Part shown: in pieces, positions 1 through 43,174 of the stretch | How positions within the stretch are numbered: the first letter of the stretch is position 1 | Layout: each line of letters opens with the position of its first letter | Assembly (NCBI GenBank): GCA_016842065.1 | Contig: JAEPDS010000031.1 | Location: forward strand, 1,765-44,938 | Reading direction: 5' to 3' | DNA length: 43,174 nucleotides | Source of the DNA: Candidatus Thiodiazotropha sp. 'RUGA' | GTDB lineage: Bacteria; Pseudomonadota; Gammaproteobacteria; Chromatiales; Chromatiaceae | Translations under genes and position numbers: made by a program | The notes under the pieces: generated by a model | Database searches by the model: none | What the model was told of the DNA's origin: nothing | The model's input: only the letters and a program-made list of their open reading frames with translations

Positions 1-537
1 ACAACCAATCTGATCGAATCTCAGTTGGCATGGCGCTCCGGGCAACTGGATATCCCGACCCACCGGCACGACATCCGGGGTGAGGGTAACCACCCACTGA
101 ATCTGCAATATGCCGGCGATCTGCGGATCCTGCAGCAACAGCTGCAGCGCCAGGGCTGGCAATCCGCTGAGATGCTCGACTGGAGCAATGCGTTAAAACT
201 TCTCTCCCCCAGCACTCCGCTAACCGGACTTCCACTGCTGCCCCATGTACACGATGCCCGACATGAGGCGTTGGTGATGACAAAAAACCTCAACACCGAC
301 AGACGCTTAGTGATGCGCCTTTGGAAAACCGACGTGTCCATCGACTCCCCTGACAAACCGTTGTATGTGGGAAATGTCTCGAGCCAACAGGTCGATAACT
401 CTTTCGGTATACTGGTGGTTCCAAGAACAGAAACGGATTTCCAGCTGGCAAGAACCCGGTTTCTGCAGGATCAAAAGTCATTTGACGCAATCAGCCACCT
501 TTCAACAGCGGGAACGATCTTGCTGTTTGTCGATTAG
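1..537 (+). CDS. LssY C-terminal-domain protein, 5'-truncated by window edge
   Basis: The reading frame is open from the first base, so the gene starts outside the window. A TTG at position 25 is probably an internal leucine rather than the start. The visible ~178 residues resemble the LssY C-terminal domain. That family typically has a 'P-hydrophobic-N-L-Q-x-A-G' stretch followed by a helix ending in G-W, here around PLNLQYAGDLRIL and QRQGW. In family members the domain often follows DedA or PAP2 phosphatase-like membrane segments; no membrane segment lies in the visible part. The protein ends with a hydrophobic strand (TILLFVD). Function is not established; a membrane-lipid or envelope role is inferred from family partners only. 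The next gene starts 190 bp downstream, so it is probably a separate unit. Confidence 0.6.
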   Translation, partial: TTNLIESQLAWRSGQLDIPTHRHDIRGEGNHPLNLQYAGDLRILQQQLQRQGWQSAEMLDWSNALKLLSPSTPLTGLPLLPHVHDARHEALVMTKNLNTDRRLVMRLWKTDVSIDSPDKPLYVGNVSSQQVDNSFGILVVPRTETDFQLARTRFLQDQKSFDAISHLSTAGTILLFVD

Positions 538-727
538 GCTACTGCAGATCACCTGGAGCAGGTTAGGATTTATTACTGCAACCACCTGAAATTAAAGAAT
601 TTCAGAATCTCAAACCATCAGAGCTCAGTTACTTCGACGATTAAAGCAAACACTGCAACTGCCGATTAACAAAAAAGCCGAAGGAATTATAATTACCAAT
701 AGAGATTTATTCAGCATAGGCATTAGC

Positions 728-2584
728 GTGATCCCTGTTTCACCCACAACCAGACTAACCATGGCGATCAGATCACTCAGCCTTCTGCTATGCCTACTGA
801 TCATCAGCCCTTACGCCTGGGCTGATGCTGTGGATGTCCGCATCGGCGTGCTTGCCAAGCGCGGCTATGAAAAAAGCCATCAACGCTGGGATGCAACCGC
901 TGCCTACCTGTCGGAACAGCTGCCGGAGTATAACTTCACCATCATCCCGATGAGTTTCGACGATATTCCGATTATCGTGAAAAACCGACTGGTCGATTTT
1001 GTCATCGTCAACTCCGGGATCTACGTCGATCTGTCCGTCAGCTATGGCGCACGACGCATCCTCACACTGGTCAATGAACTCTCATCCGAATATGGCAGCT
1101 CAAAATTCGGCAGCGTGATATTCACCCTGGCCGGCAATACGGAAATCAATAACCTGGCCGATCTGAAAAACCATCGGGTTGCCGCCGTCCACCCCACCTC
1201 GCTGGGCGGTTGGAATATGGCACAACGGGAACTGATGTCCGCTGATCTGGACCGCTGGGACTTCGCCTCACTGATGTTCCTGAATACCCATGATGCGGTA
1301 GTCAATGCCATTCTGGAGCGAAAAGCCGATGCAGGCGTAGTCAGGACGGACACCCTTGAGAGGATGTCCAATGAGGGTCTGCTGGAGATCGCTGACCTAC
1401 GGGTTCTTTCACCCAAACAGTTCAGCCAGTTTCCCTACCTGATCAGCACCCCCCTCTACCCGGAGTGGCCACTGGCGATGTTGTCACATACACCGTTGGA
1501 GCTGGCACGCAAAGTCGCCATCACTCTGTTGAGTATGCCTACAGATCATCCGGCAATAAGCAATGCCCGTATCCTCGGCTGGACCATCCCGGAGAACTAT
1601 CAACCGGTGGACGATCTGTTGAGGCTGCTGTCACTGCCGCCCTATGACATGCAGATCGATGAAAAATTTTTCAAAAGCCTGATGCAACATTGGTACTGGT
1701 ATCTGTTGACGCTGATCGTACTGCTATCCATTGCCATCCTGAGCTTCAGGATCATTCGCCTCAATCGCAGCCTCTCCGAACACAAAACCACTCTGGAACT
1801 GAGCCGTGAAGCCCAGTTGGCCACATTTGAAAAAGCCGCGGTAGGATTAGCCCACGTCACGCCATCCGGGCGTTTTTTGCAGATGAATCAGAAACTCTGC
1901 GATATCATTTCACTCGATAAACAGCAGTTGCAGGATATCAACCTGAAAGACATTCTCTTCGGCAATGATCTTCCGACCTGCATCAAAGCAATCGACCAAC
2001 TCTGCAAAAACAAGCTCACCAGTACCTCGTTACAACTGCGTATCAACTGCTCCAATGGGCAAAGGAAGTGGATCCAGCTCTCCCTCTCCACAAAACCGGA
2101 TGCCAACAATGAAGTCGACTACCTGGTCGCGGTAATCGATGACATCGATCAATACAAAAAGCTCGAAGCTCAAAGTCATCTCGCTCAGCAGCAGAAAGAG
2201 CTGATTCTCAACATCGCTGGCGATGGCATCATCGGCCTCGATAGTGAAGCCAGGTATACATTCGTCAATCCAGCGGCTGCGCAACTGTTGGGATACGAAG
2301 CCGAAGAGATGATCGGAGAAGAGAGTCGCAGCCTGGGCAACCACACCGGCGGGCAGAACATTGATACAATTTCCGGCCAATCAGCAATTCTGGACGTGTT
2401 AAGGAGTGGAGAGACCCGTCACGGGGAAAGGGACACCATTTGGGACAAGAATGGCAATCCACTGCAGATTGAATATACCAGTACACCGATCATGAAGGGT
2501 GACATGGTAGACGGAGCAGTCATCATTCTTCATGCACTGACCACTGATCAGCCACAATCCGAATCGCCACAAGCGGCCCCATGA
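728..2584 (+). CDS. PhnD-like periplasmic sensor with two PAS domains and no output domain
   Basis: This 618-residue protein starts at GTG 728; ATG 761 is an alternative that gives a shorter, cleaner signal peptide (MAIRSLSLLLCLLIISPYAWA). Residues ~35-300 resemble PhnD/phosphonate-type binding proteins (type 2 periplasmic fold), as in TtrS-like sensors: an IGVLAKRG strand, then LGGWNMAQREL and a DAGVVRTDTLE segment. A transmembrane helix follows at ~322-342. Two cytoplasmic PAS domains lie at ~365-480 and ~490-605, the second with a typical GLDSEARYTFVNPAA start. The protein then ends: no histidine kinase, GGDEF, EAL or HTH is present. Its stop overlaps the start of the downstream diguanylate cyclase by ATGA, so the two are translationally coupled. 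I infer that it senses a small anion or organic ligand and passes the signal to the neighbour. Confidence 0.8.
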   Translation: MIPVSPTTRLTMAIRSLSLLLCLLIISPYAWADAVDVRIGVLAKRGYEKSHQRWDATAAYLSEQLPEYNFTIIPMSFDDIPIIVKNRLVDFVIVNSGIYVDLSVSYGARRILTLVNELSSEYGSSKFGSVIFTLAGNTEINNLADLKNHRVAAVHPTSLGGWNMAQRELMSADLDRWDFASLMFLNTHDAVVNAILERKADAGVVRTDTLERMSNEGLLEIADLRVLSPKQFSQFPYLISTPLYPEWPLAMLSHTPLELARKVAITLLSMPTDHPAISNARILGWTIPENYQPVDDLLRLLSLPPYDMQIDEKFFKSLMQHWYWYLLTLIVLLSIAILSFRIIRLNRSLSEHKTTLELSREAQLATFEKAAVGLAHVTPSGRFLQMNQKLCDIISLDKQQLQDINLKDILFGNDLPTCIKAIDQLCKNKLTSTSLQLRINCSNGQRKWIQLSLSTKPDANNEVDYLVAVIDDIDQYKKLEAQSHLAQQQKELILNIAGDGIIGLDSEARYTFVNPAAAQLLGYEAEEMIGEESRSLGNHTGGQNIDTISGQSAILDVLRSGETRHGERDTIWDKNGNPLQIEYTSTPIMKGDMVDGAVIILHALTTDQPQSESPQAAP

Positions 2585-4920
2585 ACATCGGCAGATTCAT
2601 CCGCAACTATCTCCTGTTCCTGATCCCTTTGGCCGTTTTGACCAGTCTGACCTTCTGGATGATCCACAATCAGACCATGGGCCGGGTAACCAGTGAGTTA
2701 AAGCTTGAATCGAATATTCTCGCCGGCCAGGTGAGAGACCAACTCAATCTCTCATTTGCGGAAATTCACTCAGATCTGAAACTGCTGACAGAGCACTATA
2801 AACTGCATCAACTGGATAGCCTCATCAAACCGAGAAATGTGATCAACGAGCTACAGGAGCTATGGATCTCTGTGGCGGAGCAGAGGGCGCGCTACGATCA
2901 GGTTCGTTTTCTCGACGATCAGGGGCAGGAGACCATAAGGATCAACTACAGCGATCATAAAGCGACTGCCACCCCTGAGCAGAAACTGCAGTCGAAACGC
3001 CATCGCTACTACTTCATCGAGGCCATCAACACCCCTGTTGGGGAGATCTGGAATTCACTCCTCGATCTGAACATTGAACGAAAACAGATCGAGCTGCCAT
3101 TGAAACCGACAATCCGCTTCAGCACCCGGGTCGACCGACATGACGGCCAGCCCGACGGGGTGATCATCATCAACTATCTTGCAAAAAACCTGCTGGATAA
3201 GTTTCGCAGTGTAACCGCCAGCTATTCGGGGCATGCCTTGCTGCTCAACTGGCAGGGCTATAGCCTGGTCAGCCCCAATGCTGCCAATGACTGGGGTTTC
3301 ATGTTTCCCGACAGCCCTCAGTCAAGGGTTTCCATTCAACACGAGGCGGCCTGGCAGGCCACTCTGAACGACAAGCAGGGCCAACTGCTCAACCCGAAGG
3401 GGCTCTATACCTACAATCAGATCGACCCATCCGGCAGCAACACCGTTGCATCAACCTGTGACAGCTGCTTATGGCTGATGTTGCATGTTCCCAATCAACT
3501 GATCGAGGTAAAACTCTGGAGAGAGCTCTCCAAAACCATTCCGCTGTTGCTGCTGAGCTTCTTTCTGTTTGCAATCATACTGGGGGTGGCGTTGTGGCAC
3601 AGGGAAAAACGCCAGGCCCATGAGCGGCAGATTCAGGAGCTGAATCGCAATATATCCTATGAGCACGAACTCTTTCTGGGTAGTCCTGGCGTGATCGCCA
3701 AGTTACGCAATGAAATCGGCTGGCCGATCGAGTTCATCTCATCCAATATCGAAGAGTTACTCGATTATGATGCCAACCACTTTGCTTCAGGCAAGGTTGC
3801 TTACTCCAGCATGATCGACAGTGAATACCTGGAAAAATACACACAAGAGACGCTGGAGGCCGAGAACAAGGGTTCGAATTCATTCAGCCACTCACCCTAC
3901 CTGATTGTGGGGCGCAACAATCGAAGCCGCTGGATACAGGAAACAGCCCATGCGATCCGCGACAAATTGGGAAAACTGACCGGCTTCTATGTCCATATCA
4001 ATGATGTCACCCCGCTGAAAGAGGCGGAGGAACGCCTTACCCAATCCCGCGACTATATCCAGAAAGTGGTTGATACCATTCCCGACCCGACCATGGTCAT
4101 CGATATCAACAGCTATGAACTGACACTGATCAATCAGTCGGCACTCGAGCTCTATAACAAAGGCCAGGCCATTGATCCCCAGACAACCTGCTATCATCTT
4201 TCACACAAACGCAGCAATCCCTGCAAAGGCCAACTCGACCCCTGCCCGATCCAGCAGATCATGGAGAAGAGAACCCCGGTATCGGTGGTGCACAAACACT
4301 ATGACCATCAGGGCAACATCATCCACGTGGACGTCCGAGCCACCCCGATATTCGATGACAGCGGAGAAAACATCATTCAGATCATCGAGTCGCATCGGGA
4401 TATCACCGAGACGGTGGAGATGGAGAAGCAACTGCAGCACATTGCGGAAACAGACCGGCTGACCCAGATCTACAATCGAATGAAATTCGATGAAGAGCTG
4501 AAAAATCAGATCGCCTGGGCCAGCCTCACCAACAACCGTTTCGGCTTGATCATGTTCGATCTGGATCACTTCAAAAAGATCAATGACACATACGGCCATG
4601 ACATGGGAGACAAGGTATTAATAAACACCGTTGATCTTCTCAACGAAAGAATTCGTAAATCCGATGTTCTGGCCCGTTGGGGTGGTGAAGAGTTTATGAT
4701 CATCGCACCGCTGATCGACACCAAGGAGCTGAGATCCCTGGTTGAATCCCTGCGCAATGCCATTCAACAGTACGAACATGAAGGGGTCGGCTCTATCACG
4801 GCCAGCTTTGGCGCCAGTGTGGTCAGGCCCTCAGACAACATTCACTCCCTGTTGAAAAGGGTGGACAGCGCCCTCTACGAATCGAAACAGAAGGGTCGCA
4901 ACCGCAGCACGGTGTTCTAG
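2581..4920 (+). CDS. Cache-PAS-PAS-GGDEF diguanylate cyclase
   Basis: This 779-residue membrane protein makes c-di-GMP from two GTP. An N-terminal membrane helix (~8-28) and a second one (~318-338) flank a ~290-residue periplasmic region that fits a double Cache sensor. PAS domains follow at ~373-483 and ~485-617. The GGDEF domain (~620-778) has an intact active site (ARWGGEEF, ~698-705) and an allosteric inhibition site (RKSD, five residues before GGEEF), so it should be active and product-inhibited. The second PAS carries a Cys/His cluster (Cys537, His539, His542, Cys548, Cys555) typical of a 'CY..H....PC......CP' PAS subtype, possibly for metal or redox sensing (inference). The start overlaps the stop of the PhnD-PAS gene by 4 bp. 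No clear terminator follows. Confidence 0.9.
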   Translation: MNIGRFIRNYLLFLIPLAVLTSLTFWMIHNQTMGRVTSELKLESNILAGQVRDQLNLSFAEIHSDLKLLTEHYKLHQLDSLIKPRNVINELQELWISVAEQRARYDQVRFLDDQGQETIRINYSDHKATATPEQKLQSKRHRYYFIEAINTPVGEIWNSLLDLNIERKQIELPLKPTIRFSTRVDRHDGQPDGVIIINYLAKNLLDKFRSVTASYSGHALLLNWQGYSLVSPNAANDWGFMFPDSPQSRVSIQHEAAWQATLNDKQGQLLNPKGLYTYNQIDPSGSNTVASTCDSCLWLMLHVPNQLIEVKLWRELSKTIPLLLLSFFLFAIILGVALWHREKRQAHERQIQELNRNISYEHELFLGSPGVIAKLRNEIGWPIEFISSNIEELLDYDANHFASGKVAYSSMIDSEYLEKYTQETLEAENKGSNSFSHSPYLIVGRNNRSRWIQETAHAIRDKLGKLTGFYVHINDVTPLKEAEERLTQSRDYIQKVVDTIPDPTMVIDINSYELTLINQSALELYNKGQAIDPQTTCYHLSHKRSNPCKGQLDPCPIQQIMEKRTPVSVVHKHYDHQGNIIHVDVRATPIFDDSGENIIQIIESHRDITETVEMEKQLQHIAETDRLTQIYNRMKFDEELKNQIAWASLTNNRFGLIMFDLDHFKKINDTYGHDMGDKVLINTVDLLNERIRKSDVLARWGGEEFMIIAPLIDTKELRSLVESLRNAIQQYEHEGVGSITASFGASVVRPSDNIHSLLKRVDSALYESKQKGRNRSTVF

Positions 4921-5017
4921 GGCCTGCACGACGTAAACCGCTCTTTCTGTCTTCTAACTGTTCTGCTGAGATGACAAAATTGCAACCGTTGTGAAAAGTT
5001 TAGCTCGCAGACAGTGA

Positions 5018-5137
5018 GGCAAGCCCGGAGGAGATCTCTTTGAAGGTCATCGAGAGGGCCAACTGATACCCTCACTCCCTAACATCAATCAAGCGCAGGC
5101 TGAACAGGTTGCCGTTTACCTGAAAGCTCAGCAACCC
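5018..5137 (+). pseudogene. Possible remnant of a c-type cytochrome C-terminus
   Basis: After an in-frame TGA at 5015-5017 the + strand reads GGDLFEGHREGQLIPSLPNI followed by a helix ending VAVYLKAQ. The 'IPSLPNI...QAEQVAVYLK' pattern looks like the last loop and C-terminal helix of class I cytochromes c. There is no heme-binding CxxCH upstream in any frame and no start codon, so if real this is only a decayed gene end. The frame runs on into the 3' end of ubiX on the other strand. The match is by eye and short; chance resemblance is quite possible. Confidence 0.25.
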
Positions 5138-5141
5138 TGCG

Positions 5142-5759
5142 TTACTCTCCCCATCTCGGGGAGAGGCGGTTCTCCACACCCAACTGATCGAGAATACGCG
5201 AGACCATGAAGTCAACAATATCCTCAACACGTTGCGGATTATGGTAGAAGCCCGGATTGGCCGGCATGATCACCGCCCCCATACGACTCAGTTTCAACAT
5301 ATTTTCCAGATGGATCTCTGAAAAGGGGGTCTCCCTGACCACCAGGATCAGTTTGCGTCGCTCTTTCAGCACCACATCGGCTGCCCGCTCCATCAGATCG
5401 TTACTCGCGCCACAGGCAATCGCGGAGAGGGCGCCCACCGTGCAAGGGCAGACCACCATCGCCCTGGGGGGATTGGAGCCACTGGCTACCGGTGCCATCC
5501 ACTGCTGTCGACCAAACACCTGCAGCTGCTCCGTTGAGACATTGAATCGTTCACAGAGTATCTTCTGAATCTCACCGGGCTGGGAGGGCAACTCCAGGCC
5601 GGACTCCATTCGCAACACCACTTGCGCAGCCTGACTGACCATCAGATAGAGCGGCTCACCCGCCTGCAGCAGGGATTCGATAAGACGCAGCGCATAGGCA
5701 CTGCCGGACGCCCCGGTAATCGCCACAGCAATAGGATTGGTCTCGATACTCATAGACAC
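5142..5759 (-). CDS. ubiX: Flavin prenyltransferase UbiX
   Basis: UbiX makes prenylated FMN from FMN and dimethylallyl phosphate; this cofactor is used by UbiD-type decarboxylases, including that of ubiquinone synthesis. The protein has ~205 residues, normal for the family. The N-terminal flavin-binding turn is present (VAITGASGSAYALRLIESLL), with the conserved CPCTVGALSAIACGASNDLM segment and the ERRKLILVVRETPFSEIHL segment near the C-terminus. The longer start is a GTG whose first base is the last base of the mpl TAG stop; an ATG two codons later (5753) is equally possible. The mpl-ubiX order is also known from Pseudomonas. No ubiD is in the window. Confidence 0.95.
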   Translation of the reverse strand: MSMSIETNPIAVAITGASGSAYALRLIESLLQAGEPLYLMVSQAAQVVLRMESGLELPSQPGEIQKILCERFNVSTEQLQVFGRQQWMAPVASGSNPPRAMVVCPCTVGALSAIACGASNDLMERAADVVLKERRKLILVVRETPFSEIHLENMLKLSRMGAVIMPANPGFYHNPQRVEDIVDFMVSRILDQLGVENRLSPRWGE

Positions 5760-7114
5760 TATTGTAAGGCATCCAGCAGGCGTTGATGAATCGCCTCGAA
5801 TCCACCGTTACTCATCACCAGGATATGGTCGCCCGGTTCAGCCACCGCCTTGACCCGTTCAACCATCCCCTGAGTTGTTTCAAACACCTCTGCCCGCTCA
5901 CCCAATGGCGCCATCACGGAAGCGGCATCCCACTGAAGATCCTGCGGGGCAAACAGCAGAACCCGGTCAGCCGCTTCGAGGGAACCGCTCAGACGCCCGG
6001 TATGAATGTCCTGTTTCATGGTATTTGAACGGGGCTCAAGCAGCGCAATGATGCGTGCCTCGCCAACCCGTTTACGCAAACCGTCAAGGGTGGTCTCGAT
6101 GGCGGTGGGGTGGTGGGCGAAGTCATCATAGACCCGGATACCGGCCACCTCTCCACGCAGTTCCATGCGCCGTTTGACGTTCTTGAAACCCGACAGCGCT
6201 CGAATCGAGACACTGGGAGGTACCCCGGCATGACGGGCTGCGGCTATCGCCGCCAGGGCATTGGCCAGATTATGCTGACCCAACAGATCCCATTCGACAC
6301 GCCCCTGTGAGGTGTTATCGCAAATCACATCGAAAGCCTGTCCATCCGGGGTCGCATTGGCCCCATGCCAGTCTGTCTGTTCGATCGGATCAAAGTATTC
6401 AATCGGTGTCCAGGCACCCATCCCGATCACCTCGGCCAGTGCTTGGTCACGACTCGGGCAGATAATCAGACCCTGAGCGGGGACAGTCCTCACCAGATGG
6501 TGAAACTGACGTTGAATCATCGCCAGATCATCGAAGATATCGGCATGATCGAACTCCAGGTTGTTCAACACCAGAGTTCGGGAGCGGTAGTGGACAAACT
6601 TCGAGCGTTTATCGAAAAAGGCGGTATCGTACTCATCCGCTTCGACCACAAAGAAGGGGGAGTTACCCAGGCGTGCTGAGACGCCGAAATTCTCCGGTAC
6701 GCCGCCAATCAGAAAACCGGGCTCCAGCCCCGCCTGCTGCAGAATCCAGGCAAGCAGGCTGGAGGTGCTGGTTTTACCATGGGTGCCCGCCACGGCCAGT
6801 ACCCAGCGATCCTGCAGCACATGTTCAGCCAGCCACTGGGGCCCGGAAGTATAGTGCAGGCCCTGATCGAGCAGATACTCCACCGCCGGATTTCCCCGCG
6901 ACATGGCATTACCCACCACCACCACATCCGGTGCCGGCTGCAAGTGTTCCGCTTGGAAACCCTCCATCAATTTGATTCCGGCCTGCTCCAGCTGGGTGCT
7001 CATCGGGGGATAGACATTGGCATCGGAACCACTGACCTGATGTCCCAGTGCCCGCGCCAGCAGTGCAATACCCCCCATGAAGGTCCCGCAGATTCCAAGG
7101 ATATGTAGATGCAT
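5759..7114 (-). CDS. mpl: UDP-N-acetylmuramate:L-alanyl-gamma-D-glutamyl-meso-DAP ligase
   Basis: Mpl is the cytoplasmic Mur-ligase-family enzyme of murein recycling: it joins the tripeptide recovered from old peptidoglycan to UDP-MurNAc. The 451-residue length is normal. An N-terminal Rossmann segment (MHLHILGICGTFMGGIALLA) is followed by the ATP-binding loop GTHGKTSTSSLLAW at ~110, the VVEADEYDTAFFDKRSKF segment typical of Mpl, and YDDFAHHPTAI in the C-terminal domain. The ATG overlaps by one base the stop of the upstream membrane-protein gene, and ubiX follows with a one-base overlap, so the four genes from the SDR to ubiX look co-translated. Confidence 0.96.
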   Translation of the reverse strand: MHLHILGICGTFMGGIALLARALGHQVSGSDANVYPPMSTQLEQAGIKLMEGFQAEHLQPAPDVVVVGNAMSRGNPAVEYLLDQGLHYTSGPQWLAEHVLQDRWVLAVAGTHGKTSTSSLLAWILQQAGLEPGFLIGGVPENFGVSARLGNSPFFVVEADEYDTAFFDKRSKFVHYRSRTLVLNNLEFDHADIFDDLAMIQRQFHHLVRTVPAQGLIICPSRDQALAEVIGMGAWTPIEYFDPIEQTDWHGANATPDGQAFDVICDNTSQGRVEWDLLGQHNLANALAAIAAARHAGVPPSVSIRALSGFKNVKRRMELRGEVAGIRVYDDFAHHPTAIETTLDGLRKRVGEARIIALLEPRSNTMKQDIHTGRLSGSLEAADRVLLFAPQDLQWDAASVMAPLGERAEVFETTQGMVERVKAVAEPGDHILVMSNGGFEAIHQRLLDALQ

Positions 7115-7617
7115 CAGGCAGTTACCGGAAAGATTAGAGCCACCAGAGTACCGGCGAGCAGAGTATAGAGCAACGCTATGGCGATCCCCACATTGAGAGA
7201 GAACTCAAAGGTGTGCCTGAGGATATGACCGATCACAACCACACCCCAGCCAAATACCAGCAGGAACAGGATACCGGCTTCAGCAGACTGGTTCTGTTTA
7301 CCCCAGGCAATCAGAGGCAGTGCCAGCATACCCAGCAGAACGCCGCACAGCATCAGCGCGGTTGCCGCCTGGATGAATCGCTCCAGGCGCCCATTCAACA
7401 ACAGAGCGGCATACAAGGCACTCACCATCAGGGCCAATTCGAACAGAGTCTGGCCTACCGCCTTAAGCGGATTTGAATCCGCATCCATCAACATCAATAC
7501 CCCGGTCAGCAAATTCAGCATCGCGGCGAGCCACAACAGAACCGTGGAAGCCGGTAGATCCTGGGGACTCCGCCGTAACAGACAGAGATCGATGGTTGCG
7601 CTGATCAGTGCCTTCAA
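7114..7617 (-). CDS. Small four-helix membrane protein, Yip1-like
   Basis: The 167-residue protein has about four to five hydrophobic helices (near residues 24-44, 55-72, 84-105, 115-132 and 140-163) and a short cytoplasmic start. It resembles small Yip1-type membrane proteins in spacing, but I recognise no signature, so function is unknown. The start is a TTG at 7617, supported by AAGGA five bases before it and by a TTGA overlap with the upstream SDR stop. The 3' end overlaps the mpl ATG by one base. These overlaps at both ends argue that it is a real gene translated with its neighbours. Confidence 0.75.
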   Translation of the reverse strand: MKALISATIDLCLLRRSPQDLPASTVLLWLAAMLNLLTGVLMLMDADSNPLKAVGQTLFELALMVSALYAALLLNGRLERFIQAATALMLCGVLLGMLALPLIAWGKQNQSAEAGILFLLVFGWGVVVIGHILRHTFEFSLNVGIAIALLYTLLAGTLVALIFPVTA

Positions 7618-8384
7618 AGATCCTTACCCAAAGTCCGGTCCACTGCGAATGGACCCCACGCCTGACAAACGGGCATCACTTCCAGGGCATTGATATTGAC
7701 ATGTGGCGGCAGGGCCGTGACCCAATAGACGATTTCAGCGATATCCGGCCCGGTCAGAGGCTGAGTGCCCTGATAGACATCGGCGGCCTGTTGCGCATCG
7801 CCCTTCATGCGCACCAGGGAAAACTCGGTCTCCGCCAGACCAGGCTCGATATTGGTTACCCGCAGTGGGGTACCGACCAGATCCGCCTTCAGACCTCGGC
7901 TGAACTGCTGCACAAACGCCTTGGTCGCACCGTAGGCATTGCCACCCGGATAGGGCCAGCTAGCGGCCACAGAACCGATATTGATGATGTGCCCCCGACG
8001 TCTCTGCACCATACCTGGCAGGATCAGGCGGGTCATATGCATCAATCCCTTGATGTTGGTATCCACCATCGTCTGCCAATCCTGCAGATCGGCTTCATGA
8101 GCGGGCTGAAGTCCCAACGCCAGGCCCGCATTGTTGACCAGCACATCGATTTCACGACTCGCTTCAGGCAGCGCCTCGAGGAAACCTTCCACCGCCTGGG
8201 GATCGGTCACATCCAGAGTCTGAATCACTACTTCAGACTTGCCTGAGAGCTCGTCGCTCAGAGCCTGCAGTCGATCCATTCGCCGGGCGCAAAGCACCAG
8301 ATCATCGCCAGCTTCCGAGAAGCGGCGTGCACAAGCTTCACCAAACCCGGATGAAGCACCGGTAATCAAAACACGTTTTTTCAT
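7614..8384 (-). CDS. Short-chain dehydrogenase, YdfG-like
   Basis: This is a classical SDR of 256 residues. The nucleotide-binding motif TGASSGFG lies at residues 8-15, an R-R pair after the second strand (CARRMDRL) suggests NADP preference, NNAG is at ~88, and the catalytic set Ser (NIGSVAA), Tyr and Lys (YGATK) is complete. The PGLAETEFSLVR segment resembles YdfG, an NADP-dependent 3-hydroxy acid/serine dehydrogenase. The exact substrate cannot be told from sequence. It is the first gene of a tight four-gene run with the membrane protein, mpl and ubiX; 163 bp without a clear signal separate it from lnt. Confidence 0.9.
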   Translation of the reverse strand: MKKRVLITGASSGFGEACARRFSEAGDDLVLCARRMDRLQALSDELSGKSEVVIQTLDVTDPQAVEGFLEALPEASREIDVLVNNAGLALGLQPAHEADLQDWQTMVDTNIKGLMHMTRLILPGMVQRRRGHIINIGSVAASWPYPGGNAYGATKAFVQQFSRGLKADLVGTPLRVTNIEPGLAETEFSLVRMKGDAQQAADVYQGTQPLTGPDIAEIVYWVTALPPHVNINALEVMPVCQAWGPFAVDRTLGKDL

Positions 8385-8547
8385 GTAACAATCAGGGGGT
8401 AGTCAGTTGGCTGGTCCTATGCCTGTTAACACTAATCCAATACGTCCTGCCGGGTCTGTTTTTGCGCCCAGCGGCGTTATCATTCAATCACAATAGATTG
8501 CGCTTTTGAACCTCCACCATCCGGTGGTATTTCTCAGTTTCAATCGA

Positions 8548-10059
8548 TCAGCCACGACGCTGCCTGACAAGCTGGGCCAAGGCCGGTGCCAGGCTCATCA
8601 GCAACAACAGCAGAATGGCCAGATTGCCACTCCGTGCGTAGGGGGTTTGACCGCTCAACGGCACAATCTCACCCTGCAGAACATCCTCTTCAAGCAGCGG
8701 TGAGACGGCGGCCAGCTTGCCATTCGGCGCAATGATCGCCGAAACACCGGTATTGGTCGATCGCAACAGGTAGCGGCTGCTCTCCAGAGCGCGCATGCGG
8801 GCAATCTGCAGATGCTGATGCGGCGCCAGCGAGTCGCCAAACCAGGCATCATTGCTGACATTGATCAGATAGGCCGCCTCAGGCAGAGCCAGGATCATTT
8901 CACTACCGAAGGCGTCCTCGTAACAGATCGACATACCCACCGTATGATCGCCTACCCGCATCAACGGCTTTGGCGCCTGCCGCGCCGAGAAATCCGACAT
9001 CGGTATGGTGAACAGATCCACCAGTGGCCAGAGCAGGGATTTGAATGGCAGATACTCGGTAAACGGCACCAGATGACCTTTGTAGTAGTGGTCACGCTCC
9101 TGATTGCCGAGCGAGACCAGGGCGTTGTAGTAGTTGTCCCGCTGCGCATCCATCTGCACCACACCGAACACCAGGTTGCTTCCGGACTCCCTGATAAGCC
9201 TCTCCAGCGGCACGATAAAGGCCTCTTCCACCTGAAACTGAAAGGCTGAAACCGCCGTCTCCGGCCAGATGATCAGATCCCTGTCCAGATTCTTCTTGGT
9301 CAGGTTGGCATACAGCACCAGGCTTGGCGACAACTGCTCCGGCAGCCACTTCTGCGCCTGCGGAATGTTGCCCTGAACCAGTGCCACCGAGAGGGGTTCA
9401 CCGGCAGGCCGGCTCCACTCGAGCTCCGTCATCCACCAGCCAGACAACCAGATCAGCAGCAGTAGAGTGGCCCGCCAGGGCCGACCGGTTTTACCGGTCA
9501 ACAGATCGCTGAGCAGACCGGCACTGAGAATCACCATCCAACTCACCCCCAGCACACCCAGCAGCGGAGCATATCCGGCGAGGGGTGAATCGAGCTGGGA
9601 GTAGCCGGGCTGCAGCCAGGGAAAGCCGGTTAAAAACCAACCCCTGAACCACTCCATCAATACCCAGAGGGCCGGGTAGACCAGAACCCGCTTGAGACCT
9701 GCGGCGAAACCATCGAATCGCCCGGCCAGCCAGCCGAGCAGACCGTAGTAGAGGGAGATGAAAAGAATGAATCCGAGGGTAATGATGAGTGGAAACAGCC
9801 AGCCCAGATCACCGAACTGGGCAATGCTGACATAGAGCCAGGAGACCCCGGTACCAAGCAACCCGAAGCCGTAGAAAAAACCACTCCTGAAGCAGGGGCC
9901 AGCCGTCTTCTGCCAGATCAGAAACAGCAGCATCGGACCCAGCACTCCCATGATCCAGAAATCAAAGGGGGCAAATGCCAGGGTGGTCAGGCCACCGGCC
10001 AGCAGGGCAAAAACAGCAGGTGCGCGTAACAGCAAACGAGTCATACCACGATCATTCAT
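8548..10059 (-). CDS. lnt: Apolipoprotein N-acyltransferase
   Basis: Lnt transfers the third acyl chain to the N-terminal cysteine of lipoproteins in the inner membrane. The 503-residue protein has an N-terminal membrane bundle (residues ~10-215) and a periplasmic nitrilase-like domain. The Glu-Lys-Cys triad is visible: Glu in IWPETAVSAF (~265), Lys in YYKGHLVPFTEYLPF (~327) and Cys in GMSICYEDAFG (~376). A last membrane helix closes the protein. AGG lies a few bases before the ATG. In many gammaproteobacteria lnt directly follows corC; here a hemerythrin gene lies between. Confidence 0.97.
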   Translation of the reverse strand: MNDRGMTRLLLRAPAVFALLAGGLTTLAFAPFDFWIMGVLGPMLLFLIWQKTAGPCFRSGFFYGFGLLGTGVSWLYVSIAQFGDLGWLFPLIITLGFILFISLYYGLLGWLAGRFDGFAAGLKRVLVYPALWVLMEWFRGWFLTGFPWLQPGYSQLDSPLAGYAPLLGVLGVSWMVILSAGLLSDLLTGKTGRPWRATLLLLIWLSGWWMTELEWSRPAGEPLSVALVQGNIPQAQKWLPEQLSPSLVLYANLTKKNLDRDLIIWPETAVSAFQFQVEEAFIVPLERLIRESGSNLVFGVVQMDAQRDNYYNALVSLGNQERDHYYKGHLVPFTEYLPFKSLLWPLVDLFTIPMSDFSARQAPKPLMRVGDHTVGMSICYEDAFGSEMILALPEAAYLINVSNDAWFGDSLAPHQHLQIARMRALESSRYLLRSTNTGVSAIIAPNGKLAAVSPLLEEDVLQGEIVPLSGQTPYARSGNLAILLLLLMSLAPALAQLVRQRRG

Positions 10060-10225
10060 GCACTACCTGCTGAGGCTCTCCAGCAAATTTTCCAGACAGC
10101 CTCTGTTGACCCATGAGACGTTCCGATTGTCGCTTGGCATGCACCGATTCAAGGCGCAAATCCAACGACTCGCTGCAATACACGAAGGTGCTGTTTTGGC
10201 GGCAATCTGTCGCTTCATAAAATAG

Positions 10226-10669
10226 TCAGTGACCCCTTAATGTCTCTGGAGGAAACGGAAATGCTGCATTTTTATCGGTTGCCTTGATATAGCGCCCGAT
10301 CTTGGTATCGACCTGTGTGGTATGCAGGGCGAACCACTCGAACAGGAAGTCGACGATCGCCTCCAGATCCAGCGCCTCATTCCGATACTGGTGAATTTTG
10401 TCGTTCAACCGGGCAAGTAACACCTGATGCTCCTGCTTGTGGTGTTGCAACTCCGGATAGTCGATATCGAGCATGATATTCTCTTCACTGATGAAGTGAA
10501 AAACAGTGTATTGCTTAATCTCTTCAAGGTGTTGCAGGATACGCTGGCGATCCAGTTTGAGATCCAGGGCCAGAGATGCATCACTGATCAAACCCAGAAA
10601 AATCTTATGCTCGAAATCGATCCGCTCATAACCGATTTCATACTCATGGTGCCACTCAATGTTGATCAT
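10226..10669 (-). CDS. Bacteriohemerythrin
   Basis: This single-domain hemerythrin binds O2 (or senses it) with a non-heme di-iron centre. All expected ligands can be seen: His in IDFEHK, HxxxE in HFISEE, HxxxH in HKQEH and HxxxxD in HTTQVD. The 147-residue length fits. I chose ATG 10669 (MINIEWHHEYEIG) because GAGG lies eight bases before it; ATG 10675 is too close to that site. No receptor domain is attached, so the likely role is O2 storage, delivery or scavenging in the cytoplasm (inference). It lies between corC and lnt on the same strand, an unusual place. Confidence 0.93.
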   Translation of the reverse strand: MINIEWHHEYEIGYERIDFEHKIFLGLISDASLALDLKLDRQRILQHLEEIKQYTVFHFISEENIMLDIDYPELQHHKQEHQVLLARLNDKIHQYRNEALDLEAIVDFLFEWFALHTTQVDTKIGRYIKATDKNAAFPFPPETLRGH

Positions 10670-10776
10670 AGTCATTCCCTCTTACCGACACACCATTGAT
10701 ACCCAAAGCATAGCCCTAACCACGGCCTCCTTGAACTTTGTTCGATAATAACCCGGGTCTCACTATGCCCGTTCGA

Positions 10777-11394
10777 TCAGGTGACCGGCATGAGCTCATC
10801 TTGCTCCGGAATATCGTGCTCATCCTCGATCTCACCGACGATCTGTTCAAGCAGATCCTCCAGGGTCACCACACCGGCGGTGGAACCATATTCGTCGACA
10901 ACCACGGCCATGTGGTTACGGCTCTTTTTCAGATTCTTTAAGAGTTGATTGAGACGCATCGATTCAGGTACGAACAGCGCTTCCCGCATCACTTCATGGA
11001 TCTTGAAGCGATCCCGCTGCTGTTTCTGAAAGAATGGCAGCAGATCCTTTGACAACAGCATTCCCAGCACCTCATCCACATCCTCACCGACCACCGGCAT
11101 GCGGGAGTGAGCCGAATCGATGGCTACCCGCAGCACCTCATCCAGATCGTCGACGGCCCGCACCACTTCCAGTTTGGCCCTTGGGGTCATAACGTCCCTG
11201 GCGCGCCGTTCGGAGACCAGCATCGACCCTTCCATCATGCTCAGGGCGTCATCATCGAGCAACTTCCGCTCACTCGCCTCCTTCAGCAGATTGTAGATCT
11301 CTTCCTTGTCCTGCGGTTCGCTGCCAAACATTCGGCTGATACGCTCCAGCCAACGGCTGGAGGAACCGTTACTCGATCGGTCTTCGCTGTTCAT
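10777..11394 (-). CDS. corC: CorC/YbeX-type CBS-pair protein, short form lacking the C-terminal domain
   Basis: The N-terminal half matches CorC/YbeX: an acidic start, [31 protein letters not shown], then two CBS motifs with [11 protein letters not shown] and [11 protein letters not shown], and [20 protein letters not shown]. CorC is linked to Mg/Co efflux and, in E. coli, to YbeY and ribosome function. Family members have ~280-290 residues and end with a ~80-residue transporter-associated domain. This one stops at residue 205, just after [10 protein letters not shown], and I cannot find the missing domain in any frame before the hemerythrin gene. It is therefore either truncated or a natural CBS-only version. 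It starts 2 bp after ybeY. Confidence 0.88.
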
Positions 11395-11396
11395 TA

Positions 11397-11858
11397 CTAC
11401 TCATCTGTGTATGGATCGGAAAAATTGAGCGCCTGAAGGATCTGCCGTTCCTTATCTTCCATCCGTTGCGCCTGCTGATCGTCCTGGTGGTCATAGCCCT
11501 GCAGGTGCAGGGTGCCGTGAACCACCATATGCGCCCAGTGGGCCTCCAGGGTTTTGTTCTGTTGACGCGCCTCTGTCGAGACCACAGGGGCACAAATCAC
11601 CAGGTCGCCAAGCAGCGGAAGCGGAACTTCCGGCGGCGATTCAAATGGAAATGAGAGGACATTGGTCGGCTTGTCCTTGCCCCGGTAGTCCCGGTTCAGC
11701 TGCCGACTCTCCGGTGCATCGACGATGCGGATCACCATCTCCACCTGCTCGTCGGATTCGGCCAGGGCGGCCTCGGCCCAGGCTGCCAGCTGCTGATCTG
11801 AGGGGCTCTCCTCAGATGCCTCGGCAATCCGTTGAATCTCCAACTTCAGCTTGCTCAT
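11397..11858 (-). CDS. ybeY: Endoribonuclease YbeY
   Basis: YbeY is a single-strand-specific RNase that acts in 16S rRNA 3'-end maturation and ribosome quality control. The zinc motif [11 protein letters not shown] is complete, and [16 protein letters not shown] and LLGDLVIC match E. coli YbeY closely. ATG 11858 ([14 protein letters not shown]) fits the N-terminus of known YbeY proteins; a TTG at 11870 that overlaps the ybeZ stop would add four residues. It follows ybeZ and precedes corC, the usual order. Confidence 0.97.
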
Positions 11859-11866
11859 GGGGATTG

Positions 11867-12841
11867 TCAATTACGCTGATCGAACTCGTCGTAGGCTCGC
11901 ACGACCCGTTGCACCACCGGATGGCGCACCACATCCCGTGCGTTGAAGAAGGTGAAACTGATCCCCTCCACATGGGCCAGCACCTCGGTTACCTGACGTA
12001 AGCCCGACTGCTGACCTCTGGGCAGATCGATCTGGGTCACATCCCCGGTGATCACCGCAGTGGATCCAAAACCGATGCGGGTGAGAAACATCTTCATCTG
12101 TTCGGGGGTGGTGTTCTGCGCCTCATCCAGAATCACGAACGACTCGTTGAGGGTACGCCCCCGCATGTAGGCCAATGGGGCAATCTCGATGATGTTACGC
12201 TCCACCAGCTTGGCGACCTTTTCAAATCCGAGCATTTCGTAGAGTGCATCGTAGAGCGGACGCAGATAGGGATCGATCTTCTGCGACAGATCGCCGGGCA
12301 GGAATCCCAGCCGCTCGCCAGCCTCCACCGCCGGCCTGACCAGCAGGATGCGTCTCACCTGGTCCCGCTCCAGAGCATCCACTGCACTGGCTACCGCCAG
12401 ATAGGTCTTACCGGTACCGGCCGGGCCGACACCGAAATTGATATCATGGGTCAGCACCTTGTGCAGGTACTCTTTCTGATTCGCCCCACGGGGACGCACC
12501 AGACCCCGACGGGTCTTGATCACCGTCTCCGGCAGGTCGTTGCCCCGATTCTGATCCAGCAGCTCATCCACCCCGGCTTCCTGCAGGAAAAGATGCACCC
12601 GCTGCGGTTCGAGCTGCTCGGACGAGGCGGCGCGATAGAGATCGTTCAGCACCTGCTCAGCGGCCTGAATGGCGTGCTTTTCACCGATCAGGCGAAACTG
12701 GTTGCCACGGTTGTTGATCTCGATGCCAAGGCGCCGCTCGATCAGCCGCAGGTGCTCATCCAGTTGTCCGCAGACATTGGCCAATCGGCTGTTGTCGGCT
12801 GGCTCCAGGGCCAGATCCAGTGAATCAGGGTGTTCAGCCAA
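11867..12841 (-). CDS. ybeZ: PhoH-family ATPase YbeZ
   Basis: YbeZ is a PhoH-type NTPase that works with YbeY in RNA metabolism. The Walker A motif [14 protein letters not shown] and Walker B-like [14 protein letters not shown] are present. The frame is open far upstream inside miaB, but homology begins at [16 protein letters not shown], as in E. coli YbeZ. This points to a TTG start at 12841, giving 324 residues, with the miaB TGA lying inside the first codons (8-bp overlap). An ATG at 12919 would add 26 unrelated residues encoded inside miaB. Confidence 0.95.
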
Positions 12842-14183
12842 CGGCGCTTTCCTTGAGTTCTCCCAACCACTCCCCGCGCAGTGAGTTGGGCAGTGCCTCG
12901 GTAATCCGCACCTCGACAAACTGACCGATCAGTTCAGCGGGTGCGGTGAAGTTGACCACCCGGTTGTTCTCAGTACGACCGGCCAGTTGCGCCGGATCCT
13001 TTTTTGCCGGGCGCTCCACCAGAATCCGCTGGATGGTACCCACCATCTGGCGACTGATGCGCTGTGCCTGAGTGTTGATCAGCTGCTGCAGCCGCTCCAG
13101 GCGCTGCTGCTTGACCTGCAGCGGCACATCATCGGGCAGATCCGACGCCGGAGTGCCCGGCCGACGGCTGTAGATGAAGCTATAGGAGTGATCGAAGCCG
13201 ACCTCCTCAATCAGTTTCAGGGTATGCTCGAAGTCTGCTTCGGTCTCGCCGGGAAAACCGACGATAAAATCGGATGAGATGGTGATATCGGGGCGCACCT
13301 TGCGCAGCCGGGCAATCTTGGCCTTGTACTCCAGCGCCATATGGCCCCGCTTCATCATCGCCAGCACCCGGTCGGAACCGGACTGCACCGGCAGATGGAG
13401 AAAACTCACCAGCTCGGGTACCTGAGCGTAGACATCGATCAGGCTGTCGGAAAACTCAACCGGATGGGAGGTGGTGAAGCGAACACGCTCAACCCCCTCG
13501 ATGGCCGCCACATACTCGATCAGCAGCGCCAGATCCGCCTCGCCCCCTTCATGCATCTCTCGCCGATAGGCATTCACGTTCTGCCCCAGCAGATGGATCT
13601 CCCGCACCCCCTGCCCGGCCAGACCGGCCACCTCGGCGATCACATCGTCAAACGGGCGGCTGATCTCCTCACCACGGGTGAAGGGCACGACGCAGTAGGT
13701 GCAGTATTTGGAACACCCCTCCATCACCGAGACATAGGCGGTCGGACCCTCGGCTCGAGGTTCGGGCAGCCGATCGAACTTCTCGATCTCCGGGAAGCTG
13801 ACATCCACCAGCGGGGCATGCTCCCGACGCACCTGCTGCAGCATATCCGGCAGTCTGTGCAGGGTCTGAGGGCCGAAAACCAGATCCACATAGGGGGCAC
13901 GCTGACGAATCGCATCACCCTCCTGGCTGGCCACGCAACCACCCACACCGATGATCAGGGCGGGATTGCGCTCCTTCCAGGGGCGCCAGCGGCCGAGCTG
14001 GGAGAAGACCTTCTCCTGCGCCTTTTCACGGATCGAACAGGTATTCAGCAGCAGCACATCCGCCTCTTCCGGATTCTCCGTCAGCTCCAGTCCGGCGGCC
14101 ACGCGCAGGCCATCCGCCATACGCGATGAATCGTATTCATTCATCTGGCAACCGAAGGTTTTGATGTAGAGTTTTCCGGCCAT
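12834..14183 (-). CDS. miaB: tRNA-2-methylthio-N6-dimethylallyladenosine synthase MiaB
   Basis: MiaB is a radical-SAM enzyme that adds a methylthio group to i6A37 of tRNAs reading UNN codons. The 449-residue protein has the three N-terminal Cys of the auxiliary cluster ([31 protein letters not shown]), the radical-SAM CxxxCxxC ([17 protein letters not shown]) and a C-terminal TRAM-like part. It heads the miaB-ybeZ-ybeY-corC run and overlaps ybeZ. A 71-bp gap separates it from gmk. Confidence 0.98.
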
Positions 14184-14254
14184 TGTCAGTCCCGGTTCAA
14201 AATAAGGGTCGCTATAGTATAGCTTGTGGGGTCGAGATCCAATCCTTGAAACGG

Positions 14255-15734
<1,480 letters not shown>

Positions 15735-16069
15735 GATATTGAGACAGATCCACAGGTTGTCAGGTCTGAGCTTAATACTGAGGCCCTCTCACAGGCCCCA
15801 GGTTTCTGACATTAAAACTGACCACTATTCTGCGCTTTAGATCCCCGCATTACCAACTCTGAATCAAGCGGAGGGATTGCTGTGGCGTCATACACCCGCT
15901 GCAAATAAGAAACTTAACAATTCCCCCCAATCTGTACGCCATCCATTGATTAAGGCAAATACACTTTCGGCCGATAACCCTATAGTTAGTTTAGGGAGCA
16001 AAAACAGCCAATCACTTACCCCTAAAACCAATAAGGCTTAAATGGAGTTAACCAGATAGGACAACAACT
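15735..16069. other. Intergenic region between divergent genes (335 bp)
   Basis: This gap must hold the promoters of the M48 protease (-) and the PilZ-GGDEF-EAL gene (+). I see a run of six C near 15924 and AT-rich stretches around 15950-16040. No convincing -35/-10 pair, palindrome or RNA gene was found. AGG at 16058-16060 is a weak ribosome binding site for the TTG start at 16070. Confidence 0.4.
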
Positions 16070-19000
16070 TTGAAAGATCAGAGGAATCGCAGACGCCACC
16101 CACGCTTGAAAATTGATATTCCGGTAGTCATCGAATATCAATCCGAAAGCTTTGATGATTGCCGGATGCTCAACTTTTCCCGTGGCGGCGTCTATCTCAG
16201 CTGTAGCGATACCCGACTGAATGAGGCCCTACCCCACGGCTATATTTCGGAAGCCGATCGGGAAGAGATTCTTCTCAAAGTCCCACAAGAGTCACAACAG
16301 GTACCGGCACGGGTTGTCTATTTTGATCATGGCGGCATGGGACTCTCTTTCACCAATGGCAGCGGCACCAGGCTGTTCGAGTCACTCTATTCCAACAATC
16401 AAGCATCCACCGCTGACTCGGAGGTCCAGGTTGCCGATCAACAGCACGACCCGAAACAGCAACGGGATCTGCTGGATCAGATTCGGGCACTCGCAAAACC
16501 TTATCTAGAGCACGGTTTAAACGATTTTTTCACGATTGCTCAAAAGGAGCTGCAAAAGGTCATCTTTGATACCGTCGACCCCCAGGAGCAGTCCAGTCTC
16601 TTTTTCGCGCTCAACAGTCTGGAAAAGGACCAACAGAAACTCAATCAGCAATTCATAGCGCAATTTGAACAGGGGTTTAGTGATCTGATTGAGGGCAACA
16701 CAAACGAAACCGCCTCAAGCTCAGACCACAGCCCAGAATTATCTCTGGTGGAGACCCAGGAGATCGAAACCTGGATCCTGGTCAATGATGTGGCCCGTCG
16801 GGCGGAATCCGAGGTCTCCCGACCGCTCTTCCATATCGAGACGGCCCTCAGTCATCTGTGTCACAGCAATGTACACAACGAACTCAATCCAATCGCCCCG
16901 ATCAGTCTGCTGAGCATCTTTAAAAACCTGTTGGACAGCTATCAGTTCGATGCCAAGATCATGCGCACTTTACTGATCGCCTTTCGCAGCACCCTGCTGA
17001 ATGGATTGAATCGCTTCTACGAAAACCTGTTGAAGCAGATCAATAGAGCCCACATCGATGGCCTTGAAAGCCCATCCCAGTCGGCCTGGACCATCATCAA
17101 AAGCAGCGACACCCAGTCGATCCACAACACCCCGATCGAGCATCTGAGTAAACTCAGTAACCTCCACCCGGACAGTGACGCCCAGGAACCGACCCAAGGC
17201 ATGTCGGACACTGAACGCAAGGAGGTCATAACCAGCCTGGCCTCTCTCTCAAGACTTCAGGCCGCCCCCCTGCAGCAGCAGATCGAAAACCTGATTCAGG
17301 AGGAGAGTTCAAAGCCGGTGCAACTGTCCGCTGAAGCCCGGGCGGCAATCGGCGCCGGCGAGGAGCTGGTCGCCACTCTCAGTGAAGATCCGCTGATCAC
17401 GGATCAGATTCGGCAGCTGATGGGTACGCTTAAATTTCTCATCATCGAAGCGGTACTGCAGGACACCAGCCTGCTTGAGAACAGCGACCATCCGGTAAGG
17501 CGTCTGCTCGATACGATCGAATGTCTGAAACCCTATGTCAACCGGGGAAACCAACGTTCGTTACTGCGTGACAGGGATACCCAGCAACTGAGCCAGATCA
17601 GCGAAGCCGTGGAGAGCGGCAAGTTCAGTCACGTGGATGAGGTCAGCAGCGAACTGGAACGGTTATTGGGCGAACAGCGCAGCCGTTTCGAGGCCAACCG
17701 AAAACTCTCCATTTCACGCTGCCTGAAGGATGAGAAGCTCCGACGGGCCCAGCTGACCACCTATCAGGCACTCTCAAAGACCCTACTCAACCAGACCATC
17801 TCACCGATCGTCGACAAACTGTTTCGTTTCGGCTGGGTCAATCTGATGGTACAGACGGCAGTCCTGGAAAAAGCCGATGCGAAAGGTTGGCAAGGCTATC
17901 TGCAGATCGTTGAGCTGCTGCACCGACTGTTTTCGGATTCGCCGGGAAAACACCAGCTGACCGCCAAGCAGCAACAGGCGATGATGGCGATGATTCGGAA
18001 AGGCTTCACGGACTATCCGATCTACGCCGAACAAGCCAAGTCATTTGAGGATGAATTACAACGACTGCTCGAGATCGGTGCGGAAGGCGACCAGTTCCCC
18101 GACCTGCGGATCGAAGCGAACAAAGCCTATCTTCACCACTATTTTCAAGGCATGAACATTGACCGTTCCGGCAATGGTGCAACAACGACAGACGATCAGT
18201 GGCGCCACACGGTGAACAAGATTGAGCTGGATAGCTGGCTGGTCAAACAGGATGAGAAAGGCCAGCTCAGTGTCCTCAGTCTGGCCTGGAAAAACCCGCA
18301 GACAGACCGCTATCTGCTGGTCGACGGGGATGGCTTCAAAGTACTCGATGAGACCCTGGAGGAACTGGCAGACCGCTTTGCTGATCAACGGATCAGCGTG
18401 ATGGAGTCTTCCGCCAAACCGATTGTGGAGCGCACCATCGAAACCATGCTTGCCAACAGTTACACAGACTTCAAGCAGGAATCCGAGATCGATTCGCTTA
18501 CCGGACTCTACAACCGTCGGGCATTCGAAGCGGAAGTATGCAAATACCTCCATCAGACAGAGATAGAAAGCGGCATCCTGCTGCAGATCGACCTGGACAG
18601 ATTTCAGGTGGTGAATGACCTGTGCGGATTCGAAGGTGGCGACAAGCTGTTACAGACCGTCACTGACATCCTGCTCAGCTACCTGCCGGAAGGCGGCGCT
18701 TTGGGCCGCATTGGTGACGATGAATTCTCCCTGCTGTTGACACACGAGAACCTGGAGGTCGGTTATCAGGCCGCTGAGATGTTACGTCAGACGATCGATG
18801 AGAGTGTATTTGAGTGGCAAGGGCGTATGATCCCGACCACCGCCAGTGTCGGTGTCGTGGAAATCGATGGCAGCGACGAAAAAGCGGACAAGCTGATGCA
18901 AGCCGCACTGGCCGCCTGCAACATGGCCAAGCAGGGTGGCGGTAACTGCACCCGCATCTACCTGAAGAGCGATTCAGTCTATCAGCAACGCCAGCAGCTG

Positions 19001-19786
19001 GTGGAATCGCTACCTGCCATCAAAGAGGCGTTGGCCAAAGGGCGCATGGAACTGTTTGTCCAACCCATCGTCCCGCTGCAATCCAATCAACAGGCATCGC
19101 ATCACCATGAGATCCTGCTGCGGGTGCGCAATGAGAACGGCGAACTCGAATCACCCCAGGCCTTCATCGAAGCAGCGGAGACCTATGACCTGATGCGGGA
19201 TGTGGACCGCTGGGTGGTGGAGGCCTTTTTCGAACAGCTGGAACCCTATGCCCATCAGCTCCCCGAAGGACAGAGCTTCTCCATCAACCTCTCCGGCAAA
19301 TCCCTCGGTGACCTGGATTTCAAAAGGATGCTGATCGAGCGCATCAAAGCCACCTCATTGGAGACCAAACATTTTGGTTTTGAGATCACCGAAACCGCCC
19401 TGGTAGGGGATATCAGCGATACGGCAGCGGTCATCAATGAGATTCGTGAACTCGGCTGCGCTTTCTCCCTGGACGACTTCGGCTCCGGCTACGCCTCCTT
19501 CTCCTACCTGAAGGATTTTCCGGTGGACTACGTCAAGATCGATGGGATCTTTGTGCGAGAAATACTCAACAAACCGGCCGATTACGCGATGATCAGCTCG
19601 ATAACCGAAATCGCCCACTTCATGGAGAAGCGGGTCATCGCGGAATTTGTTTCGGATGAGACAACCGCCATGGCGTTGAAGCATATGGGCGTCGATTTCG
19701 GCCAAGGCTACCACTTTGGCAAGCCTCGCCCATTGACAGAAGCCCTGAATGAGATCATCACACCAGACAACTCCACGGTACACTGA
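16070..19786 (+). CDS. PilZ - DUF1631-like - degenerate GGDEF - EAL protein
   Basis: This 1238-residue cytoplasmic protein starts at TTG 16070, the only start after an in-frame stop at 16049, with AGG ten bases before. Residues ~5-105 form a PilZ c-di-GMP-binding domain with RxxxR (RRHPR) and NxSxxG (NFSRGG). A long helical region (~120-790) looks DUF1631-like. The GGDEF domain (~808-965) has GDDEF instead of GGDEF (in GRIGDDEFSLLL, ~882), so cyclase activity is doubtful. The EAL domain (~985-1230) reads EILLRV, but NLS, EITE, DDFGSG, VKID, AEF and GQGYHF keep the metal and catalytic residues, so phosphodiesterase activity is likely. It probably degrades c-di-GMP with PilZ and GGDEF as regulatory sites (inference). 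No membrane segment is seen. Confidence 0.9.
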   Translation: MKDQRNRRRHPRLKIDIPVVIEYQSESFDDCRMLNFSRGGVYLSCSDTRLNEALPHGYISEADREEILLKVPQESQQVPARVVYFDHGGMGLSFTNGSGTRLFESLYSNNQASTADSEVQVADQQHDPKQQRDLLDQIRALAKPYLEHGLNDFFTIAQKELQKVIFDTVDPQEQSSLFFALNSLEKDQQKLNQQFIAQFEQGFSDLIEGNTNETASSSDHSPELSLVETQEIETWILVNDVARRAESEVSRPLFHIETALSHLCHSNVHNELNPIAPISLLSIFKNLLDSYQFDAKIMRTLLIAFRSTLLNGLNRFYENLLKQINRAHIDGLESPSQSAWTIIKSSDTQSIHNTPIEHLSKLSNLHPDSDAQEPTQGMSDTERKEVITSLASLSRLQAAPLQQQIENLIQEESSKPVQLSAEARAAIGAGEELVATLSEDPLITDQIRQLMGTLKFLIIEAVLQDTSLLENSDHPVRRLLDTIECLKPYVNRGNQRSLLRDRDTQQLSQISEAVESGKFSHVDEVSSELERLLGEQRSRFEANRKLSISRCLKDEKLRRAQLTTYQALSKTLLNQTISPIVDKLFRFGWVNLMVQTAVLEKADAKGWQGYLQIVELLHRLFSDSPGKHQLTAKQQQAMMAMIRKGFTDYPIYAEQAKSFEDELQRLLEIGAEGDQFPDLRIEANKAYLHHYFQGMNIDRSGNGATTTDDQWRHTVNKIELDSWLVKQDEKGQLSVLSLAWKNPQTDRYLLVDGDGFKVLDETLEELADRFADQRISVMESSAKPIVERTIETMLANSYTDFKQESEIDSLTGLYNRRAFEAEVCKYLHQTEIESGILLQIDLDRFQVVNDLCGFEGGDKLLQTVTDILLSYLPEGGALGRIGDDEFSLLLTHENLEVGYQAAEMLRQTIDESVFEWQGRMIPTTASVGVVEIDGSDEKADKLMQAALAACNMAKQGGGNCTRIYLKSDSVYQQRQQLVESLPAIKEALAKGRMELFVQPIVPLQSNQQASHHHEILLRVRNENGELESPQAFIEAAETYDLMRDVDRWVVEAFFEQLEPYAHQLPEGQSFSINLSGKSLGDLDFKRMLIERIKATSLETKHFGFEITETALVGDISDTAAVINEIRELGCAFSLDDFGSGYASFSYLKDFPVDYVKIDGIFVREILNKPADYAMISSITEIAHFMEKRVIAEFVSDETTAMALKHMGVDFGQGYHFGKPRPLTEALNEIITPDNSTVH

Positions 19787-19802
19787 TCTGAGCTCGCCAG
19801 CA

Positions 19803-19825
19803 GGAACCCACAGCCCATGGGTTCC
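19803..19825. terminator. Hairpin after the PilZ-EAL gene
   Basis: GGAACCCA and TGGGTTCC form a perfect 8-bp stem with a 7-base loop, 17 bp after the stop codon. There is no T run, so it is a stem-loop at a plausible termination site rather than a classical intrinsic terminator. Confidence 0.45.
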
Positions 19826-19921
19826 AAACGAAACCCAGGGTCTGACTGAGCTCTGAATCGATTTCTTGTCCCCCCGGTTCCACGTTAGAATAGCGTCAGT
19901 TGTTTGTATAAAGGACGCACC

Positions 19922-20380
19922 ATGCCCCGCATCCCACTTGCCACCCTCACCCTCAGCCTGATCTTGAGCGGTTGTGATTTTGTGCCGACCCCGTCGAACG
20001 TCAAGGTCAGCAAGCAACCGGCGGATGGCTTGACGCAAAACTCCTTCGGCCAGGGCTTTCTGCAACAATTGGTAGACGAGGTCGTAGAGGGTGCCGAGCT
20101 GAGCCTCAGCCAGGCATATGAGCGTAACAACGTCCCGGCAGCGGAGCGAATCAGCAAACCCCGGGCAGAGGGACGCTATGAGTGGATTGGCGAACAGCAA
20201 CTGGCGGTGATCGACCTGAGTTACAGCCACAACCCAATGCGGGTGATGCGGGTGGTAGGGCTCGAATCCGACCAGATGATCACCATCAACTGCATATCAC
20301 CCGTCGGCATCCCGCTGAAGATGACGGCGCCGGAAGATGAGTGCAGTAACGCCATCGCAGAACAGTTCAAGCTGAAATAG
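19922..20380 (+). CDS. Small lipoprotein of unknown function
   Basis: The 152-residue protein has a lipoprotein signal (MPRIPLATLTLSLILSGC), lipobox LSGC, with Asp after the Cys, which in E. coli would favour inner-membrane retention. I chose ATG 19922 because AAAGGA lies seven bases before it; a TTG at 19904 is possible. The mature part is hydrophilic, with two more cysteines (NCISP and DECSN) that could form a disulfide. I recognise no family. A hairpin separates it from the upstream gene, and it converges with the next one. Confidence 0.75.
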   Translation: MPRIPLATLTLSLILSGCDFVPTPSNVKVSKQPADGLTQNSFGQGFLQQLVDEVVEGAELSLSQAYERNNVPAAERISKPRAEGRYEWIGEQQLAVIDLSYSHNPMRVMRVVGLESDQMITINCISPVGIPLKMTAPEDECSNAIAEQFKLK

Positions 20381-20457
20381 CGGTTCTTAATCTCTAAGTG
20401 TATTGACGAAAGCCCGATAGCGTCACACGCTGCACGTCTATCGTCTCCAGGCCCGGG

Positions 20458-20760
20458 CTAGTGTGCTGCGGTACCCAGATAACCAACCAGAAAAATCGTA
20501 AGCACAATGGTTACCGGCGACACGGCAAACAGCCAGCTGAGTACCTGACCAATAGTGAAGCCTGAGCGAAATACAGAGAAGGTTGCCAGAGCACCGGCCG
20601 CCAGGCCAAAAGCGGCAGAGATGAAGTAGTAGTTACGGACACAATCTGTCTGACAGGTCCGGGTGTCTAAAAACCCTGAAAGCAGATTCACAAAGGTCAA
20701 GATCAGAAACCCCCAGGAAGCCAGTGCTGATAACAGGGCAGCAGGTGTAATAAAACTCAT
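20458..20760 (-). CDS. Small membrane protein of unknown function
   Basis: The 100-residue protein has three hydrophobic helices (about residues 6-28, 45-63 and 73-96). A short loop after the first helix holds two cysteines (RTCQTDCVRNY), likely periplasmic and possibly disulfide-linked. ATG 20760 is chosen for GGAGAG just upstream. No family is recognised. It converges with the lipoprotein gene, 77 bp apart. Confidence 0.65.
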   Translation of the reverse strand: MSFITPAALLSALASWGFLILTFVNLLSGFLDTRTCQTDCVRNYYFISAAFGLAAGALATFSVFRSGFTIGQVLSWLFAVSPVTIVLTIFLVGYLGTAAH

Positions 20761-20941
20761 GACTCTCTCCAATCTTGTTATATTCCATTATATTGATCAT
20801 TCGGAGCCTGTTTTCAACGCTGGAGAGCCTGGGGTTTTTGGCTATTCAGCACCTCCTCGACAATCTGCACGAGCTATCAAATGAATCGAACTTCTATCCG
20901 AAACCAGTCCGAATAGCACTGATCACCCAGGCAGCACAGAT

Positions 20942-21469
20942 CTAATTACATTGACCGATAGAGCCTTCGGAGCAGACCCTTCCATCCGTCCAGATGGCAT
21001 TGTCAAACTTCGCCTTGATCAAAATTGCCCCCTGCAGATTCGCCCCCCGAAGATCGGCGCCGCTGAGGTCCGCATCGAACAGACTGGCGCCAGTCAGATT
21101 GGCCAACATCAGATTGGCATTCTGCAGATTGACACCATGCATGTGGGCATACTCCAGATTGCTTAACATCAGATTGGTATCCTTGAGATTCGCCAACTGA
21201 AATATTGCGCGGGAAAAGTTTGCACGTTCGAAATTTGAGCGGTCGAGACGGGCCGAGGCCAGGGAGGATTCGTGCATATCGACGCCAGGAGCCTTTGTAT
21301 CGATCAGAATTGCCCAGGAACATTGGGCTTCCGGCTCCAGCTTACAGATTGAATTGACGTAGGCGGTTTCTGTGATGTGATCGGTCCAGGCCATAGCCTG
21401 TGTTGCCAAGAACACAGCATTGGTAAAAATTGCCAGCCCGATGAGTTTAGAATGGTTAAGATTATTCAT
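20942..21469 (-). CDS. Exported pentapeptide-repeat protein
   Basis: The 175-residue protein begins with a signal peptide (MNNLNHSKLIGLAIFTNAVF...AMA), cleaved near residue 27. From about residue 50 it consists of A(D/N)LXX pentapeptides: some 18 consecutive five-residue units such as ANFSR, ANLKD, ANLML, ADLSG, ADLRG and ANLQG. These fold into a right-handed quadrilateral beta-helix. Two Cys lie before the repeats and two after, which could cap the helix with disulfides in the periplasm. ATG 21469 is chosen for GGGAG upstream and the signal peptide; an upstream in-frame ATG would give an unlikely N-terminus. Known cytoplasmic members mimic DNA or protect gyrase; an exported one must do something else. 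Function unknown. Confidence 0.88.
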   Translation of the reverse strand: MNNLNHSKLIGLAIFTNAVFLATQAMAWTDHITETAYVNSICKLEPEAQCSWAILIDTKAPGVDMHESSLASARLDRSNFERANFSRAIFQLANLKDTNLMLSNLEYAHMHGVNLQNANLMLANLTGASLFDADLSGADLRGANLQGAILIKAKFDNAIWTDGRVCSEGSIGQCN

Positions 21470-21684
21470 GGATACGCTCCCTGGAATTAAATTAGATATC
21501 GCGTATCTACTGCAGGGTCGCGATAGAAATGACCTATTCATCAACCCAATAGGCCCTCATTGTCTGAGAACTCCATATTCTTACCAAAATAGATTATTGC
21601 TTTGATCTATAACAATTAGCATTCTCTTCTATAGCGAAACAGATGGCTAACCAGCCAAGAAAATAGATGTTTTATCCTATGTTG

Positions 21685-22020
21685 TTATGCAAGCTCTTGC
21701 GGGTTGAATATAAGACGTATTTTATTGATTCGACCACTGACAAACCAGAATGTTTGCGCCATCAATGTGCTCTTACCATTTTTGCTGAATCTATAGATCA
21801 AGCACACTGAAGTATCGTTATTGAACTCCGCCACCATCTCATAGCTAACATCAACCGGCGGAGAAGACTTTAACGATTCTATGTATTCAGAAGCCGCGCT
21901 GCATTTAAACAAAGGACCTTCAAAGTCTAAATTCTCACTGAAGATAGAACGTAAAGAATCAAACTCCTTTGACTCAAAGAATATCTCCATGTATCGCTCG
22001 ACCAGTTCAATTCGTTTCAT
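21685..22020 (-). CDS. NTF2-like/SnoaL-like small protein
   Basis: The 111-residue protein has the alpha+beta layout of the NTF2/SnoaL fold: an N-terminal helix (VERYMEIFFESKEFDSLRSI), then FSENLDFEGPLF, and late strands VCLIYRFSK and LMAQTFWFVSGRINKIRLIF. Such proteins are often small-molecule-binding domains or enzymes, and catalytic function cannot be assigned. AAGGA lies five bases before the ATG. The gene is AT-rich compared with the housekeeping genes, like its two neighbours, which suggests acquisition. Confidence 0.75.
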   Translation of the reverse strand: MKRIELVERYMEIFFESKEFDSLRSIFSENLDFEGPLFKCSAASEYIESLKSSPPVDVSYEMVAEFNNDTSVCLIYRFSKNGKSTLMAQTFWFVSGRINKIRLIFNPQELA

Positions 22021-22103
22021 TTATCCTTCATTTTACAACACAATAACGGGCATACAGAAAGCTGCGTATTAGATTAACCAGACAATACAACAAACAGAGC
22101 TTG

Positions 22104-22325
22104 TTAGCAGGTTTCTGTTATTTTCCTCTGCAACTGACTTTCACTAATTCCACTCTCTTCGAGTAACGCCCAGATTGCTTGGGTTATAAGAACAAGCTTA
22201 TCAATTTTTTTATCGGTATGGCCAATATCACTGGCATTCGCATATGATTTAACCCGCGTTTGATTTGCAACAGATCTGGCCCGGCCAATCTGATATTCCT
22301 GAAAAGTATCTCGTATCCAGCTCAT
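22104..22325 (-). CDS. Small protein of unknown function, possibly C-terminally shortened
   Basis: The 73-residue protein starts MSWIRDTFQEYQIGRA and ends with a helix (KLVLITQAIWALLEESG). The pattern recalls a family of ~120-residue bacterial proteins in which this helix precedes a C-terminal zinc ribbon; from memory, not by search. Here the protein stops at ITETC before any ribbon. GGAAG lies five bases before the ATG, supporting translation. It could be a natural short form or a truncated gene. Confidence 0.5.
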   Translation of the reverse strand: MSWIRDTFQEYQIGRARSVANQTRVKSYANASDIGHTDKKIDKLVLITQAIWALLEESGISESQLQRKITETC

Positions 22326-22425
22326 CGTGCTTCCTTATTCAAACTACCTCTCACTCCACTAAAAAACTGCGTGAAGTCCAGTCTTATCCATTGAAGTGAC
22401 TTATTGATGACTTTTGAGCAAAATT

Positions 22426-23031
22426 CTACCATAACTCCTTTTTGTATCTTTCTGGCCAGCTTGAATCATAGACCTCCCCATCAAAAACGCCGCTTGTTAT
22501 TTCATTTAATATGGAACCAGGCGTTGGTAACCCTGATGACTGATCGCCAGATCCCCATAGATTTGATCTCATCAAAGCCCTGGCACATTGAAAATAGACC
22601 TCCCCTACCTTTACTAACACTACTGATTTTGGGTAAGCTCCATTGCGCTTGAGTGATTCAAGTAACTCTTGATCAGTTGTTATTCTCGCCCGGCCATTCA
22701 CACGAACAACATTATTTGATCCAGAAACCATAAACAACAATGAAACACGTTCATCTTCAAGGATATTTCTTAAAGTATCTATTCGCTGGTTTCCTTTCCA
22801 ATCGGGCAAAGCAAGCGTTTTTTCATTCAAAATTTTGACAACTTGGCCATCATCACCTCTGGGAGACACATCCGTTCCTTCGCATCCCACGGACGCAATC
22901 ACACAGAAAGAAGATCTCTTAATCCAGGCTCTATAACTCGAGATAATCTTATTAGTGACTTTGTTTAGCGCAGCATCACTTGGCGAACCATAGATCTTCT
23001 CTAACTCTTCAATACTTTCTATGAACTCCAT
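22426..23031 (-). CDS. Pyridoxamine 5'-phosphate oxidase-family (PPOX) flavoprotein
   Basis: The 201-residue protein has the split-barrel FMN-binding fold of the PPOX family: SSFCVIASVGCEGTDVSPRG, LALPDWKGNQRIDTLRNILE, VSLLFMVSGSNNVVRVNGRA and a late VGEVYFQCARALMRSNLW. This resembles the MSMEG_1061-type subgroup, which is not PdxH; reactions in this group range from flavin or F420-dependent reductions to unknown. AGGA lies nine bases before the ATG. The gene is AT-rich and closes the minus-strand accessory run. Confidence 0.85.
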   Translation of the reverse strand: MEFIESIEELEKIYGSPSDAALNKVTNKIISSYRAWIKRSSFCVIASVGCEGTDVSPRGDDGQVVKILNEKTLALPDWKGNQRIDTLRNILEDERVSLLFMVSGSNNVVRVNGRARITTDQELLESLKRNGAYPKSVVLVKVGEVYFQCARALMRSNLWGSGDQSSGLPTPGSILNEITSGVFDGEVYDSSWPERYKKELW

Positions 23032-23492
23032 TTGTTTATCCTATTGAGAACTTAAACCTATTAGAACCACATATAAAAGTGTATAAAAAAATGAGAAACG
23101 AAAGACGGCAAGTTTAATTTCTATGCTTACCCACTTGTTAATTCTTGTCATTACTAACCTCCATCTAGTGAAAATACCACTATTATACAATTGGGAGATT
23201 GTTAAAAGTTGATGCGGACTGAGCTTCTTGATAACTCTATCAGTTCTTCAATTAATTATTCATTAGGCATTTAACTTATAAAAGCGAGATTCCCACTGCA
23301 TAACAAAGCAGAGCTGCACCAATATCAGTCATTTCCTTCTACAAAAGACTGAACACCCATAACCTCAACGGTTGGGATCTGCCGGGCAGATTCCCCGATA
23401 TTTAATAAAGGCATTGAGCTTTTTCAATGTCTCTAACAGATACATAAGAGACCATTCGCGCTTTATCTAGCCATCCTCAGGTAGTACTACTT
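23032..23492. other. AT-rich intergenic region (461 bp)
   Basis: This divergent gap lies between the PPOX gene (-) and the DUF302 gene (+). A palindrome ATCTGCC-G-GGCAGAT lies at 23377-23391, with GGGA/TTCCC just outside it; the very short loop favours a protein-binding site over a terminator, and no T run follows. No RNA gene or coding remnant was recognised. Confidence 0.35.
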
Positions 23493-24011
23493 ATGAAAAC
23501 TCCCGCTTTCACCGCCGCCCTGCTCTGTGGCCTTCTCTCATTGAACTCGACTTTCTCCTTGTCGGCTGAACCTGCAAACCCAGCAGAACCAGCTGATACC
23601 TCCTCCATGGTCGTTGAACAGGCCATTCAGTACGACTACAACAAGGCACTGGATATTGTCAGACAACAGCTGAAGGACGACGGCTGGAAGCTGATTGCCG
23701 AGATCAACCTGGGCGCTCGGCTGGCAAAGAAAGGGGTTGAGGTTCCCGGTGGACTGGTGATCTTCAAGCTGACCAGCGGCAAGAATGCTGTACCCTTGCT
23801 GGCAGCCGATGAGACCCGCTACGTCTCTGCCATGATGCCTTGCGGCCTCTCCGTCTACGGCAAGCAGGATGGAACGGTTGTTATCTCACGCATGAACTTT
23901 GAGATGATGAGCGCCATGCTGGAGCCCAAGGTTGCGACAGTGATGACAAAATCGATCAATAAACTCAACAAAACCGTTGAGAGCGCCATAGCCAGGATGG
24001 CAGCCAACTAA
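23493..24011 (+). CDS. Exported DUF302 protein
   Basis: The 172-residue protein has a signal peptide (MKTPAFTAALLCGLLSLNSTF, cleaved near SLSA-EP) and a DUF302 domain: a helix DYNKALDIVRQQLKDDGWKL, then PLLAADETRYVSAMMPCGLSV and GTVVISRMNFEMM. DUF302 proteins are widespread, often near respiratory or sulfur-metabolism genes, and of unclear function. The single conserved Cys in the MMPC segment is typical of the family. No close partner gene is visible. Confidence 0.88.
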   Translation: MKTPAFTAALLCGLLSLNSTFSLSAEPANPAEPADTSSMVVEQAIQYDYNKALDIVRQQLKDDGWKLIAEINLGARLAKKGVEVPGGLVIFKLTSGKNAVPLLAADETRYVSAMMPCGLSVYGKQDGTVVISRMNFEMMSAMLEPKVATVMTKSINKLNKTVESAIARMAAN

Positions 24012-24280
24012 CTGCCTACAGGGTTACCCTGGGAGGTAGCCCCGGGGATCCATGGGCATCACTCAGTAGCCGTGCCGAATCCTCAACGGCTGCTTTCAAA
24101 TCTCAAGGAACAGGAGCCTGCTAATACAAACAGCTGAGCTCCTCTCTGATCACACCCTACGCCTGGCTTGAGACTCGACCTAATCCTTTAGCTAAGGATC
24201 CTGCCTCGCAGAAATCAAATCTCCAGAAGTGTCTGAATGCAGATCTGACTTTACTTAGCCACTTAAATCATGAGGAGAGT

Positions 24281-24325
24281 TTGCATAATCATGGACGGCA
24301 GAGGCTCCATGATGATTATGATGCA
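24281..24325. repeat. Imperfect inverted repeat
   Basis: TTGCATAATCATGGA pairs with TCCATGAT-GAT-TATG-ATG-CAA across a 9-base loop, with two 3-base bulges in the right arm. It lies about 320 bp before the IscR-like start. It could be a folded RNA or a binding site; nothing decides between these. Confidence 0.4.
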
Positions 24326-24515
24326 ATATAAATTTTGTTGATCTCTTCTGGACCACCCTCTACAACTGCTCCAAATAAAATACCCCCATCCCTACCCCCC
24401 TTAGTAATTAATATTTATATAATAATTACAATAACTTAGGCAAATAAATGATTCTTCTGAGCATTAATTACCGCTCAGACTTTATACGCCCTTGTAAAAA
24501 TAAAATAAATATTAC

Positions 24516-24539
24516 TTGTACATACTGTACAACTATACT
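24516..24539 (+). promoter_or_regulatory. Palindromic operator candidate beside a -10-like hexamer
   Basis: TTGTACA-TAC-TGTACAA (24516-24532) is a perfect 7+3+7 palindrome. TATACT, a near-consensus -10, follows at 24534-24539; a weak TTACTT (24512-24517) could serve as -35 with a 16-base spacer. The palindrome would then fill the spacer, a typical place for repression. It lies 114 bp before the IscR-like ATG, so autoregulation by that protein is a natural guess. It does not match the E. coli IscR type 1 or type 2 consensus as I know them. Confidence 0.5.
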
Positions 24540-24645
24540 ATCTTTTTACTTACAAAACCTATACAAGCCCCCATCAAAAGGCACTATCACACCGAAAGAG
24601 TTGATCAATTTAAATGTAAAAACAGTAACTTATGAGGACAGACAG

Positions 24646-25089
24646 ATGAGATTAACAAGCAAAAGCCGCTACGCAATCACCGCCATGATCACTTTGGCTC
24701 TAAACCACAACAAGGGCCCCATGACACTTTTTGAAATCTCTGAAAGTCAGGGTATTTCTCTCTCATACCTGGAGCAGCTGTTCGCTTCCCTGCGCTCCAA
24801 AGGGTTGGTTAAGGGATTTCGTGGTCCTGGAGGCGGTTACGCGCTTGCGAAGTCTGCAGAGCAGATCTCAATCGCTGAAATCATCTGTGCTACCGATGAG
24901 TGGGTTGACTACACCTATGCCAATGAGAGAGACACCATTCAGCGAGAGACACAACTCAGCAGTCGCACTCTGTGGAGCAGCCTCAGCAAACAACTTTACG
25001 ATTTTGTCAGTGACATAAAACTGTCAGACCTGATCAACCGCCACACGATCCACGCATCCCATGAACAGCAAGACAAGATTGCAGCCTAA
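24646..25089 (+). CDS. IscR-like Rrf2 regulator lacking all Fe-S ligands
   Basis: The 147-residue protein aligns without gaps to E. coli IscR over its first ~120 residues: MRLTSKSRYAITAM, ISLSYLEQLFASLR (Glu43 kept) and RGPGGGYALAKS, the winged-helix DNA-binding part. IscR ligates a [2Fe-2S] cluster with Cys92, Cys98, Cys104 and His107. Here these positions are Ala, Ile, Leu and Arg, so no cluster of the known kind can bind. The only Cys is at 81. It therefore probably behaves like permanent apo-IscR or uses another signal (inference). ATG 24646 with GAGGA seven bases before is clear. No isc genes are nearby; a DUF2189 membrane gene follows on the same strand. Confidence 0.93.
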   Translation: MRLTSKSRYAITAMITLALNHNKGPMTLFEISESQGISLSYLEQLFASLRSKGLVKGFRGPGGGYALAKSAEQISIAEIICATDEWVDYTYANERDTIQRETQLSSRTLWSSLSKQLYDFVSDIKLSDLINRHTIHASHEQQDKIAA

Positions 25090-25093
25090 TGCT

Positions 25094-25124
25094 GTTGGTC
25101 AAAGGGTTTTCAAACCCGACCAAC
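25094..25124 (+). terminator. Strong hairpin after the IscR-like gene
   Basis: GTTGGTC-AAA-GGGTTT pairs with AAACCC-GACCAAC: a 13-bp stem with a 3-base bulge and a 2-base gap at the tip. It begins 5 bp after the stop. Only GCTATTTATAT follows, so the T run is weak; it may terminate partly or protect the 3' end, and it separates the regulator from the DUF2189 gene. Confidence 0.55.
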
Positions 25125-25220
25125 GCTATTTATATGTCCAGCTGTTAAAACAGACCTGGGTAAATCCGCGATCTGAACTCCATCAGATTAAAGGCTTACC
25201 CATTAATTGAGGATTGAGAC

Positions 25221-26000
25221 ATGTCAACACCAACTGCAGAGATGCAATTTACACAAGCTGCCACAGACCGCCTTGAGGTTAACAAAGTCGAAAGTGGCGC
25301 AGCACTTCAGTGGCTGAGTTCTGGATTCGAAGATTTCAAACGCACTCCAGCACTCAGTCTCCTCTACGGCCTGTTGTTTGCGAGCCTGACCGCCGGGGCA
25401 TTCCTGCTAGTAACGAATGTGCCCTGGTATGCAGTAGCCTATCTGACAGGTCTTGTCGTGATGGGGCCATTCATGGCATCAGGCCTCTATGCGGCGAGTC
25501 GCGATATGCAACAGGGACGCGAAGCAACCATCGATAACAGCCTGAGACTGCTCATCAAACGTTCAACCAACCTGGCGCTGTTTGCAACGCTGCTGGCGCT
25601 GGTTATGGCTGCCTGGGTACGTATTTCAGCGCTTCTGTTTGCGGTGAAATTCAGCACACTCAGTCCAAGCATCGAAGCCTACACAAGTCTGTTCAGTAGC
25701 GCAGAGGGCTGGATCACCTTGAGCTACTTCGTTGGCATCGGTTTTCTGCTGGTAACTTCAGTGTTTGTGATCAGCGCAGTCGCGATTCCGGCCATTCTGG
25801 ATAAGGATGTGGATTTCATCACCGCCATGCAGACCAGCTACCGGGCAGTCACTCACAACCCGGGGGCGATGGCTTTGTGGGCGGTGATCATCGTTGTGAT
25901 GACGGCAGTTGGTGTGATGACTGCTTTTATCGGCTTTGCTGTGCTCTTCCCGATCCTGGGTTATGCCACATGGCACAGCTATCGTTCCCTGGTGAAGTAG
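25221..26000 (+). CDS. DUF2189 integral membrane protein
   Basis: The 259-residue protein has a hydrophilic start and about six membrane helices. The features FKRTPALSLLYGLLFA, GPFMASGLYAASRDMQQG, FVISAVAIPAILDKDVDFITAM and TAFIGFAVLFPILGYATWHSYR match the DUF2189 family. Some members are encoded near cytochrome oxidase or nitrogen-oxide genes; the function is not known. GAGGA lies seven bases before the ATG. It lies 131 bp after the IscR-like gene, behind a hairpin, so it may be a target or partner of that regulator. Confidence 0.88.
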   Translation: MSTPTAEMQFTQAATDRLEVNKVESGAALQWLSSGFEDFKRTPALSLLYGLLFASLTAGAFLLVTNVPWYAVAYLTGLVVMGPFMASGLYAASRDMQQGREATIDNSLRLLIKRSTNLALFATLLALVMAAWVRISALLFAVKFSTLSPSIEAYTSLFSSAEGWITLSYFVGIGFLLVTSVFVISAVAIPAILDKDVDFITAMQTSYRAVTHNPGAMALWAVIIVVMTAVGVMTAFIGFAVLFPILGYATWHSYRSLVK

Positions 26001-26021
26001 AACCGATGCACTAATCAGGCA

Positions 26022-26055
26022 TTGCCGGGCCGTATTGAAACAACCTACCCGGCAA
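26022..26055 (+). terminator. Hairpin after the DUF2189 gene
   Basis: TTGCCGGG and CCCGGCAA form a perfect 8-bp GC-rich stem around an 18-base loop, 22 bp after the stop. Only GTTTG follows, so termination by this element is uncertain. Confidence 0.35.
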
Positions 26056-26124
26056 CGTTTGCGAGCAGAACTTCGCAGTGATCAGCCCTGCGGCAACCAC
26101 GATCAGACCCAAGAGGTGATCGAT

Positions 26125-26385
26125 ATGAAAACCGTACTCTTCGTGACCATAGTGACTTATGCCTTTTTGAGTTACAGCCAGCCCTCTGGCACGGCTAACG
26201 CCGGAGTAACCTATGACCACCAGAAGATGATGGCCGCTCACGGTTGCCCGGCATCAAAAGCCAGCAGTAACCCCCATGACAAGAGCTGGCGCTATCTTAG
26301 GGGCGACTCATCGCAGGTCAACCTGATGATGATCGATTGGCACGATAGGGGTGAAAACTCATTTGGCCCGATCAGGAACATATGA
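26125..26385 (+). CDS. Small exported protein of unknown function
   Basis: The 86-residue protein has a signal peptide (MKTVLFVTIVTYAFLSYSQP, cleaved near TANA-GV). The mature part is short, with one Cys (AHGCPASK) and several His and Met. AGAGGTG lies eight bases before ATG 26125; an upstream in-frame ATG (26035) would give an Arg-rich extension before the signal and is less likely. It overlaps the DCC-family gene by ATGA, so the two are coupled. No family recognised. Confidence 0.6.
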   Translation: MKTVLFVTIVTYAFLSYSQPSGTANAGVTYDHQKMMAAHGCPASKASSNPHDKSWRYLRGDSSQVNLMMIDWHDRGENSFGPIRNI

Positions 26386-26783
26386 GCCAACAGCAAACCC
26401 TGCCGGGCAAACTGGCAGGTCGATCTCAACGTTTACGGGTCTGGTATGATTCAGAATGCCCGCTTTGCCGAAGAGAGATCGACCTTCTGCAACGGCTGGA
26501 TAGCAAACAAACTATTCATTTCATCAAGATCGAAGCTTGCTCCACTCTGCCGATGAAGAAAGAACAGCTGTTGGAACGCCTGCATGCACAACAGCCTGAT
26601 GGTGAGATGATCTCAGGAGCCCAGGCGTTCGCTGCAATCTGGCGAAAATTACCAGGCCTGAAGATGCTGGGTTATGTTGCACAATGGAAGCCTGCTGCTA
26701 CTTTCCTGGAATGGTTGTATGGTAAATTCCTCAGGCATCGGCCAGGTATGCAACAGTGGTTGATCAGAAGGGGTATGGAGTAG
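26382..26783 (+). CDS. DCC-family (DUF393) thiol-oxidoreductase-like protein
   Basis: The 133-residue protein shows the DCC motif: VWYDSECPLCRREIDLLQRL, with a CxxC pair, then GAQAFAAIWRKLPGLKMLGY and a C-terminal LYGKFLRHR. The family is thioredoxin-like and presumed to act in thiol-disulfide exchange, but few members have been characterised. The start overlaps the preceding exported protein by ATGA. It converges with an SDR gene 47 bp away. Confidence 0.88.
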   Translation: MSQQQTLPGKLAGRSQRLRVWYDSECPLCRREIDLLQRLDSKQTIHFIKIEACSTLPMKKEQLLERLHAQQPDGEMISGAQAFAAIWRKLPGLKMLGYVAQWKPAATFLEWLYGKFLRHRPGMQQWLIRRGME

Positions 26784-26830
26784 CAAACCTCTGCTCAACC
26801 AGTGATCCCGTATTCGATACAACAACGTGA

Positions 26831-27598
26831 TCAGGGCTCGAACGGAAGCCCCAGAAAATCGAACAACTTTCCCGAATCTTCCATCTTTAAACAGCTCATC
26901 ACTTTCAGTAACTGTTCGGCTGTGTACTGAGTTGTCTGCAATTGACCATCCGGGACGTTGGCCTGAAAAGGCGCAGACAGTTGAGTATCAGTGGTACCCG
27001 GCTGTAATCCCACAATGATCAGCTGCCGACGTTTGTACCCCAGTTCGATCGCAAAGTTCTTGATCAGCATATTCAGGGCTGCCTTACTGGCACGATAAGC
27101 GTGCCAGCCACCCAATCGATTGTCACTGATACTACCGACACGAGCAGACAATATGCCGATACGGCTGATCTGTTGATCGTTCATCCTGGGTATCAGATGT
27201 TTACACAACAACGCAGGCCCAATCGCATTTGTTTGGTAGGCATGTAACAGATGGTCTGAGGTCAAATTTTTGAAGGTTTTTTCCGGTTTGTAGTGGTGAT
27301 CATGTAAAAAACCGGTGGCAACAAAAGCGAGGTCAATGCTTCCTGGTGCTATCTGATCAATTGCCTCACTGATGCTGGATTCATCAAGAAGATTGAACTG
27401 CAGATCGATCGTCGGATTGTTCAACTCGACCAACTGAGCCGGATCTCTGGCCAGTCTTATCAGGGTGGCGTCAGGGTATTGTTTTACAACAGCCTCTGTC
27501 AGCGCCTTGCCGATACCACCGGTTGCCCCTGCGACCATAACAGTCTCGGGTGTTTTGAAAGGGACTCCTTTACCACGCGAAAAGAGAGACTCTTTCAT
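26831..27598 (-). CDS. Short-chain dehydrogenase, C-factor-like
   Basis: The 255-residue SDR has the nucleotide motif AGATGGIG (residues ~24-31), an NAIG segment, the catalytic Ser in GILSARVGSI, and YRASK with Tyr and Lys. The layout (FVATGFLHDH, GWHAYRASKAALNML, GLQPGTTDTQL) resembles CsgA/C-factor-type SDRs. The substrate is unknown. It lies 81 bp after folE on the same strand; in other marine gammaproteobacteria I recall a similar SDR beside folE and DCC genes in photolyase-linked clusters, so a pterin or reduced-cofactor role is possible. Confidence 0.85.
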   Translation of the reverse strand: MKESLFSRGKGVPFKTPETVMVAGATGGIGKALTEAVVKQYPDATLIRLARDPAQLVELNNPTIDLQFNLLDESSISEAIDQIAPGSIDLAFVATGFLHDHHYKPEKTFKNLTSDHLLHAYQTNAIGPALLCKHLIPRMNDQQISRIGILSARVGSISDNRLGGWHAYRASKAALNMLIKNFAIELGYKRRQLIIVGLQPGTTDTQLSAPFQANVPDGQLQTTQYTAEQLLKVMSCLKMEDSGKLFDFLGLPFEP

Positions 27599-27679
27599 CT
27601 CAACGATCTCACAATGAAATTCATACGGAGCCGACGTCCTAGTCGCGTCACTATTAGCAATGGCTAAGGAAATTTCCCA

Positions 27680-28354
27680 TCAAGAGAGGAATTCTGCTCT
27701 GACGGCAGCATCCTGTTTGAAGCAACCGCCAAGGGCCTTGGTGGTGGTAAAGGAGTTGCTGTCCATAACGCCTCTTGCCTTCACGCAATAGTGGGTCGCC
27801 TCAATCATCACCGCGACATCCTCGGTATCCAGCAGCGTCTGCAGCGCAACCAGTATCTGCCGAGTGAGGCGCTCCTGTACCTGGGGCCGCTGTGCAAAAA
27901 AACGTACGATCCGATTGATCTTCGACAGGCCGATCAGGCTTGACGAGGGTAGATAGGCCACCTTCACCTTTCCATCGATGGTAATGAAGTGGTGTTCGCA
28001 TGTACTGGTCAGATCGATCTCCTCGACTGAGATCATCTCATCCGAGCCCATCTTGTTTTCGATCAGTGTAATCTTGGGAAAATGGCCATAGTCGAGACCG
28101 GAAAAGATCTCGTGGATATACATCTTGGCAATCCGGTGAGGTGTTTCGGTCAGACTGTCGTCTGACAGATCGAGACCGAGTGTCTGCATCACGTCGCTCA
28201 TCAGATCCCGGATACGATCGTACTTCTGATCCTGGCTCATGCCATTATCGAACATTGGGGTTTCGAGTCCATGCTCGATCAGCGCATCACGTACCAATGC
28301 CGCTTCGTCACTTATTTTTGGTTGTTTTGTAAGACGTACAGGTTTGTTGAGCAT
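27680..28354 (-). CDS. folE: GTP cyclohydrolase I
   Basis: FolE converts GTP to 7,8-dihydroneopterin triphosphate, the first step to folate and other pterins. The 224-residue protein is close to E. coli FolE along its length: [58 protein letters not shown] and HYCVKARGV. The zinc ligands (Cys and His in CEHH, Cys in HYCVKARG) are present, so it is the zinc type. The N-terminal extension has several lysines. Its upstream region contains a 22-bp palindrome 137 bp before the start. Confidence 0.97.
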
Positions 28355-28990
28355 GGCTATGGTCTCTCCGTTGGCATGCTCTCTGAGTTAATCGGTCGAT
28401 GGAGTCCAACCCAAGAGGAAACATAACCGTTCGTTCAAATTGGTCAGCTGGCGGGATTGACTGGGATCTGGTCAGTTCATCAATCGAGCTGATGTGAATT
28501 TCAATTCACATCGTCGCCAGATAACAAATCGATGAAAACTTAAACTGTTAGAAAGATAATAGGCAGTTGATGTAACAAAGAAAACACGCAATTCCTAAAG
28601 GAAATAGCTCGCTCCCTACCGCAATCGATCCATATGGAATTGGCCTAAGCAGATTTGTCTCTCGGCCAAATGAATTGACCTCTGTGACGCCCAGGGGTTC
28701 AACCAACAGCCGATTCCGCTTGATCACAGGCAAAGGTTTCAAGAAGTCTCGCGCTGAATAGGGATACGTTGCCACATTGAATAGCGCGCTCTTTCTGACA
28801 AACCGTTCGCGGAGACAAGCCAGCTATAAACAGAGCCACTCAAAATTCTGCGCCTGCCCACCGATCACCCTGCTAACCAGTTATATTTTCTGCTATTTTT
28901 CCAAATCAGCCAAATCCTTCAAGAGTTGACCGATGCATCTATACGGCTGGCTCATCACCTGTCTGCAAAACGGTCAAGCATTCGAAGCCG
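28355..28990. other. Intergenic region upstream of folE (636 bp)
   Basis: It lies between folE and the CBS-PAS-GGDEF-EAL gene, both on the minus strand. A strong palindrome is at 28491-28512. A 75-codon frame at 28548-28775 (-) has no ribosome binding site or recognisable family and is not called. The remainder shows no RNA gene or repeat. The folE promoter should be here, but no clear -35/-10 pair was found. Confidence 0.4.
28491..28512. promoter_or_regulatory. 22-bp palindrome upstream of folE
   Basis: GATGTGAATT and AATTCACATC are perfect 10-bp inverted arms around TC. The contained TGTGA/TCACA halves are eight bases apart, not six as in a CRP site. No T run follows on either side. It may be an operator for folE or for an unseen small transcript. 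Confidence 0.5.
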
Positions 28991-31900
28991 CTACTTCTTT
29001 AACAGTTCCTCCAATTCCTTTGCGGGAAGCGGGCAGGTATACAGATAGCCCTGAACACTGCGACAGCCTTCTTTCTTAAGGAACTCCAGCTGTTCAATCT
29101 TTTCCACTCCTTCAGCCAGCACATCCAGTCCCAGGTTGCCTGCCAAGGCGATGATGGTGCGGGCGATGGCAACATTGTGTATGTCTTCCGGCAGATCAGA
29201 GACAAATGACTGATCAATCTTGAGTCGAGTCAACGGAAGTTGCTTGAGATAGTTCAGTGAAGAGTAACCGGTACCAAAATCGTCGATTGCAATTCTGACC
29301 CCCATGTCTCGAAAGCCATTAAGCATACGAGCGGTATCCTCAACCGAGCGCATCATGATCGATTCCGTGATTTCCAGTTCAAGGTTATACGGATCAAGCC
29401 CGGTCCTGTCCAACACCTGCCGAACCTTTTGCAGCAGATCACCCTTGTTGAACTGTTTGCCTGAGATATTCACGCTGATCGTGGTATCGGCCTCGAGAAG
29501 GCCGGCCTCCAGCCAGCCTCTCATTTGCCGGCAGGCTTGCTCGAGTATCCAGTTGCCGATGCTGATGATGATACCGGTCTCTTCAGCCAGGGGAATAAAA
29601 GTCGAAGGCGGGACGACACCCACACTGCCAGTGGTCCAACGCACCAGTGCCTCAACGCCGCAGATACTCGCTGACGGCAAGGTGTATTGCGGCTGGTAAA
29701 ACAGCACCAGTTCGTTACGCTTCAAGGCATCGTGCAGGCTTGTTTCGAGCAATACACGCTGAAAGGCCTTGTCGGTCAGTTCCTTGGTGTAATACTCGAA
29801 AGTACCGCGGCCGCGCTCTTTGGCACGGTACATCGCGGTATCGGCATTGCGAACCAGTTCATCGCCCGTGGCGCCGTGCTCCGGATAGATACTGATCCCG
29901 ATACTGGCCCCAATATAGACCGTCTGATCGTCAATTTCGAAAGGGGTTTTGAACTGCTGCAGAATTTTTCCGGCGACCAATGCCGCATTTTCATCCTGCT
30001 TGATGTCGGTAAGTATGACGGTGAATTCATCTCCCCCCATGCGGGCGACGGTATCGTCTTCGCGAAACAGTTGCTGCAGGCGCTCGCCGACAGCCTTCAA
30101 TATCCGGTCACCAAACGGGTGACCGAAGCTGTCATTGAGTTGCTTGAACTGATCCAGGTCGATAAACAGTACCGCCAGCCGGTATTTTTTGCGGTGTGCC
30201 AGGTGCATGGCCTGGGTCAAGCGGTCGGAAAACAACAGACGATTGGGGAGTGATGTCAGTGGATCATGATGCGCCAAGTAGTCCAGACGCTCTTCCGTTT
30301 CCTTCAAGGGAGAAATGTCTGAGAAAACCCCGACGTACCCGCTTACCTCACCCTCGGCGGTTTTAACCTGATTTATGGTCATAAGCTCCGGATAAAGGTC
30401 ACCATTCTTTCGCCGATTCCAGAGTTCTCCTCGCCATACACCTCTCTTTTCGAGTGCGTGGAACATTGCCTGGTAAAAAGAGAGGTCGTGTCTTCCTGAC
30501 TTGAGCAACCGGGGGTTCTTACCTAGAACTTCCTCACGTTTGTATCCTGTAATACGACAGAAGGAGGCGTTTACATCCAGGATGGTTCCATCCAAATCGG
30601 TGACGGTGACCCCTTCAGCCGTATTGGCGTATACAGTTGCCGCGATACGCAGTTGATCCTCTACTTCACGATGGTCCGTGACATCTTCTCCGACAGAGTG
30701 AAAGTCAGTAGCCACACCGCTTTCATCAAAAATTGCACGATTGGTCCAACGCTGCCAGCGGATGCTGCCATCAGACGCAATCACCCTGTGTTCGTGGCTC
30801 TGCACTGGAGCTTCAAGAGTAAGTCCGGCCAGCCCGTTTCGAATCTGTTCCCGATCACTCTCGGGAACCAGTTTGTAAAATGATCTACCTATGAGTTCAT
30901 CAGCGGTTTTATTGAAATAGTGGCAATAGGCGTCATTGACGAAGACGATTTCGCCTTTGGCTCTGAAATGGCATATCAGACCTGGCGCATCTTCTACCAG
31001 GCCACGGTAACGCGCTTCACTTTCCCTTAGTGCCATCTCCTGCTGTTTTTGAAGAGTAACGTCACGACCAATACCAAGCACGCCGATCAGTTTACCCTTT
31101 AATGAGCTGTAGACAGGTATCTTGGTCGTTTCCAGCTTTACCACTCGACCGTCCGCATAAACGCCATCCTCTTCGTTCATACGAGGCTCACCATGATCTA
31201 TTGCTGCCTTATCATATTTTCGATAGGAGTCAGCAATTTCGCTAGGATAGAGATCATAGTCAGTTTTTCCGAGGATCTCCTCTTCCGATAGCGCAAGAAA
31301 CTCCAAATACTTTTGGTTACAGGATAGATAGACACCATCCGGGTCCTTTAACCAGACCAAATCCGGAATGGTATTGAGCACAGTACGAAGCCGCTCCTCA
31401 CTCCTTTGCAGTTTCAACTCTGCGACGCGCAGGTCGGTAGTGTCCGTAGCCTGCGCAATGAACCCCAAAAGAGTGCCATCACTGTCACGCAGGGCTGTCA
31501 TTGCTGCATCAGCGTAGCGTAGTGATCCGTCTGCCGCCTGGTACACATCACTGCTCAGTACCGCTCCTTCAGTTTGTTGAGCCCATTGCAACCGGTGCTG
31601 GATCTTCTCTTTCCACTCCGGCAGGTCTCTCCAAGCCGGCGACTCCCAGAAATATTTACCGACATAGTCGGCTCGAGAGGCCCCTTGCATCTGTAATGGC
31701 AGGTCATTGATGTCCAATACAATGCCACCAGCTGAAAGGACTGCCATAAACTGAAACTGTTGATTGAAAACCGTACGCAATCGCTTTGCATTCTCCAGCA
31801 TGCTCTCTTGCAAAGGATTACGACTGGAAGCATTCCCATCTGACTCGGATCTGGCCTCTTCCCTTTCATGAACCAGCTTCGAACCCGTCTCGACGACGTT

Positions 31901-32332
31901 TTCGTTCTGCTGGGCGAGCGCTATTTTCAATACATCTATGTGACGCTCATGGAGCAGTTCGATAATTTCTTGACGAAAGACAACCCCAATGGCCAATCCC
32001 GAGTCATCCACGATAACCACATGACTGACCCGGGCTTCATCCATAATGGGAATGGCATTCGTAAGCAGCGTGTCCGGCAACAGTGTGAGAACAGGCGACG
32101 CCATGAAACCCGTCAAACCTACTCTGGATAGATCTCCCATTTCGGCCCCATTGGACAAAAGATCTTTAGGAGCAAATACACCAAGCGGAATTTGATTATC
32201 TACGACAACGAGCGATCTGATTTCCTTGTCACGCATCAATGCAAGAGCATCTGCAACACCGCATTCCGCACTAATCGCGATGCAGGTGTGGTCAGGAATG
32301 TCTGAAAGTTTTAGTGGATTCACGGTGAACAC
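28991..32332 (-). CDS. CBS-pair, four-PAS, GGDEF-EAL c-di-GMP protein
   Basis: This 1113-residue cytoplasmic protein starts at GTG 32332 (a second GTG three codons later is possible). Two CBS motifs (~1-130) may bind an adenine nucleotide. Four PAS domains follow at ~181-305, 313-430, 441-558 and 560-680. The GGDEF domain has an intact motif (ARMGGDEF, ~765) and an RxxD inhibition site (REDD) five residues before it. The EAL domain reads EALVRW (~892), VNISGK, EITES, DDFGTG, LKID, AEGVE and VQGY, all intact. Either or both activities are possible; in many such proteins the EAL prevails. No membrane segment is seen. 171 bp separate it from yicC. Confidence 0.93.
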   Translation of the reverse strand: MFTVNPLKLSDIPDHTCIAISAECGVADALALMRDKEIRSLVVVDNQIPLGVFAPKDLLSNGAEMGDLSRVGLTGFMASPVLTLLPDTLLTNAIPIMDEARVSHVVIVDDSGLAIGVVFRQEIIELLHERHIDVLKIALAQQNENVVETGSKLVHEREEARSESDGNASSRNPLQESMLENAKRLRTVFNQQFQFMAVLSAGGIVLDINDLPLQMQGASRADYVGKYFWESPAWRDLPEWKEKIQHRLQWAQQTEGAVLSSDVYQAADGSLRYADAAMTALRDSDGTLLGFIAQATDTTDLRVAELKLQRSEERLRTVLNTIPDLVWLKDPDGVYLSCNQKYLEFLALSEEEILGKTDYDLYPSEIADSYRKYDKAAIDHGEPRMNEEDGVYADGRVVKLETTKIPVYSSLKGKLIGVLGIGRDVTLQKQQEMALRESEARYRGLVEDAPGLICHFRAKGEIVFVNDAYCHYFNKTADELIGRSFYKLVPESDREQIRNGLAGLTLEAPVQSHEHRVIASDGSIRWQRWTNRAIFDESGVATDFHSVGEDVTDHREVEDQLRIAATVYANTAEGVTVTDLDGTILDVNASFCRITGYKREEVLGKNPRLLKSGRHDLSFYQAMFHALEKRGVWRGELWNRRKNGDLYPELMTINQVKTAEGEVSGYVGVFSDISPLKETEERLDYLAHHDPLTSLPNRLLFSDRLTQAMHLAHRKKYRLAVLFIDLDQFKQLNDSFGHPFGDRILKAVGERLQQLFREDDTVARMGGDEFTVILTDIKQDENAALVAGKILQQFKTPFEIDDQTVYIGASIGISIYPEHGATGDELVRNADTAMYRAKERGRGTFEYYTKELTDKAFQRVLLETSLHDALKRNELVLFYQPQYTLPSASICGVEALVRWTTGSVGVVPPSTFIPLAEETGIIISIGNWILEQACRQMRGWLEAGLLEADTTISVNISGKQFNKGDLLQKVRQVLDRTGLDPYNLELEITESIMMRSVEDTARMLNGFRDMGVRIAIDDFGTGYSSLNYLKQLPLTRLKIDQSFVSDLPEDIHNVAIARTIIALAGNLGLDVLAEGVEKIEQLEFLKKEGCRSVQGYLYTCPLPAKELEELLKK

Positions 32333-32503
32333 AAAACTCAGGATTTCATTCCCTAGTTATAGCGCTCAAGTCCGTATATTTCTTCCTTTGAGTGTCCGGG
32401 GTAATGGGGGGGGCAGACCATGTTTTTGTCCGCTGCCGGCCGAATGCAACCTCGAATAATGAGTGCTTTTGCAACCAGATCAAGCACTATTAAAAAGTCT
32501 TAA

Positions 32504-33370
32504 TTATTCTAAATTCTGCACCTGCTCGCGCATCTGTTCGATCAGCACTTTCATCTCCACCGCCGAACGGGTCACTTCGACACTGTTCGATTTGGAAGTG
32601 AGGGTGTTGGCTTCCCGGTTGAGCTCCTGCATCAGGAAATCGAGACGCCGTCCGATCGGCTCATCGGATTCCAGCACCCGTCTCACCTCTTCGATATGGG
32701 TTTCAAGACGATCCAGCTCTTCATCCACGTCGAGCCGTTGGGCCAACAGCACCATCTCCTGCTCGACCCGGGATTCATCCAGCTCTTCCATGACTTCATT
32801 CAGGCGGTCTTTGATCCGGCTGCGCACCGCCTCCAGTACATCCGGCATCAAGCCCCTCACCCGACCCACTTCCGAGGCCAGGGCGTCGCAGCGCAAAGCG
32901 ATGATCTCACCCAGCCGCTGCCCTTCCCGCAAACGGTTGTCGATCAGGCTGTCGAGGGCGGTCTCCAGAAGTTGCATCGCCTGCGCCTTGACCGGCGTGT
33001 AGTCCCGCTCTTCCTCCTCCAGTACGCCAGGCCAGCGTAATAGATCGCCGGAGCGCATGCTGGGATCCAGTTCGACCATCTCGGCCAGCTGCTGATCCGC
33101 ATCGATCAACTGCTCGACCAGTCGCTGGTTGATGCACAAGTTGGCATCGCCCCCGCCCCCCGCTTTGTACTTCAGGCTGACATCGAGCTTTCCCCGCCCG
33201 AGGCGATTGTTGAGACGCTCCCTGATGCTCGGCTCCAACGCCCTGAGCTCTTCAGGCAGACGCAGAAAAGCCTCCAGGTAGCGGTGATTGACTGAGCGGA
33301 TCTCCCAACTCATATTGCCCAGTTCACCTCGATACTCTTCCCTTGCGAAGGCGGTCATACTGCTGATCAT
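32504..33370 (-). CDS. yicC: YicC-family endoribonuclease
   Basis: YicC proteins are reported endoribonucleases involved in RNA decay. ATG 33370 gives MISSMTAFAREEYRGELG, which matches the N-terminus of E. coli YicC (MIRSMTAYARRE), and 288 residues, the family length. RSVNHRYLEAFLRLPEEL, RLGRGKLDVSLKYK and the C-terminal GRRLDFLMQELNREANTLTS are typical. The frame is open 58 codons further upstream, but that part has no homology. It is divergent from the kinase gene; gmk, its usual neighbour, is elsewhere. Confidence 0.95.
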   Translation of the reverse strand: MISSMTAFAREEYRGELGNMSWEIRSVNHRYLEAFLRLPEELRALEPSIRERLNNRLGRGKLDVSLKYKAGGGGDANLCINQRLVEQLIDADQQLAEMVELDPSMRSGDLLRWPGVLEEEERDYTPVKAQAMQLLETALDSLIDNRLREGQRLGEIIALRCDALASEVGRVRGLMPDVLEAVRSRIKDRLNEVMEELDESRVEQEMVLLAQRLDVDEELDRLETHIEEVRRVLESDEPIGRRLDFLMQELNREANTLTSKSNSVEVTRSAVEMKVLIEQMREQVQNLE

Positions 33371-33754
33371 ATTGGTCTGCCTGATCTTTACTGGTTGATT
33401 CGGCGGGTAGCCTGGGCCGGGCTCTGCCGGATCGGTTTGCACGGATCCAGCGGCTTTGAACGGCACCCTGCCAAGTGGTCGTAACTCATCTATCATAAGC
33501 GATCTGCTGTGATTTGGGTTAAAAAAATCGCCTTTCGGCGGCAAAAGATTTCAGATTTCAGCGAATGGGCCGCTATCTGGAACTGGACGCTATCGCTGGG
33601 TGTTGTCTGTCTCCCGCCGCATAAGCATTTTTTGATGAAAATCACTTTTTTACCGACCGGCAGGCCACAAATCCGGTGAGAATAGGAGTAATTCTATTAA
33701 AAGGCCTTATAATCAGTGAGATGATGGATAGCAAACCAGCCGAGACAAACCTGA
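33371..33754. other. Intergenic region between yicC and the kinase (384 bp)
   Basis: It separates divergent genes and must hold both promoters. A perfect -10 hexamer TATAAT lies at 33708-33713 on the + strand, 41 bp before the kinase start, but no good -35 is found 16-18 bases upstream. On the minus strand the yicC frame stays open through most of this region without homology. A TTTTTT-containing stretch occurs near 33628-33650. No RNA gene seen. Confidence 0.4.
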
Positions 33755-34684
33755 ATGGATAAGCTTCGCGACAGCATGCCGGAAGGCACTGAAATTGACT
33801 GCTATGTCATCATGAAAGTGGTCGCTAGCGGTGGCTTCAGTCTGATCTATCTTGCTGAGGATGAAGATACCCAGGATGAGGTGATCATCAAGGAGTTCCT
33901 GCCCAAGAAGCTTGCCCGCCGCGCCAGCAACGGCAAGGTGGTGCCCCTTGAAGAGAAACAGGTCGACAACTTCAACCGCAGTCTGCGCCTGTTCTATCAG
34001 GAGGCGAAGGTGCTGGCCTCACTGCGTCATCCCAATATCGTCCAGGTAAGAGGCTTCTTCCTGGCCAACAACACCGGCTACCTGGTGATGGACCACGAAC
34101 GGGGTAAAAACCTGGCCAGCTACATCAAAAAGCGCAGCGGCAGTCTGAGTACCCGCTTCATCATGACGGTGTTTCCACCGATCCTCGATGCGCTGAGCCA
34201 GATCCACTCTCGCAATCTGCTGCATCTCGACATCAAGCCGAGCAATATCCATCTGCGCACCGGGGGCAATCCGCTGCTGCTCGATTTCGGCGCGGTGCAT
34301 GAAGTACGCAATGAGGGCACCCGCACAGGCCGGGTGGTGACCACCGGCTTCTCCCCGGTCGAGCAGTACTACCAATCCGGTAATGTCGGCCCCTGGAGCG
34401 ATGTGTATGCCATCGGCGCCAGCATGCGCGCCTGTCTCGACGGCAAGGCGCCTCCCTCTGCGATCGAACGACACGCCAAAGAGAAGCTGAAACCCGCGGC
34501 ACGCATCTATCGCCGACGCTACCCGGCTGCAATGCTGGAAGCGATCGACTGGGCGATGGAAGTCGGCTACGAGAAACGCCCGCAAAATGCCCGGGAACTG
34601 CTGGACGCCCTGCAAAGCAACAATCCGATCGAATCCGATAGTTCGATCTCCGAGCTGTTCGATGAGAAGAGGGCGATCTCATGA
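33755..34684 (+). CDS. Hanks-type Ser/Thr protein kinase
   Basis: The 309-residue kinase is a lone catalytic domain: glycine loop VVASGGFSLIYLAED, lysine in VIIKEF (~46), αC Glu in YQEAKVLASLRHPNI, catalytic HLDIKPSN (~156; HLD instead of HRD), DFG in LLLDFGAV (~177) and an activation segment ending GFSPVEQYY. There is no transmembrane helix or extracellular PASTA domain, so it is cytoplasmic. Its stop overlaps the start of the PP2C gene by ATGA. A kinase/phosphatase pair near yicC and rph occurs in other gammaproteobacteria such as Pseudomonas. Substrates are unknown. Confidence 0.95.
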   Translation: MDKLRDSMPEGTEIDCYVIMKVVASGGFSLIYLAEDEDTQDEVIIKEFLPKKLARRASNGKVVPLEEKQVDNFNRSLRLFYQEAKVLASLRHPNIVQVRGFFLANNTGYLVMDHERGKNLASYIKKRSGSLSTRFIMTVFPPILDALSQIHSRNLLHLDIKPSNIHLRTGGNPLLLDFGAVHEVRNEGTRTGRVVTTGFSPVEQYYQSGNVGPWSDVYAIGASMRACLDGKAPPSAIERHAKEKLKPAARIYRRRYPAAMLEAIDWAMEVGYEKRPQNARELLDALQSNNPIESDSSISELFDEKRAIS

Positions 34685-35568
34685 AGTACGAAACAGCCCA
34701 ATGCAGCCTGATCGGCAATCGTTCCATGAACCAGGATCGCTGTCTGGTGATGGAGGCTCCGGATGCCATTCTGCTGGCCCTGGCCGACGGTATGGGCGGC
34801 CACCCCAAAGGGGAGATGGCGGCGCAGATCCTCATGGACAACGCGCGCAAGGCGTTCCTCACCAGTCGCAAGCCAATCTCCAATCCACGTTTTTTTCTCT
34901 CCGGACTGATGGAGATGAGCCACCAGCAGATCACCGCCTTCGGCGATCGCCAGGAGCCACCCATCGAACCCCGTACAACCGGCGTGCTCTGCCTGGTGCA
35001 GGAAGACTCCGCCTACTGGGCGCACATCGGCGACAGCCGACTCTATATCATGCGTGACGGCGTGATCCACCTGCGCACCGACGACCACTCCTATGTGGAA
35101 CATCTGCGGCAGCAGGGCCTGATCTCAGCGGCACAGGTGCATACCCACAAATTTCGCAACTACGTCACCCGCTGCCTGGGTGGCAACAGCAACCGGCCGG
35201 TTGCCGAACTCAGCGGCCCCCACGATCTGAAAAAGGGTGATGTGGTGTTGCTCTGCAGCGATGGCTTCTGGGGACCCCTGCCGGAACGGCCGATGGTGGA
35301 CAATCTGTATAAAAACAGCGCGCCACTGCTGAACAATATCAGTGACCTTGCCAAACAGGCGGAGACGAAAAGTAACCCTGAGAGTGATAACGTCACAGTG
35401 GTTGCCCTGCGCTGGCGGGACAGCGAGGCCAAGCTGGCGCCCACCGATTTCAGTATGTCATTGGCGAAACAGAACCGGGGTATCCTGGATCACCCCGAAG
35501 AGAGTGCCGATGTCAGCCAGGCGATCAAGGATTTGCGCCAGATGGTCGACGACCTGGATGAAGAGTGA
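34681..35568 (+). CDS. PP2C-family Ser/Thr phosphatase
   Basis: This 295-residue metal-dependent phosphatase should reverse the action of the coupled kinase. PP2C motifs appear in order: NRSMNQDRCLV, LADGMGGH (metal-binding Asp), AYWAHIGDSRLYIMRDG, YVTRCLGG, VVLLCSDGFWG and ESDNVTVVALRW. A ~60-residue C-terminal tail after the domain (KLAPTDFSMSLAKQ to the acidic end) is not part of the fold and may be a docking or regulatory tail. It begins with an ATGA overlap with the kinase and converges with the YeaQ gene, 32 bp apart. Confidence 0.95.
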   Translation: MKYETAQCSLIGNRSMNQDRCLVMEAPDAILLALADGMGGHPKGEMAAQILMDNARKAFLTSRKPISNPRFFLSGLMEMSHQQITAFGDRQEPPIEPRTTGVLCLVQEDSAYWAHIGDSRLYIMRDGVIHLRTDDHSYVEHLRQQGLISAAQVHTHKFRNYVTRCLGGNSNRPVAELSGPHDLKKGDVVLLCSDGFWGPLPERPMVDNLYKNSAPLLNNISDLAKQAETKSNPESDNVTVVALRWRDSEAKLAPTDFSMSLAKQNRGILDHPEESADVSQAIKDLRQMVDDLDEE

Positions 35569-35600
35569 GCTGAGCATTCCAGCTCAAGCCGCTCGCCAGT

Positions 35601-35888
35601 TCATTTCTCCCCGCTCGACTCCTCAGCCGACTCACCCCCCGACTGCTTGACCAGCCGATAGGCAAAGAGAATCAGGAAGGCACCTGCCGTGGCGGTGAGG
35701 ATATTGCTGAGACTCAATCCACCGGCGTTGCCAATGCCCAGGAATTCACCGATATAACCGCCCACCAGAGCGCCGGCGATACCCAGCAGCATGGTAATGA
35801 AAATGCCGCCGCCATCCTTGCCCGGCATCAGCCATTTCGCCAGCGCACCGGCAATCAGCCCCAGAATCACCCAAGAAATTATCCCCAT
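35601..35888 (-). CDS. GlsB/YeaQ/YmgE-family membrane protein
   Basis: The 95-residue protein has three hydrophobic glycine-rich helices: GIISWVILGLIAGALAKWLM, GIFITMLLGIAGALVGGYIG and ILTATAGAFLILFAYRL, with the PGKDGGG loop typical of the family, and a Ser/Glu-rich tail. Members are envelope-stress related and small; 'transglycosylase-associated' is a historical name without proven activity. ATG 35888 is chosen because AAGGAG lies at the right distance; GTG 35897 overlaps that spacing. Confidence 0.92.
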   Translation of the reverse strand: MGIISWVILGLIAGALAKWLMPGKDGGGIFITMLLGIAGALVGGYIGEFLGIGNAGGLSLSNILTATAGAFLILFAYRLVKQSGGESAEESSGEK

Positions 35889-35923
35889 CTCATCCACTCC
35901 TTAATCATCTACCGGGTTGCCGA

Positions 35924-36844
35924 TTACAACTGGGTCACGGCAAAGGTATCGCACTTTTTCAGATCACCGTGCTTAAAGCCCACCTGAAACCACTTCACAC
36001 GCTGAGCTGAACTGCCATGGGTAAAGGAGTCCGGACTGACATACCCCTTCGACTGCTTCTGCAGTCGATCGTCGCCGATCGCACTGGCGGCGGTCAGCCC
36101 CTCTTCGATATCGCCGGACTCAAGCAACTGGCGCGATCGATCGGCGTTGAAGGCCCAGATCCCGGCAAAACAGTCTGCCTGCAACTCCTGGCGAACCGAT
36201 AACTGGTTGCCCTCCACTTCACTCAGTGATGCCTTCGCCTTATGCACCTTTTGCGAGATCCCCAGCAGGGTTTGCACATGGTGGCCCACTTCATGGGCAA
36301 TCACATAGGCCTGGGCAAAATCACCCGGCGCCTTGAAGCGCTTTTTCAGATCGTCAAAGAAGCTGAGATCGATATAGACTTTATGATCCCCCGGACAGTA
36401 GAAGGGACCCATCGCCGCCTGGCCGAAGCCGCAGGCTGTCTTGGTGGCGCCACGGAACAGCACCAGATTGGGCTCTTCGTATTTCGAACCCATCTTGCGG
36501 AACAGCTGATGCCAGGTATCTTCCGTATCCGCCAGCACCACCGAGACGAACTGCACCAGCTCCTGCTCTTGCGCACTCTGCTTGACCGGCTGTCCGCCAC
36601 CGGTGGAGAGATTCTCACCACCGGAGCCACCACCCAGCATGCTGCCGAGATTACCGCTCAGCAGACCATAGGCACCGATTGCCAGGACCGCGACGATGCC
36701 GCCTTTGACACCAAACAGTTTGAACACCATCGGCAGCAGATTGAGCAGTCCACCACCGCGTCCACCCAAGCCCATGGGTGAAGGGGAACGCATTCCCCGG
36801 CGATCTTCCACATTGCTGCTTTGTCGTTGTCCACGCCAGCGCAT
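35924..36844 (-). CDS. ypfJ: YpfJ-family neutral zinc metallopeptidase
   Basis: The 306-residue protein has an Arg-rich cytoplasmic start, a glycine-rich stretch, one membrane helix (~47-64, GIVAVLAIGAYGLLSG) and a large outer domain. The zinc motif lies in AYVIAHEVGHHVQTLLG, followed by RQELQADCFAGIWAF, the typical third-ligand segment, and HGSSAQRVKWFQVGF near the end. The family (YpfJ/KPN_02809) has an M48-like active site; substrate unknown. GAGGA lies seven bases before the ATG. It follows the DUF2780 gene by 10 bp and precedes the YeaQ gene by 35 bp: one operon. Confidence 0.93.
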   Translation of the reverse strand: MRWRGQRQSSNVEDRRGMRSPSPMGLGGRGGGLLNLLPMVFKLFGVKGGIVAVLAIGAYGLLSGNLGSMLGGGSGGENLSTGGGQPVKQSAQEQELVQFVSVVLADTEDTWHQLFRKMGSKYEEPNLVLFRGATKTACGFGQAAMGPFYCPGDHKVYIDLSFFDDLKKRFKAPGDFAQAYVIAHEVGHHVQTLLGISQKVHKAKASLSEVEGNQLSVRQELQADCFAGIWAFNADRSRQLLESGDIEEGLTAASAIGDDRLQKQSKGYVSPDSFTHGSSAQRVKWFQVGFKHGDLKKCDTFAVTQL

Positions 36845-36854
36845 GAGCTGTTCC

Positions 36855-37247
36855 TCAATCCCCTTGCAGAACCTTGGCTACCAGGTCGGAGAGCCCGTCG
36901 CCACCTTGTGATTGCAGAAATGAGAGTACAATCGGTACGAACTTACCGATCATCCCCGCGTCCAGATCGAGTTTTGAGAAACCGCTCGCCAGCGAAGCCA
37001 TGTTGCCCAGCTGATCACCACCGATTGCTGAGGCCACACCACCAAGCAAGCCGCCCAGACCGCCAGAGTCTTCACTCGGGGCGGCATCGATCAGCGATTC
37101 GATCCCGGGGATCGCACTACTGACCTGACTGAAGTCACCCGAAGAGAGTTGATCTTTCACCAGACCGAACAGCAGACCGGCGCCGCCCTCTGCCTGCTCC
37201 TGACTGACACCGGCACCCGATACCAGTTGTTGCACCAATTCCATCAT
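36855..37247 (-). CDS. DUF2780 (VcgC/VcgE-like) protein
   Basis: The 130-residue protein is small, hydrophobic-helical and glycine-rich: LVQQLVSGAGVSQEQAEGGA, GLLFGLVKDQL, PGIESLIDAAP, GGLGGLLGGVAS and a final FVPIVLSFLQSQGGDGLSDL. This fits the DUF2780 family. No catalytic residues or Cys are seen; function unknown. ATG 37247 is chosen for GGGGGAA just before it; the next codon is also ATG. It is the first gene of the operon with ypfJ and the YeaQ-like gene. Confidence 0.85.
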   Translation of the reverse strand: MMELVQQLVSGAGVSQEQAEGGAGLLFGLVKDQLSSGDFSQVSSAIPGIESLIDAAPSEDSGGLGGLLGGVASAIGGDQLGNMASLASGFSKLDLDAGMIGKFVPIVLSFLQSQGGDGLSDLVAKVLQGD

Positions 37248-37444
37248 TGTTATTCCCCCCGTGATCCACAAGGTTGTCGTTGTTGAGCCATAAAGAAGTT
37301 GCAATCCCGCTTGATCAATTAATTGTCATCAGCGTATAAGTATAGCGATTCCCGATGGCGGTATGCTTCACAGAGTCTACCCCAAACCCGAAGATAGACC
37401 AGTATTGAAGGTAAATCTTTGTCAACTATATCAGGACCAGCAAC

Positions 37445-38926
37445 ATGACCAACAATAACATTCTGCTCGGTGGCAATGGCGATCGGCAGATCGTGCTCAA
37501 CGCCGGGATGGCAAACCGTCACGGCCTGATCACCGGGGCCACAGGAACCGGCAAAACCGTAACCCTGCAAGTCCTGGCGGAATCCTTCTCCCGCCTCGGC
37601 GTACCGGTATTTACCGCGGATGTAAAAGGGGATCTCTCCGGTCTTGCCGGTGCCGGCAAGGCGCACCCGAAGATCACTGAACGGCTCGACTATATCAAGA
37701 TCGAAGAACATGACTTCGAGCCCTGCCCTGTGCTGTTCTGGGATGTATTCGGCAAACAGGGACATGCGGTTCGTACCACGGTCTCGGAAATGGGCCCGAC
37801 CCTGCTGGCCAATCTGCTGGAACTCAACGAGACCCAGGAGGGGGTGCTGCAGATCGCCTTCAGCCTGGCGGACGATGAAGGGCTGCTGCTGCTCGACCTG
37901 AAGGATCTGCGCGCCATGCTGAACTGGGTTGCGGACAACGCCAAGGATCTGGAGCGGGACTATGGCCGGGTCTCCCGGCAGAGCGTAACAGCCATTCTGC
38001 GGCGTCTGCTGACCCTCGAAGAGGCTGGTGGGGAGATCTTCTTTGGCGAACCGGCGCTGCACATCGAGGATCTGATGCAGAACGACTTCTCCGGCCGGGG
38101 TGTGGTGAGCATTCTCGATGCTACCACCCTCTATCACTCACCCCGCATCTACGCCACCTTTCTGCTCTGGCTGCTCTCCGAATTGATGGAAGAGCTGCCG
38201 GAACGGGGCGATGCGGATCTGCCGAAGCTGGTGTTCTTTTTCGACGAAGCCCACCTGCTGTTCAGCCATGCGCCGAAGGCGCTGCTGGAGAAGATCACCC
38301 AGGTGGTGCGGCTGATCCGCTCCAAAGGGGTCGGGGTGTTTTTTGTCACCCAGTACCCTAACGACGTACCGGATCAGGTCATCGGTCAGCTGGGTAACCG
38401 CATCCAGCACGCCCTGCGGGCATTCACCCCGAAGGACAGAAAAGCGGTCAAAGCGGCGGCACAGACCTTCCGCGAAAACCCGGCCTTCGACACCGAGGAG
38501 ATGATCAGCAACCTGGGGGTTGGCGAGGCCCTGATCTCCACCCTGGATGAGAAGGGTGTCCCGAGCATGGTGGAGAAGACCCTGATGTCCCCACCCCGCT
38601 CCCAGTTCGGCCCGGTCAGCGAAGCGGAACGGAAAAAGATCATTGGTCGCTCACCGTTGAAGTCGAAGTATGGCGAGACGGTCGACCGGGAGTCCGCCTA
38701 TGAACTGCTGAAAAAACGTGAAGAGGAGCTGATCAAGCGTCGTGAGGAGCAGGCTAAATCCGAGGAGCAGGAGAAACAGGCCAAGCGCAGCAAGAGTCGC
38801 AGCAGCGGTTCAAGACGACAGGGTGTAGGCGAAGCGTTTGCCAAATCGATCGCCCGTGCGATCGGTTCACGACTGGGCAAGCAGATCATTCGCGGCATTC
38901 TTGGATCGATCATGGGGAAAGGCTAG
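37445..38926 (+). CDS. HerA-like ATPase, DUF853/YjgR family
   Basis: The 493-residue protein is close to E. coli YjgR. Walker A is GATGTGKT (~32-39), DVKGDLSGLAGAG follows, Walker B with Glu is KLVFFFDEAHLLF, then a sensor-like VFFVTQYPNDVPDQV. Conserved LGNRIQHALRAFTPKDRKAV and VGEALISTLDEKGVPSMVE follow. A charged coiled-coil (KKREEELIKRREEQAKSEEQ) leads to a basic end. HerA-type ATPases translocate DNA or act in processing; the role of YjgR is not settled. AGGA lies eight bases before the ATG. The SRAP gene follows by 25 bp. Confidence 0.94.
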   Translation: MTNNNILLGGNGDRQIVLNAGMANRHGLITGATGTGKTVTLQVLAESFSRLGVPVFTADVKGDLSGLAGAGKAHPKITERLDYIKIEEHDFEPCPVLFWDVFGKQGHAVRTTVSEMGPTLLANLLELNETQEGVLQIAFSLADDEGLLLLDLKDLRAMLNWVADNAKDLERDYGRVSRQSVTAILRRLLTLEEAGGEIFFGEPALHIEDLMQNDFSGRGVVSILDATTLYHSPRIYATFLLWLLSELMEELPERGDADLPKLVFFFDEAHLLFSHAPKALLEKITQVVRLIRSKGVGVFFVTQYPNDVPDQVIGQLGNRIQHALRAFTPKDRKAVKAAAQTFRENPAFDTEEMISNLGVGEALISTLDEKGVPSMVEKTLMSPPRSQFGPVSEAERKKIIGRSPLKSKYGETVDRESAYELLKKREEELIKRREEQAKSEEQEKQAKRSKSRSSGSRRQGVGEAFAKSIARAIGSRLGKQIIRGILGSIMGKG

Positions 38927-38937
38927 TGGGCCACTAG
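38923..38937. promoter_or_regulatory. 15-bp palindrome over the DUF853 stop codon
   Basis: CTAGTGG-G-CCACTAG is perfect and contains the TAG stop. It lies 14 bp before the SRAP ATG, so the RNA could fold near the SRAP ribosome binding region. A loop of one base makes a hairpin strained; it may be fortuitous. Confidence 0.3.
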
Positions 38938-38951
38938 GCCCCTTTAACAAC

Positions 38952-39644
38952 ATGTGCGGCAGATTCTACCTCGATGTACAGATGGATGAACTGGAAGGCT
39001 ACTTCTCCCTGCAAGCCACAACCATCGAACTCAAGCCCAGATATAATATCGCACCGTCCCAGGATATCCTCGCGGTGGCGGCACCGAATGGAGCAAGAGT
39101 GCTGAGCGGTTTTCATTGGGGACTGATCCCCTTCTGGGCCAAGGATGAAAAGATCGGCTACAAAACGATCAACGCCCGAGCGGAGACAGTGCACAGCAAA
39201 CCGGCCTACCGCGCCGCCTTCAAATACCGACGCTGCCTGATTCCCTGCAGCGGCTTTTACGAGTGGAAAAAAGAGAATAACGTCAAGCAGCCCTACTGCT
39301 TCCGACCAACCAGCCAACCGATGTTCGCCCTGGCCGGCCTCTATGAACACTGGCAGGATCAATCCGGCCGGGAGATCGACTCCTGCACCATCCTGGTCGG
39401 TGACGCCAATCAGGACGTGGCACCGATTCACGACCGTATGCCGATCATTCTCAAACCTGAAGATTTTGACTGCTGGCTCGATCCCCAGGTACAGAAAAAG
39501 GAGCAACTGCTGCCCCTGTTGAAAGCGGCACCGCCCGGCGAGGTGGATCACTATCCGGTCAGCCGCGCCGTCAACAGTCCGGCCAACGATCATGCTGAGC
39601 TGATCAAGGATATTTCAAGCTCAGATCAATTCAGACTGACTTGA
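38952..39644 (+). CDS. SRAP-domain protein (YedK/HMCES-like)
   Basis: SRAP proteins cross-link to abasic sites in single-stranded DNA through Cys2 and so protect them. ATG 38952 is the right start because it places Cys at position 2 (MCGRFYLD). Other active-site parts are present: NARAET (Asn), CSGFYEWKK (Glu) and PIHDRMPIIL (His). The 230-residue length is normal. It lies 25 bp after the HerA-like ATPase gene and 160 bp before rph. No LexA box was seen upstream. Confidence 0.96.
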   Translation: MCGRFYLDVQMDELEGYFSLQATTIELKPRYNIAPSQDILAVAAPNGARVLSGFHWGLIPFWAKDEKIGYKTINARAETVHSKPAYRAAFKYRRCLIPCSGFYEWKKENNVKQPYCFRPTSQPMFALAGLYEHWQDQSGREIDSCTILVGDANQDVAPIHDRMPIILKPEDFDCWLDPQVQKKEQLLPLLKAAPPGEVDHYPVSRAVNSPANDHAELIKDISSSDQFRLT

Positions 39645-39804
39645 AGTTGAATCTCCCTCTTCCCTGAGCCTCGGCTGATACCAGGCGCTGAGCGTGAACC
39701 ATTTGATTGCCGCGTCAATAGCAACTAGGCTGACATCTCCAAACCATTCAACCATAATAGCGCCCCCGATAATCACAACAGCCTTCAAGCCCTTAAGGAG
39801 CGAC

Positions 39805-40521
39805 ATGAGACCTTCCGGACGCCAACCCGACCAGCTGAGAGAGATCAGCATCACCCGTAACTTCACCAAGCACGCAGAGGGATCCGTTCTGGTCTGCTTT
39901 GGCGACACCCAGGTACTCTGCACCGCCAGCGTCGATGAATCGGTACCCAGGTTTCTCAAGGGCGCCGGGCAAGGCTGGATCACCGCTGAGTATGGCATGC
40001 TGCCCAGGTCGACCACCGATCGCATGGGTCGAGAAGCGGCCCGGGGTAAGCAGAGCGGCAGAACCCAGGAGATACAGCGGCTGATTGGACGCTCGCTGCG
40101 TGCCGCCGTGGACCTGAAAGCCTTGGGTGAAAGAACCATCACCCTGGATTGCGATGTCATCCAGGCCGATGGCGGCACCCGAACCGCCTCCATCACCGGA
40201 GCCTGTGTCGCCCTGGTCGATGCGATAGAACATACCCGTGCGGCCGGACTGCTGGAACAGAGCCCACTGCTGGGCATGGTGGCCTCCGTCTCCGTGGGTA
40301 TCTACCAGGGTACCCCGGTACTGGATCTGGACTATACGGAAGATTCCAACGCCGAGACCGACATGAATGTGGTGATGAATGAAAAGGGAGGATTCATCGA
40401 GGTGCAGGGAACCGCAGAAGGCGATACCTACAGCCGCGATGAATTGAACGCCATGCTGGATCTGGCAGACCAGGGCATTCAACAGCTCTGCCAGATACAG
40501 AAGCAAGCGTTGGGTGGTTAA
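39805..40521 (+). CDS. rph: Ribonuclease PH
   Basis: RNase PH is a phosphate-dependent 3'-5' exoribonuclease that trims tRNA 3' ends. The 238-residue protein starts [20 protein letters not shown] with AAGGAG four bases before the ATG (39795-39800). [19 protein letters not shown] (phosphate-binding Arg) and [18 protein letters not shown] (metal-binding Asp) are intact, so the enzyme should be active. The open frame further upstream (from 39694) has no homology. rdgB follows 66 bp on. Confidence 0.98.
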
Positions 40522-40587
40522 AGCCTGCAAATAAGCAGTGCTAAAACAGTCAGAGCGCAGTCAAACCAGAGAGACAGGTAGAGTGAA

Positions 40588-41196
40588 ATGACAGGACATC
40601 ATTCAGGTGAACGGATCGTACTGGCCAGCAACAATGCGGGCAAAGTCAGGGAGATCAATCAACTTTTGGCCAGCGAACAGATCACTGTGGTAGCGCAAAA
40701 GGATTTCAATATTCCGGATGCCATAGAAGATGGTCTCAGCTTTGTGGAGAACGCCATCAAGAAGGCCCGCCATGCATCGAGCCTGAGTGGCCTGCCGGCC
40801 ATCGCAGACGACTCGGGTATCGAGGTCGATGCACTGAATGGCGCACCCGGCATCTACTCGGCCCGCTTTGCAGGGGCAGGAGCCTCGGACGAAGAGAACC
40901 TGCAAAAACTGCTGAGCCGCTTGGAAGAGGTACCGGAAGCGAAACGCACAGCCCGCTTCCAGTGCCTGATGGTCTACATGCGTCACGCGGAAGACCCGAC
41001 CCCCATCATCTGCCAGGGTAGCTGGGAGGGCCGAATACTGTTTGAACCGCAAGGCGACAACGGATTTGGCTACGATCCCATCTTTTATGTCCCCACCCAT
41101 GACTGCAGTTCGGCACAACTGGCGCCGGAGACCAAAAACAGCCTGAGCCATCGCGGGCAGGCACTGAAGGCCCTGATGCAGGCACTCTCCGTTTAG
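40588..41196 (+). CDS. rdgB: XTP/dITP diphosphatase RdgB
   Basis: RdgB hydrolyses dITP, XTP and related non-canonical purine triphosphates to monophosphates, keeping them out of DNA. The 202-residue protein has the SNNAGK substrate loop (residues ~14-19), ADDSGIEVDAL, SARFAG, GFGYDPIF and SHRGQAL. The rph-rdgB order is common; hemW, which often follows, is absent here and is replaced by an inverted-repeat element. Confidence 0.98.
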   Translation: MTGHHSGERIVLASNNAGKVREINQLLASEQITVVAQKDFNIPDAIEDGLSFVENAIKKARHASSLSGLPAIADDSGIEVDALNGAPGIYSARFAGAGASDEENLQKLLSRLEEVPEAKRTARFQCLMVYMRHAEDPTPIICQGSWEGRILFEPQGDNGFGYDPIFYVPTHDCSSAQLAPETKNSLSHRGQALKALMQALSV

Positions 41197-41206
41197 TTTT
41201 TTATTA

Positions 41207-41380
41207 AGTCCGCAAATGAACGCGAATAAACGCAAATGGGCAGATATTTTAACTCCCCTCTCCCCTTGCGGGAGAGGGGCTTTTAGTTAGCGATTTGATC
41301 CTTTACCGCTAAATAAAAAACCTGAAGCCCAATAATCTACACAAGCAACATTTGCGTTTATTCGAGTTCATTTGCGGACT
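41207..41380. repeat. Inverted-repeat element with 32-bp ends
   Basis: The left end (41207-41238) starts AGTCCGCAAATGAACGCGAA and the right end (41349-41380) is its reverse complement with a single mismatch (CGAG for CGCG). The 110 bp between them hold an intrinsic terminator and no gene. The size and ends resemble a MITE or another dispersed intergenic repeat. I see no target-site duplication. Confidence 0.75.
41255..41284 (+). terminator. Intrinsic terminator after rdgB
   Basis: CCCCTCTCCC and GGGAGAGGGG form a perfect 10-bp stem with a 5-base loop (CTTGC), followed by CTTTTAG. It lies 59 bp after the rdgB stop, inside the inverted-repeat element. Confidence 0.75.
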
Positions 41381-41393
41381 GAACTAAAACCAA

Positions 41394-41828
41394 TCAACGC
41401 ATCATATTCCACATATAGTGCCCGGGACTGGTGAAGGAATCGACACCCCGATTCATATCGCTGCCCATACGATTCATGGTTGGCCCCATCGTGGCAACAG
41501 ATGGTGTCATCACTTGCATACTCTGGCGCATGGCATCCAGATCATCCGCCATCAGTTTGTACATATCCGACATATGCTGATCCACTTCGACAAACTCACG
41601 GCTCATGATTTTCATATCCTTCGACATCAGGGAAATCTTCTCCCCCATGCCATTCATACTGACTTTCATCTCACGCATATCGTGAGACATATCCCCCATA
41701 TAGCCACGCATGGCGCGCATCGATAGCATCATGTCGTACATCACAACCAGCATGATCATTGCACCGAGCCAGGAACCGATCACCACGCTGACCACACCCC
41801 AGTTGATCTTCTTGTCCTTGATATTCAT
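41394..41828 (-). CDS. Methionine-rich membrane-anchored coiled-coil protein
   Basis: The 144-residue protein has a cytoplasmic start, one membrane helix (~11-33, WGVVSVVIGSWLGAMIMLVV) and a long helical part outside. About 30 residues are Met, many repeating every three to four positions (MRAMRGYMGDM, HDMREMKVSMNGMG), so they would line one face of a coiled coil. A C-terminal end with Pro and GHYMWNMMR follows. There is no Cys; three His occur. I do not recognise a family. Met-rich faces can bind Cu(I), but no CXXC or copper genes are near, and hydrophobic packing is the simpler explanation. The gene is real by frame, length and the membrane helix. Confidence 0.75.
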   Translation of the reverse strand: MNIKDKKINWGVVSVVIGSWLGAMIMLVVMYDMMLSMRAMRGYMGDMSHDMREMKVSMNGMGEKISLMSKDMKIMSREFVEVDQHMSDMYKLMADDLDAMRQSMQVMTPSVATMGPTMNRMGSDMNRGVDSFTSPGHYMWNMMR

Positions 41829-42138
41829 TTTGCACTGGCCTCTCAGCGATAAATAGAAGGGATAATTTCTTCGACGCAGACCATAATCCTGTCTGACAGC
41901 CGGATCAAGCGATTCCGGAGCGGGAGATAAAACGGTAACACTGGCTTATGATCCAGCTGGCTGCTGCCTCTATCCTCACGCCACAGAACGCCATCTCTCA
42001 GAGCATCTGGATTGCAACGAAAACCACCATCCTTCGATCGATCATAACAACCAAAAGTCTAGCGTGATCGCCAATCAAACTCCGATGATTTATAACTCAG
42101 TGCTCAATAAATTGCACAACCATCCATCGCTCAATTCA
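41829..42138. other. Intergenic region (310 bp)
   Basis: It lies upstream of the Met-rich gene and downstream of the DUF1330 gene, both on the minus strand. I see no clear promoter, repeat or RNA gene. Frames on the + strand here lack ribosome binding sites and continue as antisense of the DUF1330 gene. Confidence 0.35.
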
Positions 42139-42441
42139 TCAGGCTGTCTCATGCAGGGCAATGACTGTTTTACTGTTGATCGCACCATCCAGATGACGCT
42201 GCTTGATCTCCAGGTAGTCAGGCCGCTCAAAGAAAGCCTCCATCGCCTCCCGACTTGGAAAATCGATGGTGAAGACCCGATTGATCGGCTCGTCGGTTTT
42301 TGAGCGCAGCACTGCGGCAATCTTGAAATCGTAACCGAAGGCAGCACCAATCGAGTTCAATATCGGCTCCATCTCCTCACGATATTTTTGATACGCTTCA
42401 TCATCCGTGACGTTAAGCCCCATGATTCTTTCAAAACCCAT
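42139..42441 (-). CDS. DUF1330-family protein
   Basis: The 100-residue protein has the ferredoxin-like dimeric alpha-beta barrel pattern of DUF1330: MGLNVTDDEAYQKYREEMEP, RVFTIDFPSREAMEAFFERP and YLEIKQRHLDGAINSKTVI. Function is unknown. ATG 42441 is chosen because AGG lies seven bases before it; GTG 42447 would add two residues. It lies 63 bp after dctM and may be co-transcribed. Confidence 0.88.
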   Translation of the reverse strand: MGFERIMGLNVTDDEAYQKYREEMEPILNSIGAAFGYDFKIAAVLRSKTDEPINRVFTIDFPSREAMEAFFERPDYLEIKQRHLDGAINSKTVIALHETA

Positions 42442-42504
42442 AATCACGCCTCACAATATTTTACTTGAGCAATTCAACAGCATGTTTTGTTGATCTGTCA
42501 GGCC

Positions 42505-43174
42505 TCAGCCGTAGACCACGTCCGGCAGCCAGGTGGCCAGTTGTGGCCAGTAGGCCAACAGGCCGAGCATCAAAAGCTGAATCACAATGAACGGCGCTAC
42601 ACCGCGATAGATGGCCGTGGTGGAGATCTGTTTCGGCGCCACACCACGCAGATAGAACAGAGCGAAACCGAAAGGCGGGGTGAGAAATGAGGTCTGCAGA
42701 TTGATGGCGATCATCACCCCGAGCCAGACCGGATCCAGCCCCATCGCCAACAGGATCGGTCCGACGATCGGTACCACTACAAAGGTGATCTCGATGAAAT
42801 CGAGGATAAAGCCCAGCAGGAACATCACCAGCATCACCACGACCATCGCACCGACCACCCCACCCGGCAGATCGGTCAACAACTCAGTCACCACCTCATC
42901 GCCACCGAAGCCGCGGAACACCAATGAGAAGAGTGAGGCGCCGATGAAAATCATGAATACCATACTGGTGACTTTGGTCGTACCGGTAACCACCTCTTTG
43001 AGGGTTTTCAGATTGAGCTGTTTTTGACTGAAGGCCAGCAGCATGGCGCCGATTGCACCCACCGAAGCGGCTTCGGTCGGCGTCGCCAGACCACCAAGAA
43101 TCGAGCCGAGCACGGCAACGATCAACAGCAGCGGCGGCAGCAGGACTTTCAGCGTCCTGGTCAGCAGGGCTCCC
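42505..43174 (-). CDS. dctM: TRAP transporter large permease DctM, 5' part beyond window
   Basis: The frame is open to the window end, so only the last ~222 residues are visible. They contain several long membrane helices and the GGLATPTEAASVGAIGAMLL segment, LGFILDFIEITFVVVPIVGPI and LQTSFLTPPFGFALFYLRGVAP, all typical of the TRAP large subunit. It uses an ion gradient to import carboxylates or similar anions with a periplasmic binding protein and a small subunit, which should lie outside the window. The TTG at 43125 is internal. Confidence 0.95.
   Translation of the reverse strand, partial: GALLTRTLKVLLPPLLLIVAVLGSILGGLATPTEAASVGAIGAMLLAFSQKQLNLKTLKEVVTGTTKVTSMVFMIFIGASLFSLVFRGFGGDEVVTELLTDLPGGVVGAMVVVMLVMFLLGFILDFIEITFVVVPIVGPILLAMGLDPVWLGVMIAINLQTSFLTPPFGFALFYLRGVAPKQISTTAIYRGVAPFIVIQLLMLGLLAYWPQLATWLPDVVYG

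Follow-up and report, generated by a model that had tools for sequence, protein, structure and literature searches.

A natural IscR-family regulator without iron-sulfur ligands in Candidatus Thiodiazotropha and its relatives

Introduction

What remains of an IscR-type regulator when every ligand of its iron-sulfur cluster has been replaced? IscR changes over between type 1 and type 2 DNA sites according to the state of its [2Fe-2S] cluster, and cluster-free Rrf2 proteins, such as CymR, are already known. The question is raised by a gene at 24646–25089 (plus strand) of the window, that is, the whole stretch of 43,174 nucleotides analysed here from the clam-symbiont bacterium Candidatus Thiodiazotropha sp. 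'RUGA' (contig JAEPDS010000031.1, positions 1,765–44,938). Its product is referred to as the window protein, and residues are numbered after E. coli IscR. No description of a natural IscR lacking all of its ligands was found in the open-licence literature and, judged from the listing, nothing on-topic for Thiodiazotropha together with IscR; a published tree of the Rrf2 family, in its available part, marks the members bearing three Cys (PMC9973013). The novelty lies in an IscR-derived group that lacks all or nearly all of the ligands and keeps the DNA-contact residues of IscR, together with relatives showing graded ligand loss.

Results

The window gene starts with ATG at 24646, ends with its stop codon at 25089 and encodes 147 amino acids, in agreement with the initial annotation. 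Residues 1–139 were aligned by phmmer without a gap to E. coli IscR (4hf0 chain, itself a Cys-to-Ala mutant with Ala at 92, 98 and 104 and His at 107), confirming both the ungapped ligand region and the replacement of all four ligands of the [2Fe-2S] cluster that had been noticed at first: Cys92, Cys98, Cys104 and His107 are Ala, Ile, Leu and Arg. The DNA-binding part, including Glu43, is conserved as annotated, since Ser40, Glu43 and Gln44 of the recognition helix and Arg59 and Pro61 of the wing, the residues expected of IscR, are invariant across ten aligned relatives.

The window protein passes the Pfam Rrf2 model (PF02082; 110.9 bits, cut-off 30) and the Rrf2 superfamily model TIGR00738 (123.3 bits, cut-off 73.3). 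The closest curated model is IscR, though the score is under the cut-off of the NCBIfam equivalog TIGR02010 (156.3 against 207.55 bits), below which a second copy of the same genome, described below as IscR2, likewise falls (196.8), the genome's own iscR scoring 213. With about 30–32% identity to CymR, the protein stays far under the cut-off of the NCBIfam CymR equivalog (89.1 against 195 bits). Ligation of the RsrR type (Cys, Glu, His) is also absent, residues 8 and 12, which we take to be the positions of the RsrR ligands Glu8 and His12 (in addition to two Cys), being Arg and Thr, and the sole Cys being Cys81. The predicted monomer (pLDDT 81.9) agrees, as far as a monomer can, with the winged-helix dimer fold, and its best structure matches are IscR, CymR, RsrR and NsrR. 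A helix starts in this model from residue 106 (pLDDT 52 for residues 91–100 and 73 for residues 101–110); in a model of IscR2 made from an equally shallow alignment, a weak control with a mean pLDDT of only 71.1, the helix starts from 111 (pLDDT 50 and 48 for the same segments).

The genome (4.77 Mb, 177 contigs) encodes three Rrf2 proteins that exceed the Pfam cut-off. A normal iscR, the presence of which had been left to be checked, does exist elsewhere in this genome, and in fact there are two Cys-bearing copies, both with the ligand pattern CCCH (residues 92, 98, 104 and 107). One of them (L001) is the normal iscR, with iscS downstream and cysE (named by frame reading) upstream. The other (L002) adjoins genes for a PrmB/C-like methylase and a GNAT-like protein (frame-reading names); for this second Cys-bearing, family-specific IscR paralogue the label IscR2 was coined in this analysis. 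The window protein is 58% identical to the IscR2 and 46% identical to the IscR of its own genome. The designation as an IscR paralogue stands insofar as the protein is of IscR type, and needs refining insofar as it groups with the family-specific IscR2, in which ligand loss recurs. No isc or suf gene was matched among the scanned neighbours of the window gene, so that the earlier remark on the absence of isc genes holds for the neighbours examined.

The same ligand replacement was found in three further genomes at 91–97% identity to the window protein (the named relatives in this range are a Stewartia floridana symbiont, Ca. Thiodiazotropha taylori and a Chromatiales MAG), and with different spelling in six more genomes from two other genera. 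Chance, or an error of sequencing or assembly, is ruled out as the cause by these independent genomes. A profile of the ten relatives was searched against 210 genomes of the family, with up to 18 first-look candidates scored per genome, a limit that shortened the candidate list for some genomes. Ligand-less proteins are present in at least ten of the 210 genomes, distributed over three genera (4 of 22, 2 of 8 and 4 of 9 genomes), the four of the window genus being G000, G008, G009 and G012. Among the matches listed, the ten score 267.6–280.9 bits and IscR2 proteins from 263.0 bits down, the ten being favoured partly by construction. All ten reading frames are intact, and each of the ten genomes gave three matches.

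For comparison of residues, a total of 119 distinct IscR-like sequences were used, filtered by an IscR-like start pattern (Gly or Ser at position 7) and mostly picked by likeness to the window protein. Glu43 is present in all 119. The ligand pattern is CCCH in 98, and the other 21 comprise the ten ligand-less proteins, ten partial losses among IscR2 (six CSGH and one each of CACH, CNYH, CSAH and CASQ) and one divergent sequence from another family (L059). The combination of Ser7 and Arg107 occurs in 10/10 ligand-less proteins and 0/109 others. Within the ten, Cys104 is kept in three (L101, L102 and L105), and Cys92, Cys98 and His107 in none; positions 92 and 104 vary, and position 98 drifts (Ile, Val, Ile, Ala) across the four window-type orthologues, in which Arg107 is fixed. 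Another 40 IscR2 sequences, most of them from genera not sampled before, include 39 CCCH and one CNSH (L226), with Gly7 in every one. The partial losses indicate that loss of ligands recurs in the IscR2 lineage. In 369 genomes sampled across the class, the best-scoring loci outside the family are all CCCH (25 distinct sequences).

In the tree from the full alignment (76 rows), the ten ligand-less proteins group as a single clade (100/99) within IscR2, with the copies of genus g63 around it. After removal of the trait columns (7 and 88–109), the four window-type rows leave the other six and stand on a long branch. By the AU test, neither a single clade of the ten (p 0.315) nor the grouping of the window type with IscR2 of its own genus (p 0.19) is rejected, so that the data are compatible both with two separate losses and with one loss and a later transfer. 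On sequence grounds the ligand-less proteins are derived from the IscR2 group, and we favour a single origin of the ligand loss because Ser7 and Arg107 are common to all ten. Pairwise dN/dS of the window type is 0.053–0.124 (six values from four genomes), as compared with 0–0.008 for IscR2 and 0–0.040 for IscR; the window type is under constraint, weaker than that on the sibling IscR copies.

Upstream of the regulator lies a 634-bp intergenic stretch, in which a block of 70 bp (24499–24568) is conserved across four genomes: invariant columns number 59 out of 70 in the block and 261 out of 658 in the remaining intergenic alignment (gap columns counted). Inside the block lies the palindrome TTGTACA-NNN-TGTACAA (24516–24532), with arms invariant in all four genomes and a spacer different in each. 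In the whole genome the palindrome occurs once in perfect form and at two further places with a single mismatch, whereas the reversed control pattern does not occur. When three mismatches are allowed, two matches are found in the window against 0.73 expected, which is not rarer than chance, and only the perfect copy is singular. This candidate operator may be the regulator's own. The palindrome was not found upstream of the six ligand-less genes from the other two genera, which rules it out as an operator common to all ten.

Among 92 distinct stretches upstream of IscR2 genes (those of near-identical genomes counted separately if differing at all), 40 contain a different site, CCn(A/G)(G/C)(T/C)n5A(C/G)TnGG, with the spacing of type 2 sites; in 38 of the 40 it starts 43–63 bases before the start codon, and base shuffles yielded it in 20 of 18,400. 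Because some of these promoters had served to define the motif and the control consisted of single-base shuffles, the value of 40/92 is descriptive. The site was found before none of the ten ligand-less genes and none of six canonical iscR genes. Lack of the site does not set the ligand-less copies apart, since 52 of the 92 IscR2 genes are without it too, including all nine g50 stretches (L185 and L187–L194). Of 27 single promoters scanned with what we take to be a loose E. coli type-2 consensus, L030 alone (5/100 shuffles) gave a site above shuffles.

The IscR2-type site carries CC and GG at −8/−7 and +7/+8 from its centre, where the window palindrome has TT and AA on both sides. In the available text of PMC5411485, the C7C8 bases of type 2 sites are read by Glu43 of apo-IscR, and in type 1 sites one side reads TT; a table in PMC9338935 places the Glu43 contact at −8. 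We equate the CC/GG of the IscR2-type site with C7C8. If Glu43 still serves contacts with CC/GG, the difference of TT/AA from CC/GG would mean either that the palindrome belongs to another regulator or that DNA is bound in a mode other than the apo mode of E. coli.

As first annotated, the regulator sits before a gene for a DUF2189 membrane protein (25221–26000, plus strand). This gene is a candidate target; copies of at least 91% identity are present in exactly the four of 22 genus genomes that carry the regulator, and other matches reach 47% at most. The same block includes a DCC1-like thiol-disulfide oxidoreductase (26382–26783, plus strand; not found in G012). Then come, on the minus strand, a PRK09009-like SDR oxidoreductase (26831–27598; under that model's cut-off) and, preceding it in the direction of transcription, an accessory GTP cyclohydrolase I gene, folE (27680–28354). 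The order DUF302, regulator, DUF2189, then SDR and folE on the opposite strand, is found in four genomes; in G009 the locus is spread over two contigs, the ends of which split DUF2189. In G002 and G016, DUF302 adjoins folE (93%), and the regulator and the block between are missing. Two large GGDEF-EAL-like proteins (16070–19786 and 28991–32332; frame reading only) flank the region.

By the search of the 210 family genomes, the accessory folE type is present at full length and at least 67% identity in 13, with two partial matches in addition, and its adjacency to SDR recurs in another genus (G089). Regulator and accessory folE are both present in six genomes, at most 3 kb apart in five and on two contigs in G009, and seven of the 13 accessory-folE genomes are without the regulator among the matches listed. 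The hypergeometric probability of this overlap, uncorrected for kinship, is 2.9e-6 with 13 genomes and 8.1e-6 with 15, partial matches included. In G214 the genes regulator-folX-folE-folM are tightly packed; the names folX and folM are tentative, since the models score under their cut-offs (dihydroneopterin triphosphate epimerase, 150.4 against 152; dihydromonapterin reductase, 168.4 against 249). G181 has the order regulator-folX-folE, with a folX frame that is intact in G214 and broken here by a frameshift (L216:9780–10215). The four g63 genomes have no accessory folE, their regulators lying near miaB/phoH, tldD-like, gpmI and other genes (frame-reading names); as neither folE nor DUF2189 was seen among these neighbours, no single target explains all ten. 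General background on pterin genes is found in the available parts of PMC13259868 and PMC1971073.

Two other settings of accessory folE were observed. In G087 (L212), folX and accessory folE lie beside a photolyase/cryptochrome-like gene and a CarH-like regulator (both under model cut-offs), and in this genus the accessory folE may help in responding to light. In G223 (L211), accessory folE lies beside a CobW/ZigA-type GTPase (under model cut-offs), which hints at a zinc-related role.

Discussion

Since the ligands were lost and the gene was nevertheless kept by selection, the window protein is probably a DNA-binding switch without the usual sensor. The best explanation, to which we give about an even chance, is that it represents the natural counterpart of the clusterless E. 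coli IscR mutants made in the laboratory, binding DNA constitutively in an apo-like state and regulated through the amount present. A third IscR-family paralogue, duplicated from the IscR2 group, would have given up the Fe-S switch while keeping a normal IscR dimer fold that stays cluster-free, apo-like and able to bind DNA. Its output would be set by the amount of protein, via its own conserved upstream block, and not by cluster occupancy. The targets would probably be its own promoter and the adjacent small cassette, that is, DUF2189 in Thiodiazotropha and, in another genus, folX-folE, joined by folM in one genome. The vacated ligand region would have adapted through H107R and G7S, both of which are fixed. 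Both the lack of a cluster and the constitutive binding to DNA, together with the target genes, are what we infer for the window protein.

The parallel with E. coli IscR and its clusterless variants (C92A; chains 4hf0/4hf1) extends to the 139-residue gap-free alignment, the recognition-helix and wing residues and Ala92. In contrast to the mutants, the window protein is natural and fixed by selection, and carries H107R also, and G7S; in contrast to E. coli iscR, its gene has no isc gene seen alongside and coexists with two Cys-bearing copies. With IscR2 it shares Cys81 and the DEWV segment in addition to the overall identity, while IscR2 is mostly CCCH, often has the type-2-spaced upstream site and has iscU or iscSUA as neighbours in several genomes.

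Several observations stand against the reading as a constitutive apo-like binder. The window protein is not free of Cys, Cys81 being kept in 10/10 ligand-less proteins, and the IscR of Rhodobacter sphaeroides is reported, in the available text of PMC4618611, to hold a cluster with a single Cys; the necessity implied by the initial statement that the protein must be cluster-free is therefore not borne out. That IscR resembles the window protein in lacking the usual three-Cys ligation; it differs, according to the same text, in being cluster-bound and encoded by the first gene of an isc-suf operon, whereas the window protein is an extra copy away from isc. The TT/AA of the palindrome is not the preference of apo-like IscR, if Glu43 is kept for contacts with CC/GG. 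The six copies without the palindrome, the IscR2 genes that also lack the IscR2-type site, the g63 neighbours and the tree without trait columns, which no longer unites the ten, likewise weigh against this reading.

On a bolder reading, the ten would form a distinct IscR-derived subfamily, in which a fixed arrangement of Arg107 and Ser7, possibly across the dimer, replaces the cluster switch, with DNA specificity altered to TT/AA from the CC/GG read by Glu43 and a new job connected with an accessory folE operon for making pterins or with the DUF2189 cassette. We regard this as possible, though rather unlikely.

The gene order of G214, which is operon-like, and the proximity of regulator and folE in five of six genomes invite the thought that a small molecule such as a pterin, or a partner protein, is sensed instead. 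CymR, in the available text of PMC9338935, works with a partner enzyme, a thiol-lyase. Sensing of this kind is nevertheless unlikely, because accessory folE is missing from four of the ten genomes (g63), the folE of the window lies on the opposite strand beyond four genes, and most accessory-folE genomes lack the regulator among the matches listed.

Less probable still is a thiol switch at Cys81 that senses something else, comparable to CymR of S. aureus, which ceases to bind DNA when a surface Cys is oxidised (PMC9338935, available text). Cys81 is invariant not only in the ten but also in IscR2 (55/55 IscR2-segment rows of the sequence table and 40/40 further sequences); the residue was thus inherited from proteins in which a cluster is expected, and its conservation may be structural. 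In the predicted model Cys81 falls within helix 76–83, and its exposure on the surface would be hypothetical.

It is doubtful that a cluster or metal is still bound through Cys81 and non-Cys residues. Precedents are the single-Cys IscR of R. sphaeroides and NsrR, for which the available text of PMC5411485 gives Asp8 as a cross-subunit cluster ligand, and three of the ten relatives do keep Cys104; but position 98 drifts, positions 92 and 104 vary, and the window protein has neither His nor Cys at any of the four positions, with Arg and Thr at 8 and 12.

Damping of the Fe-S response by mixed dimers with IscR or IscR2, for which the co-resident copies in each of the ten genomes would provide the partners, is highly improbable, given only 58% identity to the genome's own IscR2. 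The decaying duplicate that the initial annotation had named as a refutation is ruled out, or at most barely conceivable, in spite of the patchy presence (at least 10 among 210 genomes), an evolution faster than that of IscR2 (dN/dS 0.05–0.12 against 0–0.008) and the joint absence of regulator and neighbours from G002 and G016, because ten frames are intact, dN/dS is far below 1, Ser7 and Arg107 are invariant and the upstream block is conserved in the window genus.

Evolution has made a probably clusterless type of IscR and kept it in at least ten genomes, with graded relatives (CCCH, CACH, CNYH/CNSH/CSAH/CSGH and CASQ), some of which head isc genes. The role of IscR without any cluster thereby becomes directly testable, as does the loss of a metal-cofactor switch while the regulator persists. 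IscR2 of G028 (CASQ, only Cys92 kept; L047:6711–9205) is located directly before iscS-iscU-iscA, iscS being confirmed by its family model and iscU and iscA named by frame reading. IscR2 of genus g62 (CSGH or CSAH, Cys92 and His107 kept; L100, L104, L110–L112 and L120) is located directly before iscU. These ligand-poor IscR2 proteins at isc genes are perhaps a greater surprise than the window protein, and would be evolutionary intermediates if the ten do constitute a distinct subfamily. Apart from this lineage, L059 (G053, from another family of the class) is a divergent IscR-like sequence, the ligand loop of which is shortened and holds no ligand Cys (Ala, gap, Asn and Gln at the four positions), apparently the product of an independent loss.
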